A DNA stretch of 64,000 bases from Tenuifilum thalassicum (GTDB lineage Bacteria; Bacteroidota; Bacteroidia; Bacteroidales; Tenuifilaceae). Location of the stretch: positions 1,410,581 to 1,474,580 of the forward strand of contig NZ_CP041345.1 in assembly GCF_013265555.1 (NCBI RefSeq), given 5' to 3'. Below the pieces are notes generated by a model. That model was not told the DNA's origin, searched no databases, and was given only the letters and a program-made list of their open reading frames with translations. The translations under genes were made by a program, and so were the position numbers. Of the stretch, positions 1-64,000 are shown one piece after another; positions within the stretch are counted from its first letter, which is position 1; each line of letters opens with the position of its first letter.

Positions 1-926
1 TTGTTTAATGGGTTTGGAGTACGAATACCTGCAACTACGTCTTCTCCTTGAGCGTTTACAAGCCATTCACCATAAAAAACGTTCTCGCCAGTAGCGGGGT
101 TACGAGTAAATGCAACACCTGTTGCAGAGGTATCGCCCATGTTACCAAATACCATGGTTTGAACGTTCACAGCAGTACCCCAATCGTCGGGAATGCCTTC
201 AATCCTACGATACGAAACAGCTTTTTTACCATTCCAGCTCTTGAAAACTGCTTTGATACCACCTAAAAGCTGTTCTTTGGCATCGTCGGGGAACTCTTTG
301 CCTAGTACCTTTTTCACGGTCTTTTTGAATTCCTCAGCAAGGAACTGAAGGTCATCAGCTGTAAGATCGGTATCTGATTTATACCCTTTTTTCTCTTTGT
401 ATTCATCAAGTATCTCATCAAGAATTTTGCGGATACCCTTTCCATCTTCTGGCTCAATACCTTCTGCTTTTTCCATTACCACGTCGGCATACATCATGAT
501 AAGACGACGGTACGAGTCCCATACAAAGCGAGGATTGTTGGTTTTTTTGATAAGGCCAGGAATGGTTGAAGAGCAAAGACCAATATTCAAAACGGTATCC
601 ATCATACCTGGCATTGATTTACGAGCACCAGAACGGCAACTTACAAGTAGTGGATTTTCTGCGTCGCCATATTTCATGCCCATCATTTCTTCTACCTTGG
701 CCATAGCATCCCAAATTTCAGGGATCAGCTCTGCTGGTAGCTCATTGTTATTTTTGTAATACTCGTTACAGGTATCTGTGGTAATGGTGAAACCAGCAGG
801 TACTGGTAAGCCTAAAAGGCACATCTCTGCTAGGTTAGCACCCTTTCCGCCAAGCAGATTTCGCATATCTGCTTTTCCTTCGGCCGTCTTATTCCCAAAG
901 ACGTAAACTCTTTTAACTTTTGACAT
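1..926 (-). CDS. ppdK: pyruvate, phosphate dikinase, N-terminal part (cut by window edge)
   Basis: The reading frame runs leftwards from an ATG at 926 and is still open at base 1, giving about 308 residues of a protein that is normally about 900. The start MSKVKRVYVFGNKTAEG is followed by LLGGKGANLAEM and PVPAGFTITT, the nucleotide-binding signature of the PPDK/PEP synthase ATP-grasp domain, and then CRSGARKSMPGMMDTVLN, which is typical of PPDK rather than PEP synthase. The enzyme interconverts pyruvate, ATP and Pi with PEP, AMP and PPi in the cytoplasm, and in anaerobic Bacteroidota can run in the glycolytic or gluconeogenic direction. The phospho-His and PEP-binding domains lie outside the window. 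Identification is firm. Confidence 0.95.
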   Translation of the reverse strand, partial: MSKVKRVYVFGNKTAEGKADMRNLLGGKGANLAEMCLLGLPVPAGFTITTDTCNEYYKNNNELPAELIPEIWDAMAKVEEMMGMKYGDAENPLLVSCRSGARKSMPGMMDTVLNIGLCSSTIPGLIKKTNNPRFVWDSYRRLIMMYADVVMEKAEGIEPEDGKGIRKILDEILDEYKEKKGYKSDTDLTADDLQFLAEEFKKTVKKVLGKEFPDDAKEQLLGGIKAVFKSWNGKKAVSYRRIEGIPDDWGTAVNVQTMVFGNMGDTSATGVAFTRNPATGENVFYGEWLVNAQGEDVVAGIRTPNPLN

Positions 927-987
927 TTATTTACTGGTTTTTAATTAAACTATATGGTTTGTTTTTAACAAATTCTTACTGAGCTTA

Positions 988-995
988 CAAAATTA
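988..995 (-). promoter_or_regulatory. putative -7 promoter element (TAATTTTG) for ppdK
   Basis: Read on the minus strand, this is an exact match to the Bacteroidota -7 consensus TAnnTTTG, 61 bases ahead of the ppdK start. No clear -33 TTG was seen at the usual spacing, so this is a motif-based suggestion only. Confidence 0.35.
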
Positions 996-1171
996 TCAAA
1001 AAAAATGGAATAGGGGAACTTATGTCCTCATTTCACACCATTTAACACTTGCAATCGTTTTAAAAGATGTAGTAAAATCATTTTCTTTTAATTGCTTTTT
1101 TTAGTTATTTGCATTTTGTATTAAACGGTTTTAGTAGATAATCATCTAATTAATAACTTAATCTATTAGTT

Positions 1172-3343
1172 ATGAGAAAAGTAATTATTGCAGTTTTATC
1201 TGTTATTCTGGGCTTTCAATGCGTAAGTGCTCAGGTTAGTAAAGAGAATATCACACTTGATGAACTATTTAAAAAAGGAACTTTTAGGGCTAAAAGTATT
1301 TGGGGCTTAAACCCAATGAACAACGATGAGTTTTATTCTGCATTTAATAGTAAAGGACAGATAGCCGTTTTTAAACTATCCACTGGCGAGCAGGAAAAAG
1401 TGATTTTTGATCCTTCTTCTTTTGATAATTCTGATTTAAAGAGCTTGTCTAGCTATGAACTTTCGTCCGACGAATCAATGATTCTTTTGGCAACAAACGT
1501 AAAACCCATCTATAGGCGTTCCTACACTGCCGAGTTTTATGTGTATAATATAAACACAAAAGAATTAAGAAAGTTATCAGATAATGGGGCTCAAATGAAT
1601 GCTGCTTTTTCGCCAGATGGTAAGAAGGTAGCATTTGTTCGCGATAATAATATTTTTATAGTTGATTTGCTTACGTTTAAAGAGAAACAAATTACTTTTG
1701 ATGGTAAATATAATAGCATAATTAATGGAGATCCTGATTGGGTTTATGAGGAGGAATTTGCTCTTACAACAGGCATTCAATGGTCGCCTGATTCCAAAAA
1801 AATTGCATTTTATCGATTTGATGAAAGTCGTGTGAAACTATTTAACATGACTACTTATAACAGGGAACTTTACCCTGAAAACTATACTTTCAAGTACCCT
1901 AAAGCGGGCGAAGAAAATTCCATTGTTACAATTCATGTTTTTGATTTGGAAAGCAATTCAACAAAAAAAATGGATGTAGGGCCTGAAACCGACCAATATA
2001 TTGCAAGAATAAAATGGATGCCTTTGTCCGATAAGCTATGTATGATTCGTTTAAATCGCCTACAAAATAAGGTTGATATTTTAGTTGCTGATATTACAAC
2101 AGGGAATTCGGAAGTTGCTTTTTCTGAGTCGAATAAGTATTACATAGAAGAGGTTAGCGATGATTATCTTACTATTACACCCGATGGTAAAAAGTTTATT
2201 CTCACATCGGAGCGTGATGGATACATGCACATCTATCTGTATGATATTCAAAGTAAGAAAATTACTCAGCTTACCAGTGGAACAAATGAGGTTTCTGCTA
2301 TATATGGTTTTGACACAAAACGAAATACAATCTACTATCAGGGATATGATCAAAGTCCCCTTAGAAAAGCTATCTATTCAGTAAATCTCAAAGGAAAGGT
2401 AAAAAAATTATCATCTAAAAGTGGAACTAATTCAGCAGTATTTTCAAGAAATTATAAGTATGTGATGATTTATAACTCTTCAATTACCGAACCTTTAAGC
2501 GTGGTTCTTTTTACTACAAAAGGTAAACAGGTTCGTGTAATGGAAGATAATCATAGCCTAAAGGAACGACTAAGCAAATATAACATTCCACAAAAGGAGT
2601 TCTTTACCTTTAAAACATCAGAGGGGGTAGAGTTAAATGGTTATATGGTTAAGCCATTAAATTTTGATAGCACTAAGCATTATCCTGTAATGATGTATCA
2701 ATATAGTGGACCTGGTTCTCAAACTGTACTTGACCGATTCAGAATAGGTTGGGACGAGTATTTGGCAACTTTAGGTTATATGGTTGTTTGCGTTGATGGA
2801 CGTGGCACTGGCGGTAGGGGGGAACAGTTCAAAAAAATGACTTACGGACAGCTTGGTTACTACGAATCAATTGACCAGATTGAAACGGCCAAATACCTTC
2901 AAACTTTGCCATTTGTGGATGCTAGTCGCATAGGAATTTGGGGTTGGAGTTTTGGTGGTTACATGTCGAGCTTGTGCTTGTTTAAGGGCGCCGATGTGTT
3001 TAAAATGGCTATTGCTGTTGCACCTGTAACTAACTGGAGGTATTACGACTCCATATATACTGAACGCTATATGGGGTTACCTCAGGATAACCCACTTGGA
3101 TACGATAATAATTCCCCAATAAATCATGTTGATAAACTAAAAGGTAAGTTTTTACTAATTCATGGAACAGCCGACGATAACGTCCATTTTCAGAATTCAA
3201 TTGAAATGATAGAAAAGCTTGTCCAAGCAGGAAAGCAGTTCGATGTCATGGTTTATCCTGATAAAAATCACAGTATTAGGGGTGGAAACACAACTATGCA
3301 TTTATATACCCTAATGGCTAACTATATCAAAGAAAACCTATAA
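1172..3343 (+). CDS. dipeptidyl peptidase IV-type serine peptidase (S9B), secreted
   Basis: A 723-residue protein with a Sec signal peptide ending near the Ser-Ala-Gln at residue 21. A beta-propeller domain (DPPIV_N, about residues 30-470) precedes an alpha/beta hydrolase domain (Peptidase_S9, about 510-723). The propeller carries DWVYEEE near residue 190, the paired-Glu site that binds the substrate amino terminus in DPP IV. The catalytic domain has GWSFGGYMS (nucleophile Ser near 593), Asp in TADDNVHF near 667 and His in DKNHSI near 698, so the triad is complete. It should release Xaa-Pro or Xaa-Ala dipeptides from peptides in the periplasm. It is a single transcription unit closed by a hairpin terminator. 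Function is well supported; substrate preference within S9B is inferred. Confidence 0.93.
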   Translation: MRKVIIAVLSVILGFQCVSAQVSKENITLDELFKKGTFRAKSIWGLNPMNNDEFYSAFNSKGQIAVFKLSTGEQEKVIFDPSSFDNSDLKSLSSYELSSDESMILLATNVKPIYRRSYTAEFYVYNINTKELRKLSDNGAQMNAAFSPDGKKVAFVRDNNIFIVDLLTFKEKQITFDGKYNSIINGDPDWVYEEEFALTTGIQWSPDSKKIAFYRFDESRVKLFNMTTYNRELYPENYTFKYPKAGEENSIVTIHVFDLESNSTKKMDVGPETDQYIARIKWMPLSDKLCMIRLNRLQNKVDILVADITTGNSEVAFSESNKYYIEEVSDDYLTITPDGKKFILTSERDGYMHIYLYDIQSKKITQLTSGTNEVSAIYGFDTKRNTIYYQGYDQSPLRKAIYSVNLKGKVKKLSSKSGTNSAVFSRNYKYVMIYNSSITEPLSVVLFTTKGKQVRVMEDNHSLKERLSKYNIPQKEFFTFKTSEGVELNGYMVKPLNFDSTKHYPVMMYQYSGPGSQTVLDRFRIGWDEYLATLGYMVVCVDGRGTGGRGEQFKKMTYGQLGYYESIDQIETAKYLQTLPFVDASRIGIWGWSFGGYMSSLCLFKGADVFKMAIAVAPVTNWRYYDSIYTERYMGLPQDNPLGYDNNSPINHVDKLKGKFLLIHGTADDNVHFQNSIEMIEKLVQAGKQFDVMVYPDKNHSIRGGNTTMHLYTLMANYIKENL

Positions 3344-3366
3344 GTTTATATTGAAACATTGTAAGG

Positions 3367-3396
3367 GGCCAGAAAATTATTGTTCTGGCCTTTTTT
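3367..3396 (+). terminator. rho-independent terminator after the DPP IV gene
   Basis: Stem GGCCAGAA / TTCTGGCC with an 8-base loop, followed directly by six Ts, 23 bases after the stop codon. Confidence 0.85.
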
Positions 3397-3409
3397 ATAT
3401 TGTCATTAC

Positions 3410-3439
3410 TTGCCTATTTTGTATTTCTTTATAATTTTG
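3410..3439 (+). promoter_or_regulatory. probable promoter of the first tRNA-Leu unit
   Basis: TTG at 3410-3412 (-33 element) and TAATTTTG at 3432-3439 (exact TAnnTTTG -7 element) are separated by 19 bases, the expected Bacteroidota spacing. Transcription would start near 3445 and run through both hairpin copies before reaching the tRNA at 3683. Confidence 0.55.
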
Positions 3440-3476
3440 CATTCGCATTTTCAAAGTTGAACTGTAACTTTAAAGC

Positions 3477-3682
3477 GCCCAGATGGCGGAACCGACGAAG
3501 GAGCTCCCGCCATCCGAAGGTAACCCAATAAAAAAGCTTAACTTTGAGTTCTTTTAGATTTTGAAATAATATTGTAGATGCCCAGATGGCGGAACCGACG
3601 AAGGAGCTCCCGCCATCCGAAGGTAACCCAATAAAAAAGCTTAACTTTGAGTTCTTTTAGATTTTGAAATAATATTGTTGAT
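3477..3682 (+). repeat. two tandem 103-bp units, each starting with a copy of the tRNA-Leu(CAG) 5' end
   Basis: Unit 1 is 3477-3579 and unit 2 is 3580-3682. By eye they differ at one base, in the AT-rich tail (attgtagat versus attgttgat). Each begins with the same 15 bases as the tRNA at 3683 (GCCCAGATGGCGGAA). Then, instead of continuing as tRNA, it runs into CCGACGAAGGAGCTC and CCGCCATC. GATGGCGG (3482-3489; 3585-3592) can pair with CCGCCATC (3507-3514; 3610-3617), making an 8-bp GC-rich hairpin over the first 38 bases of each unit. The remaining 65 bases are AT-rich spacer. These are not tRNA pseudogenes: nothing of the anticodon or T arms is present. Function is unknown. Confidence 0.9.
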
Positions 3683-3769
3683 GCCCAGATGGCGGAATTG
3701 GTAGACGCGCTAGTTTCAGGGACTAGTATCAGCAATGATGTGCAGGTTCGAGTCCTGTTCTGGGCACCA
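3683..3769 (+). tRNA. tRNA-Leu (anticodon CAG)
   Basis: Acceptor strand GCCCAGA pairs with TCTGGGC. The D-arm region GGCGGAATTGGTAGACGC, the anticodon stem-loop CTAGT-TTCAGGG-ACTAG with CAG at loop positions 3-5, a long class II variable arm and the T-loop GGTTCGAGTCC are all present. CCA is encoded (3767-3769) and a T-run follows. It is the third and only complete copy in a series of three 5' ends. Confidence 0.95.
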
Positions 3770-3813
3770 AAATTTTTTTTTTAGTTAGATGTGCAAATAA
3801 ATAATTTTGTTAT

Positions 3814-3821
3814 TATTTTTG
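3814..3821 (+). promoter_or_regulatory. putative -7 element (TATTTTTG) of the second tRNA-Leu unit
   Basis: An exact TAnnTTTG match ending 13 bases before the hairpin copy at 3835. If used, the transcript would begin about 5-10 bases ahead of that hairpin, making the hairpin the 5' leader of the pre-tRNA. A second exact match, TAATTTTG, lies at 3802-3809. Confidence 0.45.
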
Positions 3822-3834
3822 CACCGAAATTAAT

Positions 3835-3941
3835 GCCCAGGTGGTGGAACCGAGTGAAACGAGTTACTACCACCCAATGAAAGCAAAACAGTTTAAGTTG
3901 GAGTTGAAAGCAGCTCCTAGTTGAAATAAAAACTTTTATAT
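3835..3941 (+). repeat. single 107-bp unit starting with a copy of the tRNA-Leu(GAG) 5' end
   Basis: It begins GCCCAGGTGGTGGAA, identical to the first 15 bases of the tRNA at 3942. It then diverges into CCGAGTGAAACGAGTT and ends the structured part with ACTACCACC. GGTGGT (3840-3845) pairs with ACCACC (3869-3874), and AAC can pair with GTT inside. Where the tRNA-Leu(CAG) copies read ATGGCGG, this one reads GTGGTGG, and the 3' arm has changed to match, so pairing is kept while sequence differs. The rest is AT-rich spacer with only patchy similarity to the other units. Confidence 0.85.
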
Positions 3942-4025
3942 GCCCAGGTGGTGGAATTGGTAGACACACCAGCTTGAGGGGCTGGCGCCGTCAAAAGCGT
4001 GCAAGTTCGAGTCTTGTCCTGGGCA
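3942..4025 (+). tRNA. tRNA-Leu (anticodon GAG)
   Basis: Acceptor GCCCAGG pairs with CCTGGGC. The anticodon stem-loop is CCAGC-TTGAGGG-GCTGG with GAG at the anticodon, followed by a class II variable arm and the T-loop AGTTCGAGTCT. CCA is not encoded (the sequence after the discriminator A is CTTT), unlike the neighbouring tRNA-Leu(CAG). Confidence 0.95.
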
Positions 4026-4034
4026 CTTTACCTG

Positions 4035-4064
4035 AAAACCTTGTGATTGTCACAAGGTTTTTTT
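4035..4064 (+). terminator. rho-independent terminator after tRNA-Leu(GAG)
   Basis: A perfect 12-bp stem, AAAACCTTGTGA / TCACAAGGTTTT, with a TTG loop and running into Ts. Confidence 0.85.
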
Positions 4065-4093
4065 ATTTTTGGTTGTTGCCAAAATCGTTGAAA

Positions 4094-4828
4094 ATGAAAA
4101 CTATAGCTGTATTGTTGCTGCTAGCATGTGTTGGTATTAAATCATCTGCCCAGAGCTATGATGATTTCACTACTCAAAATGAAAGTAGATTGCGTATAAG
4201 CTTCATAGGTCATGGTACCCTAATGTTTGATTGGAATGGTAAAATAATACATATAGACCCTTGGTCGGCGCTTGCCAACTACGATACACTACCAAAGGCC
4301 GATTATGTTTTTGTTACACATCACCATGGCGATCACTTGGATTCTGTTGCTCTTTCAAAGGTTTTTACACTTGATACAAAAATATATTGGAGTAAAACCT
4401 GCTCCAAACAAAGTAGATTCAAAGCAAATGCTTTTATTGTGGCAAATAGCGATACAACTGAGACACCAGATTTTAGCTTTATTGCAGTTCCAGCCTATAA
4501 TATTGTGAATAAGCGAAATAATGGAATGCCTTTCCATCCAAGGGGGGAGGGGAATGGTTATATTTTTATTTTTGATAACCTTAGGGTTTATGTAGCTGGA
4601 GATACCGAGGATATACCAGAAATGAAAAGTTTTGGGTCAATAGATATTGCATTCCTACCCGTAAATCTACCTTACACAATGAGCCCAGAAATGTTCAAAT
4701 CGGCGGTTTTGATGCTTAAACCGAAAATTGTTTACCCTTACCATACTGGTAAAACAAACCTAAATGATTTGATTGACTTGCTCTCAGGTATTAAATCAAC
4801 AGAAATTAGGATAAGAAGCTTACAATAA
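4094..4828 (+). CDS. exported metallo-beta-lactamase-fold hydrolase (UlaG-like)
   Basis: The ATG at 4094 is chosen because it gives a clean signal peptide (MKTIAVLLLLACVGIKSSAQ); an upstream in-frame start would lie inside the tRNA and its terminator. The 244-residue product has IGHGTLMF and IDPW at the front, the metal-binding THHHGDHLD near residue 75, AGDTEDIPEM near 170 and a final His in YPYHTG. This is the order seen in the UlaG/UPF0173 branch of MBL-fold hydrolases. The substrate is unknown and the location should be periplasmic. A cytoplasmic relative with the same GDTExIPEM block lies at 48716-49384. Confidence 0.85.
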   Translation: MKTIAVLLLLACVGIKSSAQSYDDFTTQNESRLRISFIGHGTLMFDWNGKIIHIDPWSALANYDTLPKADYVFVTHHHGDHLDSVALSKVFTLDTKIYWSKTCSKQSRFKANAFIVANSDTTETPDFSFIAVPAYNIVNKRNNGMPFHPRGEGNGYIFIFDNLRVYVAGDTEDIPEMKSFGSIDIAFLPVNLPYTMSPEMFKSAVLMLKPKIVYPYHTGKTNLNDLIDLLSGIKSTEIRIRSLQ

Positions 4829-5150
4829 AAAAAGTTGTCCGGGTTATACTGTCTTTAAAGATCTGGGACTAATAGTGGATTCGATGCATGGCCGACAGTA
4901 AATGCGTTGATCCGGACAACCTGGCTGCTGGTGGCAACAGCAATATTATTGTATATGTTTGGGACATCTTTACTAGTAACAAAATCGTGCCATACCTTTT
5001 TGAGTAGCGTTTTTAATTCTTCTGAAAAGTGTAATGTCTTGTAAAATAGATGTATATGGCCTAATTTTACAAAGTTCTTGTTTTTTGGAGGAGGATAGTT
5101 GTGGAAAAAATTCCACAAATTGTGGGCGTGAAATCTACAAATAGAGTAAT
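4829..5150. other. intergenic region with an inverted repeat; no convincing gene
   Basis: This 322-base gap lies between two convergent genes. GTTGTCCGG (4834-4842) and CCGGACAAC (4912-4920) form a perfect 9-bp inverted repeat, and a second pair, ACTGTC / GACAGT (4848-4853, 4894-4899), is nested inside. A minus-strand frame of 87 codons (5118-4855) crosses it, begins with TTG and resembles nothing I recognise. It could be a gene remnant or a structured RNA; neither is established. Confidence 0.4.
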
Positions 5151-8100
5151 CTAATTTCCTTTACCCTCATTGTTGATTGCCTGGTAGAATAAATCATGTA
5201 TTTTTGTTCTATAGTCCTGGTGGGAAAGCTTGTTGTTCTCTGCAGTTGGATGTACCCTATTTGAAAGAAAAACATAAATAAAATTGTTTGCTGGATCGGC
5301 CCAAACAATCGTACCTGTAAAGCCGGTATGCCCAAAACTTAAAGGCGAAGCAAGCTGACCTGATGGTGATGGACCATTATAAACAGGTTTGTCAAAGCCA
5401 TAGGCACGTCTATTTTCATCGTTTATGCTTGGGTTTGCAAAGGTTTGAACTGTGCCTGGTTTAAAGAAACGTTCACCACCATATACACCATCGTTGAGGT
5501 AAAGTTGCATGAGCTTTGCTAAATCGTTAGCTGTTGAAAAAAGTCCTGCGTGGCCAGCAATACCACCAAGCATGGCTGCAGCAGGGTCGTGAACGTGCCC
5601 CCAGATAAGTTGTTTCCGGAAAACTGGGTCAAATTCAGTAGGAGCTATCCTGTCTGTATCAAAGTGTTTATATGGATTAAAAGTTGTATAGTTCATCCCA
5701 AGCCTTTTGTATAGCGGGGTTATGTACTCGTCAAGTTTCTTACTTGTGCTATTTTCAATTACCCTCTGAAGGTAAAGAAAACCAAGATCGCTATATCTGT
5801 ATTTGCCAGGTTCAATAATTGGCGATTGGTTTATCCATTTATTGATTGAATCACTTATGCTAATGCTTGAATATATCCTGTAGGCAACATTATTTGGGAA
5901 GGAAGAACTGGAGTCGGTGCTATAGAATTTTGGATCAGGATAGGCAAATCGGCTGGCATATTTCTTACCATTGAATTTGTATGGGTGATCAAAATCGAAC
6001 TCTTCGGTCCATAGAGGTTTAGAGGGGGCTAGGGAAGTGAGCGTGTTGATATAGAATGGTATCCATGCTGCTAAACCAGATTGATGTCTGAGTATATCGC
6101 CAATTTTTAATGATTCTTTATCGGGAAATTCTTTTAGTTTAATAAAATCGCCTAGCTCTGAGTTGAAATCTATTTTTCCTGAATCGTAGAGCATCATAAT
6201 TGACGGTAGGGTTGCAGAAACCTTGGTAACCGATGCCACATCGTAAAGCATGCGTATATCGTTACCATATTCCGAAACGTATGTTGGCCTTCCAAATGCT
6301 TTATTATAGAATACTACTCCATCTTTTGCTGCAAGAATTTGCATGCCAGGAGTTGCGCCTGTTGCAATGGCATCATTGGCAATTGAATCTACTTTTTCTA
6401 ACACTTTTTTACTGATTCCTAACTCTTCTGGAATCCCATAGCCCAGTCTGATCTTATTGGGTAACTCTATACCGGTATCATAGGAAAACGTGCCATTGGC
6501 ACTTACAGCCAACTTGCCTGAAACAGGTAAACCACCAAAGATTGCTTGCGCTGTAAGATTTTGTGCATCAAATGAGTTTTCGTATGAAATAATAATTCCA
6601 GTTAATGACGAAGGCATAGGAATTTTACTAAGTGCGTAGGGCGTTCCAAAAAGGGAGAGAACTGTTTTTTTTCGGAACGAAAGATCAAAGATAAAATTTG
6701 CTGCTTGTGTCGTAATTCCGAAATTTTTTGAAACTCTATTGCTAATGCTATGGTAACCAATTATTACAGTATTGTATGGCTCTATAAGGGAAAGTAGCTC
6801 ATCAAACTCATTTTGAGGTGAATATGGATCAATAGAAAAGGTTTTTATAGAAGTGTAAAGCTCTAATTGTTCACGAAAATCATCCCCTTTATTTGTTCCA
6901 ATTTCTATGTAAGCAATTTTTAATGTATCGAGTCGCTTAATCGGTAAAAAATTATCATTATTATGAGCTACGGTGATGGATTTTTTAATAATTCTTCTAC
7001 GAAGTACTAGTGAGTTTGGGGCGTTTAGATCAGAATAGAGGTTTTCTATTTTAATGGGCTTGTAAGCATTTAAACCTGCTTTATATTTAGCCATTAGGAC
7101 TTTTTTGCATTTAATGTTGATAATTTCTTCAGGAATTCTGCCAGTAGCTATATGGTTATGAATTTCATTAATTGTTCTTTCTATTTCACCAGGAAAAAGT
7201 AAAATGTCGTTACCAGCATAAAGTGCACGTATATTGGCATCAACGGCATCAAAATGAGCTGCAACTCCCTTCATGTTAAGGGCATCGGTAATAACAAGGC
7301 CGTTAAATCCGAGTTCGCTAATAAGTTTTTGACCGACAATCCTATGTGAAAGAGTTGAAGGTAGCAGGGTGTCGGGTTCAAGCGAAGGGATTTGAAGGTG
7401 CGCTACCATGACACTCGCAACGCCCTTTGAAAAGATATTTTTAAAAGGATAAAGCTCTATAGAGTCTATTCGGTTGGCGGTGTGTTTTATAACTGGAAGT
7501 GTGTAATGAGAATCGGCGTTAGTATCGCCATGTCCTGGAAAATGTTTAATGCAAGCTAATATCCCATTATCTTGCAGACCTTTAACATAGGCTAAACCAT
7601 GTTTAAAAACCAAATCACGGTTTTCACCAAACGAACGTGTCCCAATAACTGGATTATCTGGATTGTTGTTAATATCAATAACAGGTGCAAAGTTAATATG
7701 TACACCAATTCGTTTAAGCTGACGAGCAATGTCTGCTGCCATTTGATAGGTGAGCATTGTGTCGCGTGAAGCGCCAAGTGCTATTTGACGGGGATAAGAA
7801 ATAGTGCTATCGAGGCGCATTCCCAAACCCCATTCAGCATCGATGCCTATTAGCAGAGGAACCTTTGAAAGCGATTGGTAGTAGTTGGTTAGCTGAGCCT
7901 GTCTTACTGGTCCTCCTTGAAAGAAAATTAAACCTCCAATCTTATACTTTTCAATTAGCGTTGCTATTTCTTCAGTATGCAAATCATCTTTGTTTGAATA
8001 GGCTGCAACCATGAAGAGTTGAGCAATTCGCTCTTTTAGAGTTAAGCTATTAAACACGGAATCGACCCAGTAGGCTTGTTGGATTGAATCGTTTTTACAA

Positions 8101-8177
8101 ATTAAGGGATTGATATTTTGGCTGTAAACTATTTGATAGCTAATCAGTAGTAATAAAAAAGAAAAAAATCGCTTCAT
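5151..8177 (-). CDS. GH3 beta-N-acetylhexosaminidase fused to a serine beta-lactamase-like hydrolase
   Basis: A 1008-residue exported protein (signal peptide ending VYSQ near residue 20). Residues about 30-590 are a glycoside hydrolase family 3 domain with KHFPGHGDTNADSHYTLP near 210, the His/Asp loop of NagZ-type enzymes, and VITDALNMKG, which holds the Asp nucleophile. Residues about 600-1000 are a class C beta-lactamase/esterase-like domain with SVTK near 650 (SxxK), YSD near 780 and HTG near 960. The two halves suggest a periplasmic enzyme acting on muropeptides: the GH3 part removes GlcNAc and the hydrolase part could act on the peptide or an ester. This fusion architecture is known in Bacteroidota; the activity of the second domain is inferred. 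Confidence 0.9.
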   Translation of the reverse strand: MKRFFSFLLLLISYQIVYSQNINPLICKNDSIQQAYWVDSVFNSLTLKERIAQLFMVAAYSNKDDLHTEEIATLIEKYKIGGLIFFQGGPVRQAQLTNYYQSLSKVPLLIGIDAEWGLGMRLDSTISYPRQIALGASRDTMLTYQMAADIARQLKRIGVHINFAPVIDINNNPDNPVIGTRSFGENRDLVFKHGLAYVKGLQDNGILACIKHFPGHGDTNADSHYTLPVIKHTANRIDSIELYPFKNIFSKGVASVMVAHLQIPSLEPDTLLPSTLSHRIVGQKLISELGFNGLVITDALNMKGVAAHFDAVDANIRALYAGNDILLFPGEIERTINEIHNHIATGRIPEEIINIKCKKVLMAKYKAGLNAYKPIKIENLYSDLNAPNSLVLRRRIIKKSITVAHNNDNFLPIKRLDTLKIAYIEIGTNKGDDFREQLELYTSIKTFSIDPYSPQNEFDELLSLIEPYNTVIIGYHSISNRVSKNFGITTQAANFIFDLSFRKKTVLSLFGTPYALSKIPMPSSLTGIIISYENSFDAQNLTAQAIFGGLPVSGKLAVSANGTFSYDTGIELPNKIRLGYGIPEELGISKKVLEKVDSIANDAIATGATPGMQILAAKDGVVFYNKAFGRPTYVSEYGNDIRMLYDVASVTKVSATLPSIMMLYDSGKIDFNSELGDFIKLKEFPDKESLKIGDILRHQSGLAAWIPFYINTLTSLAPSKPLWTEEFDFDHPYKFNGKKYASRFAYPDPKFYSTDSSSSFPNNVAYRIYSSISISDSINKWINQSPIIEPGKYRYSDLGFLYLQRVIENSTSKKLDEYITPLYKRLGMNYTTFNPYKHFDTDRIAPTEFDPVFRKQLIWGHVHDPAAAMLGGIAGHAGLFSTANDLAKLMQLYLNDGVYGGERFFKPGTVQTFANPSINDENRRAYGFDKPVYNGPSPSGQLASPLSFGHTGFTGTIVWADPANNFIYVFLSNRVHPTAENNKLSHQDYRTKIHDLFYQAINNEGKGN

Positions 8178-8213
8178 TGTAAACTCTTAAATCATTAAAT
8201 ACTCAGTTTTACA

Positions 8214-8221
8214 CAAATATA
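8214..8221 (-). promoter_or_regulatory. putative -7 element (TATATTTG) of the GH3/beta-lactamase gene
   Basis: An exact TAnnTTTG match on the minus strand, 36 bases ahead of the start codon. Confidence 0.4.
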
Positions 8222-8343
8222 GCAAATGAATATTATATTTTACTTGAGATTTAGACTAATTGAATGTTTTGTTAGATAAAAAAATAACCATCAAAAAGTA
8301 GTTAACTTAATGATGGTTTAATGAAATAAATACTTTTTTAGAG

Positions 8344-8847
8344 CTATTCTTCTAGCTCCTCCATCTCTTTTTGCAGAGCAGCCATTTTGATAGCTGTAAT
8401 TGCAGCTTCAACCCCTTTATTTCCATGTTTTCCGCCAGCACGGTCTATTGCTTGTTCTAAATTGTCAGTTGTTAAAACACCAAAAATAAATGGAATGTTA
8501 TAGTTCATGTTAAGTTCAGTAATGCCACTAGTTACACTTTGGCATATGTAGTCGAAATGTCGTGTTTCGCCCTGAATAACACAACCTAAACATATTACTG
8601 CATCTAAATCGGCATATTCGCCCATAAACTGACCTCCTAGTGTTAGCTCAAATGCGCCAGGAACATGCTTAACAAGAATGTTCTCTTCATTCGCACCATG
8701 TTCTATGAGAGTATTGTATGCCCCTTCCAGGAGTTTGTGAGTTACGGAATCGTTCCAATCGGAAACAACAATCCCAAATTTCATGTTTTTTGCACTTGGT
8801 ACATGTTTGGGATCGTAACTAGACAGATTCTTTAAGTATGTTGCCAT
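8344..8847 (-). CDS. ribH: 6,7-dimethyl-8-ribityllumazine synthase
   Basis: A 167-residue protein of normal family length. [17 protein letters not shown] is the substrate-binding N-terminal strand and loop, [10 protein letters not shown] is a conserved active-site segment, and [16 protein letters not shown] carries the catalytic His. It condenses 5-amino-6-ribitylaminouracil with 3,4-dihydroxy-2-butanone 4-phosphate in riboflavin synthesis and assembles into icosahedral or pentameric shells in the cytoplasm. No other rib gene is nearby. Exact TAnnTTTG matches lie just upstream on the minus strand (8864-8871 and 8873-8880). Confidence 0.97.
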
Positions 8848-8894
8848 GTTCAGTTATTTTTTTCAAAATTACCAAAAATAAAAGGATTTATAAA

Positions 8895-8922
8895 AAAAGG
8901 GGTGCTAAATTGCACCCCTTTT
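8895..8922. terminator. bidirectional-looking hairpin terminator between the TPR gene and ribH
   Basis: AAAAGGGGTGC / GCACCCCTTTT is a perfect 11-bp stem with a 6-base loop and a T tract. It most likely ends the minus-strand TPR transcript before ribH begins. Confidence 0.8.
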
Positions 8923-8940
8923 ATCATATAAATATTTTTT

Positions 8941-9636
8941 TTATTCTTTACTTAAAAGAGTTTCAACACGCGCAATATCCCTATCAATATCCCTTGCCTC
9001 AGCACTCTTACTGTAGTTGGTCTTAATTGATTTGTAGAGTTCTAGAGCTTCGTCAAACTGCTTTAGCTCTTCATAAACCATTCCTGCCTTCTTGTAAAAA
9101 ATAGGAGTTGTAAAATCATTTTCTTCGTATTCAGCTGCTTTAACGTAGAAGTTTACAGCTTTTTCAAGGTCATTAAGCTCAACATAGCAATCGCCAATAG
9201 CTCCGTAAGCTACAGGGGTTACCATTTGATCATCAGCATCAAATTTTTCAAGGTATTCAATAGCTTTTTCATACTCACCTAGCTCACGGAGGCAGATACC
9301 GGCATAGTAGTTGGCAAGGTTACCAGCTTTTGTCATGCCATAATTATCGGCAATGTACTCAAATCCAAAATCGTTTTCGTTACCATATAATGCAAGACGA
9401 AACGAGTCCTGCTCAAAATAGTATTGTGCTTGGAATATTTGTGCGCTTGCCTCATCCTCTTTGGGTTGAAGGTAGAAATTTTTATACCCGAAATAGATAG
9501 CCACAATAGCTAAAATGGCAGCCACAATTACGGTTAGGCTTTTTTGGTTTTGTTCAATGAACTGCTCGGTACGCGATAATGCATTGTCAATCGACTCAAC
9601 GGTATCAGTAGTCTGTTGTTTCTTATTATTTGCCAT
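8941..9636 (-). CDS. membrane-anchored tetratricopeptide repeat protein
   Basis: 231 residues. A short charged N-terminus is followed by one transmembrane segment (SLTVIVAAILAIVAIYFGYKNFYL, about residues 34-57; positions approximate) and then TPR-like helical repeats such as YYAGICLRELGEYEKAIEYLEKF and AIGDCYVELNDLEKAVNFYVKAAEY. The layout resembles the YfgM family: an inner-membrane anchor with periplasmic TPRs that scaffold envelope protein assembly. The partner is unknown. It is divergent from recF, with facing TAnnTTTG elements in the 120-base gap. Confidence 0.8.
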   Translation of the reverse strand: MANNKKQQTTDTVESIDNALSRTEQFIEQNQKSLTVIVAAILAIVAIYFGYKNFYLQPKEDEASAQIFQAQYYFEQDSFRLALYGNENDFGFEYIADNYGMTKAGNLANYYAGICLRELGEYEKAIEYLEKFDADDQMVTPVAYGAIGDCYVELNDLEKAVNFYVKAAEYEENDFTTPIFYKKAGMVYEELKQFDEALELYKSIKTNYSKSAEARDIDRDIARVETLLSKE

Positions 9637-9670
9637 ATCTTACAAAAATTTATTTTTAACAAAGCAAACG

Positions 9671-9678
9671 CAAAAGTA
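9671..9678 (-). promoter_or_regulatory. putative -7 element (TACTTTTG) of the TPR gene
   Basis: An exact TAnnTTTG match on the minus strand, 34 bases ahead of the start. Confidence 0.4.
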
Positions 9679-9727
9679 ATTGTTTTTGTAATATCTGAAA
9701 ATTTTAGGCAAACATTTTCGGAATAAT

Positions 9728-9735
9728 TACCTTTG
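9728..9735 (+). promoter_or_regulatory. putative -7 element (TACCTTTG) of recF
   Basis: An exact TAnnTTTG match 21 bases ahead of the recF ATG. Confidence 0.45.
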
Positions 9736-9756
9736 CCTTGAATAACTCATACAAAA

Positions 9757-10866
9757 ATGTATTTAGATAACTTATCGGTAATCAATTTTAAATCACTAAC
9801 TCAGGTTGAAGTACAGTTTGATACCAAAATTAATTGTTTTGTTGGTAATAATGGGCAAGGAAAAACTAATTTACTCGATGCCATTTACTACCTGTCCATG
9901 TGCAAAAGCTATATATCTTCAACTGACTCACAGGTGCTAAAACATGGTGAGGACTTTTTTGTTTTGCAGGGAAAATATAATCGCAATAATACTGAAGAAA
10001 ACATATATTGTGGTTTGAAAAAGGGCGAGGGGAAGGTTTTCAAGAGAAATGGCAAAGAATATGAGCGTTTAGCCGATCATATTGGATTTCTTCCTGTTGT
10101 AATGGTTTCGCCAATTGATGGCGAGCTGGTTGAAGGTAGTGGAGAACAACGTCGAAAATATGTGAATGGAGTAATCTCCCAGATTGACAAGGTTTATCTT
10201 GATGAGGTAATTCGTTACAACCGGTTACTGTCTCAGCGCAATAGCCTGTTGAAAACATATTCCAAAGCGAATTTTAGCTACGATTTAATTGAGGCAATTG
10301 ATATTCAGCTCTCGGAATATGCTGCTGTTATCCATTCTAAACGAAAAGCTTTTGTTGAGCAGCTAATTGGTATCCTTCAGGATTATTATAATAAAGTATC
10401 AGGTGGGCAGGAAAGGGTTTCTATAAGGTATAAATCACACCTAAACGATTCCAGTCCAGATGAGCTCTTTAAAAATAATATTGAGCGCGATAGGGTGTTA
10501 CAATATACCTCGGTTGGCATTCATCGTGATGATATTGTTCTTCTGATTGACGATTATCCCATACGAACTGTTGGTTCTCAGGGCCAGCAAAAAACCTTTT
10601 TGATTGCTTTAAAACTTGCCCAGTTTGATTTTATTGCCAAAGTATCGGGAATTAAACCGATTTTGCTACTCGATGATATTTTTGATAAGCTCGATGCCAA
10701 TAGGGTGCATCAGCTTATCGATTTAGTTGCGAACGATGGATTTGGTCAAATCTTTATAACCGATACTAACAAACATAGATTGGAAGAGGTGCTTGGTAAA
10801 GTTTCATCGGGTTATCGTTTTTTTAATGTTGAAAATGGAAATTTTGAACTTGTAGAATCAAAATAG
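9757..10866 (+). CDS. recF: DNA replication and repair protein RecF
   Basis: 369 residues, the normal RecF length. The Walker A motif GNNGQGKTNLLDAIYYL lies near residue 31. The SMC-like signature appears as VGSQGQQKTFLIALKLAQ, followed by the Walker B strand PILLLDDIFDKLDANR. RecF is an ABC/SMC-type ATPase that loads RecA at single-strand gaps with RecO and RecR. Its stop codon directly abuts the start of the next gene, so the two are probably co-translated. The dnaA-dnaN-recF order of many bacteria is absent here. Confidence 0.97.
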   Translation: MYLDNLSVINFKSLTQVEVQFDTKINCFVGNNGQGKTNLLDAIYYLSMCKSYISSTDSQVLKHGEDFFVLQGKYNRNNTEENIYCGLKKGEGKVFKRNGKEYERLADHIGFLPVVMVSPIDGELVEGSGEQRRKYVNGVISQIDKVYLDEVIRYNRLLSQRNSLLKTYSKANFSYDLIEAIDIQLSEYAAVIHSKRKAFVEQLIGILQDYYNKVSGGQERVSIRYKSHLNDSSPDELFKNNIERDRVLQYTSVGIHRDDIVLLIDDYPIRTVGSQGQQKTFLIALKLAQFDFIAKVSGIKPILLLDDIFDKLDANRVHQLIDLVANDGFGQIFITDTNKHRLEEVLGKVSSGYRFFNVENGNFELVESK

Positions 10867-11160
10867 ATGAGTGGAAATAATACAAAGTCGTTAGGTGAGG
10901 CCATTCGTGAATTTATCGATTCAATGAAGTGGCACGATCAGATAAACCAAGCGTCCATAATTAACGATTGGGACAAAATTGCTGGTCGCGATATTGCCCG
11001 CTTTACAACACAATTACGCTATAAGAATGGTGTACTGACAATAAAGTTGAATTCATCTGCACTCAGGCAGGAACTTCATATGCGACGTACCGAACTTATC
11101 TCTCATATTAACCAGTTTTATGGTGGAAAAGAGATTGTAAAAGAGATTAAGTTTATTTAG
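10867..11160 (+). CDS. DUF721 / DciA-like protein
   Basis: 97 residues. The body AIREFIDSMKWHDQINQASIINDWDKIAGRDIARFT and the strand NGVLTIKLNSSALRQELHMRRTELI match the DUF721 (DciA) fold: a short KH-like domain that in bacteria lacking DnaC/DnaI helps load the replicative helicase. Its start follows the recF stop with no gap. This recF-DUF721 pairing is common in Bacteroidota and Actinobacteria. The helicase-loading role is inferred from the family. Confidence 0.85.
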   Translation: MSGNNTKSLGEAIREFIDSMKWHDQINQASIINDWDKIAGRDIARFTTQLRYKNGVLTIKLNSSALRQELHMRRTELISHINQFYGGKEIVKEIKFI

Positions 11161-11169
11161 CATGGTTAA

Positions 11170-11208
11170 ATGTTTCTTGCTAACCTAGTGTAAGAAACAT
11201 ATTATTTT
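11170..11208 (+). terminator. possible terminator after recF-DUF721
   Basis: ATGTTTCTT (11170-11178) and AAGAAACAT (11192-11200) form a 9-bp stem with a 13-base loop, followed by a T-rich stretch. It is weaker than other terminators in the window. Confidence 0.5.
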
Positions 11209-11271
11209 ACCAGTATATGGTTTTTCTCAATAAATAATTCATGCTATTTTTTCTATAGCAAATGAGTTTTT

Positions 11272-11883
11272 CTAGGGTCTTAGAGAGTTAATTAGCATAT
11301 CGTAAACATGTTCGCGTCTATCTTCTAAGAATTTAGCCATCTGTCCTGGAGTAAAAGTCATCCGGTAGCCAATTAGCCATTTAATGGCAAAAGGAAAAAG
11401 TATAAGCGAAATCATGCTTATAAAAAATTGTTCGGGATCAATTTTACGAATTTTCCCAACTTCTGCTTCGTGTTTTAGCTGGTTTGAGAAAGTTTCGGTA
11501 TTATAAAGCGTATGAACTGCTTTTAAACGTGGTGCTTGCTCTGCATTTCTGTGTATGATTGATAGAACAAAGGGCACCAGTAAAGGATCTTCTGTTAGAA
11601 TATCAATGTAGGTGTTAACGTACTTGTAAATTTTTTCTTCCAAAGGTAGGTCTTCATTTAAAATACCACGTAGCACTTGTCCGTTGTCCTTTATTGATTG
11701 CTCAAAAATCTCTTCAAGAAGGTTTTCTTTACTGCGGAAGTAATAATTCATTAATGAAAGATTAACACCGGCTTTTGTAGCTATTTCTCGTACACCTACT
11801 CGGTCAACTCCTTTAGCAATAAACAGTTCTCGTGCTGTTTCCATTAATTTTAATCGGGTAGCGCTTCCGTGTTTTGTATCCAT
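11272..11883 (-). CDS. TetR/AcrR-family transcriptional regulator
   Basis: 203 residues counted from the ATG at 11883. The longer frame would begin with a TTG that overlaps an exact -7 element (TACTTTTG, 11899-11906, minus strand), so the shorter start is preferred. The N-terminal helix-turn-helix reads GVREIATKAGVNLSLMNYYFRSKENLLEEIF, the standard TetR DNA-binding signature. The ligand-binding half has no recognisable specificity. It is divergent from the thioesterase gene at 11990 and could regulate it or itself; that is inference from position. Confidence 0.85.
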   Translation of the reverse strand: MDTKHGSATRLKLMETARELFIAKGVDRVGVREIATKAGVNLSLMNYYFRSKENLLEEIFEQSIKDNGQVLRGILNEDLPLEEKIYKYVNTYIDILTEDPLLVPFVLSIIHRNAEQAPRLKAVHTLYNTETFSNQLKHEAEVGKIRKIDPEQFFISMISLILFPFAIKWLIGYRMTFTPGQMAKFLEDRREHVYDMLINSLRP

Positions 11884-11898
11884 ATTGTAGAGTTTTTT

Positions 11899-11906
11899 CA
11901 AAAGTA
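11899..11906 (-). promoter_or_regulatory. putative -7 element (TACTTTTG) that decides the tetR start
   Basis: An exact TAnnTTTG match 15 bases ahead of the ATG at 11883. Its overlap with the alternative TTG start argues against the longer reading frame. Confidence 0.45.
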
Positions 11907-11989
11907 TTAAAATCGATTTAAAATAAACATATGTTTTATGGTTTAGTTTTTAAAATAGTCTTAAAATTGCCAAAAAAAGATTTTGCAAT

Positions 11990-12466
11990 ATGATTAAAGT
12001 AAAAAATCCCTATGAGCAGTTACCTGAACATGGTTGTTTTTGCTGCTCTTCAAAAAATCCGATAGGGCTGAAGCTTGATTTTTGGTTTAACGAAGATGAG
12101 AATAGCGTTGAAACACGATGGAACCCAGATAGAAACTATCAAGGATATCAGGGTGTGCTTCATGGTGGCATTCAATCAACGCTAATGGACGAGGTTGCAA
12201 GCTGGAGTATATACATATTGGTGGGTACTGCAGGTGTAACACATAGCATGGAGATTTTTTATAAAAAACCGTTACTCATTGATAAGGGTGAAGTGATTGT
12301 TCGGGGTAAAATCCTTAAAAAAGAAAAAAGAATTGTTACGGTATATGTTGAGATTATTGATGGTAAAGGTGAAACCTGCACAACAGGAAACATTCATTAT
12401 TTTACTTTCCCCGTCGAAATAGCAAAATCAAAATACGGATTTCCAGGTCGAGAAGCTTTCTTGTAG
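11990..12466 (+). CDS. hotdog-fold (PaaI-type) acyl-CoA thioesterase
   Basis: 158 residues. YQGVLHGGIQSTLMDEVASWSIY has the HGG and the acidic residue one helix later that define the PaaI/4HBT hotdog active site, with strands SMEIFYKKPL and GEVIVRGKILKKEKRIVTVYVEI after it. CFCCSSKNPIGLKL near residue 17 is a Cys-rich N-terminal loop often seen in this subfamily. It should hydrolyse an acyl- or aryl-CoA in the cytoplasm; the substrate is unknown. It stands alone and divergent from the TetR regulator. Confidence 0.85.
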   Translation: MIKVKNPYEQLPEHGCFCCSSKNPIGLKLDFWFNEDENSVETRWNPDRNYQGYQGVLHGGIQSTLMDEVASWSIYILVGTAGVTHSMEIFYKKPLLIDKGEVIVRGKILKKEKRIVTVYVEIIDGKGETCTTGNIHYFTFPVEIAKSKYGFPGREAFL

Positions 12467-12563
12467 TGATGGAATTTAGTACTAGTTAACATTTATTGCG
12501 TAATCGTTTTGCAGCAAGAAGCATCTAAATAAAGTCATTAGGATAAATAAAATTTTGAAGGAT

Positions 12564-15209
12564 ATGACTTATAGGTACTTCTTGCTAGCCTCATTTTTCG
12601 TTTTTTTGTTTGAAACCTCATCAGATGCATTGTTTGCTCAAGGTGTAGAAAAAAAAAGTTGCTTCGCAGTTAGAGCTAATCCACATGCCACAATTGTAGA
12701 TGGTGAGTTAAGCGATGAGATTTGGACCAAAGGTGTTTGGAGTAGTGATTTTACTCAACATGAACCCCATAATGGTTCAAATCCCTCTCAAAAAACAGAG
12801 TTCAAAATAGCATACGACGACGATTATTTATATGCTGCTTTTAGGATGTACGATGATGAACCCGATAAGATTGTAGCTAGGGTTACTCGTAGAGACGATA
12901 CCGAAGGCGATTATGTTGCTATTGGCTTTGATTCATATTTTGATAAACGAACTGCATTTGTTTTTTTACTTACTGCCTCTGGTTCAAAAATGGATATGGT
13001 TGTAACAGAGGATGGTGGCAATGAGGATGAGAATTGGGATCCTATTTGGTGGGGAAAAGCCAAAAGAACATCCTTCGGGTGGACAGCCGAGATGAAAATC
13101 CCGTTAAACCAGCTTCGTTTTTCGGCAGTTGACGAGCAGGTGTGGGGACTTCAGGTTGGTCGGCACATCTATCGGAATCAGGAAACAGACTTTTGGCAGC
13201 ATATACCTAAGGATGCGGCTGGTTTTGTTCACCTTTTTGGAAATCTTTATGGCTTAAAAGGCTTAACGCCTAAACGGCAGGTTGAGATAGCTCCTTATGT
13301 TGTTGCTAAAACGGAAAGCTTTAAACCCGAAGAGGGTAATCCATTCATGACTGGAAGGCGAAATGGGTTGAATGTTGGAGCTGATGCCAAAATTGGATTA
13401 ACCAACAACTTCACCTTAGACCTTACTGTAAATCCCGATTTTGGGCAGGTTGAGGCTGACCCAGCTGAGGTGAATCTGACAGCATTCGAAACCTACTTTG
13501 AGGAAAAACGACCTTTTTTTATCGAAGGTAGCAACTTGTTTAGCTTCCCACTGATGTTTGGCGATGGCGATTTGGCTTCGAATAATCTATTTTACAGTCG
13601 AAGAATAGGTAGAGCGCCTCAACGAGATGTTGAACTGGCAGATAATGAGTATGCTCATGTGCCTTCGAACACAACCATACTTGGTGCAGCTAAAGTAACT
13701 GGAAGAACCCCAAATGGATTTTCGCTCGGTGTGTTAGAGAGTGTTACCGGGAATGCTTATGCTCAGGTTGATTCTTTAGGTAGAAGATATCATCAGTTAG
13801 TTGAGCCTCTAACAAATTACACTGTTTTAGCGGCTAAGCAAGAGTTAAACGATGGTAATACTATTATTACAGGTATGTTGACATCTACAAATAGGTCGTT
13901 AAATGATATTACAAAGGATGTTTATCATAAAAATGCCATTACAGGAGGAGTAGGGGTCCAACATATGTGGGCAGATAAAAAGTATGCTGTAGAGCTTAAG
14001 CTCTTTGGAAGCCATGTTGATGGTACTAAAGATGCGATTCTTATAACCCAAACAAGCTCTGCGCGTTATTTTCAACGACCAGATATTAAGCATGTTAGTT
14101 TGGATTCCTCTCGAACTGCTCTTAATGGTAGTGGCGGTATGTTTCAATTCGGTAAGATTGGTCAAGGGCATATCCGATACATGGCTGCGGTAGCCTGGCG
14201 TTCGCCACAATTCGAAATAAATGATATTGGTTATACACCTAATGTTGATGATATTTTTCAGGTAATTTGGGTTGGCCTCCGTTACTGGGAACCAACTAGT
14301 ATATATCGTTCATTCAATGTAAATTTCAACCAGTGGACTGGGTGGAATTTTGGGGGTGACTTCATACAAAAGGGGGCTAATGTGAACCTTCATATGCAAT
14401 TGCCAAACTATTGGTCGGTGAGTACAGGTGTAAACTGGAATGGTGAAGGGTTGAGCGTATCTGAGCTAAGAGGTGGACCTGCATTATTGTTACCGGGTGG
14501 ATGGAATACCTGGTACAATATCCAGTCTGATGGTCGAAAGAGATTAATTTTAGGAGGTGGTGGCAGTAACTTTTTTGGTTTTTTTGATAACTCATTTAGG
14601 CAAAATTTTTACCTGTGGTTACGTTATAAGCCCTCAAAAAGTATTCAACTATCCCTAAACCCTTCCTTTTCACATTCCGAAAGTAACTTGGCTTATGTTA
14701 CTAATGTCGACTTGGCTGATGAAACTAAATACATTAGAGGATTTTTAAACAGAGATACTTGGGCACTTTCTTTACGATTAGAATATAGTATTAATCCTGA
14801 ACTTTCCGTTCAGTATTACGGTCGCCCTTACTTTACAAGTGGAAAGTATACTGATTTTAAGTACATTACAAATCCAAAAGCCGATAACTATTCCGATAGA
14901 TTTATGGAGTATACCAATTCTCAACTCTCGTATAACAATGATGCTGAAGAGTACTCTATTGATGAGAATACCGATGGTGCTTTAGACTACACCTTTAGCA
15001 ATCCAAATTTTAACTATCTCAATCTTCAATCTAACCTTATTGTTCGTTGGGAGTTTCGTCCGGGCTCATCCTTATATTTAGTTTGGACACATGGTAAGGA
15101 GGCCTACGAATCGATTTACAGTCGTTCACTTAACGACGATGTAGATAACCTGTGGGATTCGCATCCGCATAATGTCTTCCTAGTTAAATTCTCTTATCGT
15201 TTTAATTAA
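12564..15209 (+). CDS. DUF5916 outer-membrane protein with CBM9-like N-terminal domain
   Basis: 881 residues from the ATG at 12564; a TTG three codons earlier is less likely. After a signal peptide (cleavage near ALFAQ), about residues 40-210 form a family 9 carbohydrate-binding-like domain: VDGELSDEIWTKGVW, FKIAYDDDYLYAAFRMYD and WTAEMKIPLNQLRF. The remainder matches DUF5916, with TVNPDFGQVEADPAEVNLTAFE and EKRPFFIEGSNLF as hallmarks and alternating aromatic strands typical of a beta-barrel ending in Phe-Arg-Phe-Asn. It is probably an outer-membrane protein of unknown substrate. It is neither a TonB receptor nor SusC-like, as no plug domain is seen. Confidence 0.85.
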   Translation: MTYRYFLLASFFVFLFETSSDALFAQGVEKKSCFAVRANPHATIVDGELSDEIWTKGVWSSDFTQHEPHNGSNPSQKTEFKIAYDDDYLYAAFRMYDDEPDKIVARVTRRDDTEGDYVAIGFDSYFDKRTAFVFLLTASGSKMDMVVTEDGGNEDENWDPIWWGKAKRTSFGWTAEMKIPLNQLRFSAVDEQVWGLQVGRHIYRNQETDFWQHIPKDAAGFVHLFGNLYGLKGLTPKRQVEIAPYVVAKTESFKPEEGNPFMTGRRNGLNVGADAKIGLTNNFTLDLTVNPDFGQVEADPAEVNLTAFETYFEEKRPFFIEGSNLFSFPLMFGDGDLASNNLFYSRRIGRAPQRDVELADNEYAHVPSNTTILGAAKVTGRTPNGFSLGVLESVTGNAYAQVDSLGRRYHQLVEPLTNYTVLAAKQELNDGNTIITGMLTSTNRSLNDITKDVYHKNAITGGVGVQHMWADKKYAVELKLFGSHVDGTKDAILITQTSSARYFQRPDIKHVSLDSSRTALNGSGGMFQFGKIGQGHIRYMAAVAWRSPQFEINDIGYTPNVDDIFQVIWVGLRYWEPTSIYRSFNVNFNQWTGWNFGGDFIQKGANVNLHMQLPNYWSVSTGVNWNGEGLSVSELRGGPALLLPGGWNTWYNIQSDGRKRLILGGGGSNFFGFFDNSFRQNFYLWLRYKPSKSIQLSLNPSFSHSESNLAYVTNVDLADETKYIRGFLNRDTWALSLRLEYSINPELSVQYYGRPYFTSGKYTDFKYITNPKADNYSDRFMEYTNSQLSYNNDAEEYSIDENTDGALDYTFSNPNFNYLNLQSNLIVRWEFRPGSSLYLVWTHGKEAYESIYSRSLNDDVDNLWDSHPHNVFLVKFSYRFN

Positions 15210-15234
15210 GATATAGCTGCAACTAATGTGAATG

Positions 15235-15269
15235 GGGGTGTCATCACATTTGATGATGCCCCTTTTTTT
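15235..15269 (+). terminator. rho-independent terminator after the DUF5916 gene
   Basis: GGGGTGTCATCA / TGATGATGCCCC (12 pairs including two G-T) with a 4-base loop, then seven Ts. Confidence 0.85.
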
Positions 15270-15311
15270 GAACAACATTTGCTTGCTTGTGTTATAATGT
15301 AAAATAAACCA

Positions 15312-15947
15312 ATGAAATCAATTGCTATTATTTTGGGATTATTCCTAACCATTATTCTGGTTACAACTGGATGTAATGCAAAAAACGAAATGAAAGTTAT
15401 GGAACAAAAAACTGAAGTGGTTACATTAGGAGCAGGTTGTTTCTGGTGTGTCGAAGCAATATTTAGTCGAGTTAACGGGGTTATTAAGGTTGAATCGGGC
15501 TATTCTGGTGGAGAGGTTGAGAATCCTTCTTACCAAGAGGTGTGTACTGGAAATACTGGACATGCTGAGGTTGTTCAGGTTACTTTTAATCCAGATATTA
15601 TCCCTTTCTCAAAGATACTTGAAATCTACTTCAAAACTCATGATCCCACAACGCTAAATAGGCAGGGCGCCGATATTGGAACTCAGTACCGTTCTGTTAT
15701 TTTCTATCATACAGAGGAACAAAAGAGAATTGCTACAGAAATAAAAAATCAGCTTGATGGTGCTAGTATATGGAGCAGCCCTATTGTTACCTCTATTGAA
15801 CCTTTCAAAAACTTCTACAAGGCAGAGAACTATCATCAAAATTACTACGAGGATAATCGAAATCAACCATACTGCAGAATGGTTATCACGCCTAAACTTG
15901 ATAAATTCGAGAAGATTTTTTCCGATTATGTTAAAAAAAACGATTAA
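15312..15947 (+). CDS. msrA: peptide methionine sulfoxide reductase MsrA, lipoprotein form
   Basis: 211 residues. The catalytic motif GCFWCVEAIF near residue 42 holds the nucleophilic Cys, and GYSGGEVENPSYQEVCTGNTGHAEVVQ and FKTHDPTTLNRQGADIGTQYRS are core MsrA blocks. A lipoprotein signal (VTTGC near residue 21) indicates an envelope location, so it probably repairs oxidised methionines in periplasmic proteins with reductant from an unknown donor. No MsrB domain is fused. Confidence 0.95.
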   Translation: MKSIAIILGLFLTIILVTTGCNAKNEMKVMEQKTEVVTLGAGCFWCVEAIFSRVNGVIKVESGYSGGEVENPSYQEVCTGNTGHAEVVQVTFNPDIIPFSKILEIYFKTHDPTTLNRQGADIGTQYRSVIFYHTEEQKRIATEIKNQLDGASIWSSPIVTSIEPFKNFYKAENYHQNYYEDNRNQPYCRMVITPKLDKFEKIFSDYVKKND

Positions 15948-16316
15948 ATATTAGTAATAATAGAATTTATCGCTTTTGTGTGTTAACGTTTTTTTTCCTT
16001 ACGTATATAAGTAGAACATTCCCTTTGAATGTGCACAATGTGTTTTATATAGGTTTTATTTTATATTGAATAGATTGCATTAACTTATACATAAGTCATT
16101 ACAACCTGACCAATCATATTATCCTTCCAAATCTACCATTAAGTGTGCAATATAATTAAGTAGTATTGTGGAGTAAATTCTTATCGATACTATTTAGAAA
16201 AAATTAAAATTATAAAAAAGACTATTTAATTGAGTAATGTTTAAATCATTTCTCGAATTTATTTTTTAACTTTAAAAGAGCACATTAAACAGATGTATTA
16301 ATTTAAATATAATACT
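15948..16316. other. AT-rich intergenic region ahead of the chemoreceptor-like gene
   Basis: 369 bases, very AT-rich, with no open frame of note. TAACTTTA near 16267 is a one-mismatch -7 element. No RNA gene or repeat recognised. Confidence 0.4.
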
Positions 16317-18218
16317 ATGAGTTTAGATAACTTACCCATTGGAAAAAGGTTAGCGTTAGGCTTCTCGCTAATCATTTTTTTAATTGTGTTGATTTTACTA
16401 GCTGTATTCCTATCAAATAGGGATGTAAGGCTTGAGAACTCAAAACAGGTTATGCTTAATAACCTTCTAGCATCCAATGCAGAAGTTAATATTAACATTC
16501 AAGATTTTATTAGAACCCAAGAAGAAATATACCTTGACTCAGCTAAAACAAGTTTAAACCGCTTCGATACTGAGTTAAAGAAGTTAAAACCTACTGTAAC
16601 CAAGAAAAATATTGGAATAATTGAGCGTATTGAGGACAATATTAAGGTTATAGATGGAAGCATAAAGCTACTAGAAAAAAGTAACAAAATGCTAAAGGAA
16701 ACCTCCAAGAAACTTGAGGAGGAGTCTGATAAAGCCTTAACAATAGCTGCAAAAATTATGGGAGGAGAGGTTTCGCAAGGAGTTTTGCAATTTTTAAACA
16801 TACGAATATTAGAGAAAAATTTCTTGCTTACTAACGATGAAAAGCTATTTGAAATATGGAGTAGAGAAATTGACGATAATATCAATTTGGCAGCTAAACT
16901 CCGTTTAAATGAGATAGTTAATGCATTAAAATCGTATAAAGAGAGTTTTATAACGCATAAAGAGGCCAGAAAGGAAATTTATGAAGCCAAGCGTACAGCA
17001 CTAAATTCAATTAATCAGTCGCAGTCCTATTTGCAACATGGTGTAAAGTTGTCTTCACAGCTTCTATATCAAGCATCCAGGCGTGGTATGATATCGGTTT
17101 TACTTACTACGTTAGTGATAATGCTTGTTTGCGTTTATATTGCATACAGAGTAACCCTAAGCATCTCAAAACCTGTAAATAATGGCGTTGAGCTTGCGCT
17201 CAACCTATCGAAGGGTAAGCTTCTGAGCGAGAATAAAGTGAACCTGGAAAGGAAGGATGAGTTTGGTAAGCTCTCTCGCGCATTAGCCGATATGAGTGAA
17301 AAGTTGAAAGAAGTGATAACAACAATTAATCTCTCTGCTAATAACATTGCCTCAACAAGCGAACAGCTTAGCACTACAAGTCAGCAAGTATCGCAGGGTG
17401 CCGCACAACAGGCAAGTTCTGCAGAGGAAATCTCAGCATCGATGGAGCAAATGGTGGCAAATATCCAGAACAATACTGATAACGCAAAACAGGCTGAAAG
17501 TATTGCTAACAAAAGTGTTGAAGGTATTCGGAAGGGATATGATTCAACAAGTTTTGCACTAAATAGCATGAAAAAGATTGCTGAGAAAGTTTCGATTATT
17601 GGCGATATTGCCTTTCAAACCAATATTTTAGCCCTTAATGCCGCTGTTGAAGCAGCTCGTGCAGGAGAACAAGGTAAAGGATTTGCGGTAGTTGCGGCTG
17701 AGGTAAGAAAGCTTGCAGAACGAAGCCGTTTAGCAGCTGAAGAAATTGATATAATCACTCACGAAGGCGTTAAAATAGCCGATGAAGCAGGAAAGCTTTT
17801 AGCTGATATTGTTCCCGATATTGAAAAAACCGCAAGACTTGTGCAAGAGATAGCTGCTGCCAGCATGGAACAGAATGCTGGCGCCGATCAAGTAAACTCT
17901 GCAATTCAGGAACTTAATCAGGTTACTCAACAAAACGCTGCAGTGAGCGAAGAAATGGCATCAAGTGCCGAGGAGCTAAATAGCCAAGCCCAGCAACTAA
18001 TTGAAATTATCTCATTTTTTGATTTTGGAGAAAAGCGATTGTATTCAGGCAACAAACTTGCAAATGAAACAAAACATGTAAATGTTTCTGAAAAGAAGAA
18101 AATTGACGAAATCCCTAAGAGCAATTTAAAAAAAGAGGAAAATAAAAAGAAAGCTAATAATGGAATTGAAGTTAATTTGAAACCTCAAACAGATGACTCG
18201 GAATATGAAAGCTTTTAA
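16317..18218 (+). CDS. methyl-accepting chemotaxis-type receptor with a large helical ligand domain
   Basis: 633 residues. TM1 (about 12-32) and TM2 (about 262-284) flank a long helical extracytoplasmic region of about 230 residues. That region includes [20 protein letters not shown], a pattern like the helical bimodular (HBM) sensor domain. A HAMP domain (about 285-340) precedes the MCP signalling hairpin, whose tip reads [43 protein letters not shown]. The last 60 residues are charged and lack a CheR-docking pentapeptide. It would normally signal through CheW/CheA, but none is encoded in the window. Ligand unknown. Confidence 0.9.
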
Positions 18219-18226
18219 TTATTAAT

Positions 18227-18258
18227 AGGCTGCTCCAAAGGCAGCCTTTATATTTTTA
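18227..18258 (+). terminator. terminator after the chemoreceptor gene
   Basis: AGGCTGC / GCAGCCT stem with a 7-base loop followed by a T-rich tract. Confidence 0.65.
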
Positions 18259-18309
18259 ATATTCTTGACATTAGGAGTGATATTTTGTAAATTGTATGAA
18301 AAAATTAAA

Positions 18310-19029
18310 ATGGGAGCAATCGCTAAAATAATTGAATCCAGGGGTGTTATGATTAAGGAGGAAAAGGTAAAGTCCTTATCAGAAAAGATATACCCAAACA
18401 CCATGGTTCTGGAGAATTACGAACCCTACCCTGGATATTATGGTAAGAATATACCTACCGACGTTATCCCTCGTTCTGTTTTTTTAGTACTTATTCGAGA
18501 ATATGACCATATGTTTCTTGCCCGTACTATGTTGAAAATATCAAAAGAACGCCAACATCCTTGCATGGCTACTTATGGTACTATAACTATTGACGATAAA
18601 AAATACCATTGCATTAGGATTAAAAATTTAAGGTGTTTCGATGAGATACCTAAAATTCAGGAACGTTTTATTGAATACGGAGTTGATTTTAGGAGAAGCA
18701 AAACCATAAATGGAATGGCTTTAATATCCATAGAAAAAACTTTTTTGTTAGAACGTTTCGACGATGGAATTTACCTTGATTTAGCAGGCGACAATAAGTA
18801 TTACTTTGAATTACCCGTAGAATTAAGTTGGAACGATTTTAAGCAGATAACAAGTAAGGTTAAAAATAACATAACAAATAATTTTTTTGACGCAGCGCTT
18901 GGCTATTTTTGGAAACTAGAGGGTCCACAAGATGTGGTCCGAATTTATGACTTGAAAGCTAATTTAGAAAGAGTTAAGGAGATACGAGATTTTTACTTAA
19001 AGGAAATTGAGCGCATGGTAAGGAAATAG
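18310..19029 (+). CDS. conserved-looking protein of unknown function
   Basis: 239 residues from the ATG at 18310; an earlier TTG and a later ATG at 18346 are alternatives. There is no signal peptide or membrane segment. It is rich in charged and aromatic residues, with blocks such as LENYEPYPGYYGKNIP, VFLVLIREYDHMFLARTM and IYLDLAGDNKYYFELP, and a lysine-rich helix at the end. I do not recognise the family. It follows the receptor's terminator and converges on ung with a 4-base gap. Frame length and codon use support a real gene. Confidence 0.6.
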   Translation: MGAIAKIIESRGVMIKEEKVKSLSEKIYPNTMVLENYEPYPGYYGKNIPTDVIPRSVFLVLIREYDHMFLARTMLKISKERQHPCMATYGTITIDDKKYHCIRIKNLRCFDEIPKIQERFIEYGVDFRRSKTINGMALISIEKTFLLERFDDGIYLDLAGDNKYYFELPVELSWNDFKQITSKVKNNITNNFFDAALGYFWKLEGPQDVVRIYDLKANLERVKEIRDFYLKEIERMVRK

Positions 19030-19033
19030 AATT

Positions 19034-19723
19034 TTATTCGAGAGTCCAATCAATAGGCTCTTTACCAATTGATGTAAGGAGTCTATTTGTTTTTGAAAAG
19101 TGCTTACATCCAAAAAAACCTCGGCTTGCCGAAAGGGGTGAAGGGTGAGGAGCTTTAAGGATAAAATGTTTGTTTTGGTCAATTATTTTTGATTTAGCTT
19201 GCGCATAATTACCCCATAGAAGAAAAACTATTCCCGAATGTTTTTCCGATACGGCTTTAATAGCGGCATCAGTAAAGGTCTCCCATCCCTTGTTTTGGTG
19301 CGATCCTGCCTGATTTGCCCTTACGGTTAGGGTTGCGTTTAAAAGTAATATTCCTCGCTTTGCCCATTTTTCTAGATTCCCATGTTTGGGTATCGGCATT
19401 CCAATATCATCGTTTAGTTCCTTAAATATATTTTTAAGTGAGGGTGGGGCAGGAATTCCCTTTGGGACCGAAAAGCACAAACCATGGGCTTGCCCAGGTC
19501 CATGGTATGGGTCTTGTCCTAGAATTACAACTTTAACGTTGTGGAATGGTGTATGGTTAAACGCCGCAAAAATTTGTGACCCTGGAGGGTAAATCGTATG
19601 CTTTTTCTTCTCTTCTAGTAAAAACAATTTCAAGTCAAAAAAATATTTCTTGCTAAATTCTTCATTTAAAACCTTTTTCCACGAAGGTTCAATTTGAGGA
19701 TTAATTTGTATTGATGTTTCCAT
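19034..19723 (-). CDS. ung: uracil-DNA glycosylase
   Basis: 229 residues, the usual family-1 UDG length. GQDPYHGPGQAHGLCFSV holds the catalytic Asp of the water-activating loop, LLNATLTVR is the uracil-recognition strand, LLWGNYAQ follows, and HPSPLSASRGFFGCKHFS is the DNA-intercalation loop. It removes uracil from DNA in base-excision repair. It converges on the gene to its left with only four bases between stops. Confidence 0.97.
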   Translation of the reverse strand: METSIQINPQIEPSWKKVLNEEFSKKYFFDLKLFLLEEKKKHTIYPPGSQIFAAFNHTPFHNVKVVILGQDPYHGPGQAHGLCFSVPKGIPAPPSLKNIFKELNDDIGMPIPKHGNLEKWAKRGILLLNATLTVRANQAGSHQNKGWETFTDAAIKAVSEKHSGIVFLLWGNYAQAKSKIIDQNKHFILKAPHPSPLSASRGFFGCKHFSKTNRLLTSIGKEPIDWTLE

Positions 19724-19783
19724 GATAATCTGAAAATTGAATATACAAAGGTAACCAGATTAGTTTAGTTTCGTAAAAAAATA

Positions 19784-19791
19784 TAATTTTG
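19784..19791 (+). promoter_or_regulatory. putative -7 element (TAATTTTG)
   Basis: An exact TAnnTTTG match 41 bases ahead of the small gene at 19833. Confidence 0.4.
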
Positions 19792-19832
19792 TATGTACAT
19801 CGATTATTTTCAAACCCTACAATACTACTAGC

Positions 19833-20138
19833 ATGAAAAATATTTTGGTTTCTAAGAGTAAAGTAAAGAACTTTTTATCAGAACGTTTGGCAAAAAGTAT
19901 TGTTAATGCAGAGGAAGAGTCTCTTATAACAGTTTTAAGATATAATGCAATTGGCGGGTTTGAGTTTTTGTCCGATGAAGAATTATTTGATTATCTAAAT
20001 GCTGCTTTACCTGAGCTCGATTTTGTTGAGCTGGTTGGTGCCGACGATGATAACCTTTCGCTTCAAGTTAAAAAAGCACATACTGACGACGAAGATAATA
20101 TTCTTATTGATGTAAGGCGAGCCTTACAAGTTATTTAG
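19833..20138 (+). CDS. small acidic protein of unknown function
   Basis: 101 residues with a basic N-terminal helix (KSKVKNFLSERLAKSIV) and a strongly acidic remainder (SDEELFDYLNAALPELDFVELVGADDDNLSLQV). There is no signal peptide. It has its own -7 element and a hairpin after it, so it is likely a genuine monocistronic gene. I do not recognise the family. Confidence 0.55.
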   Translation: MKNILVSKSKVKNFLSERLAKSIVNAEEESLITVLRYNAIGGFEFLSDEELFDYLNAALPELDFVELVGADDDNLSLQVKKAHTDDEDNILIDVRRALQVI

Positions 20139-20161
20139 TTTATTCTACTTTTTTTAGTGTG

Positions 20162-20195
20162 ACCCATCGTAACATTTTCGGCGATGGGTTGTTTG
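20162..20195 (+). terminator. probable terminator after the small acidic gene
   Basis: ACCCATCG (20162-20169) and CGATGGGT (20182-20189) form an 8-bp stem with a 12-base loop, followed by TGTTTGTTT. It also rules out the earlier in-frame ATG at 20184 as start of the next gene. Confidence 0.6.
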
Positions 20196-20216
20196 TTTAA
20201 TAAAACAACAGTTACT

Positions 20217-21374
20217 ATGAATAATTTTGAATTTTACAATCCCGTGAAAATCCTTTTCGGGGAAGGGCAAATAGAAAATATTTCGAAAGAGTTAGCCCCC
20301 TACAAAACCATTTTGCTAACTTATGGGGGAGGCAGCATTAAACGAAATGGTGTATATGAGAAGGTTATGTCTGCACTGAAAGGCAAAACCATAATAGAAT
20401 TTGGAGGTATTGAGCCCAATCCACGTTATGAGACTTTAATTAAGGCAGTGGAGTTAGCACGTCAAACGAATGTGGATTTTATTTTAGCAGTTGGTGGTGG
20501 ATCTGTTATTGATGGCTCAAAATTTATTGCTGCTGCAATACCATTTAACGATGAGCCCTGGAATATTGTCTCCAAGGGAATTAAGGTAGAAAAGGCTATT
20601 CCATTAGGAACAGTTTTAACATTGCCTGCTACTGGCTCCGAAATGAACGCTGGTGCTGTAATTAGCAGGTTCGAAACTAAAGAAAAATTTGCGTTTGGTA
20701 GCCCTGCCGTGTTTCCTAAATTTTCAGTATTAGACCCAACGGTAACCTATTCGCTGCCACAGCGTCAGGTTGTAAATGGTATTGTAGATGCTTTTGCGCA
20801 TGTTCTTGAGCAATATTTAACCTATCCTGTAAATGCTCATATACAAGATAGATTCGCCGAAGGAATACTTAAAACCTTAATAGAGGTTGGTCCCAAAACT
20901 CTTAAGAATTCGAATGATTATGAGTTAAGGGCAAATTTCATGTGGAGCTGTACGATGGCTTTAAATGGCCTAATCGCTACGGGTGTTCCTACCGATTGGG
21001 CTACTCACATGATTGGGCATGAGCTCACTGCTCTTTTTGGGTTAGATCATGCAGTTACCCTTGCAATTGTTTATCCTGCTTTATTAAAGATTGTGTTTGA
21101 AGAGAAAAAAGAAAAGTTAAGACAATATGCTATAAGGGTATGGGAGTTTCCCGACGAAGAAATTGCAGCTCTTAAAGCAATAGATAGAACCGAACAATTC
21201 TTCCGTGAACTAGGAATCAAAACTCGATTGCCAGAACATAGAATTAGTTTTGAGGATATTAAACCTATTATTGATCGTTTTGCTAAAAGAGGGTGGAAAT
21301 TAGGAGAGAACAAAAGCATAACTTCTGATGTTGTAGAGCAGATTCTTAAGAAAGCATTGGAAGAGTACCAATAA
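20217..21374 (+). CDS. iron-containing alcohol dehydrogenase (YqhD/BdhA-like)
   Basis: 385 residues from the ATG at 20217; an upstream ATG at 20184 sits inside a hairpin. The N-terminal domain binds NAD(P): ILLTYGGGSIKRNGVYEKV and ILAVGGGSVIDGSKFIAA. The C-terminal domain supplies metal ligands in VDAFAHVLEQYLT, TDWATHMIGHELTALFGLDHA. This pattern matches the NADPH-dependent butanol/aldehyde reductase branch of Fe-ADH. It probably reduces short-chain aldehydes as a redox outlet in fermentation; the substrate is inferred. A strong terminator follows. Confidence 0.9.
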   Translation: MNNFEFYNPVKILFGEGQIENISKELAPYKTILLTYGGGSIKRNGVYEKVMSALKGKTIIEFGGIEPNPRYETLIKAVELARQTNVDFILAVGGGSVIDGSKFIAAAIPFNDEPWNIVSKGIKVEKAIPLGTVLTLPATGSEMNAGAVISRFETKEKFAFGSPAVFPKFSVLDPTVTYSLPQRQVVNGIVDAFAHVLEQYLTYPVNAHIQDRFAEGILKTLIEVGPKTLKNSNDYELRANFMWSCTMALNGLIATGVPTDWATHMIGHELTALFGLDHAVTLAIVYPALLKIVFEEKKEKLRQYAIRVWEFPDEEIAALKAIDRTEQFFRELGIKTRLPEHRISFEDIKPIIDRFAKRGWKLGENKSITSDVVEQILKKALEEYQ

Positions 21375-21411
21375 AAAAAAGCAGCCTGAATTTTCAGGCT
21401 GCTTTTTTTTT
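21373..21411. terminator. strong bidirectional terminator
   Basis: AAAAGCAGCCTGAA / TTCAGGCTGCTTTT with a TT loop and A/T tracts on both sides. It serves the alcohol dehydrogenase and the converging oxidoreductase operon. Confidence 0.9.
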
Positions 21412-21416
21412 GATTG

Positions 21417-21962
21417 TTACCTTATTTTTTTCACAAGTTCCATTCCTTTACTTATGGCTTCCTTGTTCATCGGAATTAAATGGTGATGTCGCTCAGGCAG
21501 CGATTTCTCAAGACCTTTAATTACATTTTCTAGTTTAACTATTGGCTTAATCTTGAGATAAGCGCCCAAAACAATCATGTTGAAGGTTTTAGCACTTTTC
21601 ATTCTTGCAGCTTCTTCTGCTGCCTCTATCTGATAAATGCTAATATCGGTACGTTCAGGGTGGCGGGTAATTCCATTGGGATCGTAAAGTAACATACCAC
21701 CTGGTTTTACCATTTTCTCAAACTTATCCATTGATTGTTGGTTGAGAATAATGGCAGTATCAAATTCCTGAATGATTGGAGAGCTAATGCGAGAATCGCT
21801 AAGAATTACGGTAACATTTGCGGTACCACCACGCATCTCGGGTCCGTAACTTGGCATCCACGATACCTCTTGGTCTTGCATTATGCCTGAGTAAGCAAGG
21901 ATTTTACCCATCGATAGAACTCCTTGCCCTCCAAAACCGGCTATGATTATTTCTTCGGTCAT
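21417..21962 (-). CDS. 2-oxoacid:ferredoxin oxidoreductase, gamma subunit
   Basis: 181 residues. IIIAGFGGQGVLSMGKILAY and WMPSYGPEMRGGTANVTVILS are the standard gamma-domain motifs of POR/KOR/VOR enzymes. The subunit links alpha and beta and helps bind CoA. It is the last gene of a minus-strand operon: aminotransferase, ferredoxin, alpha, beta, gamma, with gaps of 22-35 bases or less. The exact substrate (branched-chain 2-oxoacids or 2-oxoglutarate) cannot be settled from sequence alone. Confidence 0.93.
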   Translation of the reverse strand: MTEEIIIAGFGGQGVLSMGKILAYSGIMQDQEVSWMPSYGPEMRGGTANVTVILSDSRISSPIIQEFDTAIILNQQSMDKFEKMVKPGGMLLYDPNGITRHPERTDISIYQIEAAEEAARMKSAKTFNMIVLGAYLKIKPIVKLENVIKGLEKSLPERHHHLIPMNKEAISKGMELVKKIR

Positions 21963-21984
21963 TTTTGTCAGTTTTAGTTAATTA

Positions 21985-22746
21985 CTACTCGTCTTTTAAA
22001 TCGCCAAGGGGATAATAAGGGAACATGTGTTCAACCATCCACTCATTAGCTTTTACAGGAGAGAGTTTCCAACCAGAGTTACAGGTTGAAACCACTTCGA
22101 TAAACGAAGTACCCTTCTTCTGTCCAACATTTTCAAAAGCTTTTCTGATAGCTTTTTTAAGTTTACGAACAGCAGCAGGAGTGTGCCCTGCTTGACGTGT
22201 AACATAGCAAGTACCAGGAAGTTGAGCTATAAGTTCGGTTATTTTTAGAGGATACCCGTTAAGCTCAACTTTACGGCCGTATGGTGTGGTTGATGTTGGC
22301 ATATCGAGTAGTGAGGTTGGTGCCATCTGACCACCAGTCATACCATATATCCCATTATTGATGAAAATTACAACGATATTTTCACCACGGTTGCAGGCAT
22401 GCATAATCTCTGCAGTACCAATAGATGCTAAATCGCCATCGCCCTGATAGGTGAAAACATATTTATTGGGGTATAAACGGCTAATAGCGGTTGCCACTGC
22501 TGGGGCACGGCCGTGGGCTGCCTCATGCCAATCGATATCAATATAGTTGTAGGCTAAAACTGCACATCCGACGGGTGCAACACCAATTGATTTTTCTTGG
22601 ATATTCATCTCATCAATTACCTCAGCAACAACCTTATGTACCACGCCATGTGTACAACCTGGGCAATAGTGCATTATGTTATCGGTAAGGAGTTTGGTTT
22701 TTGAATAAACCAAATTTTCCTCTTTTATTATATCTTTTAAGTCCAT
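21985..22746 (-). CDS. 2-oxoacid:ferredoxin oxidoreductase, beta (TPP-binding) subunit
   Basis: 253 residues. HYCPGCTHGVVHK carries the N-terminal CxxC-like cluster motif. GDGDLASIGTAEIMHACNRGENIVVIFINNGIYGMTGGQ is the thiamine pyrophosphate/Mg signature (GDG...NN). The start is 6 bases after the alpha-subunit stop, so the two should be co-translated. Together with alpha and gamma it oxidatively decarboxylates a 2-oxoacid to acyl-CoA, passing electrons to the operon's ferredoxin. Confidence 0.95.
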   Translation of the reverse strand: MDLKDIIKEENLVYSKTKLLTDNIMHYCPGCTHGVVHKVVAEVIDEMNIQEKSIGVAPVGCAVLAYNYIDIDWHEAAHGRAPAVATAISRLYPNKYVFTYQGDGDLASIGTAEIMHACNRGENIVVIFINNGIYGMTGGQMAPTSLLDMPTSTTPYGRKVELNGYPLKITELIAQLPGTCYVTRQAGHTPAAVRKLKKAIRKAFENVGQKKGTSFIEVVSTCNSGWKLSPVKANEWMVEHMFPYYPLGDLKDE

Positions 22747-22751
22747 TTCTT

Positions 22752-23837
22752 TTAACCTTTAATGATTTTTTCTTCTAAAGCAGCAACTACATCGTTAGGA
22801 GAGGGTATCATACCGCCCATACGGCCGTAGTGCTCAACTTTAACTTTACCTTCAACAGCTAAACGAACATCTTCTACCATTTGGCCTGCACTCATTTCAA
22901 CTGTTAAAATACCTTTTAGCTGGCCAATCATTTCCTGAATTGCCTTTGTTGGATATGGGAATAGTGTGATTGGACGAAGTAGACCAACTTTAATTCCCTT
23001 TTCGCGAGCAAGATCAACTGCTTTTTGGCAAATTCGGCTCGATGAACCATAAGCTACGAAAAGATATTCGGCATCGTCGCAAGCAATCTTTTCAAAGCGA
23101 ACCTCTTTTTCTTCTATTTCGCGATACTTCTTTTGTAGTTTAAGATTGAACTGTTCTTGTCGGCTAGCCTCAAGGTCAAGAGAGGTAATTATGTTACGAG
23201 GACGATCGGGTGTTTTCCCTGTAGTTGCCCAAGAACCATATTTGGCTATGATCTCCTCATCGGTCATGCGAGGTTTGTATGGTCCAAGCTGAACTTTCTC
23301 CATCATCTGACCAATAACACCATCGGAAAGAATCATGGCGGGATTGCGATACTTGAATGCGAGTTCAAAGCCTAGGTCAACAAAATCGTACATTTCCTGT
23401 ACCGATGCTGGTGCAAGAACAATAAGCTTATAATCGCCATGTCCACCTCCTTTAACTGCCTGGAAGTAATCACTTTGTGCAGGTTGTATGGTTCCAAGTC
23501 CGGGGCCTCCTCTAACTACATTTACAATAAGACATGGGAGTTCTGCTCCGGCAATGTATGTAATACCTTCTTGTTTAAGGCTAATGCCAGGGCTAGATGA
23601 TGATGTCATCACTTTTTTACCACAGCCTGCGCCACCATAAACCATATTTATAGCAGCTACTTCACTCTCTGCCTGGAGCACAACCATTCCAGTTTCCTCC
23701 CAGGGCATACGTGCCATAAGTGTTTCTAGAACCTCCGATTGTGGGGTAATAGGGTATCCAAAGTATGCATCACATCCACAACGAATTGCTGCTTCTGCAA
23801 TGGCTTCGTTACCCTTCATTAATTTATAATCTGCCAT
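22752..23837 (-). CDS. vorB: 2-oxoacid:ferredoxin oxidoreductase, alpha subunit (VorB-like)
   Basis: 361 residues. KGNEAIAEAAIRCGCDAYFGYPITPQSE is the hallmark of the alpha subunit, with VLQAESEVAAINMVYGGAGCG and SSSSPGISLKQEGITYIAGAELP in the pyrimidine-binding domain and a transketolase-C-like end. Close resemblance is to proteins annotated as 3-methyl-2-oxobutanoate (branched-chain) oxidoreductase VorB in Bacteroidota, but 2-oxoglutarate cannot be excluded. The upstream aminotransferase fits a role in amino-acid fermentation. Confidence 0.93.
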   Translation of the reverse strand: MADYKLMKGNEAIAEAAIRCGCDAYFGYPITPQSEVLETLMARMPWEETGMVVLQAESEVAAINMVYGGAGCGKKVMTSSSSPGISLKQEGITYIAGAELPCLIVNVVRGGPGLGTIQPAQSDYFQAVKGGGHGDYKLIVLAPASVQEMYDFVDLGFELAFKYRNPAMILSDGVIGQMMEKVQLGPYKPRMTDEEIIAKYGSWATTGKTPDRPRNIITSLDLEASRQEQFNLKLQKKYREIEEKEVRFEKIACDDAEYLFVAYGSSSRICQKAVDLAREKGIKVGLLRPITLFPYPTKAIQEMIGQLKGILTVEMSAGQMVEDVRLAVEGKVKVEHYGRMGGMIPSPNDVVAALEEKIIKG

Positions 23838-23872
23838 TTCGTTTAGAATTTTAAAATTTTTTACCTAATAAC

Positions 23873-24109
23873 TTATGCGTTTGCCTCAAGTTTTACCTTA
23901 TAAACAGATATAACTGTATCGGGACAAACCATTGCACAGTTTGCGCATCCTATACATGCATCTGGGTTAGCCATGTAGGCATAGTTGTAGCCTTTACCGT
24001 TTACTTCCCGTGCAAGGTCTATAACCTTTGAAGGGCAGGCAACAACGCAAAGGCCACATCCTTTACATTTTTCTACATCGACTACAATTGCACCTCTAAC
24101 TTTTGCCAT
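23873..24109 (-). CDS. 2x[4Fe-4S] ferredoxin subunit (delta) of the 2-oxoacid oxidoreductase
   Basis: 78 residues with two clusters: CKGCGLCVVACP near residue 15 and CIGCANCAMVCP near residue 52. It carries electrons from the TPP-bound intermediate to soluble ferredoxin. It is located between the aminotransferase and the alpha subunit on the same strand. Confidence 0.95.
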   Translation of the reverse strand: MAKVRGAIVVDVEKCKGCGLCVVACPSKVIDLAREVNGKGYNYAYMANPDACIGCANCAMVCPDTVISVYKVKLEANA

Positions 24110-24139
24110 TTTAGTTTGATTTGATGTTATACAATCTGG

Positions 24140-25483
24140 TTAACTATTTTTATGATCTTCGTTAAATCGTTTTAGTCTTTCTTCTAAATCAGGGAATTGG
24201 CTTCTTTGAACTTGCGATACGCAGGCTCTAAGTCCTTCGGTTCTTTCGCTACCCGTTATGGCAAGCGAAATAGCGCTTATGCCATAGTAAAGTAACTCCT
24301 CTAAAAGTTCCTCGCCCGACAAGCCAGGGTATGAAATGGTAAAGTAGAACCCATCGGCCAGGGGTTTGTCCTCATCTTTATCGTATACGATTTTAAACCC
24401 ATTATCGGTGAAGAGCTTTTTCATGATTTTGGCCTTTTCGCCATACTCCTTAACGGTTTCAACAAAGTTGAATGTGCCTTCATTGGCTGCTTTTAGCATG
24501 GCAGCAAGGCCATACTGGGTTGAATGACAAACCCCGGATGACAGTGAGTATACAGCGCCATAAAGCATGGCATAGCCGAATTCTTCGGAAGTGAAGTACC
24601 GTTTTAGGTCGGGATATTTTCGCTTATATAATTGATTGCTAATTACCATTACCCCAATACGCTGTCCGGCATATGAAAATGCTTTGGAACTGGAGATAAG
24701 CATTAGCCAGTTGTTTGTGTAGTTTGCAACGGTTGGCTGGAAGGGTGGCTCACCGGGTTTTGATAGGTCCTTTCTGAAATCCATTGCAAAATATGCCAAA
24801 TCCTCTATTACTATTATATCATACTTGTTAGCTAGTTCCCCTATTATTTGCAGCTCGGTGTCGGTAAAGCAAATCCAAGATGGATTGTTGGGATTAGAGT
24901 ATAGTATGGTTGAGATGTTCCCTTTCTGTAGATAAGATTCTAGTTTATCACGAAGTTTTTCGCCACGATAATTGTAAACGTCAAAGGTTTCGTAGTTCAT
25001 GCCTAAAACATGTAGCTGTTGTTTTTGAACGGGGAACCCTGGGTCTATAAATAGAACGGTATCCTTTTTGACATTACATCTATTGGTTACAAGAAATGCA
25101 GCCATTGCACCTTGCATAGAGCCAACAGTTGGAATGCAACCCTGCTCGTTTACATCGATATTGATAAAGTTTTTAACAAATCGGGCTACCTCTTTTTTAA
25201 GTTCAGGCACACCATCAATCATTGGATACTTTGAGGCAACACCTCTTTTTAAAGCCTCAATTTCAGCGTTTATCCCAAGCTCCGAGGGTTCCAAACCTGG
25301 AACTCCCATTTCCATTCTTACGTATTTGATACCGGTAGCAGCTTCTATCTCATTTACAAGCCTTACCAGCTCACGTATAGATGCTCTTCCAACATTGGGT
25401 AAATTTGATTCTTTAATTTTCTGCTTAACAATGTCGTATGGAATGGGTGTATTCTTCATAGTTACTTTTTTACTTTGAAACAT
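24140..25483 (-). CDS. class I/II PLP-dependent aminotransferase
   Basis: 447 residues; a second ATG at 25459 (MKNTPIPY) is an equally plausible start. VRMEMGVPGLEPSELG and ALKRGVASKYPMIDGVPELKKEVARF form the substrate- and PLP-proximal N-terminus. SNPNNPSW is the cofactor-ring Asn motif, and ISSSKAFSYAGQRIGVMV holds the Schiff-base Lys. It heads the operon that encodes the 2-oxoacid:ferredoxin oxidoreductase, so it probably makes the 2-oxoacid that the complex then oxidises. The amino-acid substrate is unknown. The gene is unusually tightly linked to the oxidoreductase. Confidence 0.9.
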   Translation of the reverse strand: MFQSKKVTMKNTPIPYDIVKQKIKESNLPNVGRASIRELVRLVNEIEAATGIKYVRMEMGVPGLEPSELGINAEIEALKRGVASKYPMIDGVPELKKEVARFVKNFINIDVNEQGCIPTVGSMQGAMAAFLVTNRCNVKKDTVLFIDPGFPVQKQQLHVLGMNYETFDVYNYRGEKLRDKLESYLQKGNISTILYSNPNNPSWICFTDTELQIIGELANKYDIIVIEDLAYFAMDFRKDLSKPGEPPFQPTVANYTNNWLMLISSSKAFSYAGQRIGVMVISNQLYKRKYPDLKRYFTSEEFGYAMLYGAVYSLSSGVCHSTQYGLAAMLKAANEGTFNFVETVKEYGEKAKIMKKLFTDNGFKIVYDKDEDKPLADGFYFTISYPGLSGEELLEELLYYGISAISLAITGSERTEGLRACVSQVQRSQFPDLEERLKRFNEDHKNS

Positions 25484-25700
25484 TTACCAATAATCTTCAA
25501 GCAAAATGTTGAGCATTTCTATTTTGACTACAATTTTACAAAAAAATCTTTTATTTTTTTAGGAAAAGGCTTAAAAAAATTACAATTTGTTATCATTTTA
25601 AAATTAATTAAAAGATATTTCATCTAAATTTAGGGCTATGGCTTATAGAATGTAAAAATAGAATCTGTTTTAATGTTTGGAACGGTACTATTTATAATGT

Positions 25701-25734
25701 AAAAAAGCTGCTATTCATTAGAAAAGCAGCTTTT
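25701..25734 (-). terminator. terminator after the Cys/Met lyase gene
   Basis: AAAAGCTGCT (25703-25712) and AGCAGCTTTT (25725-25734) form a 10-bp stem; on the minus strand it ends in a T-run. It sits 28 bases past the stop of the gene at 25763. Confidence 0.8.
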
Positions 25735-25762
25735 AAGATTGAAGAAAACAAGTTAGAAATAC

Positions 25763-26944
25763 TTATATTTTCCCTAAAGCGTGGTCTAGGTCAGCAATAA
25801 TATCCTCAACATCCTCAATACCAACAGAGAATCGAACAAGTCCATCGGTGATGTTGGCCTTTAGCCTTGCCTCGGGGCTTAACTTGGAATGAGTCATTGA
25901 TGCAGGATGTTGAATTAAAGTTTCAACCCCACCGAGCGAAACGGCAAGCAGTGCAAGCCTTACATTGTTCATTAATATTTTACCTGCCTCAAGGCCACCC
26001 TTTAGCTCAAAACTTATCATTGCTCCAGGTCCTTTCATCTGCTTTTGGGCAAGATCATATTGAGGGTGCGACTTTAAGCCAGGGTACTTTACCCACTCAA
26101 TTTTTGGGTGCTTTTCTAAGTATTCTGCTACTTTTTGAGCATTTTCCTGAGCGCGTTCAATTCTAAGCGAAAGAGTTTTTATTCCACGGAGAACCATATA
26201 TGCCTGATGCGGGTCCATGTTGCAACCCATATTGACCATGGCAGGACGGACAAGCTTATAAAGTTCCTCCGTTTTGGTTACAATTATACCCGCTACAATG
26301 TCAGCGTGACCGTTCAGGAATTTGGTCATGGAGTGGAATACCACATCGGCGCCAAGGTCAAGTGGACGTTGCAAGTATGGGCTACAGAATGTGTTATCGA
26401 CCACCACAACAAGACCATGTTTATGAGCAATTTCCGATGCAGCCTTAATATCGGTTATGGCCATGGTTGGGTTGGTAGGGCTTTCAAGGTAAAGCATACG
26501 GGTGTTTGGCTTAATGGCAGCTTCAATATTCTCAAGCTTTGAGGTGTCAACGTAAGTACTCTCAACCCCAAAACGTTTGAAGTATGTCTCCATTATTCCC
26601 CTTGATGGGCCATAAACAGCATCGGTGCTTACAATGTGGTCGCCTGCTTTTAGGAAGGCCATGTAGATTGATGAAACAGCACCCATTCCCGAAGCAGTTG
26701 CAATTCCCCCAAATCCATTCTCAAGAATTGCCACTTGGCGTTCAAGTGCCGAAATGGTTGGGTTTCCTATTCGTGTATAGATGTAACCATCGCTTTCGCC
26801 TGCAAAGCACTTGGCACCCTCATCGGCATTTTCAAATGCAAAGGTTGATGTTTGATAAATGGGTACTGTTGCGCTTCCCATGGGGTCGGGTTCCATACCA
26901 CCATGTATGAGAAGACTGTTGAATCCTAATTTCTCGTTATGCAT
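25763..26944 (-). CDS. Cys/Met-metabolism PLP enzyme, probably methionine gamma-lyase
   Basis: 393 residues, typical of the family. SDGYIYTRIGNPT binds the PLP phosphate across the dimer, ATASGMGAVSSI and LYLESPTNPTM follow, and FHSMTKFLNGHADIVAG has the PLP Lys. The C-terminal SLGGVETLIQHPASMTHS contains the substrate carboxylate site. The family contains methionine gamma-lyase, cystathionine gamma-synthase/lyase and O-acetylhomoserine sulfhydrylase. Here YGPS replaces the YGCT of classical methionine gamma-lyases, so the reaction is not certain. Its place beside the aminotransferase/oxidoreductase operon fits degradation of Met to 2-oxobutyrate, which that complex could then oxidise. Confidence 0.85.
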   Translation of the reverse strand: MHNEKLGFNSLLIHGGMEPDPMGSATVPIYQTSTFAFENADEGAKCFAGESDGYIYTRIGNPTISALERQVAILENGFGGIATASGMGAVSSIYMAFLKAGDHIVSTDAVYGPSRGIMETYFKRFGVESTYVDTSKLENIEAAIKPNTRMLYLESPTNPTMAITDIKAASEIAHKHGLVVVVDNTFCSPYLQRPLDLGADVVFHSMTKFLNGHADIVAGIIVTKTEELYKLVRPAMVNMGCNMDPHQAYMVLRGIKTLSLRIERAQENAQKVAEYLEKHPKIEWVKYPGLKSHPQYDLAQKQMKGPGAMISFELKGGLEAGKILMNNVRLALLAVSLGGVETLIQHPASMTHSKLSPEARLKANITDGLVRFSVGIEDVEDIIADLDHALGKI

Positions 26945-27167
26945 CTTATTTTAATTTAAATTGATTTCGAGTTGATGTAGTTTACAAAGGTCACAATCTT
27001 TTCTTAAAAATCAGAAAAATTATAACTAAATTTAGTAAAATGTATGCATAAGAGTTTGATATAGAGATATATGTTGTGGTTTTGTGCAAATGGCTTTAGC
27101 TGGGGTTCCTTACATTTTGGTATGAACCTACAATTAGCTATTTTCGGTGATTAAAAATAGATTAAAT

Positions 27168-28205
27168 ATGCTTGATTATAGTAATGCAGAATTATCAGAG
27201 GTTATAGTTCATTCAATTGGGATGGCCGAGCAACCTGCAATAATATCGAACCAAACTATTGATATCAGCGATAATCTTTTAAACGATGTTTTAAAGGATT
27301 ATTTTTTAAGGAATTTCAAAAGCGAAGGGTTTTACTCCTTTGAACATTCATCAAATATTGAGCTAAATGAGATTTACAGCTTTTGTAGCGATTTTTTTGA
27401 TGGGAATATCGATTTTGTTGATTTTTCAAAAAAGGTTGCAACGCATTTAAAGCATGTATCGGTTCATCCAAATATTAAGAGCGGAGAGCTATATGTTGTT
27501 GCCTTTACCGATATGGTTGTTGATGGCGAGCTTGTAGATGGGGTAGGATTTTTCAAATCGGAAAGCAAGGAGAAATTCCTTCATGTTATCCAAGAACCTG
27601 AAGGATTAAAGGTTACATGCCAGTTTGGAACAACTCCTCGAAAGCTCGATAAGGCCTGTTTGGTATTCAATACAGAGAAGAACCTTGGTTTTAAGTTGAG
27701 CATAATTGATAATACTAATCGCGATGAGGCCAAGTATTGGGTTTCGGACTTTTTGAGAGCAAAACTTCGAAACGATGATTTTTATCAAACCAAGCAGGCT
27801 ATTAATCTTTGCCGAGAGTTTGTTGAGGAGGTGGTAAATCCCGAAAATAACTTTGCAAAAGTTGATCAGGCTGATATTCTTTGCAAAACGCGCGACTTTT
27901 TTAAAGCAAACGAAGAGTTTGATATGAGGGAATTCGAGGAGGTTGTATTGGAAGAACCTCAAATAGCTGAAACTTTTAGAAACTATAAGAAGAAATACGA
28001 GGAAGCGGTTGGCTGTGATATCCCCGATACGTTTAAGATTTCGACCGATGCCACTCGTAAATCACAAAAATTCTTTAAAAGCGTTATAAAGCTTGATAAG
28101 AATTTTCATATCTACATTCATGGTGCACGGGAACGTGTTGAACGCGGATTCGATGACGATACTGGGTTGAATTACTATAAGCTTTACTTTGATAAGGAAT
28201 CGTAG
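27168..28205 (+). CDS. nucleoid-associated protein (NdpA/YejK family, 37-kDa)
   Basis: 345 residues from the ATG at 27168; the longer frame would use a GTG seven codons earlier. ELSEVIVHSIG at the start, the FLRNFKSEGFYSFEH region and VAFTDMVVDGELVDGVGFFKSE match the nucleoid-associated protein NdpA family (PF04245). In E. coli the homologue binds the nucleoid; the role in Bacteroidota is poorly known. It is transcribed alone, ahead of the stress operon. Confidence 0.85.
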   Translation: MLDYSNAELSEVIVHSIGMAEQPAIISNQTIDISDNLLNDVLKDYFLRNFKSEGFYSFEHSSNIELNEIYSFCSDFFDGNIDFVDFSKKVATHLKHVSVHPNIKSGELYVVAFTDMVVDGELVDGVGFFKSESKEKFLHVIQEPEGLKVTCQFGTTPRKLDKACLVFNTEKNLGFKLSIIDNTNRDEAKYWVSDFLRAKLRNDDFYQTKQAINLCREFVEEVVNPENNFAKVDQADILCKTRDFFKANEEFDMREFEEVVLEEPQIAETFRNYKKKYEEAVGCDIPDTFKISTDATRKSQKFFKSVIKLDKNFHIYIHGARERVERGFDDDTGLNYYKLYFDKES

Positions 28206-28291
28206 GTAATTTTTTCTCAAAAAATAGTTGACTTTTTTGAACCTTTTTCTTAAATTGATGTTATCCCAAACAAGAATAATTCTTAAATAAG

Positions 28292-28732
28292 ATGAATTAT
28301 AATAAACTAACAAAAATCCTGGCTGATAGAGGGCTGAAAATCACTCCTCAACGAGTTGCTGTGCTAGAAGTTTTATACGAGATTAGGAATCATCCTTCTG
28401 CCGAAGAGGTGCGTCAGAAACTACATAGTAAATACCCAAGCATTGCCATTGGTACCATTTATAATATTCTTGACACTTTTTGTGAGAATGGTATCATTAA
28501 AAAGGTGAAAACCGATAGCGATTTTGTACGATATGATGTGGATATGGAAAACCATCATCATATCTATGGTCTTAATAATAATTTAATACAGAACTATCAT
28601 GATGAAGAACTCGACAAGCTGCTTAAGGAATATTTTGCCAAGAAAGGGATTCCAAATTTTCAGATTAAAGAGTTTAGTCTTCAGATCATAGGGCAGTACA
28701 CCAACGACCAAAACCAAACCAAACAAAAATAA
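28292..28732 (+). CDS. Fur-family regulator, PerR-like
   Basis: 146 residues. The winged-helix part ADRGLKITPQRVAVLEVLYEIRNHPSAEEVRQKL, then SIAIGTIYNILDTFCENGIIKKV, is the Fur-family recognition region. ENHHHIYGL supplies the regulatory metal site. The usual C-terminal CxxC zinc pair is missing, so any structural zinc site is altered. It is six bases ahead of a thioferritin gene, with a peroxiredoxin after that. A peroxide-sensing repressor that regulates its own operon is the natural reading, but that is inference. Confidence 0.87.
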   Translation: MNYNKLTKILADRGLKITPQRVAVLEVLYEIRNHPSAEEVRQKLHSKYPSIAIGTIYNILDTFCENGIIKKVKTDSDFVRYDVDMENHHHIYGLNNNLIQNYHDEELDKLLKEYFAKKGIPNFQIKEFSLQIIGQYTNDQNQTKQK

Positions 28733-28738
28733 AAGACC

Positions 28739-29251
28739 ATGGGAAAAGAAGGAATTAATATTGCATCAGTTGATGTAGAGAAGCTACTTCAGATGCTTAA
28801 CGCTGCATTAGCCGAGGAATGGCTTGCTTACTATCAGTATTGGATTGGTGCTAAGGTAATGGAAGGGCCAATGCGCAGCGAGATAGAGCCCGAGCTATTG
28901 CTTCATGCCAATCAGGAGTTGAACCATGCTGTGATGGTTGCCGATAGAATTATTCAGTTAGGTGGCACACCATTGCTTCATCCCAACGATTGGTTTAAAC
29001 ATGCCGGATGCGATTACGATGCTCCTACCGATCCTTATATCGAAGCCATTCTTGAACAAAACCTATCGGGTGAGCGTTGTGCTATTCGTAGGTATAATGA
29101 GATAGCCTCATTTACTAATGGCAAAGATCATATTACACACCAAATGGCTATACAAATTCTTGCCGAGGAGATTGAGCATGAAAATGATATTGAGGATTGG
29201 ATAACCGATATCAACCGAATGAAGGAAGAAATAAAGAAATTCAAGTTATAA
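28739..29251 (+). CDS. Dps-like (DPSL, thioferritin) iron-storage / peroxide-detoxifying protein
   Basis: 170 residues in a four-helix ferritin fold. Carboxylate and His ligands appear as ALAEEWLAYYQYW (Glu near 26-27), HANQELNHAVM (Glu60, His63) and LAEEIEHENDIED (Glu143-144, His147). Cys91 and Cys114 flank the iron site; this cysteine pair distinguishes the DPSL/thioferritin class, known from Bacteroides fragilis and Sulfolobus, from true Dps or bacterioferritin. It should form a 12-mer that oxidises and stores iron with peroxide. It is in an operon with the PerR-like regulator. Confidence 0.9.
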   Translation: MGKEGINIASVDVEKLLQMLNAALAEEWLAYYQYWIGAKVMEGPMRSEIEPELLLHANQELNHAVMVADRIIQLGGTPLLHPNDWFKHAGCDYDAPTDPYIEAILEQNLSGERCAIRRYNEIASFTNGKDHITHQMAIQILAEEIEHENDIEDWITDINRMKEEIKKFKL

Positions 29252-29287
29252 ACAAATATGTTTGTTTAACCTAAAAATTAAGTTAAA

Positions 29288-29998
29288 ATGGAAGAAAATC
29301 AAGTAATTTCGATGCCAAGGATTGGCGACAAAGCTCCTGAGTTTAAAGCAATGACTACTCAGGGTGAAATCAATTTCCCACACGATTACAAGGGTAATTG
29401 GGTAATCCTATTTAGCCACCCTGCCGATTTTACTCCTGTTTGTACATCGGAGTTTATGACATTTGCCTCAATGGAGCAAAAGTTTAACGAAGCAAACTGT
29501 AAGCTCGTTGGACTTTCTGTCGATGGATTGTATAGCCATATCGCTTGGCTGCGTACTATCAAGGAGAAAATTGAGTATAAGGGAATGAAAGACGTTGAGG
29601 TTACATTTCCCTTGATTGAAGATATAACCATGGACGTTGCCAAAAAGTATGGCATGATTCAGCCTGGTGAGAGCGATACTAAAGCTGTTCGTGCGGTTTT
29701 CTTTATTGATCCCAATGGAGTTATCAGAACAATTATTTACTACCCATTAAGTTTAGGACGAAACTTTGATGAGCTTTACCGCGTGCTTATCGCCCTTCAA
29801 ACAGCCGATGAATTTGGAGTTGCAACTCCAGCCGATTGGCGTCCGGGCGATGATGTAATTGTACCTCCTGCCGGATCATGTGGTTCTGCTAAGGACAGAA
29901 TGGATGGTAAAGAGGCTGATATGAAATGCTACGATTGGTTCTTCTGTACCAAAAAGCTGGATAAGGATGAGGTAATGAAGAAGATCTTGAAAAAGTAG
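29288..29998 (+). CDS. peroxiredoxin, Prx6/archaeal type
   Basis: 236 residues. The peroxidatic Cys lies in HPADFTPVCTSEF near residue 48. IEDITMDVAKKYGMI and RAVFFIDPNGVIRTIIYYPLSLGRNFDE are typical of Prx6. The extended C-terminal arm has extra Cys residues (GSCGS, MKCYDWFFC), as in the archaeal 2-Cys members of this class. It reduces peroxides. It is 36 bases after the thioferritin gene, third in the probable operon, with a strong terminator following. Confidence 0.93.
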   Translation: MEENQVISMPRIGDKAPEFKAMTTQGEINFPHDYKGNWVILFSHPADFTPVCTSEFMTFASMEQKFNEANCKLVGLSVDGLYSHIAWLRTIKEKIEYKGMKDVEVTFPLIEDITMDVAKKYGMIQPGESDTKAVRAVFFIDPNGVIRTIIYYPLSLGRNFDELYRVLIALQTADEFGVATPADWRPGDDVIVPPAGSCGSAKDRMDGKEADMKCYDWFFCTKKLDKDEVMKKILKK

Positions 29999-30009
29999 TG
30001 GAGTAGATT

Positions 30010-30044
30010 AAAAAAAACGGCTCAGAATCCTGAGCCGTTTTTTT
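30010..30044 (+). terminator. rho-independent terminator of the PerR-like / DPSL / peroxiredoxin operon
   Basis: AAAAAACGGCTCAG / CTGAGCCGTTTTTT with an AATC loop. The run of Ts slightly overlaps the stop of the small gene on the other strand. Confidence 0.9.
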
Positions 30045-30240
30045 AATATTTCTTGAAATGTTCATTAAACGATTTAATACTAAAGTTTTCGCTTATATTT
30101 TCATTTAGGCTAAAAACCCTGTAATACGATGCTTTATCTTTAATGGGTGGAATAAAATCGAACTCGTAATAGGCATTTAACTTAAATTTGCTTTGCCCAT
30201 TTTCACTCTCGGGTACTTTAATGCATTTACAACGGTTCAT
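30043..30240 (-). CDS. small protein of unknown function
   Basis: 65 residues, starting MNRCKCIKVPESENG and ending FNEHFKKY, with a central aromatic stretch YYEFDFIPPIKDKASYYRVF. It lies 36 bases downstream of agmatinase on the same strand and may be co-transcribed with it. No signal peptide or known motif is seen. The short Cys-x-Cys near the start is the only striking element. Confidence 0.55.
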   Translation of the reverse strand: MNRCKCIKVPESENGQSKFKLNAYYEFDFIPPIKDKASYYRVFSLNENISENFSIKSFNEHFKKY

Positions 30241-30276
30241 AATACTATGTTTTAGGTTTAGGTTGGAATAATTAAA

Positions 30277-31131
30277 TTATTTTAGTTCGTTTAAGTATTT
30301 GTATGTTAGGAGTTTGTACAGTAATTTAGCAGCAAGGAAGTCCGAAGCTTTGTCGTTAGTGTTAGGACAAAGTTCCACAATGTCAAATCCCACTAGGTTA
30401 CGTTTCTCAATTACCTTTCTTAAAAATTTAAGGGTAGGATACCACATTAATCCTCCAGGTTCAGGCGTGCCGGTGCTGGGCAGAATTGATGGGTCAAAAC
30501 CATCTAAGTCAATGGTAATGTAAACATTTTCAGTTAACAGATCGATAGCCTGATCCATCCAGCTATCACAGTTTACTATTTTGTGGGCCCAAAACACCCT
30601 ATTGGGATCGAGGTTAGTTTTCTCACTCGAATCCATGCTCCGAATTCCAACTTGAACGATAGGACAAACCTCTTTAGCCCTAGCCATAACACAAGCATGG
30701 TTGTTCTTACTGCCTTCGTAGCTGTCGCGCAAATCGGTATGAGCATCAATTTGAAGGACAGTAAGGTTGTTATACTTTTGGGCATGTGCTTGAATGGTCC
30801 CAATGCTAACGCTATGCTCACCACCAATTATTACGGTAAATTTTCCTTGTTCTATAAGTTTGGTAGTACGTTGCTTAACAGCTTCAACCATTGCTTCGGG
30901 TGAACCATCTTCGGTTACTGGGCTATCGGTATAGATACCTATTTTATATACTTCACTATCAGTTTCAATGTCGTAAACTTCCATATTTGCTGATGCGTCG
31001 AGCAACGCTTTGGGGCCTTTGTCTGCACCTTTAATCCAAGTGCTTGTCCCATCGTAAGGAACTGGGACTATTGCCACCTTTGAGGTTTCAAACTCACAGT
31101 AGGGTTTTGGCAAATCACCATAATGTATCAT
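30277..31131 (-). CDS. speB: agmatinase / ureohydrolase
   Basis: 284 residues. All dimanganese-site motifs of the arginase/agmatinase family are present: IIGGEHSVS (His), LQIDAHTDLRD (Asp-His-Asp) and ITIDLDGFDPS (Asp-Asp), followed by PEPGGLMWY, a loop typical of agmatinases. It should convert agmatine to putrescine and urea in the cytoplasm. No arginine decarboxylase gene is in the window. Another ureohydrolase substrate, such as formiminoglutamate or guanidinobutyrate, is possible. Confidence 0.9.
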   Translation of the reverse strand: MIHYGDLPKPYCEFETSKVAIVPVPYDGTSTWIKGADKGPKALLDASANMEVYDIETDSEVYKIGIYTDSPVTEDGSPEAMVEAVKQRTTKLIEQGKFTVIIGGEHSVSIGTIQAHAQKYNNLTVLQIDAHTDLRDSYEGSKNNHACVMARAKEVCPIVQVGIRSMDSSEKTNLDPNRVFWAHKIVNCDSWMDQAIDLLTENVYITIDLDGFDPSILPSTGTPEPGGLMWYPTLKFLRKVIEKRNLVGFDIVELCPNTNDKASDFLAAKLLYKLLTYKYLNELK

Positions 31132-31364
31132 AGAGCTCTTTCAATTTTTTGCAAAAGTACTAAAATAATCATCATGTTCTACTTAAATGATTTTGGGGAT
31201 AGGAAATGAATTGAAAGAATAGTAAAAAATTGCAGTTAGCTAGATAATTATGAATGAGTGACTTTGTGTTAGCCTGAGAATTTAGGTGAGTTTGGGTAGG
31301 TTTAGAAAAAAGTCTCAATTCAATCACGACCAATTATGTGGAAGTATTAAAATTAGGGCAAGGT

Positions 31365-32078
31365 TTATTTCGCCATTGCTTTTGCTTTTAGCTCCTGAGG
31401 CATTTTTTCAATGGCATATCGCAAGGCCGTTCGGGGCATTTTATTCTTATTCCTCATCACAAAATTAAAAACTAGCTTCAAGTCGACCTGGCTGGTTACC
31501 TTTAGCAGCCATCCATATCCCTTTTGAACCATATCATCGGAGTCCGTTAGGAGCATGGTGGCAATATCAACTATGTCATCATGAAACATCCCTTTTTTGG
31601 CTGGAACTATTAAACTTACAGCAGCAGCTCTTCGTTCCCATCTATTATTTGATTTTGTCCATTGTTTTACCCTTTCAATAAGATGTGGGTATTTCATTAG
31701 CATATCGCCGATGGTGTGATTACAAAATGTATCGCACGATGCCCAATTATCAATATAAACTTTAACCCATCGTTCAAAGGTTAGGAAATCACTTTCAGTA
31801 AACTTTTTCGATAACCGTTCGGTAAAATAACATGCAACAAAGGTTTCCTCAATATATCCCGATTGCCAAAGATTTTCGCAAAGTTCTAGTATATCATCTT
31901 TAGCCATGCTCTTTATGCTACTTTGGTAAAACGATTTAGCTACCGCTTTAACCGCTCCCGATTTCAGACCATGCGCTTTTATTTTCTCCTTAAAGAATCG
32001 TTGAGCAGATTCCCTATCTTTTTCCGATGAACGAGCAGCTAGCTTACTTCTAATATCATTAGCAATTTCTTGTATCAT
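31365..32078 (-). CDS. DNA alkylation repair enzyme, AlkD-like HEAT-repeat glycosylase
   Basis: 237 residues, fully helical. Blocks such as WANCDTFCNHTIGDML (here WASCDTFCNHTIGDML), SNNRWERRAAAVSLIVPAKKG and KGYGWLLKVTSQ are characteristic of the PF08713 AlkD/AlkC-type family, including the Trp and Asp of the DNA-facing groove. It removes 3- and 7-alkylated purines without base flipping in known members. It is divergent from the cytosine methyltransferase at 32164, which may be coincidence. Confidence 0.88.
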   Translation of the reverse strand: MIQEIANDIRSKLAARSSEKDRESAQRFFKEKIKAHGLKSGAVKAVAKSFYQSSIKSMAKDDILELCENLWQSGYIEETFVACYFTERLSKKFTESDFLTFERWVKVYIDNWASCDTFCNHTIGDMLMKYPHLIERVKQWTKSNNRWERRAAAVSLIVPAKKGMFHDDIVDIATMLLTDSDDMVQKGYGWLLKVTSQVDLKLVFNFVMRNKNKMPRTALRYAIEKMPQELKAKAMAK

Positions 32079-32144
32079 AATGTTCTGTGTATGTTTACAA
32101 ATTTACTTCAATTATTATTTTTTCGGTTAAATAGCGATAAATGC

Positions 32145-32152
32145 TATTTTTG
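32145..32152 (+). promoter_or_regulatory. putative -7 element (TATTTTTG) of the cytosine methyltransferase gene
   Basis: An exact TAnnTTTG match only 11 bases ahead of the ATG, which implies a very short 5' leader. Confidence 0.45.
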
Positions 32153-32163
32153 GGCAAATTTTA

Positions 32164-33318
32164 ATGATGAAGAAATTTAGGTTTATCGATCTTTTTGCAG
32201 GAATTGGAGGATTTCATATCGCCATGAAGAATCTTGGCGGGGAATGTGTTTTTGCCTCAGAGATTGATCCCTTTGCCATTGAGACCTACAAAGCAAACTT
32301 TAATCTTAATCCTGCAAACGATATTAGGGAGATAGACGAAACGAAAATACCATCGCATGAGGTATTGTGCGCAGGCTTCCCTTGTCAGGCATTCTCAAAG
32401 GCGGGGAAACAAGCTGGATTTGACGATACGCGAGGTACGTTATTTTTTGAAATAAAGAGAATTTTAAAATATCATAGACCGAAATATATTATTCTTGAAA
32501 ATGTTAGAAACTTGTCCACTCACGATGGAGGTAGAACCTGGAAAATAATTTCCAAAAACCTCAAAGAACTTGGATATGTTATAACTGAAAAACCTCTTAT
32601 TGTTAGTCCACACCAGGTTGGGGTGCCTCAGCTTCGTGAAAGAGTATTTATTTTGGGTGTGAATTCTAAATATTCGAGCAGTAAAGAGTTAAAGTTTCAA
32701 ATTCCTCCATCGCATCGGAACCAGACTGTTGCCCGTGAAGTTCTTGTTGAATCTTCTGATGAGTTTCGGATTAGTAAGTATGAAGAGTATGTGCTAGAAG
32801 CATGGGACGAATTTATAAAGGGGGTTGGACGAAAAAAACTTGGTTTTCCAATTTGGGCAAATGAGTTTAAAGAAAGTTACGATTTAATTAGGCTCCCTAA
32901 GTGGAAGGCCACTTTTGTGGAAAAAAATCGTAATCTATACTTTCAGAACAAAGATTTCATAGATAAATGGTTGAAGAAATACAACAACCTGTCCGACTTT
33001 GTTAAAACTCATACTAAGTTTGAGTGGCAGGCTGGCGATGATATTGAAAGTATTTGGGATGGAATAATTCAGTTTCGGCCATCAGGGATAAGGGTTAAGC
33101 GCCCTACAGAATTCCCAGCACTTGTTGCCATGGTACATATTCCAATTGTAGGTTGGCAAAAACGTCGCCTAACACCCCGTGAGGTAGCTAACCTACAAAG
33201 TTTCCCTCCTAACTTTATTATCAACCCAAATAAGCAACAGGCATACAAGCAGTTTGGGAATTCGGTTAATGTACAGGTTGTGGAATTTCTTGCAAATCAG
33301 CTTTTTAATCAGTGTTGA
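32164..33318 (+). CDS. DNA (cytosine-5-)-methyltransferase, solitary
   Basis: 384 residues with the ordered C5-MTase motifs: FIDLFAGIGGFHIAM (I, AdoMet), GFPCQAFSKAG (IV, catalytic Cys), ILENVRNL (VI), GVPQLRERVFIL (VIII), a target-recognition region of about 120 residues with many Trp and Lys, then RRLTPREVANLQSFP (IX) and QFGNSVNV (X). No restriction endonuclease, Vsr nickase or specificity subunit lies beside it, so it looks like an orphan methylase. The recognition sequence cannot be read. The last 14 bases overlap the end of the aminopeptidase gene on the other strand. Confidence 0.93.
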   Translation: MMKKFRFIDLFAGIGGFHIAMKNLGGECVFASEIDPFAIETYKANFNLNPANDIREIDETKIPSHEVLCAGFPCQAFSKAGKQAGFDDTRGTLFFEIKRILKYHRPKYIILENVRNLSTHDGGRTWKIISKNLKELGYVITEKPLIVSPHQVGVPQLRERVFILGVNSKYSSSKELKFQIPPSHRNQTVAREVLVESSDEFRISKYEEYVLEAWDEFIKGVGRKKLGFPIWANEFKESYDLIRLPKWKATFVEKNRNLYFQNKDFIDKWLKKYNNLSDFVKTHTKFEWQAGDDIESIWDGIIQFRPSGIRVKRPTEFPALVAMVHIPIVGWQKRRLTPREVANLQSFPPNFIINPNKQQAYKQFGNSVNVQVVEFLANQLFNQC

Positions 33319-35845
33319 GTTTGTGAGCATCAGCAGCCCTAAATAGTAGATCGGCCGATTGGAGCATCTTATTCTTCAGGTTTGGCGAAATATTAGGGTG
33401 TTTATTCAACCAATCGGTTACAATACGGGTTGCTGCTGGTGAGTTAAATCCTGCTAGCACGTTATCGAGCCAAATCTTAGGGAAGAAGATATCGTTAGTT
33501 TTCTGAATTTCAGGGAGCAAATCGAGTGCTGGTTGTAGATACTTAAAAGAGTGTTCTTCGCGTAAGGGGTGAAAAAAGTAACGAAGACCTTGAGCAACCC
33601 ATGGTTCAGGTCTTCTGTTTGCTGGATTCGCTAACGAGGCAAAAAAATCATCTCTTATTGCAACGTTAGGTGTTGCGGCTCTTCTTACAAATTTAAACTT
33701 TGATAGTCTATCGGGGTTTTTAATTCTTTCTTCCTGAATTAGTAGAATGCTATCTGCTTGATTAACATTCCGAACAGCCAGTTCAAACGAAAGGTTTATG
33801 AAGTCTGTCTCGCTAAGCGTTATTCCATTGATATCAGCTTGCTTTTCCCAGGTTTTCTCCATAGTTGAGATTGCCTTTTCGGTAAAAGCAACCTTAAAGT
33901 AGGTGTCAAGAATTGGTTTGCGTTCATCAACAGGCAGCTTACTGTTATTGTATAGATTGGCTAGTGTATTTTCTAGCGTTTCGGCTAAAACTGTTCTATT
34001 AGCATTATTGAAAAATCGCCACCATACTGTTTCGATGTTCCCTAAAAGATAGCTTCTAACTAATGGGTTAACTTCTTCTTGTAGGGCTGCTAATAGGTAT
34101 CTGAAATAGGTATCATTATCAACTAAATGATTTAAAAACACTTCGTGTAAGTTGACATAAAATGATGCTCTTGCAACATCATTAAACATTAGGTTTTTGG
34201 GAGGAATTAAGGTAATCTCATTGTAGTTGCTATGGAAAAAACCATAACCAATCCCATTTTGATTTATGATGACTTTTTGGGATTTAATAAAATCGTTTGG
34301 CAGCTTAACTTCTGAGGTTTGTCTTTTAAGATCAACGGGTAAATTTTTGTATCCCGAAACGGTTGGAATCAAAACGTCAAACTTCATGGGCAGCCATTTA
34401 TCGTCCTGATTAAAGACTAACTTATCATTGGATAAATCATAATTAATTACAGGCATGCCTTTTGATTCAATCCACTTTTTACTCCAGCGGCTAACATTTT
34501 CAGAGCTAATCTCATCAAATATTTTAACTAGTTCGGGCCATCCAGCATTGGCATAGGCATATTTATTTAAATATTGACGAACACCTTCGCGAAATAAAGG
34601 AGAGCCCAATTTAAGTTCCATTTGCATTAATGCAATTGGTGCTTTGTGGTAAATAATGTCGCCATACAAGGTTCCCGCAAATAGCAAGTTGTCTAATTTT
34701 TGGCGAACTGGGTTGGCTCCTATTGTTCTGTCAACAGAATAGGCAGCAGGATAATGAGAAAGTAGGAATCTAAGAGCGTGGTTTACATTGGGGAACTGCG
34801 GGTTCACAATTTTATCGGCCATTAATCCGGCAAATACCTCTTTTAACCATACATCGTTGAACCACTTCATGGTTACTAAATTCCCAAACCATTGGTGCGA
34901 TACTTCATGAGCAATTAGGTTTGCCCTTCTAAGAACCTGGTCTACCGAGGGGTTCTCATCCAGTAAAATTCTGCTATCGCGGTAGTAAATGGTTCCAGGA
35001 TGCTCCATGCCGCTATACTGAAAGTCGGGAATTAAAATAATATCTAACTTCTGAAAAGGGTAGCCAATTCCAGTATACTCTTCTAACCAAGTAATGGCCG
35101 ATTCATGAAGTTTGAAAATCTGATTAACATTCCGGTTTAGCTTAGCTGAATCGTTTTCACGATGATAGATTGTTACTTTCTGGCCTAGCACCTTACCTGT
35201 TGTAGCATTAAACTTTCCGGCAGTAAATGCAAATAGATAAGTGCTGATAGGGTAGGTTTTATCAAAAATCCAAACTGCTGACGAATCTGTTTCCATGTAG
35301 TTTGCCAGTGGGGAGTTGCTAACCGCTTTCCAGCTCTTTGGAGTTTGTAGTGTTAGATTAAAGGTTGCCTTCAAATCGGGCTGGTCAAAACATGGAAATA
35401 CTGTAGATGCTCTGTCGGGAACCAATAGGCTGTAAAGGAAATCTTCCTTGCGATTTAATGATGCATCACCTGCAATAAAATCAATAGAAATTTTATTCTG
35501 GCCATTTTGCAGGTAACCTTTAGGAATGATGATATGTCCGTTATTTAAAGATAAATTAAGCTGACGATAGTTTGATGTTACATTAATTAAAGCTGAATCG
35601 GCTCCTCTAAAGTCTAAGGGTAAATCGTAAAGTTCCGATATCTCAAATTCTATTTCGACACGTCCAGTTATGCTCTTATCTAACTTATTGGGTACATCAA
35701 AATATAGATGATAATGGATATTTGTTAATGTTTGCGCTCTCTTTTGCGCTAGCTGATAGCTAACCCCATTCTCAACTTCTTTAGAACATGCAAGAAGAAA
35801 AAATAAAACTAATAAAAGAAAAACCTTCCCTATTTTACTATACAT
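33305..35845 (-). CDS. M1-family zinc aminopeptidase, lipoprotein
   Basis: 846 residues. A lipoprotein signal ends at LLAC near residue 20. An N-terminal beta-domain is followed by the catalytic domain with YSGMEHPGTIYY (substrate amine site) and HEVSHQWFGNLVTMKWFNDVWLKEVFA, which keeps HExxH and the distant Glu zinc ligand. The more common NEGFA has become KEVFA. The C-terminal 350 residues are helical. It probably trims amino acids from peptides in the periplasm, alongside the DPP IV and M3 peptidases of the window. Confidence 0.92.
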   Translation of the reverse strand: MYSKIGKVFLLLVLFFLLACSKEVENGVSYQLAQKRAQTLTNIHYHLYFDVPNKLDKSITGRVEIEFEISELYDLPLDFRGADSALINVTSNYRQLNLSLNNGHIIIPKGYLQNGQNKISIDFIAGDASLNRKEDFLYSLLVPDRASTVFPCFDQPDLKATFNLTLQTPKSWKAVSNSPLANYMETDSSAVWIFDKTYPISTYLFAFTAGKFNATTGKVLGQKVTIYHRENDSAKLNRNVNQIFKLHESAITWLEEYTGIGYPFQKLDIILIPDFQYSGMEHPGTIYYRDSRILLDENPSVDQVLRRANLIAHEVSHQWFGNLVTMKWFNDVWLKEVFAGLMADKIVNPQFPNVNHALRFLLSHYPAAYSVDRTIGANPVRQKLDNLLFAGTLYGDIIYHKAPIALMQMELKLGSPLFREGVRQYLNKYAYANAGWPELVKIFDEISSENVSRWSKKWIESKGMPVINYDLSNDKLVFNQDDKWLPMKFDVLIPTVSGYKNLPVDLKRQTSEVKLPNDFIKSQKVIINQNGIGYGFFHSNYNEITLIPPKNLMFNDVARASFYVNLHEVFLNHLVDNDTYFRYLLAALQEEVNPLVRSYLLGNIETVWWRFFNNANRTVLAETLENTLANLYNNSKLPVDERKPILDTYFKVAFTEKAISTMEKTWEKQADINGITLSETDFINLSFELAVRNVNQADSILLIQEERIKNPDRLSKFKFVRRAATPNVAIRDDFFASLANPANRRPEPWVAQGLRYFFHPLREEHSFKYLQPALDLLPEIQKTNDIFFPKIWLDNVLAGFNSPAATRIVTDWLNKHPNISPNLKNKMLQSADLLFRAADAHKLNTD

Positions 35846-35948
35846 TTATCTTGTTTTTTTACACACACAAACAACGGTACAAATTTATTTAAATTGTGTT
35901 AAAAAGGCAGGTTGTTTTCTAATTTTGAAGAAAATTAATTTACAAAGT

Positions 35949-36392
35949 ATGAAAGAGCTAAAAAATGAGATACTTAGGATTCCTTTTAACCTTTATAGGG
36001 TAGCAATTGGAATACGTAGTGAATTAACAAGACGATTATCGAAAGAGTTTGGCGAAGAGTTTACGACTGATTATTGGTTTATACTAACAGAGCTATTTAA
36101 TGAGAACCCAATGACTCAAACACGCCTATCAGAGGTTATCAGTAGGGACAGGGCGTCACTTTCTCGAACTATCTCGTGTATGGAACGAGTAGGGTTGGTA
36201 AGTAAGGTAGCAGAACCTTTTGATAAACGTAAAGGGTTACTATCACCTACAAAAAGAGCTTATGCTTTTAAACCTGTTGCTGAAAAGATTGTCGTAGATG
36301 TGGTTAGCGAATTTTTGAGTTCGCTCAAACCCATTGAAATATTGGAAATGAATAGAATGCTTGGATTAATTCAAGAGGCTATTGTTAAATAA
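35949..36392 (+). CDS. MarR-family transcriptional regulator
   Basis: 147 residues from the ATG at 35949; the longer frame would use TTG. The winged helix-turn-helix reads MTQTRLSEVISRDRASLSRTISCMERVGLVSKV with a wing DKRKGLLSPTKRAYAF. It lies between the aminopeptidase (divergent) and the M3 peptidase (same strand, 76 bases downstream). A local regulatory role is possible but unproven. Confidence 0.85.
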   Translation: MKELKNEILRIPFNLYRVAIGIRSELTRRLSKEFGEEFTTDYWFILTELFNENPMTQTRLSEVISRDRASLSRTISCMERVGLVSKVAEPFDKRKGLLSPTKRAYAFKPVAEKIVVDVVSEFLSSLKPIEILEMNRMLGLIQEAIVK

Positions 36393-36468
36393 CTTTCACA
36401 CTCTTTAAACTAATCGTTTCGAATTAAACAACTACTTTTGGCTAAAATTTTAAAAAAGGTAAAACTCT

Positions 36469-38574
36469 ATGATTAAACACACAAAATCAATTTTTGCAGT
36501 TATGATGGTATTACTTGCAGTCTCGTGTCAGGATAAAACTGATACCAATCCGTTACTTGCTAGCTACGACACACCTTATCAAACACCACCATTTGATAAG
36601 ATAAAGCATGAGCATTACATGCCTGCATTAGATTCAGCCATCTCCATGGCTAAACATGAGGTAGAAGCAATTATAAATAATCCAGAAGAGCCTACATTTG
36701 AGAATACGATTGAGGCCCTTGATAGAAGCGGAAAACTTCTTGCCAATGTAACAAACATTCTTTTTAACCTAAACGAAGCCGAAACTGATAGCGTGCTTCA
36801 GCAAATAGTTATTGAAGCATCACCAAAACTTACTGACTTTTCAAACGATATAAATCTTAACCCAGAACTATTTAAACGAGTTAAAGCGGTTTGGGAGAAA
36901 CGTGATTCGCTGAATCTGACTCCAGAACAATCAATGCTCCTTGACAAAACCTATAAAGGATTTGTCCGAAACGGAGCAAATCTTAGCGATGCCGACAAGG
37001 AAAAGTTCAGAGCAATTAGTCGTGAACTTTCTGAACTTTCAGTTAAGTTTAACCAAAATGTGCTAGCTGAAACAAATAATTATTATCTTCATATAACCAA
37101 AGAGGAGGATTTAGCGGGATTACCTCAGAGCCTGATTGATGCAGCGGCCTACACTGCTAAGCAAAAAGGTGTTGATGGATGGGTTATTACCTTAGAGTAT
37201 CCGATGTTTGGCCCATTTATGAAGTATGCCGATAACCGTGAACTACGTAAAGAAATTTACATGGCATACACTAGCCGATGCTTTAAAGGTAATGAGTACG
37301 ATAACCAGGAAATTGCAAAACGAATTGCTAATCTTCGACTTGAACTGGCTAACCTATTAGGATATCCTAACTATGCTACATTTGTTTTGGAAAACAGAAT
37401 GGCCGAAACTCCTGAAAAGGTTAATGAATTTCTAAAGCAGCTAATTGATGCATCACTGCCTGCTGCTCGCGAAGAGGTCAAAGAGGTTGAATCATACGCT
37501 CATGAGCTTGGTTTCAAAGGAAAGCTTGAACGTTGGGACTGGTCGTACTACTCAGAAAAGCTCAAAAATGCAAAGTACAGTTACAATGAGGAGGAGCTAA
37601 AACCTTACTTTCAACTGGAAAAGGTTATTGATGGTGTGTTTCTTCTTGCCAATAAGCTATACGGCCTTACCTTTTCACCTAACTCAGAGATTCCAGTTTA
37701 CCATCCTGATGTGAAAGCCTATGAGGTATATGATGCTACTGGCAAATTTATGGCTGTACTTTATCTTGACTTTTTCCCACGCGAAGGAAAGAGTGGTGGT
37801 GCTTGGATGACCTCGTTCCGTTCTCAGTACAAAGAAGATGGACAGGATATTAGACCTTTAGTTTCAATTGTTACAAACTTTACAAAGCCTACCGATAAAC
37901 AACCATCGTTGCTAACCTTTTATGAGTTCTCAACTTTCCTGCATGAATTCGGTCATGCCCTGCATGGCATGCTAACCGAATGTAACTATTCTTCGCTTAG
38001 CGGAACATCAGTTTATCGCGATTTTGTTGAGCTTCCTTCTCAGATAATGGAAAACTTTGCGCTAGAGAAAGAGTATCTCGACCTATTTGCTGTTCACTAC
38101 CAAACTGGCGAAAAGATTCCTCAGGAGCTGGTTCAAAAAATAATAGATAGCCGTAACTTTAATGCAGGATATTCATCGTTACGCCAGCTAGGCTTTGGTA
38201 GCCTCGATATGGCTTGGCATAGCGTAACAAAACCAATTACAATGAGCGTTAGCGATTTTGAAAGTAAGGTCCTACAACCGCTTGACGTTTTACCTCCAGT
38301 TAAAGGAACAAATATGAGCGTAACCTTTGGACATATTTTCGATGGTGGTTATGCTGCTGGTTACTACGGTTATAAATGGGCAGAGGTTCTCGATGCTGAT
38401 GCATTTGAGGTTTTCAAAGAAAAAGGAATTTTCAATCCAGAGGTAGCTAAGAGTTTTAGGGAGAATATTCTTTCAAAAGGTGGAACGGAACACCCCATGG
38501 TACTTTACAAACGATTCCGAGGTCAAGAACCAACAATTGATGCGCTTCTTAAAAGAAGTGGCTTAAAGAAATAG
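36469..38574 (+). CDS. dcp: M3-family peptidyl-dipeptidase (Dcp-like), lipoprotein
   Basis: 701 residues, the normal Dcp length. A lipoprotein signal (LLAVSC near residue 20) indicates envelope location. The zinc site is FLHEFGHALHGML near residue 500, with the third ligand in the following helix, and GGYAAGYYGYKWAEVLDADAF near 625 is the conserved substrate-tyrosine region. It removes dipeptides from peptide C-termini. The distinction between Dcp and oligopeptidase A rests on overall resemblance. Confidence 0.92.
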   Translation: MIKHTKSIFAVMMVLLAVSCQDKTDTNPLLASYDTPYQTPPFDKIKHEHYMPALDSAISMAKHEVEAIINNPEEPTFENTIEALDRSGKLLANVTNILFNLNEAETDSVLQQIVIEASPKLTDFSNDINLNPELFKRVKAVWEKRDSLNLTPEQSMLLDKTYKGFVRNGANLSDADKEKFRAISRELSELSVKFNQNVLAETNNYYLHITKEEDLAGLPQSLIDAAAYTAKQKGVDGWVITLEYPMFGPFMKYADNRELRKEIYMAYTSRCFKGNEYDNQEIAKRIANLRLELANLLGYPNYATFVLENRMAETPEKVNEFLKQLIDASLPAAREEVKEVESYAHELGFKGKLERWDWSYYSEKLKNAKYSYNEEELKPYFQLEKVIDGVFLLANKLYGLTFSPNSEIPVYHPDVKAYEVYDATGKFMAVLYLDFFPREGKSGGAWMTSFRSQYKEDGQDIRPLVSIVTNFTKPTDKQPSLLTFYEFSTFLHEFGHALHGMLTECNYSSLSGTSVYRDFVELPSQIMENFALEKEYLDLFAVHYQTGEKIPQELVQKIIDSRNFNAGYSSLRQLGFGSLDMAWHSVTKPITMSVSDFESKVLQPLDVLPPVKGTNMSVTFGHIFDGGYAAGYYGYKWAEVLDADAFEVFKEKGIFNPEVAKSFRENILSKGGTEHPMVLYKRFRGQEPTIDALLKRSGLKK

Positions 38575-38592
38575 TGGGAGCATTCAAATAAT

Positions 38593-38623
38593 AAAAGGTC
38601 GCATTAATCGAGCGACCTTTTTT
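38593..38623. terminator. terminator after the M3 peptidase gene
   Basis: AAAAGGTCGC / GCGACCTTTT with a 9-base loop and a T-run; it can also serve the converging gene at 38648. Confidence 0.85.
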
Positions 38624-38647
38624 AATAATAGTATCTTTCAAACATAG

Positions 38648-39277
38648 TTACCAGCCAAATGGTGTGAAGGAATTTCTCCAAGGAGATAAATTATTACCAT
38701 TTACAAAGTTGAAACTGGCTCCAATAGTGGTGTTTTTGTTGATTTTATAGTTAAATCCCACACCGAATTGCTGACTGCTGAATGTTCCTAAGGTGTTCTG
38801 GTAGGGTAGATATAAGGTTTGGTTTTGAGATATAGAACCAGCAGCGTACATGCTAAACCTATTATTAAATTGATATTGTGTTATAGCCCAAGCGTGATAT
38901 GGATTTGAAAATTGATTTGTATTACTAGTTGAAATAATATCATTTGGTTTTATTCCGTGCATATTGTTGCGCGATAAGGTAACACCAGCCATTACCTGCA
39001 AGCGATTATTAGAATAAGTAACGCTAGGAGAAAGGTAACTTCCAGACATGCCTATCCCATTCCCCATAAATGTGTAACCACTTCCGATTGTAAGACCGTA
39101 ATTTAAACCTGGTTTTATTGAACCATATGGAGAGCTGTTAGCTGAGGAATCTAATGTTTGACTTGGATTGTAAACCGGTTCATAAATTCTATATAAATCT
39201 TGGACTAACTGGGCATGTGCAATATTAGCAAAGACAAGCAACTCTAAAACAACTAGTATAACTACAACTCTTCTCAT
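38648..39277 (-). CDS. exported beta-strand-rich protein of unknown function
   Basis: 209 residues. The signal peptide MRRVVVILVVLELLVFANIAHAQ is followed by alternating polar and aromatic strands (LNYGLTIGSGYTFMGNG, FSMYAAGSISQNQTLYL, QFGVGFNYKINKNTTIGASFNFVNG). This suggests a small outer-membrane barrel or part of one. It ends in Phe-Gly-Trp, an aromatic terminus like many outer-membrane proteins. I do not recognise the family. Confidence 0.65.
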   Translation of the reverse strand: MRRVVVILVVLELLVFANIAHAQLVQDLYRIYEPVYNPSQTLDSSANSSPYGSIKPGLNYGLTIGSGYTFMGNGIGMSGSYLSPSVTYSNNRLQVMAGVTLSRNNMHGIKPNDIISTSNTNQFSNPYHAWAITQYQFNNRFSMYAAGSISQNQTLYLPYQNTLGTFSSQQFGVGFNYKINKNTTIGASFNFVNGNNLSPWRNSFTPFGW

Positions 39278-39386
39278 TGCACTACATTTTTTTATTTAAA
39301 GATAAAAAATTATTCTGAAAAAAACTCATGTTTCGCCTAATTAACTATTTTTATGCCATCAAATTAACACTCAAAAATAAAAAATT

Positions 39387-40493
39387 ATGAGAACATTAAA
39401 ATCAAAACTTTCAACATGTTTACTTGTTATTAGCTTAATTTCAACAAGTATGGTTGGTTGTAAAAAAACAGATACTAGTGCACCTGTTGTAACATCATCA
39501 ATAGACTATGTTAATTTAACTGATTCTAGCGTGCTTTGCAAAGGGACTATAGTTGATAATGGAGGAGCACAAATAATTGAAAAAGGGTTTGTCTGGAGTC
39601 TTACAGAAAATCCAACAGTTGATGATAACCAAGGCATTGTTACGTTAAAATCAGAGAGTAACGATTTTGAAGCAAAAATTACCGGGTTGATGGAAAAAAC
39701 ATCTTATTATGTAAGGGCATTTGCAAAAAATTCTGTAGGAATTGGCTATAGTCAACAAGTAAAGTTTACAACTACAGAAAAACCTTGGGAGCCAAAACAT
39801 GTAACAAATATTTTAATTGAAGATTATACAGCAACATGGTGTGGATATTGTCCAAGAATTCATTATGCAATTAAAGATGTAACTAGCCAAAATGAGAATA
39901 TACATGCATTGGCTATATACCAAGATTCTGATAAGAAGTTTCAATATTTTAATCAATTAGCTAGTACCTTTGGTGTTGAGGGGTTTCCCACTGCCATTGT
40001 AAATCGTAAAGCTACATGGGATTATCCTGAAACGCTTTTGTCGCTTTCAAGCTATCTTAATTCTAGAAGCCCATTGGGTATTTCTATTGAAACATCTTAC
40101 AATAATACTACTGCTTCAATTATAGTTAAAGTAGAGTATGCTAAAAATATTGAGGATCCATTAAAACTTGTAGTCTGTTTAACAGAAAGTAAGCTAATTG
40201 GCGAACAAGCTAATTATTATGATGATGGTAATGGAAATCCTATTAAAGATTTTGAGCACAACCATGTATTAAGGAGGGTAATAACGGAACTATTAGGTAA
40301 TGATATTTCAACACAGGAAACTTTAAAAGATAATATCTCTACTTTCACTTTTAATGATATTTCATTAGAAAGCTATAATCCTGCTAATTGCGAGGTTATT
40401 GCATTTGTTACAAAAGCTAATGATAAAAGTGTAATTAACGTTCAAGGTGTCAAGCTAGGCGAAATAAAAGATTTTCAATACCTTGCAAAATAA
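39387..40493 (+). CDS. lipoprotein with FN3-like domain and Omp28-type thioredoxin-like domain
   Basis: 368 residues. The lipoprotein signal ends at MVGC near residue 25. About residues 35-130 look like a fibronectin-type repeat (SSVLCKGTIVDNGGAQIIEKGFVWS, TSYYVRAFAKNSVGIGYS). The Omp28 family thioredoxin-like domain follows, with TATWCGYCPR near residue 150: a CxxC redox motif in an otherwise extracytoplasmic protein. It converges on a DUF6029 protein and lies near a TlpA thioredoxin, a grouping seen in other Bacteroidota. The substrate is unknown; thiol-disulfide chemistry at the cell surface is inferred. Confidence 0.85.
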   Translation: MRTLKSKLSTCLLVISLISTSMVGCKKTDTSAPVVTSSIDYVNLTDSSVLCKGTIVDNGGAQIIEKGFVWSLTENPTVDDNQGIVTLKSESNDFEAKITGLMEKTSYYVRAFAKNSVGIGYSQQVKFTTTEKPWEPKHVTNILIEDYTATWCGYCPRIHYAIKDVTSQNENIHALAIYQDSDKKFQYFNQLASTFGVEGFPTAIVNRKATWDYPETLLSLSSYLNSRSPLGISIETSYNNTTASIIVKVEYAKNIEDPLKLVVCLTESKLIGEQANYYDDGNGNPIKDFEHNHVLRRVITELLGNDISTQETLKDNISTFTFNDISLESYNPANCEVIAFVTKANDKSVINVQGVKLGEIKDFQYLAK

Positions 40494-40507
40494 ATTGTTC
40501 TAAGATG

Positions 40508-40540
40508 AAAAAAGAGAGGGTTTAGTTCCCTCTCTTTTTT
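40508..40540. terminator. terminator between the Omp28-type and DUF6029 genes
   Basis: AAAAAAGAGAGGG / CCCTCTCTTTTTT with a TTTAGTT loop; usable from both sides. Confidence 0.9.
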
Positions 40541-40564
40541 ACAAATAATCCTAAAATAGCAAGG

Positions 40565-42133
40565 CTAGAATACAGTACTAATAGAAAATGTAAACCCTGA
40601 ATATGCTGGCACAAAACGACATAGGCCTCCAATGCACTGAAGCCCTTCCCTGTTTCTACCCCAACTTATTCCAATTCTACTGGCATTTTTGGTATAGCTA
40701 AAGCCAAAGTTGTAGTAGTGAATGTTCTGTTCTGCATGATCAATCATATCAGAAGCAAAAATCGTCCATTTTGGTGCAAAACTAACCTCGGCGAGTGCTA
40801 ATGACCAATTGTTTTCATTTTGAACTGGAAAAAGTTCGCTTAATTCAAGTTTTAACCAGATGTTTTTCCTTAGTTTTAGATATGACTCTAAAACTGCAAT
40901 GTTAGTTATCACTTCACTTGCCCCACCGGTGATGGCACCCTTGTTATAGTATTGATTGATAAATGAAAGTGCTGTCTTGAACTTATACGAGAATTTTTTC
41001 TCAATTTCAATGCCCACATCCCTAAAGAAAAGAGTATCGCTAATGGATAGGTATTCATTTCCTTTGGGTTTCCAGTAGCTTGATACGTTTAAATTAATTT
41101 TAACTCCTTTGGCCCATGTAATATTTGTTTTACGTGGAACCGAGTAAAAAATATCGAGCTGTCCGCCTATTTCACCCATCATTTGTGTGGAATAAGGGTG
41201 AAGGTTAGCCAGAGCGTACTTGTGCTGCTTTGTCAAAGCAGGTACATAATTGATAAACGAAGCTTCAATTGCTTGTCGTTCTGAGCGGAAATCGGCATTT
41301 TCAACTCTTCTTAGCGAAAGGGTTGCTCCTAAACCTCGACCAACAATTGACTGCTGTAGCAATAACGCGTTCCCCTTATCCATGCTAAAAAGGTTAAGCT
41401 GCATGGGATCTTTATCCTTAGTCATGTACTCTGCATTAAGGCTGTATGAACCATATTCTAGCATTAGCCTAGCTGCGTAGGCATCTACTGTTGTAGGAAT
41501 TTGGTTATTCGTGCCTGTATATTCTTGGTATTTTGAAACCCAGCTTCCACCAAAAATAATATTAACAGATGGTTCCTTCCATAATAGTGTTGATAGGTTC
41601 AGTTCTGCATCAATTCCTCTTAATGTGCCCTCGCCGTAATCTAGATATTTTCTTTGTTTTCCCCAGATTGCTTTTATCGTTGCAGACTTGATTGGATGAA
41701 GTTTAACAGAGAATCCATCGATTGAGTTGTTTATTCCAAGGGCTCTTTCCTCATAGCTTCTAAGAATTAGCCCATTCCCAAACTGTTCATAAAAGGTTCC
41801 TACTGTAAAAGTTAACAAAGAATCTTCGTACGAGGCATAACGTCCAATAATCTTATTTCCTTTCAGAAATTGTGAGTAACCAACCAGAGGAGGCATATAT
41901 GCCTCATACTGAATACCTGCACTGAATTTACCTAACTTATAATCAAATTTAAAATAGGTGTTTGATCCAAATTTATCATCAGGAGCATTTGCATTAATAA
42001 CACTATCAGTTCGATAGAGATTATTATTTGTTTCGAAACTGCCAGAAAAAGTTCCTTTATCAAATATTTGAGCGTCAAGCTTAAATGCTAAAGAGCCTAT
42101 GAATACAATAAGGGCTAATCTTTTAAGGATCAT
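40565..42133 (-). CDS. DUF6029-family outer-membrane beta-barrel protein
   Basis: 522 residues from the ATG at 42133; the longer frame would overlap the TlpA gene. The signal peptide MILKRLALIVFIGSLAFKLDAQ is followed by strands throughout, with GTFYEQFGNGLILRSYEERALGIN and an aromatic end SISTVF as typical features. DUF6029 proteins are predicted outer-membrane barrels of unknown role. The start is 7 bases after the stop of the upstream thioredoxin gene, which points to a joint function in thiol redox at the envelope. Confidence 0.8.
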   Translation of the reverse strand: MILKRLALIVFIGSLAFKLDAQIFDKGTFSGSFETNNNLYRTDSVINANAPDDKFGSNTYFKFDYKLGKFSAGIQYEAYMPPLVGYSQFLKGNKIIGRYASYEDSLLTFTVGTFYEQFGNGLILRSYEERALGINNSIDGFSVKLHPIKSATIKAIWGKQRKYLDYGEGTLRGIDAELNLSTLLWKEPSVNIIFGGSWVSKYQEYTGTNNQIPTTVDAYAARLMLEYGSYSLNAEYMTKDKDPMQLNLFSMDKGNALLLQQSIVGRGLGATLSLRRVENADFRSERQAIEASFINYVPALTKQHKYALANLHPYSTQMMGEIGGQLDIFYSVPRKTNITWAKGVKINLNVSSYWKPKGNEYLSISDTLFFRDVGIEIEKKFSYKFKTALSFINQYYNKGAITGGASEVITNIAVLESYLKLRKNIWLKLELSELFPVQNENNWSLALAEVSFAPKWTIFASDMIDHAEQNIHYYNFGFSYTKNASRIGISWGRNREGLQCIGGLCRFVPAYSGFTFSISTVF

Positions 42134-42140
42134 AACCAAA

Positions 42141-42626
42141 TTACTTTGTGTTTTTCTTAATAATTTCAAAGAGCTCCATTTCGCTACCAGGGGTATAACC
42201 AACGTGTTTGTGTACTATTTTCCCGTTTTTAAATAGTAGTAGAAAAGGAACATTTGTAATGTTTAATGCTCGTTTTAGGTCAGCGTTTTCGTCAAGCAAT
42301 ACAATAAATGGCCAATCGTTGCCTGCCACCAATGATTTAACCTTACCGCTTGCGCGAGAATCGTCGATAGAAATGGCAACAACTTCTACTCCGGTTTCCT
42401 CATTCCATTCCTCATACAAATCTGCTATTGAATTAAGTTCTTGGTGACATGGCTTACACCACGAAGCCCAAAAAGTTAAAACAACTAGAGGCTTTTCTGC
42501 AATAACATTTTGAATGTTTACCTTTTTCCCTTGTAAATCTTTTACAATTACATTTGGTATGTCCTCTTGACTGTAAACTAATAAAGACCAAAAAGTTGCA
42601 ACAAATAGAATTGCTAGTTTTCTCAT
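42141..42626 (-). CDS. TlpA/ResA-type periplasmic thioredoxin
   Basis: 161 residues from the ATG at 42626, the start that gives a clean signal peptide (MRKLAILFVATFWSLLVYSQ). The active site FWASWCKPCHQELNS is a WCxPC motif of the AhpC/TSA-like TlpA group, with NVTNVPFLLLF (here LNITNVPFLLLF) holding the cis-Pro. It should reduce disulfides in the periplasm. It is upstream of and 7 bases from the DUF6029 gene, so the two probably act together. Confidence 0.9.
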   Translation of the reverse strand: MRKLAILFVATFWSLLVYSQEDIPNVIVKDLQGKKVNIQNVIAEKPLVVLTFWASWCKPCHQELNSIADLYEEWNEETGVEVVAISIDDSRASGKVKSLVAGNDWPFIVLLDENADLKRALNITNVPFLLLFKNGKIVHKHVGYTPGSEMELFEIIKKNTK

Positions 42627-42666
42627 GATATTTAGTTTTAGATTAAACATGCGTAAAAATAACAAA

Positions 42667-44838
42667 TTATCGCATTCTTACTGCTTTACTAACACCTTCT
42701 ACCTGTGTTAACTTATAAATTAGCATTTCAAGGTGTTTGGTATCCTCAACGTAAAGCTGGATTTGCGCTTCAAAAATTCCATCATTTGATGAAACGTTTA
42801 AATTTCTCATGTTTACTTTTAGATCTTTACTAATAACTTCAGAAATACGGTTGAGTACACCTATTTCATCTGCACCAGTAATGCGAATGGTTGTTTGAAA
42901 TGCTCCAGCCTTTGAGGAGCCTTTCCAACGCGCTTTAACTATTCTATAAGGCCAACGGTTTTTAAGTTGCGTTGCATTTGGGCATGTTGTCCTATGAATT
43001 TTAATGCCCTCATTAACAGTTACAAAGCCGAATATATCATCCCCAAATATGGGGTTGCAGCATTTGGCAAGCTTATAATCAATATTTACTAGCTTTTCAT
43101 CAATTACAAGGTAATCTGCCGATTCATCTTCTTCCTGTTTGTCTTTTTCGATTTTTGAAACTTTTTCTTTAACAGGAGCTTTTTCCTCTTCGGCAGATAG
43201 CAAAGTTTTAATAGCCGATAAATCAACTTTCCCCTGTGCAATAAGGATAAAAATATCGGTAGGCTTTTTTAGTTTTAAATGCTTGTTAATTTTACGAAAA
43301 GCATTTTCGGTATCGTCAATCTTCCAGTTTTTAAGCCTTCGTAATAGTATTTCTCTACCATCCTGTATTTCTTTATTTTCGATATCGCGTAGCTGCTGCT
43401 TAATTCTACTTTTCGCTTTTGATGTAACAACAAATGCTAGCCAGTCCTTCTTAGGTTTTTGTTTCTTCGATGTAAGGATTTCAATAACGTCGCCATTTTT
43501 GAGTTCCTGTTTTATTGTTGTATTTTTTCCATTAACTATAGCTCCAACACATTGTGCACCTATCTCTGTATGAATGTCAAATGCAAAATCGAGTACAGTT
43601 GAACCAGTTGGAAGCTTTCTTATGTCTCCCTTGGGAGTGAAAACATAAATATCGCTTCCAGTAAGGTTAAGCTTAAATTGCTCAACCTTATCTTCAGGTG
43701 AAGTGTCTGGCGATTCAAGGATATCTCTAACACGGGCCACCCATTCATCTATGCCTTGCTCTTGTTTTATCCCCTTATATTTCCAGTGGGCTGCAAGACC
43801 TTTTTCCGCAATCTCATCCATACGTGTGGTTCGTATTTGAACCTCAATCCATTTATTTTCAGGGCCTAGTACAGTAGTGTGCAAGCTTTCATACCCATTG
43901 CTTTTGGGAACTGAAATCCAATCGCGTAATCTTTCTGTATTGGGTGTGTATTTATCGGTGATGATAGAGTAGACCTGCCAGCAGTCTGATTTCTCGGTTT
44001 CAGGTTTAGAGTCGAGTATTATTCTTATGGCAAAAATATCATGAACCTCGTCAAAATCCACTTTTTGGTTTTGCATTTTCCGGAAAATGGAATAAACGGA
44101 CTTTGTTCTTCCTTTAATTGTAAACTTAAATCCCCGTTTTTTTAGTTCCTCTTTGACAGGTAGCATGAAGTCTTGCAAAAACTTATTTCGGCTTGCCGTT
44201 GTTTCTTGCAATCGTTTAACAATATACTTATACTCCTTTGGGTATATATATTTCATGGCAAGGTCTTCCATCTCCGATTTTAACCGGTATAGGCCTAGTC
44301 GGTGGGCTAAGGGTGCATAAAGATGGAATGCTTCCCAAGCCCTCTTTAATCGCTGGTCGGATGGGAACCTACTCAACGAACGCATCGTGTCGAGCCTATC
44401 GGCAAGCTTGATGAGGATTACTCTTGCATCGGCCGAAAGGCTTATGAGCATCTGCCGAAAGAGTTCGGCTTGAGTTTTTGGGTCTTTAGGGTCTAAGCTC
44501 GATATTAGAGTTAAGTTAGAAACAATATTCGAAACCTGCTCACCAAATTTTTTTTCTATTTCAACCTGAGTAAGCCATTTGCGTTCAATGGTTTCATGTA
44601 ATATGGCTGCAATAATACTATTTGTTCCTAATCCTATTTCGTTTAAACAAACTTGAGCAACATTTATAAGATGAGTAGCATTAGTATCGTTCCATTCACC
44701 ATTTTTTGTATAAATATCCTTTGCGTAATCTATTACATCCTCTATTTTTTCTTTATAACTCTCCTGTTGGGTTTTAGCTAATGCATCGAAAAGCGATTTT
44801 TTACTTTTTTCAAATGCTTTTAGATCTGTATTCTCCAT
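42667..44838 (-). CDS. RelA/SpoT-family (p)ppGpp synthetase with a degenerate hydrolase domain
   Basis: 723 residues with the full RSH order: pseudo-HD hydrolase (about 30-200), synthetase (240-370), TGS (405-465), helical, zinc-finger and ACT (645-723) domains. The synthetase is intact: GRTKSVYSIFRKM, DIFAIRII, KSNGYESLHTTV and IEVQIRT. The hydrolase is altered: the family HDxxED motif reads HETIER, and KLADRLHNMRT reads KLADRLDTMRS. This resembles RelA-type enzymes that have lost hydrolysis. The cell would then need another protein to degrade (p)ppGpp. It is divergent from the ECF sigma gene. Confidence 0.92.
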   Translation of the reverse strand: MENTDLKAFEKSKKSLFDALAKTQQESYKEKIEDVIDYAKDIYTKNGEWNDTNATHLINVAQVCLNEIGLGTNSIIAAILHETIERKWLTQVEIEKKFGEQVSNIVSNLTLISSLDPKDPKTQAELFRQMLISLSADARVILIKLADRLDTMRSLSRFPSDQRLKRAWEAFHLYAPLAHRLGLYRLKSEMEDLAMKYIYPKEYKYIVKRLQETTASRNKFLQDFMLPVKEELKKRGFKFTIKGRTKSVYSIFRKMQNQKVDFDEVHDIFAIRIILDSKPETEKSDCWQVYSIITDKYTPNTERLRDWISVPKSNGYESLHTTVLGPENKWIEVQIRTTRMDEIAEKGLAAHWKYKGIKQEQGIDEWVARVRDILESPDTSPEDKVEQFKLNLTGSDIYVFTPKGDIRKLPTGSTVLDFAFDIHTEIGAQCVGAIVNGKNTTIKQELKNGDVIEILTSKKQKPKKDWLAFVVTSKAKSRIKQQLRDIENKEIQDGREILLRRLKNWKIDDTENAFRKINKHLKLKKPTDIFILIAQGKVDLSAIKTLLSAEEEKAPVKEKVSKIEKDKQEEDESADYLVIDEKLVNIDYKLAKCCNPIFGDDIFGFVTVNEGIKIHRTTCPNATQLKNRWPYRIVKARWKGSSKAGAFQTTIRITGADEIGVLNRISEVISKDLKVNMRNLNVSSNDGIFEAQIQLYVEDTKHLEMLIYKLTQVEGVSKAVRMR

Positions 44839-44971
44839 TGTTTTTAATGAGTTTAAGCAAGTCCCTTATTAAATAATCACATCAAATATAAAAATAATAA
44901 GTTCAAAAATTTTACTACAGCTGTGCAAGTTTTTAGTAACTTAATTGTCTATTAGGGAAAGATGTTTTTCA

Positions 44972-45535
44972 ATGGATGAGAAAGAGCTAATAAACAGAAT
45001 TATTGAGCATAACGATCACCAAGCCTATAAAATACTGGTTGATAAGTATAAAAGGATGGTAATATCGACATGCCAGGCTTTCTCGGGGAATTATCATGAT
45101 GCTGAGGATATTGCTCAAGATGTATTTGTTGAGCTATATGAATCACTTCATCATTTCAGGCACGATTCAAAACTTTCCACATGGCTATATAGAATTTCTG
45201 TAAATAAATCGCTTAATTTTATAAGACGAAAAAAAAGAATGTCACTCTTTGATGTGCTCTCTGCAAGTAAAGATAAAACTGAACAACCTATAGATAATCT
45301 TGCTGGGCTCGACGAGCCAAATCTTAATATAGAAAAAAAAGAGCAACAAAGAGCATTGAGAAAAGCCATTTCAAAACTTCCAGAAAATCAGCGTATTGCT
45401 ATTGTATTAAGCACGTATCATGAGTTATCCTATAAGGAAATTGCTGAGGTTATGGAAACTTCGGTATCGTCGGTTGAGTCGTTGCTTTTTAGAGCAAGAA
45501 ATAACCTTAGGAAAATAATGGTAAAATCTAATTAG
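44972..45535 (+). CDS. ECF-type RNA polymerase sigma factor
   Basis: 187 residues from the ATG at 44972; the longer frame begins at a TTG. Region 2 is visible in NYHDAEDIAQDVFVELYESLHHF with the core-binding and -10 recognition helices, and region 4 in ELSYKEIAEVMETSVSSVESLLFRARNNLRK. It is followed 67 bases on by a zinc-finger anti-sigma factor and two CpxP/Spy-like proteins, so it probably drives its own envelope-stress regulon. The signal is unknown. Confidence 0.93.
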   Translation: MDEKELINRIIEHNDHQAYKILVDKYKRMVISTCQAFSGNYHDAEDIAQDVFVELYESLHHFRHDSKLSTWLYRISVNKSLNFIRRKKRMSLFDVLSASKDKTEQPIDNLAGLDEPNLNIEKKEQQRALRKAISKLPENQRIAIVLSTYHELSYKEIAEVMETSVSSVESLLFRARNNLRKIMVKSN

Positions 45536-45602
45536 AAAAAAATTGCTTATTAAACGCAAGTTATTATTAATTTGATTGTCAAACTATAAAACAACAAATA
45601 AG

Positions 45603-46049
45603 ATGAGGTGCAAAAGAGTAAATATATTAATGGATGATTACCTGAAAGGTAACCTCGTAGATGAAACTCTTCATGAATTTGAGAGTCACATAAAGAATTG
45701 CACCAAATGCCAAAGCAATCTTTCTATTAGCAAATCATTAAGAGAACTAGCAAGCGAAGACGCAAGTGATTATATTGAAAACCCATTCTTCGCAAATAGG
45801 GTTCTTGCTAGAATTGAACAAAATAGAATTTCTGCAGGCATGAGTCTTTATGCAAAGTTAGCTTCATATGCTGCGGTTGCAGCAGCCATTATTTTAGGCC
45901 TGTTTATTGGAATGGAAATTGGATCGTTTGGAACGCAAGTTATAAGTACTAGTAACAATGCTGAACTTATTGCTGAAGATTATATCCCTTCTAGTACAGA
46001 AAACTTATACATAATAAATGCTGAAGATGTTGAAAACCAAAATAAGTAA
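45603..46049 (+). CDS. transmembrane anti-sigma factor with zinc-finger (zf-HC2)
   Basis: 148 residues from the ATG at 45603. MDDYLKGNLVDETLHEFESHIKNCTKCQ contains the HxxxCxxC anti-sigma zinc motif near residue 33. A transmembrane helix (about 88-106, AAVAAAIILGLFIGMEIG) places a short acidic tail outside. It should hold the upstream sigma factor at the membrane. It is three bases ahead of the next gene, so co-translation is likely. Confidence 0.9.
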   Translation: MRCKRVNILMDDYLKGNLVDETLHEFESHIKNCTKCQSNLSISKSLRELASEDASDYIENPFFANRVLARIEQNRISAGMSLYAKLASYAAVAAAIILGLFIGMEIGSFGTQVISTSNNAELIAEDYIPSSTENLYIINAEDVENQNK

Positions 46050-46052
46050 GCC

Positions 46053-46595
46053 ATGAACTATTTCACCAAAACACGAATACTTGTCATCATTATAATTTTA
46101 CTTGCTATTACGCTTATCGCTACGGTTGGAACAATGGTGTACGGATACTATAATCATCGAGATTTAGTAAAAAGATTTGACGAGAATCCACAAGCAAGAA
46201 CTGAAAGGCAGAACGAGTTTTTACGCGAAAAACTTAACCTTTCCGATGAACAGATTGAGGTTTTTAAAAGTTCAAGGGAGAGTTTTCATGAGCAAACATT
46301 AGAGGTCAATAAAGAAATAGAAGGGGTTACGCTAGAACTAATTGACGAGATTTCGGCAGAAAACCCCAATCCTAAAATTATCGATTCACTAATAGACCGA
46401 TATGGTGAGCTTCATAAAATACAACGCCGAATAATGGCAAATCATTTACTTGAGATTAAGGGAGCCTGTAGGCCAGAACAGTTTAACGAGTTTAAAAAAA
46501 TTTTGAGACGTACTCAAAAGTACAATATGAGAAGGCAAAGTGCAAAACATGGACGCATGCGTAGGGGCTATTCAAATCAACCCCAATGTCAATAA
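46053..46595 (+). CDS. membrane-anchored CpxP/Spy-like periplasmic sensor
   Basis: 180 residues. One transmembrane segment (RILVIIIILLAITLIATVGT) is followed by a periplasmic helical domain. NEFLREKLNLSDEQIEVFKSSRESFHEQ matches the LTxxQ-type motif of CpxP, Spy and ZraP proteins, and the C-terminus is rich in Arg. It is located between the anti-sigma factor and a second Spy-like protein. It may buffer misfolded proteins or metal and feed back on the sigma factor; that is inference. Confidence 0.8.
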   Translation: MNYFTKTRILVIIIILLAITLIATVGTMVYGYYNHRDLVKRFDENPQARTERQNEFLREKLNLSDEQIEVFKSSRESFHEQTLEVNKEIEGVTLELIDEISAENPNPKIIDSLIDRYGELHKIQRRIMANHLLEIKGACRPEQFNEFKKILRRTQKYNMRRQSAKHGRMRRGYSNQPQCQ

Positions 46596-46626
46596 TAATT
46601 ACTAACGAACAATAAAAACAACGGCT

Positions 46627-47112
46627 ATGAAACGAGTAGGAAACATTTTGATGGTAGTGCTATTATTAGCTACAACAACAGCAATGGCTCAAGGGCCAAG
46701 GAATAGGGGTAATAACTCTGGTGTGCAACAAGGTAAAAGTGGATACTGCATGCTTAACCTAACCCCTGAGCAAGAGCAAAAAATTAACGATTTAAGAGTT
46801 AATCACCTAAAGGAGGTTACTCCAATTAAGAATGAGCTACGTGAAAAGCAGGCGCACCTAAGAACTTTGGAGTCTGCAGATAAACCCGACATGGCAGCAA
46901 TTAATAAAACAATCGACGAGATTGGTGCGCTAAAAACAAAACTTATGAAAGCGCGTGTTGCTCATAGAAATGAAGTGTCACAGCTACTTACCGACGAACA
47001 ACGTGTTATCTTTAATTCACGTGGAAATAGAGGGTTTAAAAATGGCATGAAAGGCAGAAAAGGAAGAGGTATGGGCAAAGGTATGGGAATTGGCCCTTGT
47101 ATGTCAAATTAA
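46627..47112 (+). CDS. Spy/CpxP-family periplasmic protein
   Basis: 161 residues. The signal peptide ends AMAQ near residue 21. MLNLTPEQEQKINDLRVNHLKEV is an LTxxQ motif, repeated later as QLLTDEQRVIFNSR, which is the standard two-motif Spy fold. The C-terminal tail is rich in Gly, Lys, Arg and Met (GRGMGKGMGIGPCM), possibly metal-binding. It is last in the sigma-factor operon and is followed by a terminator. Confidence 0.87.
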   Translation: MKRVGNILMVVLLLATTTAMAQGPRNRGNNSGVQQGKSGYCMLNLTPEQEQKINDLRVNHLKEVTPIKNELREKQAHLRTLESADKPDMAAINKTIDEIGALKTKLMKARVAHRNEVSQLLTDEQRVIFNSRGNRGFKNGMKGRKGRGMGKGMGIGPCMSN

Positions 47113-47135
47113 GATTCTAATATTTCAAAGGTTAT

Positions 47136-47167
47136 TAGGGCACTCGGTTGGGTGCCCTATTTTTTTG
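47136..47167 (+). terminator. terminator of the ECF sigma operon
   Basis: TAGGGCAC / GTGCCCTA with an 8-base loop followed by seven Ts. Confidence 0.88.
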
Positions 47168-47346
47168 TTAGTATATTAAAAGCTTCAAAACAGTTTTAAT
47201 ATCGTAGTACTCAAATTCTTCCAATTGATACCAAATCGTCTTTATTCGCTTTATAATTGTTTTAAATTTCAGCTGAATATTTATCATAGCTTTTAAATTG
47301 TCAACTATAATAATTTACTTTGTCGCAAAATTAAAATTTGGAAAAT

Positions 47347-48573
47347 ATGAAACGATTTTTACTAATCCTTATTTCTGTATTTTTTGTATTCAGTGGTTTT
47401 GCACAGGAATCGACAAAACCAAAGATTGAGGTTAAACCATACGGTTTTGTAGCATACGAGGCAATTTTTGATACCTATAAATCGCTCGATGTGCGCGATG
47501 GAGAACTTACCTTTTATCCATTAAAACCCAATTATGATGCCAATGGTAACGACATAAACAAGAAAGTTCAGTTTCAAATGCTTTCAATAATAACAAGGTT
47601 TGGAATTAAAGTTTCGGGTCCCGATATTCTAGGTTCAAAATCATCAGCTAGGTTTGAATCCGATTTTTATGCTACTGCCAATTCCTACATCTATCTTTTA
47701 AGATTAAGACATGCATTTATTAACCTAAAATGGGAAAATGCTGAGCTAATTATGGGGCAGTACTGGCATCCTGTAATTGTGAATGAGTTTATTCCTTCAA
47801 CCATTTCATTTGGTGCAGGTCAGCCTTTTCATTCACTTAATCGCTCTCCACAAATCAGGTTTATATACCATCCAAGCAAGAATATTAGGATGTTAATAGC
47901 TGCAGTAAGCCAAGGTTACCATAGGACTAAAGGCCCTGAAGATGCTATGAGAAATTCAGGTCGTCCAGAACTTCTTGGACAGGTTGCATATGGAAGTGCC
48001 AAAAAAATTATGATAGGAGCTTCAGCAGGATATAAGTGGCTAACTCCACGACTTGTTACTGCAAGTGGTTTGAAAATTGATAAAACCATTGGACAATTCC
48101 TATTTAGTGGCTTTGCTTCTGTTGCCAATGAAAAAACGAGCATTAGAACCGAGGTGATTTATGGGGAGAACCTAACTCACCTTGTAATGATTGGTGGTTA
48201 CGGTAGAGTTACTGAAAGTGATCTAAATGGAGATTATGATTATGCAAATTTACGCACTTTTAGTACTTGGGTTGATATTAATCACAAACTGAGTGATTGG
48301 GAATTAGGTTTATATGCTGGTTATTCAAAACTAATGGGTTCCGATAAAAATTATACATCATTAAGTGGTTATAATCGTAACGATGATATCAATTATATTT
48401 ATAGGATTTCGCCCCGAGTAACCTACAAGCAGGAAAACCTTGCTTTATCGCTTGAATACATGCTTACAACAGCTGTTTATGGTGAAACATTTGATGCTCA
48501 TCATAAGGTAACCTCATCACTTGACCCTGTCAGCAATAATAGAGTAACTTTATCTGCTAAGTATAAGTTCTAA
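47347..48573 (+). CDS. outer-membrane porin-like beta-barrel protein
   Basis: 408 residues from the ATG at 47347; a TTG three codons earlier is less likely. The signal peptide ends near SGFAQ. The mature part has regular amphipathic strands (SSARFESDFYATANSYIYLLRLRHAFINLKWENAELIMGQ is interrupted by short turns), an aromatic C-terminus (LSAKYKF), and a conserved-looking SFGAGQPFHSLNRSPQIRF. It is probably an outer-membrane channel; solute unknown. It has its own terminator. Confidence 0.75.
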   Translation: MKRFLLILISVFFVFSGFAQESTKPKIEVKPYGFVAYEAIFDTYKSLDVRDGELTFYPLKPNYDANGNDINKKVQFQMLSIITRFGIKVSGPDILGSKSSARFESDFYATANSYIYLLRLRHAFINLKWENAELIMGQYWHPVIVNEFIPSTISFGAGQPFHSLNRSPQIRFIYHPSKNIRMLIAAVSQGYHRTKGPEDAMRNSGRPELLGQVAYGSAKKIMIGASAGYKWLTPRLVTASGLKIDKTIGQFLFSGFASVANEKTSIRTEVIYGENLTHLVMIGGYGRVTESDLNGDYDYANLRTFSTWVDINHKLSDWELGLYAGYSKLMGSDKNYTSLSGYNRNDDINYIYRISPRVTYKQENLALSLEYMLTTAVYGETFDAHHKVTSSLDPVSNNRVTLSAKYKF

Positions 48574-48603
48574 ATATTACATAAGCGTTTATCCGGTTAT
48601 TAG

Positions 48604-48635
48604 ACTGTCTCAAATTAAATTTTGAGACAGTTTTT
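48604..48635 (+). terminator. terminator after the porin-like gene
   Basis: ACTGTCTCAAA / TTTGAGACAGT, an 11-bp stem with a T-run. Confidence 0.85.
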
Positions 48636-48669
48636 ATTATCTTTTAATCTGAAATCCTTTACATCGATT

Positions 48670-48677
48670 TAATTTTG
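48670..48677 (+). promoter_or_regulatory. putative -7 element (TAATTTTG)
   Basis: An exact TAnnTTTG match 38 bases ahead of the MBL-fold gene start at 48716. Confidence 0.4.
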
Positions 48678-48715
48678 CATTAAATTTATTGTGCAAAATA
48701 GAAAGAGAATGGGCT

Positions 48716-49384
48716 ATGGATACTCATGCTAAAAAAAACATTGAAGCAGTTGCTGAAAGTATTCAATGGTTTGGTCAGGCTGCAATTAAAATAATGAATT
48801 GTGGTAAGGTGATTTATATTGACCCATACCAGATTAAAGAAACCGATAAAGCTGATCTGATTCTTATTACTCATTCTCATTTCGATCATTATTCTCCTGA
48901 TGACCTAAAAAAGATTGTTGCAACTAACACATGGATTTTTTGTCCAGAAGATATTGCCGATGAGGTCAAACAACTTGGAGCAGCCAAGGTGATTGCTGTT
49001 AAGCCAGGTTTCATGGATGAGTGGAATGGAATAGAAATTCATGCGGTACCCATGTACAACATAAATAAGAGCGATAAACATCCAAAATCGAGCAATTGGG
49101 TTGGGTATCTACTTAATCTCTGCAATGTTTGGTTGTACCATGCAGGCGATACAGAACGTATACCCGAGATGAAGGATATCAAAACCGACATAATACTCCT
49201 CCCTTTAGGTCAAACTTACACGATGAACTGTGTGGAAGATGCTGCAGAGTCCGTATTGGATACAGGTGCCTCAGTTGCAATTCCAATTCACTATGGTATG
49301 TATGAGGGGAGTGAATCCGACGTGGAGAAATTCAAGGAGCTGTTAAAAGATAAAGTTGAGGTTATACTCCTTCAAAAAGAGTAA
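48716..49384 (+). CDS. cytoplasmic metallo-beta-lactamase-fold hydrolase (UPF0173/UlaG-like)
   Basis: 222 residues from the ATG at 48716; the longer frame begins with TTG. IQWFGQAAIKI and YIDPYQI lead to the metal site THSHFDHYSPDD near residue 56, then HAGDTERIPEM near 142 and PIHYG near 200. There is no signal peptide, unlike the relative at 4094-4828, with which it shares the GDTExIPEM block. The substrate is unknown. It converges on the phosphatase gene with a 4-base gap. Confidence 0.87.
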   Translation: MDTHAKKNIEAVAESIQWFGQAAIKIMNCGKVIYIDPYQIKETDKADLILITHSHFDHYSPDDLKKIVATNTWIFCPEDIADEVKQLGAAKVIAVKPGFMDEWNGIEIHAVPMYNINKSDKHPKSSNWVGYLLNLCNVWLYHAGDTERIPEMKDIKTDIILLPLGQTYTMNCVEDAAESVLDTGASVAIPIHYGMYEGSESDVEKFKELLKDKVEVILLQKE

Positions 49385-49388
49385 GAAA

Positions 49389-50087
49389 TTAATCGATGCA
49401 TTCAACAAAATGAAGCGTCCACGTTTCAAGTTGAAGAGCTGTTAAATAGCCAGTCCCAGCAATGTAAAGCCCCTTATATACACAACCTGCATCAAGGTCG
49501 TAAATTCGTCTGTTGCTATCTTTTACCTCTTCAACAATTGAACGGAGAGCTCTTGGTGTATGCCCATGAATTATTTTATACCCAGGCATAAATGAGGAAG
49601 GTACATCCTTGGGTCTATCCCATAGCATGGCATTTTCATCGGCAAAGGGGTTGGAGGCTTCATAGTTAAAACCACCATGGACAAGTAGAAATTGTTTATC
49701 GACTTCAACATAAGGAAGTAACGATTTAAGAAAGTTGTAGTGCTTCTCTGGTAAGAAACCATATTCGGTTTCTATTTTAAATGTTTGATTTTGATACTGA
49801 TGAATTGTTGCAAACCCCGAATTCATCAGCCATAGGTTCATTTCATAATTGCCTTTAATGGAATCGAGCAGCATCTGTTCGTGGTTACCCTTTAAGCAGG
49901 TAATGTTATAACCATTTTCTATAAGATTTGTAATGTAGTCAATCACCCCAGGGGAATCTGGTCCTCGGTCGATGTAATCGCCAAGAAAAAAGAGCCGGTC
50001 GTTTTTGTTAACGCTTAACTTTACCTCTGTGAGAAGTTTAAGCGTTTTTAAACAGCCGTGAATATCGGGTATTACTAATGTGCGCAT
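49389..50087 (-). CDS. serine/threonine-type metallophosphoesterase (PP2A/ApaH-like)
   Basis: 232 residues from the ATG at 50087. The five PPP-family motifs are present in order: PDIHGCLKTL, FLGDYIDRGPDS, CLKGNHEQML, LVHGGF and IHGHTP. Such short bacterial enzymes are either protein Ser/Thr phosphatases (PrpA-type) or diadenosine tetraphosphatases (ApaH-type). Sequence alone does not decide. It is a single cytoplasmic gene. Confidence 0.88.
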   Translation of the reverse strand: MRTLVIPDIHGCLKTLKLLTEVKLSVNKNDRLFFLGDYIDRGPDSPGVIDYITNLIENGYNITCLKGNHEQMLLDSIKGNYEMNLWLMNSGFATIHQYQNQTFKIETEYGFLPEKHYNFLKSLLPYVEVDKQFLLVHGGFNYEASNPFADENAMLWDRPKDVPSSFMPGYKIIHGHTPRALRSIVEEVKDSNRRIYDLDAGCVYKGLYIAGTGYLTALQLETWTLHFVECID

Positions 50088-50119
50088 AATCAAATTTAGC
50101 AAATAGTAGTCAAATAAAC

Positions 50120-50127
50120 TATCTTTG
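50120..50127 (+). promoter_or_regulatory. putative -7 element (TATCTTTG)
   Basis: An exact TAnnTTTG match 19 bases ahead of the TtcA-like gene. Confidence 0.45.
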
Positions 50128-50146
50128 CGAAGCTTATTTTTATCTT

Positions 50147-50893
50147 ATGGCAAGTAGATATATTATTAAAAAGTTAGAAGGAAAAGTTAAACAGGCCATA
50201 TACGGGTATAATCTTATAGGTAATGGCGATAGTGTAATGGTTGGTTTATCGGGTGGTAAGGATAGCTATGCTTTACTTGATTTGCTTGTTACGAGTCGGA
50301 GATCGTTGCCTATCAAATTTAAGCTTCATGCATGCCATGTTCAGGCATCTGATATGACGTATCGTGCCGATATTGAATTTATGGAGCAGTATTGTGCCGC
50401 AAATGACGTGGAGCTTCACATACGGGAAATTAATGTTGATTATAATCCTAATGACAGGAAACCAGCATGTTTTATTTGTAGCTGGAAACGTCGGAAAATG
50501 CTATTTACTACAGCAAGAGAGAATGGCTGTAATAAGTTAGCGCTTGGACATCACCTTGATGATGCCATTGAGACCCTTTTGCTAAACATGATTAATCATT
50601 CATCTATTAGCTCTATACCCCCTAAATTATCAATGTTTAAAGGCGAACTATTTCTAATCCGACCATTAACAACATGTTTAGATAGAGAGATGGTAAAATA
50701 TTCGCAGCTTAAAGGTTTCCCTACGGAAAAGGAGCAATGCCAGTACGATAAGGATACACACCGAAGCACTGTAAGAGAGCTTATTCGCCAGATGGAGCTA
50801 ATTAATCGCGATGCACGCGAAAATATTTATCGTTCCATGCAAAACATATTTGATGAGTATATAGTAACAAAGCCCAAAAAGAAGAATCAATAA
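50147..50893 (+). CDS. ttcA: TtcA-like tRNA 2-thiocytidine synthetase
   Basis: 248 residues. GLSGGKDSYALLDLL is the PP-loop ATP-pyrophosphatase site near residue 35. CFICSWKRRKMLF near 106 supplies the CxxC pair, and LALGHHLDDAIETLLLN is the family motif. EQCQYD near 203 gives the third Cys of the [4Fe-4S] site. The enzyme thiolates C32 of certain tRNAs. The distinction from TilS is supported by the CxxC and the absence of the TilS C-terminal domain. Confidence 0.88.
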   Translation: MASRYIIKKLEGKVKQAIYGYNLIGNGDSVMVGLSGGKDSYALLDLLVTSRRSLPIKFKLHACHVQASDMTYRADIEFMEQYCAANDVELHIREINVDYNPNDRKPACFICSWKRRKMLFTTARENGCNKLALGHHLDDAIETLLLNMINHSSISSIPPKLSMFKGELFLIRPLTTCLDREMVKYSQLKGFPTEKEQCQYDKDTHRSTVRELIRQMELINRDARENIYRSMQNIFDEYIVTKPKKKNQ

Positions 50894-50896
50894 CGA

Positions 50897-52336
50897 TTAT
50901 CGCCACGATTTAACCATAAACAGCAGAAGGAGTCCAAAAATCTCTAAACGTCCTAAAAGCATTACAAAGGAAAGAATTATAAGCGCAGGGTTAGATAGGG
51001 TAGAGTAATTTGATAATGAACCAACTAATCCAAATCCGGGACCCGCATTGCCAATGCAAGCAGCGGTAGCCGAAAACGATGTTAACGTGTCGTATCCCAA
51101 GGCAGTAAGTAGAAGTGTGCTTATGAAAAGAATAAGAATATAAAAAACAATAAATAGCACCACAGAATTAATAATGTCTTCCGAAATAGTTTTGTTTCCG
51201 ATTCTAACTGGAATAACAGCTTGTGGGTGTTGTAGTTTTTTTATCTGCCCTTTCAAGGCTTTTAGGAAAATAAACACCCTATCGAGTTTCATCCCCCCAG
51301 AAGTAGACCCTGCACAAGCACACTGAATTGTAAAAAAGAGAATAATTAGAATTGAGAAAGGGGGCCAAATCGATGAATCTGCATTGGCAAAGCCTGTGGT
51401 GGTAGAAAGCGATACAACCTGAAACGAAGCGTATCGCAAGCTCTCACTCCAGCTCGAATAGACCTTACCATGTAGGTTAAACGTTACAAGTACTATCCCT
51501 ATTATAGTGGCTATGAAATAATATCTTACTATGGGAGATGTGAAAATATTCTTCTTTTTGAGTGTTAATGTAGAGTAAAGCAAACCAAAGTGTATTCCTG
51601 AAAGAAACATAAACACAATAATGGTTAATTCAATTGGCACGCTGTTGAATGATGCTATGCTTGTGTTTTTTGTTGAGAATCCTCCGGTGGCAACAGTTGC
51701 AAAAGCGTGATTAATGGCATCAAATAAGCTCATCCCGAATATTTTGAGCAGTATAACTTCAAGTGCCGTTAGTCCAACATAAACAACAAGGATAATATTG
51801 AGCATTTTTCGTGTTCTGAACTTAAAATCTTCTTGGGCTAATGGTGATATTTCCATTTTGGAAAGGGTCATTTGTGCTTTTCCAAGCGAGGGAAGTACGA
51901 TAAGAACAAAAACAACAATCCCCACACCACCAATCCAATGCATCGACGAACGCCAGAATAGTATTCCTTTGGGTAATGCTTCAACATTGTTAAGTATTGA
52001 TGCTCCCGTAGTGGTATAACCAGATACGCTCTCAAAGAGAGCCTTAACAAACGTAAACTCACCTCCATATAGTAGGAACGGGAGTGAACCAAAGAAACAA
52101 GACAATATCCAGCTAAGAACAACAACAAGGTATCCTTCTTTATTAAAAAGATTGGTTGTTTTAGGAACAAAAACTAATGGGAATATACCCCACAAAAGAG
52201 TAATTAAAAAGCTGAAAAGCAATGGAAGTTGACCACTGTCTCTATGGTAAAACGATATTAAGAATGATATAAATATAAATGCTGCATTAAGCAACATCAC
52301 CATACCAATATATCGTAAAATTACGTGGAGTCTCAT
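50897..52336 (-). CDS. trkH: TrkH-family potassium transporter
   Basis: 479 residues with about ten membrane segments. The repeated selectivity-filter-like P loops are seen in SVSGYTTTGASIL, ATGGFSTKNTS, LSTTTGFANAD and CIGNAGPGFG, as in TrkH/KtrB K+ channels. The start codon overlaps the stop of the upstream HAMP protein by four bases (ATGA), so translation is coupled. The usual cytosolic TrkA gating subunit is not in the window. Confidence 0.95.
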   Translation of the reverse strand: MRLHVILRYIGMVMLLNAAFIFISFLISFYHRDSGQLPLLFSFLITLLWGIFPLVFVPKTTNLFNKEGYLVVVLSWILSCFFGSLPFLLYGGEFTFVKALFESVSGYTTTGASILNNVEALPKGILFWRSSMHWIGGVGIVVFVLIVLPSLGKAQMTLSKMEISPLAQEDFKFRTRKMLNIILVVYVGLTALEVILLKIFGMSLFDAINHAFATVATGGFSTKNTSIASFNSVPIELTIIVFMFLSGIHFGLLYSTLTLKKKNIFTSPIVRYYFIATIIGIVLVTFNLHGKVYSSWSESLRYASFQVVSLSTTTGFANADSSIWPPFSILIILFFTIQCACAGSTSGGMKLDRVFIFLKALKGQIKKLQHPQAVIPVRIGNKTISEDIINSVVLFIVFYILILFISTLLLTALGYDTLTSFSATAACIGNAGPGFGLVGSLSNYSTLSNPALIILSFVMLLGRLEIFGLLLLFMVKSWR

Positions 52337-53094
52337 TCGGGCTTAGTTAGATTTTTTTTTGTTAGAATAAGGTCCTTTACTGCTTCATTAAGTTCAAAAA
52401 TCTCATCTTTGGTATCAATAGAAACTTCGTATGGCTTTCGGTATTTGGTAAAGTTTTTTACGTTTTTTGTTATTTTATTTATTGGTTTTATCAAGTAATG
52501 TGATATCATGTAGTTGAAAATCATTGAGAACACTACACTTGTAATAATAATTATTAACCCTGGAAGAATGGTTCGGTATGGACTTTGTTTAAGAACTGTT
52601 ACAGTTTGATTTAAATTTTGTTGATTAATAGTTAAGAGATTATTTACGCTTCGCTTTACTGCTTGAATTTTTGGGTAAACTTCATTTAAATAGACAGATA
52701 ATGAAACATCTTCACCCTGAATAAACTCTAAAGCAGTTTCTTTATATTGTTTATAAGAGCTGGAAATGGAATCTATTTGTTTAATTTCTCCAGGCAGTGT
52801 CAAGTTATTAGATGCTTTTTTAAGGTTATTATTAAATGACTTTTCAGCATTAGCAAAAAGCGATAGGGCGGTCTCCTTATCACCTTGAATAGAGAGTAAA
52901 ATTGCTTTTTCCTGAATGCTCATGCTATAGTTCATCTCTTTCGAGAAATCTATACTACGATAGTTATCCATTAAAAGCTGATTAACCTGATTTCCTAATT
53001 TGGTTAGCTCATATATTGAAATTAGGCCTGAGATGACAAGCATTACAGCTAGAATTAGAAATCCGGTTACTATTTTCCAGCGTATTTTTACCAT
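52333..53094 (-). CDS. two-TM receptor with four-helix-bundle sensor and HAMP domain, no output domain
   Basis: 253 residues. TM1 (about 8-28) and TM2 (about 178-198) flank a 4-helix-bundle extracytoplasmic domain of about 150 residues, like that of MCPs (KEMNYSMSIQEKAILLSI). A HAMP domain (about 200-250, YLIKPINKITKNVKNFTKY through FELNEAVKDL) ends the protein. There is no kinase, cyclase or MCP hairpin. Translational coupling to trkH suggests that it senses a signal for, or directly regulates, the transporter; this is inference. Confidence 0.8.
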   Translation of the reverse strand: MVKIRWKIVTGFLILAVMLVISGLISIYELTKLGNQVNQLLMDNYRSIDFSKEMNYSMSIQEKAILLSIQGDKETALSLFANAEKSFNNNLKKASNNLTLPGEIKQIDSISSSYKQYKETALEFIQGEDVSLSVYLNEVYPKIQAVKRSVNNLLTINQQNLNQTVTVLKQSPYRTILPGLIIIITSVVFSMIFNYMISHYLIKPINKITKNVKNFTKYRKPYEVSIDTKDEIFELNEAVKDLILTKKNLTKPE

Positions 53095-53141
53095 GATTAG
53101 CTAGTTTATACTATCATTAAAGAACATCATATTCCAATTTG

Positions 53142-53149
53142 CAAATGTA
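53142..53149 (-). promoter_or_regulatory. putative -7 element (TACATTTG) of the HAMP-trkH operon
   Basis: An exact TAnnTTTG match on the minus strand, 47 bases ahead of the HAMP gene. Confidence 0.4.
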
Positions 53150-53542
53150 ATTCTTAACACTAAAACAAAGCAATTTTGTTAATATTATTTTGATAAACTA
53201 TCTTTTGAGTTTGGCAGCTGATTTGCATTTAAAGCTATAAGTGTTGGCTATGTTGGATTGCTAAGACCTGTGACACTTTGATGATAGGTAGTTCTGTCAA
53301 AATAAAGCATATATTTTGCTTTTGTATTTATTCTCAATAATCTGGCTTAAATGTAGAAAACTGAATACATATAAATCAATTTAAAATGATTAGCTTGAAT
53401 GTTAACCAATTGGCTTACTTTTTAAAGTCAATTTATCTGTAATTTCAGGAAAAAACTGAAAGTAAAAAACTTAAACTTTCCCCAATTTCATTTTGTTAAT
53501 AACTCAGCTCCTATTTTTATTCGTAAGCTGCCATTTTACTTT

Positions 53543-53550
53543 TAACTTTG
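53543..53550 (+). promoter_or_regulatory. putative -7 element (TAACTTTG) of ligA
   Basis: An exact TAnnTTTG match 20 bases ahead of the ligA ATG. Confidence 0.45.
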
Positions 53551-53570
53551 AAAATGATAATACCTAAAAT

Positions 53571-55580
53571 ATGGATAAGCAGAAAGCCCTTGAAAGAATT
53601 AAATATCTCAGAAGTGAGCTTAATCGTCACAACTATTTATACTACGTTAAGGCTGAACCTGAGATAAGCGATTACGATTACGATTTGCTTCTGCGTGAGC
53701 TTGCAGACTTGGAGCGGCAGTTTCCCGAGTTCGACGACCCTAACTCGCCTACCAAAAGGGTGGGTAGCGATTTATCGCATGATTTTACACAAGTCCGTCA
53801 TCGTTACCCGATGCTTTCTTTGGCTAATGTTTACTCTTTTGATGAGCTTGGTGAATTTGATAACCGAGTTAGGAAGGCATTGACCGAGGGTTTTGAATAC
53901 GTTTGTGAGCTTAAGTTTGATGGGGTAGCCATTGGGCTTACCTACCATGACGGTAAACTTGTTCAAGCGGTTACACGCGGCGATGGCACTGTTGGCGATG
54001 ATGTAACTACCAATGTCCGAACTATAAGAACCATACCGCTTGAACTTAATGGCAACGATTTCCCAAAGGAGTTTGAAATCAGGGGAGAAATTTTCATGCC
54101 TCGTAAAGTGTTTGACGAGCTGAATGCTGAACGCGAAGAGATTGGCGAAACTCCTTTTGCTAATCCTCGAAATGCTGCTGCTGGCACTCTCAAACTTCTA
54201 AACTCAGCCGAAGTTGCAAAACGAAAATTAGACTGTTTCTTATACTTTATTCTTGGTGAAAACCTGCCCTTTGATAACCATTATCAAAATATGCTAAAGG
54301 CAAAAGAGTGGGGATTTAAGGTTTCGGAGTACATGACTCTTTGCAAAGATTTACAGGAGGTAAAGCAATTTATTGACAATTGGGAAGATAAGCGCAAGAA
54401 ATTACCTGTTGATACCGATGGTGTGGTTATTAAGGTAAATAGCTATAAGCATCAAGCATTGCTTGGGTTAACTGCCAAAACACCTCGCTGGGCTGTAGCA
54501 TTCAAGTATAAGCCCGAAAGGGTTTCAACAGAGCTGTTAAGTGTAGATTTTCAGGTTGGACGTACAGGAGCCATAACACCTGTTGCAAATCTAAAACCTG
54601 TAAAACTTGCCGGAACAACCGTAAAACGTGCATCGCTGCACAATGCCGATCAGATTGAACAGCTTGGAATTAGAGTAGGCGATTGGGTTTTTGTTGAAAA
54701 GGGTGGGGAGATTATTCCCAAAATTGTGGGTGTTGATAAGTCAAAAGCAACATTATTTACAAAATCAATCGTTTTTCCAGAGTCGTGTCCAGAATGCGGA
54801 GTGGCATTAGTTCGTCCCGAGGGTGAGGCCCGTCACTTTTGCCCTAACCAAAATGGTTGTCCGCCTCAAATAAAAGGTAGAATTGAGCACTTTATTAGCC
54901 GTAAAGCATTAAATATTGATGGGTTGGGTGAGGAGACCGTAGCTCTCCTTTTCGATAAAAAACTCATTTCCGATGCTGCCGATTTGTATGCGTTAACTAA
55001 AGAGCAGCTTTTAGGTCTTGAGCGATTTGCCGAAAAATCGGCCGATAATGCCATTAAAAGCATTGAAAAATCAAAATCAGTTCCCTTTCCGCGAGTTCTT
55101 TATGGCATTGGTATTCGGTATGTGGGTGAAACTACAGCCAAAAAACTTGCGCAGCATTTCCGAAGTATCGATGCCATTGCCAATGCTACTGTTGAGCAGT
55201 TTATTGAGGTAGAAGATGTTGGAGAAAGAATAGCAGCTAGCATTGTTGATTTCTTTAAAGATGAACGGAATATAAAGCTAATAGAGAAACTTAAATCGGC
55301 AGGGGTTCAACTCCAGCTAAGCGACGAGGAAACCAGAAAAATATCCGATAAGTTAAAAGGCCTAACCATAGTGATTTCAGGAACTTTTTCTCGAGTGTCG
55401 CGCGATGAGTTAAAGGAACTAATTGTAAAGCATGGAGGTAAAAATGTCAGCTCGCTATCTTCATCTACCTCTTTACTTGTAGCTGGTGAGAAAATGGGAC
55501 CCGCAAAATTTGAAAAAGCTAACAAACTTGGAATAAAGATTATCACCGAAGAGGAATTCTTTGATATGATAGAAGAGTAG
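53571..55580 (+). CDS. ligA: NAD-dependent DNA ligase LigA
   Basis: 669 residues, full length. The Ia domain binds NMN at the start (LNRHNYLYYV), the adenylation site is CELKFDGVAIGL with Lys near 112, and EIRGEIFMP follows. The OB fold, a four-Cys zinc finger (CPECG ... CPNQNGC), four helix-hairpin-helix repeats and a C-terminal BRCT domain (LKGLTIVISGTFSR) complete it. It seals nicks in replication and repair and is normally essential. Confidence 0.98.
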   Translation: MDKQKALERIKYLRSELNRHNYLYYVKAEPEISDYDYDLLLRELADLERQFPEFDDPNSPTKRVGSDLSHDFTQVRHRYPMLSLANVYSFDELGEFDNRVRKALTEGFEYVCELKFDGVAIGLTYHDGKLVQAVTRGDGTVGDDVTTNVRTIRTIPLELNGNDFPKEFEIRGEIFMPRKVFDELNAEREEIGETPFANPRNAAAGTLKLLNSAEVAKRKLDCFLYFILGENLPFDNHYQNMLKAKEWGFKVSEYMTLCKDLQEVKQFIDNWEDKRKKLPVDTDGVVIKVNSYKHQALLGLTAKTPRWAVAFKYKPERVSTELLSVDFQVGRTGAITPVANLKPVKLAGTTVKRASLHNADQIEQLGIRVGDWVFVEKGGEIIPKIVGVDKSKATLFTKSIVFPESCPECGVALVRPEGEARHFCPNQNGCPPQIKGRIEHFISRKALNIDGLGEETVALLFDKKLISDAADLYALTKEQLLGLERFAEKSADNAIKSIEKSKSVPFPRVLYGIGIRYVGETTAKKLAQHFRSIDAIANATVEQFIEVEDVGERIAASIVDFFKDERNIKLIEKLKSAGVQLQLSDEETRKISDKLKGLTIVISGTFSRVSRDELKELIVKHGGKNVSSLSSSTSLLVAGEKMGPAKFEKANKLGIKIITEEEFFDMIEE

Positions 55581-55643
55581 AAACCTCTTTTGGCTGGATT
55601 TACTTTTTTTTGTAAAATTGCATTTCAACATAAGCACAAACAA

Positions 55644-56204
55644 ATGTTCAATAATCTCAAGTATAAAAAATCGTTAAAGGCACTGGCCAAACAAGCAAGA
55701 ACGATTAGTCGTCAACGTAAAATTTATAACCTTACTACTGCTAGGAATGTAGGAATTGTCTTTAATGTCACAGACTCAAAAACTTTTGATACTGTTCTTC
55801 AATTTATTGCTAAGTTAGAAAAGATACCCCTAAATGTTGATGCCCTTGCATACTACAGTGAAAAGGAGATCCCTCAGATATATGTACTAAATGAAAAGAT
55901 AGATGTTTTTTCAAAGAATGAAACAAATTGGTACTATAAACCACAATCGCCTGTTGTAGATTCATTTATTTCGAAAGAGCATGATATTTTAGTTGATTTA
56001 ACACGCGAAGAGTCTGTACCTTTGCGTTGGATTTCAACCCTATCTCGTGCAAAATTTAAAGTTGGGGTGCTTAACTATTTTAATAATCCTTTTGACCTGA
56101 TTATTTCAATTGATGAAGGGCAAAGCCTTGACTATATAGTTGAGCAAACCTATAACACTCTAGAATCATTAAACAATAGATTTTCGCAAGAACAAGAAAA
56201 ATAG
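55644..56204 (+). CDS. DUF6913-like protein of unknown function
   Basis: 186 residues from the ATG at 55644; the longer frame starts with TTG. ARNVGIVFNVTDSKTFDTVLQFIAKLEK and DILVDLTREESVPLRWISTLSRAKFKVGV resemble the DUF6913 family of Bacteroidota. No membrane segment. It is located between ligA and dapA, 5 bases ahead of dapA, and is probably co-transcribed with it. Function unknown. Confidence 0.75.
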   Translation: MFNNLKYKKSLKALAKQARTISRQRKIYNLTTARNVGIVFNVTDSKTFDTVLQFIAKLEKIPLNVDALAYYSEKEIPQIYVLNEKIDVFSKNETNWYYKPQSPVVDSFISKEHDILVDLTREESVPLRWISTLSRAKFKVGVLNYFNNPFDLIISIDEGQSLDYIVEQTYNTLESLNNRFSQEQEK

Positions 56205-56209
56205 GCAAT

Positions 56210-57094
56210 ATGGATACAAAACGCTTAAGAGGATTAGGGGTGGCCATGGTAACCCCTTTTAATTTGGATTACACAATCGATTATACTGCCATTGATAAGC
56301 TAATAGAGTTCCTTATTGGTAATGGCGTAAACTTTTTGGTAGTTCAAGGAACAACTGCCGAAACTGCTACCCTTTCCGACTCTGAACGTAGAAAGCTAGC
56401 CGATTATATAGTTTCTAAGGTGAATGGAAGAGTTCCTCTTGTTTTAGGAATAGGTGGTAACGACACAAAAAAGGTAATTGATATCTATTCAAAGTTTAAT
56501 CTTGATGGTTTTGATGCTGTTCTATCTGTAACCCCATACTACAATAAACCTACACAAAAAGGAATTTATTTGCACTTTAAAACTATTGCCGAAAATACCG
56601 ATTTGCCAATCGTGCTTTATAATGTGCCAGGCCGAACAGGTGTTAACATGACTGCTGAAACAACACTAAAATTAGCACATGAGTATAAAGGAAAGATAAT
56701 TGCTGTAAAGGAGGCTTCGGGTAACCTTAATCAAATGGGCTACATTTTGCGCGACCGCCCAAATAATTTTCTTGTCCTCTCAGGCGATGATGGCCTAACG
56801 CTTCCTCAAATTGCCATGGGAGCCGATGGTGTAATATCGGTTCTAGGCAACTGCGCCCCTGCGCAATTCTCAAGAATGATTAAACATGCTCTTGAAGGGA
56901 ATTTTGAAGAAGCAGCAAAAATTCATTTGAGCCTAATTGAGCTAATTGACCTACTTTTTGCTGAAGGTAATCCGGGAGGGGTTAAAGCAGCTCTAAATGC
57001 TTTGGGATTAATTGAGAATGTTTTACGTTTACCTCTTGCACCTGTTAGCGAAGCAACATTTGAGAAAATTAAAAATATCATTACGAAGCTATAA
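56210..57094 (+). CDS. dapA: 4-hydroxy-tetrahydrodipicolinate synthase
   Basis: 294 residues. GTTAETATLSDSER binds pyruvate, LYNVPGRTGVNM holds the catalytic-triad Tyr and the Arg, IAVKEASGNLNQM has the Schiff-base Lys near 162, and SGDDGLTLPQIAMGADGVISV completes the barrel. It condenses pyruvate with aspartate semialdehyde in lysine and diaminopimelate synthesis, feeding peptidoglycan. Confidence 0.96.
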   Translation: MDTKRLRGLGVAMVTPFNLDYTIDYTAIDKLIEFLIGNGVNFLVVQGTTAETATLSDSERRKLADYIVSKVNGRVPLVLGIGGNDTKKVIDIYSKFNLDGFDAVLSVTPYYNKPTQKGIYLHFKTIAENTDLPIVLYNVPGRTGVNMTAETTLKLAHEYKGKIIAVKEASGNLNQMGYILRDRPNNFLVLSGDDGLTLPQIAMGADGVISVLGNCAPAQFSRMIKHALEGNFEEAAKIHLSLIELIDLLFAEGNPGGVKAALNALGLIENVLRLPLAPVSEATFEKIKNIITKL

Positions 57095-57115
57095 TTCCTT
57101 TTTTATTCCAAGTTA

Positions 57116-57150
57116 AAAAGCACGCTTTTAGTTGAGTGTGCTTTTTTTTT
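57116..57150 (+). terminator. terminator after dapA
   Basis: AAAAGCACGC / GTGTGCTTTT stem (one G-T pair) with a 10-base loop and a long T-run. Confidence 0.85.
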
Positions 57151-57260
57151 GTTCTATAGTTATTCTAAATTACTTGACTTGTAAATATTTTCAATCTAAC
57201 TTTATTGAACCTAATAGGTATCAAGTTGTTTATTATTTCAAAATCAAAAATTAAATAATC

Positions 57261-58247
57261 ATGTCCGATCTATCAACTAATTATATGGGGTTAAATCTTA
57301 GGAACCCATTAATCATTTCAAGTTCAGGTCTAACTGAAAAAATTGACGATATAAAAGAGTTTGAAGCACGTGGTGCGGGTGCAGTTGTGATAAAATCAAT
57401 TTTTGAGGAGGAAATTATAGCCAAAACTCAAAAGAACATTAATCAGATGAACGCTTCGGGTTTTATTTACCCTGAAACCATGGAGTATTTCGATTACGAT
57501 AGCATGGAAGATCCTGTTTCCGATTACTTGCAGTTTCTGAGGAAGGTTAAAGAAGAAACATCAATACCAATTATTGCGAGTATCAATTGTGTAACTGCTG
57601 AGGGGTGGATTGATTTTGCAAAACGAATTGAGGATACAGGCATAGATGCCCTTGAGCTAAATGTTTTTCCTTTACCATCGGACCCAAATAGAACAGCCGA
57701 ACAGAACGACAAGGTTTACTTTGATATTGCAGAAAAGGTAACCAGCGTTGTTAAAATACCCGTTGCCATGAAGGTTGGATATTACCATTCGGCTCTATCC
57801 AATTTCTTAGTTAAGCTTAGCAAAACTCCCATTAAAGGATTGGTACTTTTTAACCGATTCTATAATCCTGATTTTGACATCAATACCCTTGAATTTAAAC
57901 CAAATAGCGTGTTTAGCTCGCCAAACGAGATTTCTACCTCGTTAAGGTGGGTTGCTATCCTTTCTGGCAAGCTAGAGTCTGACATAGCTGCCTCTACTGG
58001 AGTTCACGATGGGATTGGCATGGTTAAGCAGCTACTTGCAGGTGCAAATGCAGTTCAGGCTTGTTCAACATTTTATCGCAACGGTAATGAGCAGGTTACA
58101 TTTATGCTTAAACAGCTTGACGAGTGGATGAAAGAGAACGGGTACAACACTATAAATGATTTTCGTGGAAAAATGAGCATAGATGAGACCTATAACCCTT
58201 CGGCATATGAACGAGTACAGTTTATGAAATATTTTCACGATTTATAA
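57261..58247 (+). CDS. dihydroorotate dehydrogenase-like flavoprotein
   Basis: 328 residues in a DHOD-type TIM barrel. MGLNLRNPLIISSSGLTEKIDDIKEFEARGAGAVVIKS, IDALELNVFPLP and VAMKVGYYHSALSNF match the class commonly annotated DHOD-like in Bacteroidota. DHOD class 1 normally has a catalytic Cys in a GN-x-G-x-P-like loop, and I could not see the standard active-site loop here. The role in pyrimidine synthesis is therefore uncertain. Confidence 0.8.
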   Translation: MSDLSTNYMGLNLRNPLIISSSGLTEKIDDIKEFEARGAGAVVIKSIFEEEIIAKTQKNINQMNASGFIYPETMEYFDYDSMEDPVSDYLQFLRKVKEETSIPIIASINCVTAEGWIDFAKRIEDTGIDALELNVFPLPSDPNRTAEQNDKVYFDIAEKVTSVVKIPVAMKVGYYHSALSNFLVKLSKTPIKGLVLFNRFYNPDFDINTLEFKPNSVFSSPNEISTSLRWVAILSGKLESDIAASTGVHDGIGMVKQLLAGANAVQACSTFYRNGNEQVTFMLKQLDEWMKENGYNTINDFRGKMSIDETYNPSAYERVQFMKYFHDL

Positions 58248-58521
58248 AATTAAGGGCTGTAGGGTTATCTTTAACATTAAGAAGCGGTAAACGGTTTTCT
58301 TGTTAACAAGGAAACCTATATGTTGATAAGTTTTATTAAATATTTGGTATTGTTTCAAAAGAGATGCCTTTCTTTGTTGTGGTTAACCCATTAATCGGTT
58401 CCATACTAGGTCTATAGTAAGTTGTTTATTCATGGTTTCATGCTTAAACAAATCTTAGCTATACAAAAGAATTTATATTGTAATTATTTTCTATCTTCGA
58501 AGGTTATTTATTTTAAAGTAT

Positions 58522-59922
58522 ATGAGGGACGAAAGCAGCGATTTTCTGAGTTTTGAGGAGGAATACGAGTTGGTGAACCGATTCGATGAGGCAATGGATT
58601 CAGGTGCTACGCAATTTTTTGATGTGCATGAGTTTATTGCATTAATCGATTTTTACATCGACCACGATGTTGAGGAGCGTGTTTTACAAGCTTTAACCCT
58701 TGCTAATAAAATTTATCCGAACTCATTAGAAATTAAGTATAAATGGGCTGAGTATTACCATTACATTGGGGAGAACGATAAGGCTTTAGAAATTATTCAG
58801 TATTTTGAGAATGTTGATAGTAGCAACCCCGAACTTTACTACTTAAAGGGCGAGGTGCTTTACGAATCTGGTAACCTAAATGCTGCTGTAGAAAGTTTTG
58901 ATAAGGCTATTAGTATTGAACCTGTTGAGAATATTGAACTTTTACATCGAATTTCCACTTTTTTTCTTGAAAGTGAAGAGATTAATCTTGCCTTAAAATA
59001 TCTTTTGATCTCGTATCGCAAGGAGCGAAATAATCTTGCCGTTTTATTCGATTTAGGCTACTGTTTTGAAAGGCTCAACGAGCTGGAAAAAAGTGTTAGA
59101 TACTACAATGAGTATCTCGATATTAACCCCTTTTCGGCTAGTGCTTGGTATAATTTGGGTATTGTCCACACCAAACTTGGAGAATTTGATAAAGCTATTG
59201 AATGTTATGATTTCTGCATAGCAATTGACCCTGCCTACTCATCTGCATATCATAATAAGGGTAATACACTAGCAACTTTAGAAAGGTATGATGAGGCAGC
59301 AAAAGTTTTTGAGGAACTTTCCAAAATAGATTCTGAAGATTCAAAGGTTTTTTCCTTACTGGCTGAGTGCTACGAAAAGACCGAGAATTACGAAAAGGCA
59401 TTGGATGCATATAATAAGGCCATAACACTTAACCCCGATTTTGCCGAAGGTTATTATGGAATTGGTGTGGTGTTAGCAGGAAAGAAGAAGTACGATTTAA
59501 GCTTAAATTTTATTCGCAGAGCACTAACCCTTAACCCCGAAGAGTACGATTTTTGGCTTGGACTTGGAAGAGTTTACTTTGAGCTTAACGATATTGAGAA
59601 CTCTATTAAAGCATACCAGGAAGCTACAACTCTCAATCCTGAACTTCCCGATGCTTACCTTTCATTAGCCGAAGTGCTACTTTACGAAGAACGTTTTAAT
59701 GAGGTACATAAACTTGTTGAAGGAATAGGCAATAGGTTTGACACCAATATCTCAATGAAGATAATTAATGCGGCTGCTCTTTATTTGTCGCACCGCTCAA
59801 AAGAAGCTTTAGATATTCTAAAAGATGTAAAAAAAATGGATCCTTCTTCCATTAACGATTTTATAAACCTGGTTGAACCAGGTAATGATTCTGAATTTAT
59901 AGATCGGATTAATGAATTGTAA
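58522..59922 (+). CDS. tetratricopeptide repeat protein
   Basis: 466 residues with at least ten TPRs spanning almost the whole length, for example ASAWYNLGIVHTKLGEFDKAIECYDF and AEGYYGIGVVLAGKKKYDLSLNFIR. It has an acidic N-terminus (MRDESSDFLSFEEEYELVNR) and no signal peptide, so it is likely a cytosolic scaffold. Partners are unknown. It is a single gene between its own promoter region and a terminator. Confidence 0.9.
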   Translation: MRDESSDFLSFEEEYELVNRFDEAMDSGATQFFDVHEFIALIDFYIDHDVEERVLQALTLANKIYPNSLEIKYKWAEYYHYIGENDKALEIIQYFENVDSSNPELYYLKGEVLYESGNLNAAVESFDKAISIEPVENIELLHRISTFFLESEEINLALKYLLISYRKERNNLAVLFDLGYCFERLNELEKSVRYYNEYLDINPFSASAWYNLGIVHTKLGEFDKAIECYDFCIAIDPAYSSAYHNKGNTLATLERYDEAAKVFEELSKIDSEDSKVFSLLAECYEKTENYEKALDAYNKAITLNPDFAEGYYGIGVVLAGKKKYDLSLNFIRRALTLNPEEYDFWLGLGRVYFELNDIENSIKAYQEATTLNPELPDAYLSLAEVLLYEERFNEVHKLVEGIGNRFDTNISMKIINAAALYLSHRSKEALDILKDVKKMDPSSINDFINLVEPGNDSEFIDRINEL

Positions 59923-59972
59923 ATCAACCTAAATGCGTATTATTTAAAGTGTAATTCTAAATAATTGTTAAT

Positions 59973-60002
59973 AAAACGCTGCTTTTTTTGCAGCGTTTAT
60001 TG
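59973..60002 (+). terminator. terminator-like hairpin after the TPR gene
   Basis: AAACGCTGC / GCAGCGTTT with a loop of seven Ts; the T-run after the stem is short, so termination may be weak. Confidence 0.6.
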
Positions 60003-60046
60003 TTGAAACAAGCTAAATTTGGCTAGTAATCAAAAAACACGTTACT

Positions 60047-60823
60047 ATGAACTACAACTTAACTTTTATTCCTGCGCGAACAGAGAAACCAAGAGAGTAT
60101 GGTTTAACAATGGTTATGGATAAAGGCCTTAGCCTAAATGAAGCCCAAAATCTTATTGAAAGTAGCGGTGATTATGTTGATTTTGTGAAATTAGGATTTG
60201 GAACATCATTAATAACTAAAAATCTAAAAGAAAAGATTAAACTTTACCAAGATGCAGGATTAAGGCCATATCTTGGAGGAACCCTTTTTGAAATATTCGT
60301 TATTCGTGGTCTTTTTGATGGCTTTGTAAAGTTTGTTGAGGAGTTAGGTCTTGATTTGGTTGAAGTTTCTGATGGCTCTATGGAGCTCGATAACAGTGTG
60401 AAATGTGATTATATTAGTGAACTGGCTAAGCGTTTTACTGTGATTTCTGAGGTAGGTTCAAAACGAGCCGATGTTCATATTCCCGATGAAGAATGGATTA
60501 ACATGATGAAAAATGAGCTGGAAGCTGGTAGCTGGAAGGTTATAGCTGAAGCTAGGGAGAGTGGAACAGTAGGCATTTACAATAAAGATCATTCCGCAAA
60601 TACAAAGCTGATTGACGATATTGTTAGGCAAGTAAAGGTAGAAAATGTTATTTGGGAAGCGCCAATTAAAAGCCAACAAGCATGGTTCATAAAAACATTG
60701 GGAGCAAATGTAAACCTTGGAAACATAGCTCCTAATGAGGTTATTGCATTGGAAACCCTTAGGCTAGGTTTACGTGGCGATACCTTCTTTCAGTTTCTTC
60801 CTGAAAACATGAGTCAAAAATAG
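60047..60823 (+). CDS. phosphosulfolactate synthase (ComA-like)
   Basis: 258 residues matching PF02679. REYGLTMVMDKGLSLNEAQNLIE and VDFVKLGFGTSLIT at the start, GTLFEIF and DGSMELD in the middle, and ARESGTVGIY and ANVNLGNIAPNEVIALETLRLGLRGDT at the end are the conserved blocks. Known members join sulfite to phosphoenolpyruvate to make (R)-phosphosulfolactate: ComA in methanogens for coenzyme M, YitD in Bacillus spores. Its product's use in this bacterium is not evident from the window. It is immediately upstream of PopT, 13 bases apart. Confidence 0.88.
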   Translation: MNYNLTFIPARTEKPREYGLTMVMDKGLSLNEAQNLIESSGDYVDFVKLGFGTSLITKNLKEKIKLYQDAGLRPYLGGTLFEIFVIRGLFDGFVKFVEELGLDLVEVSDGSMELDNSVKCDYISELAKRFTVISEVGSKRADVHIPDEEWINMMKNELEAGSWKVIAEARESGTVGIYNKDHSANTKLIDDIVRQVKVENVIWEAPIKSQQAWFIKTLGANVNLGNIAPNEVIALETLRLGLRGDTFFQFLPENMSQK

Positions 60824-60836
60824 TAGCAATTTCATA

Positions 60837-61805
60837 ATGAGACAATTTAAGGATTACCTCATCCTAACTTTAAAAGGTATAGGAATGGGTGCAGCAGATG
60901 TGATACCTGGGGTATCGGGAGGGACTATAGCTTTCATTACAGGAATTTATGAAGAGCTAATTGATTCCATAAAAAGCATTATTGCACCTGAATCTCTTAA
61001 GCATTTAAAGCGATTTTCAATTAGCAGCTACCTAAAGGCAATTAATGCACAATTTATCATTGCAGTGTTATTTGGAGTTGCATTGAGTATTATATCGCTT
61101 GCAAAGCTTATGCAATACCTATTAGCAACCTATCCAATTTTTGTTTGGTCCTTCTTTTTTGGTCTTATACTTGCTTCGGTTTGGTATGTGGGTAAAACCA
61201 TTGGTAAATGGGAGATATCAACTTACATATCATTTATTGTAGGTGTTGGACTTGGATATATCATAACAATGCTTACTCCTGCCGAAACGCCTAATGAGTT
61301 GTGGTTTATTTTTCTTACTGGAGCAATTGCAGTTTGTGCTATGATTCTTCCAGGAATATCGGGGAGTTTCATTCTCCTTCTGATGGGAAAGTATATCTTT
61401 ATGATGTCGGCATTAAGTAATTTTGAAATAAAAATCATTCTAGTTTTTATTTTAGGAGCAGGAGTTGGCTTACTTTCTTTCTCAAATATACTTTCATGGC
61501 TATTACATAAGTTTCATTCAGCCACCATAGCCGTTTTAGCAGGTTTTATGTTGGGATCTCTAAATAAGGTTTGGCCTTGGAAAATTGCTACTCAAACCTA
61601 TATTGACTCACATGGGGTAATTCGTCCGTTGGTTGAAAAGAATGTTCTTCCCTCTACATACTTGATTGAAAACAAATCGGAACCCTTCTTTTGGTATGCA
61701 TTAGGTTTTGCGTTGTTAGGTGTTTCGGTGATTCTAATTTTTGAACATTTTGTATCTAAACCTGCAAAACAAGAAATTGATATAAGAGAAAAACTTGGAC
61801 TCTAA
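60837..61805 (+). CDS. DUF368 / PopT-type polyprenyl-phosphate transporter
   Basis: 322 residues with about nine membrane segments. GIGMGAADVIPGVSGGTIAFITGIYEELI and the related second-half motif CAMILPGISGSFILLLMGKY mark the DUF368 family. Members have been shown to return undecaprenyl phosphate across the inner membrane, recycling the lipid carrier for peptidoglycan and surface glycans. It overlaps the next gene by 11 bases. Confidence 0.9.
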   Translation: MRQFKDYLILTLKGIGMGAADVIPGVSGGTIAFITGIYEELIDSIKSIIAPESLKHLKRFSISSYLKAINAQFIIAVLFGVALSIISLAKLMQYLLATYPIFVWSFFFGLILASVWYVGKTIGKWEISTYISFIVGVGLGYIITMLTPAETPNELWFIFLTGAIAVCAMILPGISGSFILLLMGKYIFMMSALSNFEIKIILVFILGAGVGLLSFSNILSWLLHKFHSATIAVLAGFMLGSLNKVWPWKIATQTYIDSHGVIRPLVEKNVLPSTYLIENKSEPFFWYALGFALLGVSVILIFEHFVSKPAKQEIDIREKLGL

Positions 61806-62604
61806 CTTTACATATACTTCTGTAAGAAGGGTACGTTTACCATTACTTGTAACCGTACTCTTTTTTTTAAGTCATCATAAACTTCCTGCTCAAATTGATA
61901 ATAATTACCCGTTTAAGGTTGGCGAAAGGGTAAAATACACCGCTTATTATAATTGGAAATTTGTTTGGCTAAGTGCAGGTACTGCTGAATTCTATGTGTC
62001 AGATACAATCTTTAATGGTATTAGTGCATTTCATTTTATCTCAACAGGCAGTTCATATAGTAGTTACGATTGGTTCTTTAAAGTTAGGGAGCGGTTTGAG
62101 TCGGTTGCCAGTAAAAGTAGTCTATCACCTTTATGGTTTATGCGTAAGAGTTATGAGGGCGGTTATGAAGCTTACAATAACTATATCTTTAACTATAGCG
62201 ATTCTCTTCTTACCATTGAAAGTTATAATTCCGATAGACCCTTTAATCGAAAGACCTATAAAATTAATAAAAGGATTTACGACGTGCTTACCGCAATATA
62301 CTATTGCAGAAGTATTGAATTTAAAGGGTTAAGGATTGGTGAAAAGGTGCCACTTAATATGGCCATTGATGATGGAGTTTATAACCTTTTCATTAGGTAT
62401 CTAGGAACAGATAATATAACGCATCGCGATGGTAGAGTTTTTGATTGCTACAAATTTAGCGTAAAGCTTGTTGAGGGAACCATTTTTAAGGGTGGTGAGG
62501 ATATGGTTGTTTGGGTTACACGCGATAAGAAAAAACTACCTGTTGTTGTTGAGGCAAAGATACTGATAGGATCGGTGAAGGCTTACCTGTTGGATTATAA
62601 GTAA
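61795..62604 (+). CDS. DUF3108 exported protein with TTG start
   Basis: 269 residues. The start is TTG at 61795, because no ATG or GTG lies ahead of the signal peptide (VRRVRLPLLVTVLFFLSHHKLPAQ). YPFKVGERVKYTAYYNWKFVWLSAGTAEFYV and KKLPVVVEAKILIGSVKAYL match DUF3108. The gene overlaps the end of the PopT frame by 11 bases, so translational coupling may help a weak start codon. It is probably a periplasmic protein related to envelope lipid or polymer handling; no function is established. Confidence 0.8.
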   Translation: MDSNFTYTSVRRVRLPLLVTVLFFLSHHKLPAQIDNNYPFKVGERVKYTAYYNWKFVWLSAGTAEFYVSDTIFNGISAFHFISTGSSYSSYDWFFKVRERFESVASKSSLSPLWFMRKSYEGGYEAYNNYIFNYSDSLLTIESYNSDRPFNRKTYKINKRIYDVLTAIYYCRSIEFKGLRIGEKVPLNMAIDDGVYNLFIRYLGTDNITHRDGRVFDCYKFSVKLVEGTIFKGGEDMVVWVTRDKKKLPVVVEAKILIGSVKAYLLDYK

Positions 62605-62639
62605 TAAATAGATTTCAATAGCTGGGTTATGTAAAAGAT

Positions 62640-63749
62640 TTAGATTGTAATTCCAAGACCTATCCCAACATGATCTGCACTATTTAGATGCGTTTTTAGC
62701 TCACACTGAAAAAACAGATTCTTGAAAAAGTTGTATCTAATACCAAACTTTTGGTAATGCCAAGGTAGTCGTGGATTAGGGTTGTATAGGTAAGTTCCCA
62801 AATGGGTGTAAAATGAGAGTTTATCTAGAGTCAAAGTTCCAGCTAGGAATAATCCTGTTTGAAAATCGTCGTTTGGTGAACTATAGTTCAGGTTTTTGGC
62901 TCTTTTATGAAATCTTGTTGATTTATCGTAGGTGATGTTTATACCATATCCAAATGCTATGAACCCTTTTGACTTGGTGTTATTTTGAATGGTAAGTGAT
63001 ACTGGGTAGTATTTTGGTCCTCCAGCTCCACCAGTTTCTTTTATACCTGTACCGATTGATATCAATAAGGTACCAGGTACAAACTTATTGCTCCTTGGGT
63101 TAAACGAAATGGGCTTGAAAGAAAGTGCATTAAAGTAATAGGTTACGTTTATAGATGATGCAATAATGTTTAAACCGTAGTTTGGTTTACGGATTGCACC
63201 ATTCGAGAAATGGTGTGTTTCCAATCCCAGGCCAATTGAAATTTGATTACTTATGCTGTAAGTTGTATTAAGGCTAACCATTCCCCAGTAATTCAAATGT
63301 GTTGATATCGCTACGTTTTCTGGGTTAAAATTATTTGAGAAAGTTTTTGTTAGATATGAAATGCCTAATCCAGCATTCATTTCTACATTAAATCTACCTT
63401 TGTTATAAATTTTCCAGTAAAAAGTTGGCTGAACACCATAGGCTTTTCCTAACCTATCAATATCGCCTAAATTGATGTAGATTGTTGATATTCCTAAAAC
63501 AAAATGACTGTTATTAAGGTCTGAGTTGAATCCTTCAATTTTTTGTAAAGCGCTATAGGCTCTAACTCCCTTAACCAAAGAGTTTGTTATGGGTTTGAGT
63601 GTATCGTCGTGTGGAATGATTTTTCCAGCAAAGGCTGAAAGACCAGCATAACTTGTTGTTGAGGTAATGCTTGGCGATTGAGCCAATATCAAAACAGGGC
63701 TCAATAAAAGAATAATTGCGAGTAATATTTTTAGGGTTGCTCTTTGCAT
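62640..63749 (-). CDS. acyloxyacyl hydrolase, PagL-like lipid A 3-O-deacylase
   Basis: 369 residues. The signal peptide ends LILAQ near residue 24. ETHHFSNGAIRKPNYGLN near residue 180 carries the His-Ser pair of PagL-type outer-membrane lipid A deacylases (PF09411), and the surrounding strands are amphipathic. The protein is longer than the typical 150-190-residue PagL, with an added C-terminal barrel-like part. It would trim lipid A in the outer membrane. Close to PopT and DUF3108 but on the opposite strand. Confidence 0.82.
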   Translation of the reverse strand: MQRATLKILLAIILLLSPVLILAQSPSITSTTSYAGLSAFAGKIIPHDDTLKPITNSLVKGVRAYSALQKIEGFNSDLNNSHFVLGISTIYINLGDIDRLGKAYGVQPTFYWKIYNKGRFNVEMNAGLGISYLTKTFSNNFNPENVAISTHLNYWGMVSLNTTYSISNQISIGLGLETHHFSNGAIRKPNYGLNIIASSINVTYYFNALSFKPISFNPRSNKFVPGTLLISIGTGIKETGGAGGPKYYPVSLTIQNNTKSKGFIAFGYGINITYDKSTRFHKRAKNLNYSSPNDDFQTGLFLAGTLTLDKLSFYTHLGTYLYNPNPRLPWHYQKFGIRYNFFKNLFFQCELKTHLNSADHVGIGLGITI

Positions 63750-63761
63750 CTTTCAAAAATA

Positions 63762-63794
63762 AGTAACCTACCCGAATAATACGAGTAGGTTACT
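63762..63794 (-). terminator. terminator-like hairpin after the T9SS cargo gene
   Basis: AGTAACCTAC / GTAGGTTACT, a 10-bp stem with a 13-base loop, T-rich on the minus strand. Confidence 0.65.
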
Positions 63795-63823
63795 AAATTT
63801 GCAAACCTAAAACCTAAACCAAA

Positions 63824-64000
63824 CTATTTTCGAATAATTATTTTTTCAGTTCTGTTTATGCCATTTGAGGTAAGATTTAAAAGATAAACACCACTTGGTA
63901 AATTGCTGGGTAGCATAATGTTAACGATATTACTACCCGAGAAATTCTGTTTTTGGAATGAGTAAACAAGTTGACCTGTTAAGCTGTATATTTTAAAGGT
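63824..64000 (-). CDS. C-terminal end of a T9SS cargo protein (type A sorting domain), cut by window edge
   Basis: The minus-strand frame is open to base 64000 and ends with TAG at 63824, giving the last 58 residues of the protein. FKIYSLTGQLVYS, then NLPSGVYLLNLTSNGINRTEKIIIRK, is the standard T9SS type A C-terminal sorting domain: GxVY, LPxGVYxL and a KxxIRK end. It is cleaved when the protein is exported and anchored at the surface by the type IX system. The catalytic or adhesive part lies beyond the window. Confidence 0.85.
   Translation of the reverse strand, partial: TFKIYSLTGQLVYSFQKQNFSGSNIVNIMLPSNLPSGVYLLNLTSNGINRTEKIIIRK

Follow-up and report, generated by a model that had tools for sequence, protein, structure and literature searches.

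Hairpin units that copy the 5' end of the following tRNA-Leu gene in Tenuifilum thalassicum and related Bacteroidales

Comparison with described repeats and leader RNAs

The tRNA-linked repeats (TLRs) of Escherichia coli are repeats of tRNA and rRNA operons, each carrying 18-19 bp that duplicate the 3' end of the tRNA or rRNA gene next to it, an example being the 178-bp repeats of tyrT (Egan and Landy, 1978, as cited in PMC8144298). According to the same source, a function claimed for the tyrT repeats was later retracted, and an E. coli rRNA operon encodes RrB, an sRNA of TLR type, whose copied end was proposed to guide the same processing enzyme (PMC8144298). REP and RAYT are short palindromic repeats that form hairpins (PMC3733652; PMC6006769). 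They are characterized by dispersed extragenic copies, a GTAG or CGTC tag and an associated transposase. T-box and other tRNA-related leader switches are leader RNAs in which alternative pairings involve tRNA sequence.

The window analyzed here is a stretch of 64,000 nucleotides from the T. thalassicum genome, which consists of one contig of 3.2 Mb. It contains units located before tRNA-Leu genes (Leu units) that, like the TLRs, repeat one end of the neighboring gene exactly over a short length (18-19 bp in TLRs and 15 here). Whereas TLRs lie downstream and copy 3' ends, the Leu units lie upstream, copy the 5' end and carry in addition a complementary arm that makes the copy a hairpin. Two features defining TLRs are a copy of 18-19 bp from the 3' end and a location directly downstream of the copied gene. 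The Leu units have neither (15 nt from the 5' end; 38 of 41 matches before an intact tRNA-Leu) and were therefore not classed as TLRs. They may nevertheless work like them. The statement in a preliminary description of this DNA that no described system matches was too strong, since the E. coli TLRs (PMC8144298) are the nearest known kind.

The likeness to REP and RAYT lies in the short hairpin-forming repeats, and in the dispersal of the TCCCGA palindromes present in copies of other tRNAs. Unlike REP and RAYT, the Leu hairpins were found before tRNA-Leu only and have arms derived from the tRNA, and instead of being dispersed all 41 matches were located at tRNA-Leu or at contig ends. T-box-type switches precede an amino-acid gene, whereas the Leu units precede the tRNA itself. 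In Rfam searches, at the gathering score and also at E up to 10, tRNA was the only family that reached threshold. We found no paper on such 5' tRNA copies with hairpins in a literature search that covered subscription journals thinly.

Hairpin units at tRNA-Leu genes of T. thalassicum and its relatives

Three hairpin units, at 3477-3514, 3580-3617 and 3835-3874 of the plus strand, begin with exactly bases 1-15 of the tRNA-Leu gene behind them, as was stated in the preliminary description. Units 1 and 2 precede tRNA-Leu(CAG) (3683-3769) and unit 3 precedes tRNA-Leu(GAG) (3942-4026), both genes being called by ARAGORN and Rfam on the same strand. Unit 1 is composed of the copy (3477-3491), a core loop (3492-3505) and a 3' arm (3506-3514), and unit 2 has the same layout. 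Together with their spacers the two form tandem repeats of 103 nt (3477-3579 and 3580-3682) that are 99% identical. Unit 3 has the copy at 3835-3849, followed by the core and a 3' arm at 3867-3874. The observation of self-copying hairpins before tRNA-Leu is thus confirmed. The hairpins were more stable than shuffled sequences, with z values of -2.57 (3477-3530), -2.57 (3580-3633) and -3.43 (3834-3882) and with 3, 3 and 0 of 200 shuffles as stable, respectively. The CAG and GAG families were found to differ at tRNA bases 7 and 11, with 3' arms changed to match, which bears out the earlier claim of two families whose arms differ accordingly.

The spacer of the second tandem repeat contains the boxA-like stretch AGTTCTTTT, and a GTTCTTT stretch is conserved in the CAG spacers of the genus (3580-3682 of the window and its counterparts in relatives); both resemble what we take to be the boxA antitermination motif. 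A second hairpin, GGAGTTG/CAGCTCC, is predicted in the spacer of unit 3 (3875-3941, plus strand), and a terminator-like hairpin follows tRNA-Leu(GAG) at 4034-4062 on the plus strand.

The 5' copies before tRNAs are not due to chance. For each T. thalassicum tRNA gene five 5' ends of other tRNAs were drawn, and none of the 204 comparisons gave a match, defined as at most 2 mismatches in 13, to the foreign 5' end within 300 nt upstream. Among 25 hand-picked unit/tRNA pairs, covering ten different tRNA 5' sequences, 22 were identical over 15 of 15 bases. Shuffling the partners 20,000 times gave a mean of 3.3 exact pairs and a maximum of 10, and after collapsing to lineage/tRNA types 14 of 16 were exact. 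Not among the 25 pairs are the units of G006, second copies in tandem series, units that stand at a contig end with no tRNA behind them (G223 and G015 C154), the first L115 unit (all 15 bases match), the first G002 unit (one mismatch) and the G024/L113 unit (four mismatches to the GAG gene that follows it, two to a CAG gene); counting the last two as misses gives 22 of 27. The inexact pairs were the first GAG unit of G001 (13/15), the CAG unit of G020 (10/15) and the G056 unit (14/15). Given these three pairs and the two omitted units with mismatches, the units also decay. Base 13 is A in the G015 and G020 genes for tRNA-Leu(GAG), and both the copy and the 3' arm follow suit.

Motifs of the form TAnnTTTG, which we take to be the -7 promoter motif of Bacteroidota, were found upstream of both series. 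The motif TAATTTTG (3432-3439, plus strand) starts 45 nt before unit 1 and TATTTTTG (3814-3821, plus strand) starts 21 nt before unit 3, and they are putative promoters of the CAG and GAG series, respectively. The motif also occurs 41 nt before unit 2 and, across loci, starts 17-62 nt upstream of most first units, counts to which the motif scan attaches no chance level. The promoter that had been proposed ahead of each series therefore has a candidate motif in either case, and stays putative. No TAnnTTTG was present within 75 nt upstream in G369, in G058, at the TAA locus of G157 or at either G811 locus. A sigma-70 scan gave five promoter-like sites against 2.2 expected, none of them usefully placed before a unit.

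A pattern of the unit matched 9 of 118 genomes including T. thalassicum, and the control had no matches. Two covariance models were used, the first built from 20 and the second from 26 units. With the first, 13 of 393 genomes of the order had matches, of which at least 10, T. thalassicum included, were real by context (that of G223 lies at a contig end), and three were weak matches without a tRNA. With the second, 6 of 395 genomes of the phylum had matches, those of T. thalassicum alone being real; as both searches scored 15 candidates per genome, their counts are lower bounds. The second model also found matches in 15 of 27 genomes of the T. thalassicum family (f1), of which 13 were real (T. 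thalassicum included), and units in 3 of 11 genomes of family f99 and 2 of 20 of family f19. Altogether real matches came from f1 and from five other families of the order (f8, f19, f31, f33 and f99). When named genomes were scanned with a strict pattern of the core, 15 stretches matched. Thirteen of these, on 12 contigs, were titled Bacteroidales, Bacteroidetes, Perlabentimonas or Rikenella; the other two, from Natronococcus, had no tRNA that we could find nearby and were read as chance. Weak model matches that were not units before tRNA-Leu were dropped (L089-L091, L121-L125, L139, L140 and L147).

The units precede tRNA-Leu genes of the isoacceptors CAG, GAG, TAA and CAA. Between none and seven were found before a gene; the CAG gene of one genome (G003) had no unit at all, while in G056 a 69-nt unit is repeated about seven times. 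Thus the units are patchy and dispensable among the genomes surveyed. Pooled from the order, phylum, family, f99 and f19 searches, 41 distinct model matches had E below 1e-4, many of them being units from which the models were built. All 41 were in the sense orientation before tRNA-Leu, 38 of them before an intact gene, one before a gene cut by an assembly gap and two at contig ends. Several TAA units are located between tRNA-Gly and tRNA-Leu, and a terminator-like stem was seen by eye after the tRNA-Gly in G058 and G327.

Among units of the genus the sense copy is invariant (100% identity). The mean identity of core plus 3' arm was 88% for five CAG units and 90% for six GAG units, compared to 54% and 61%, respectively, for the remaining unit sequence, i.e., the spacer. 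The hairpin is therefore conserved above the spacer. Across the alignment 94.2% of the helix cells were paired, and the covariation score was 0.231 compared to 0.157 in shuffles, none of the 500 reaching the observed score, and to 0.041-0.103 in slid registers, with relatedness left in. Covariation was judged by five measures of which two were weak: four pairs changed on both sides, which is hardly above shuffles (20 of 500 as high), and there were ten further pair types, which is not above shuffles (234 of 500 as high). A conserved structure with covariation, as expected of a cis-acting leader RNA, was thus found, two of the five measures being weak and relatedness not being removed. The covariance-model search in related genomes that had been suggested at the outset accordingly showed units that recur (13 of 27 family genomes) and covary, rather than being absent from all relatives.

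By eye the core has GA on both strands and the 3' arm has a one-base bulge, while the pair closing the loop is mostly G-C, with C-G in the CAG units of T. thalassicum, in G056 and in the CAA units of G811, and A-U in G015 C154. RNAalifold paired the inner core differently, so this reading of the core is provisional. Two further readings, an integron attC site and a kink-turn within the core, were dropped on inspection by eye. In 4 of 15 loci the 3' half of the unit matches the antisense of tRNA bases 24 to about 7. The number of shuffles, out of 2000, with as good a match reaching base 24 was 0 for G058, 3 for G803, 13 for G002 and 49 for G369, and in G058 the entire 3' half is, apart from a few changes, antisense to bases 24 to 4. 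In the remaining 11 loci the antisense match stops short of base 24 and comprises little more than the arm. The unit probably arose when roughly the first 24 bases of the tRNA were duplicated in inverted orientation, the self-pairing having been kept since.

Predicted folding and a possible action on pre-tRNA-Leu

The precursors of 20 loci were folded at equilibrium, excluding G006, G015, G021, G024 and G025. The native acceptor stem formed with a mean probability of 0.95 in the tRNA alone and 0.05 together with the unit (highest 0.29), and all 20 precursors were predicted to lose most of this stem. With the hairpin scrambled the mean was 0.42, with the copy scrambled 0.14, and with the core and 3' arm scrambled 0.03. 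In the folding model an intact hairpin therefore hardly protects the tRNA at all compared to an exposed copy (0.05 versus 0.03). Strand pairing was inspected in 11 of the 20 loci. The copy strand was predicted to pair with the 3' acceptor strand in all of them, with probabilities of 0.63-0.98. The 3' arm was predicted to pair with the 5' half of the tRNA in about six (the GAG locus of T. thalassicum, the CAA locus of G157, and G058, G369, G803 and G020), mainly with the copy in the CAG locus of T. thalassicum, in G004 and in G013, and clearly with neither in G327 and G056. Energy models of this kind leave large enclosed loops uncharged and ignore tertiary contacts and the order of folding. The competition between copy and acceptor strand anticipated in the preliminary description thus reappears in the 11 loci inspected, in a model that favors long-range pairs.

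We propose, with a probability of about 0.42, that the Leu units are 5'-side tRNA-linked repeats which are transcribed and act in cis on pre-tRNA-Leu, the hairpin presumably being kept for this action. Each unit would be a leader segment made from the beginning of the tRNA-Leu gene itself. By sequence it consists of the sense copy (bases 1-15), the core, a complementary 3' arm and a spacer, the arm in some lineages being recognizable as the remains of an antisense copy that ran from base 24 to about 7, and one to seven such units stand before the tRNA. Since the tRNA can pair with the unit at two places, at its 3' acceptor strand with the copy and in its 5' half with the 3' arm, competing precursor folds would result, and the unit would slow down or redirect the folding of tRNA-Leu and its cleavage by RNase P. 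The proposal is favored by the exact copies, the covariation, the conservation of the hairpin above the spacer, the confinement of the 41 matches to the sense strand before tRNA-Leu and the predicted competing pairings. Counting against it are the patchy occurrence of the units, the two weak covariation measures, the antisense match falling short of base 24 in 11 of 15 loci, the poor protection by an intact hairpin in the folding model, and the hairpin-bearing partial copies downstream of other tRNAs. As the exchange of partners was predicted in about half of the loci, the odds of this leader reading were set slightly lower. If the units do act on pre-tRNA-Leu, a tRNA gene would control its own maturation by imitating itself, and the number of copies would tune the effect.

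A more specific form of this proposal, in which the pre-tRNA is a two-state switch built from a sense-plus-antisense copy of itself, is unlikely. In one state hairpin and cloverleaf would both be formed. In the other the copy would hold the 3' acceptor strand while the antisense arm would hold the 5' half of the tRNA, and the balance would set how much tRNA-Leu matures. Such a switch would constitute a new class of leader RNA. The interpretation given in the preliminary description is, taken as a whole, partly supported.

Partial copies at other tRNA genes and alternative explanations

We surveyed the tRNA genes of five genomes chosen for carrying units or palindromes. Upstream 5' copies were found before 3 of 42, 2 of 36, 4 of 32, 7 of 41 and 2 of 29 tRNAs, compared to 0 of 204, 1 of 170, 0 of 155, 1 of 204 and 1 of 140 in the matching controls. 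Two of the seven counted in G023 are a single copy, and the copy before a Gly gene of G013 is one of tRNA-Ala. By eye, every upstream 5' copy in the five genomes holds a hairpin. Those of tRNAs other than Leu are mostly TCCCGA..TCGGGA or CCTGCC..GGCAGG palindromes located in the D-loop or replacing the anticodon arm. A looser scan gave downstream matches at 5, 0, 5, 5 and 1 genes, some of them short or to a neighboring tRNA.

In T. thalassicum downstream 3' copies were found for tRNA-Arg and, with a TCCCGA/TCGGGA stem, for tRNA-Val, Met, Ala and Pro. The anticodon is retained in the altered arm of the Ala and Pro copies and of two of the three Val copies, and is lost in the Met copies. The palindrome TCCCGA-N4-8-TCGGGA, which has variable loops, is dispersed, with 20 occurrences in T. 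thalassicum, 77 in G013 and 99 in G023 against 4, 2 and 1 for reversed-pattern controls. Across the 27 f1 genomes it was far above the control in several and at or below it in others (1 versus 6 in G002).

A rival explanation that we consider nearly as likely as a leader element on pre-tRNA-Leu is that the units are by-products of events at the DNA level. Template switching or tandem duplication would leave partial copies beside an intact tRNA, hairpins would be gained, and the Leu units would be the most regular of these copies and functionless. It is favored by the copies at other tRNAs, both the upstream 5' copies above controls in five genomes and the downstream 3' copies of T. thalassicum, by the dispersed palindromes, and by a number of Leu units that varies from 0 to 7. 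The combination of sense, antisense and direct copy is also what a double template switch would be expected to leave. The presence of hairpin-bearing copies on either side of other tRNAs makes a reading by leader RNA alone weaker. In T. thalassicum the downstream Val copies were seen by eye to come after a terminator-like stem, and selection acting on a leader RNA can thus not account for every hairpin found in a copy. Mainly for this reason we place the functional reading under even odds. The shared core, the covariation and the conservation of the hairpin above the spacer are, on the other hand, not explained by a by-product alone, and the 41 Leu matches are located before tRNA-Leu only. Nor does every partial copy have a palindrome: one of tRNA-Met located downstream in G013 (L184) shows none, and neither does, in the part seen, the match to tRNA-Arg found upstream, at -300, in G023 (L293). 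Should the units be functionless, they would plainly record a process at the DNA level by which partial, hairpin-bearing tRNA copies are produced, and would be a caution for tRNA annotation in Bacteroidales.

It is improbable that the hairpin is cut from the precursor, as RrB is, and persists as a stable small RNA, although the stable fold of the hairpins would suit this, as would the analogy with RrB, whose copied end was proposed as a guide for the same processing enzyme (PMC8144298). Least probable is a REP-like hairpin-forming mobile element whose homing site would be the tRNA-Leu D-loop, behind base 15, a point of insertion shared by Leu copies with unrelated palindromes (in G023 and in Perlabentimonas L113) and in line with the patchy distribution, but at odds with arms that track each tRNA and with matches of E below 1e-4 nowhere except before tRNA-Leu.

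Several loci with partial copies have features of their own. At L034 of T. thalassicum (G000:C1:1018356-1021430), on the minus strand at about 1421-1910, a 5' copy precedes tRNA-Val(TAC) and two 3' copies, 179 nt apart, follow it. In all of the Val copies the anticodon stem is changed to TCCCGAC/GTCGGGA, with a loop of TTAC in two and TAAC in one. The downstream partial 3' copies of tRNA-Met, Ala, Pro and Arg in T. thalassicum are found at L046, L052, L053 and L065, and two of the Met copies are 178 nt apart. Six 5' copies in G023 (L248, L256, L258, L262, L272 and L297), one of them counted for two Gly genes, contain CCTGCCTGCCGGTAGGCAGG or a palindrome related to it, in most cases within the D-loop. 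In Perlabentimonas gracilis (L113) a unit at 4789 and tRNA-Leu(GAG) at 5007 are separated by a broken tRNA-Leu copy that has a CCTGTC..GACAGG hairpin after base 15. At L115 (5256-6380) a HigB/HigA-like toxin-antitoxin pair, named by eye (5410-5748 and 5755-6090), is located between two Leu units.
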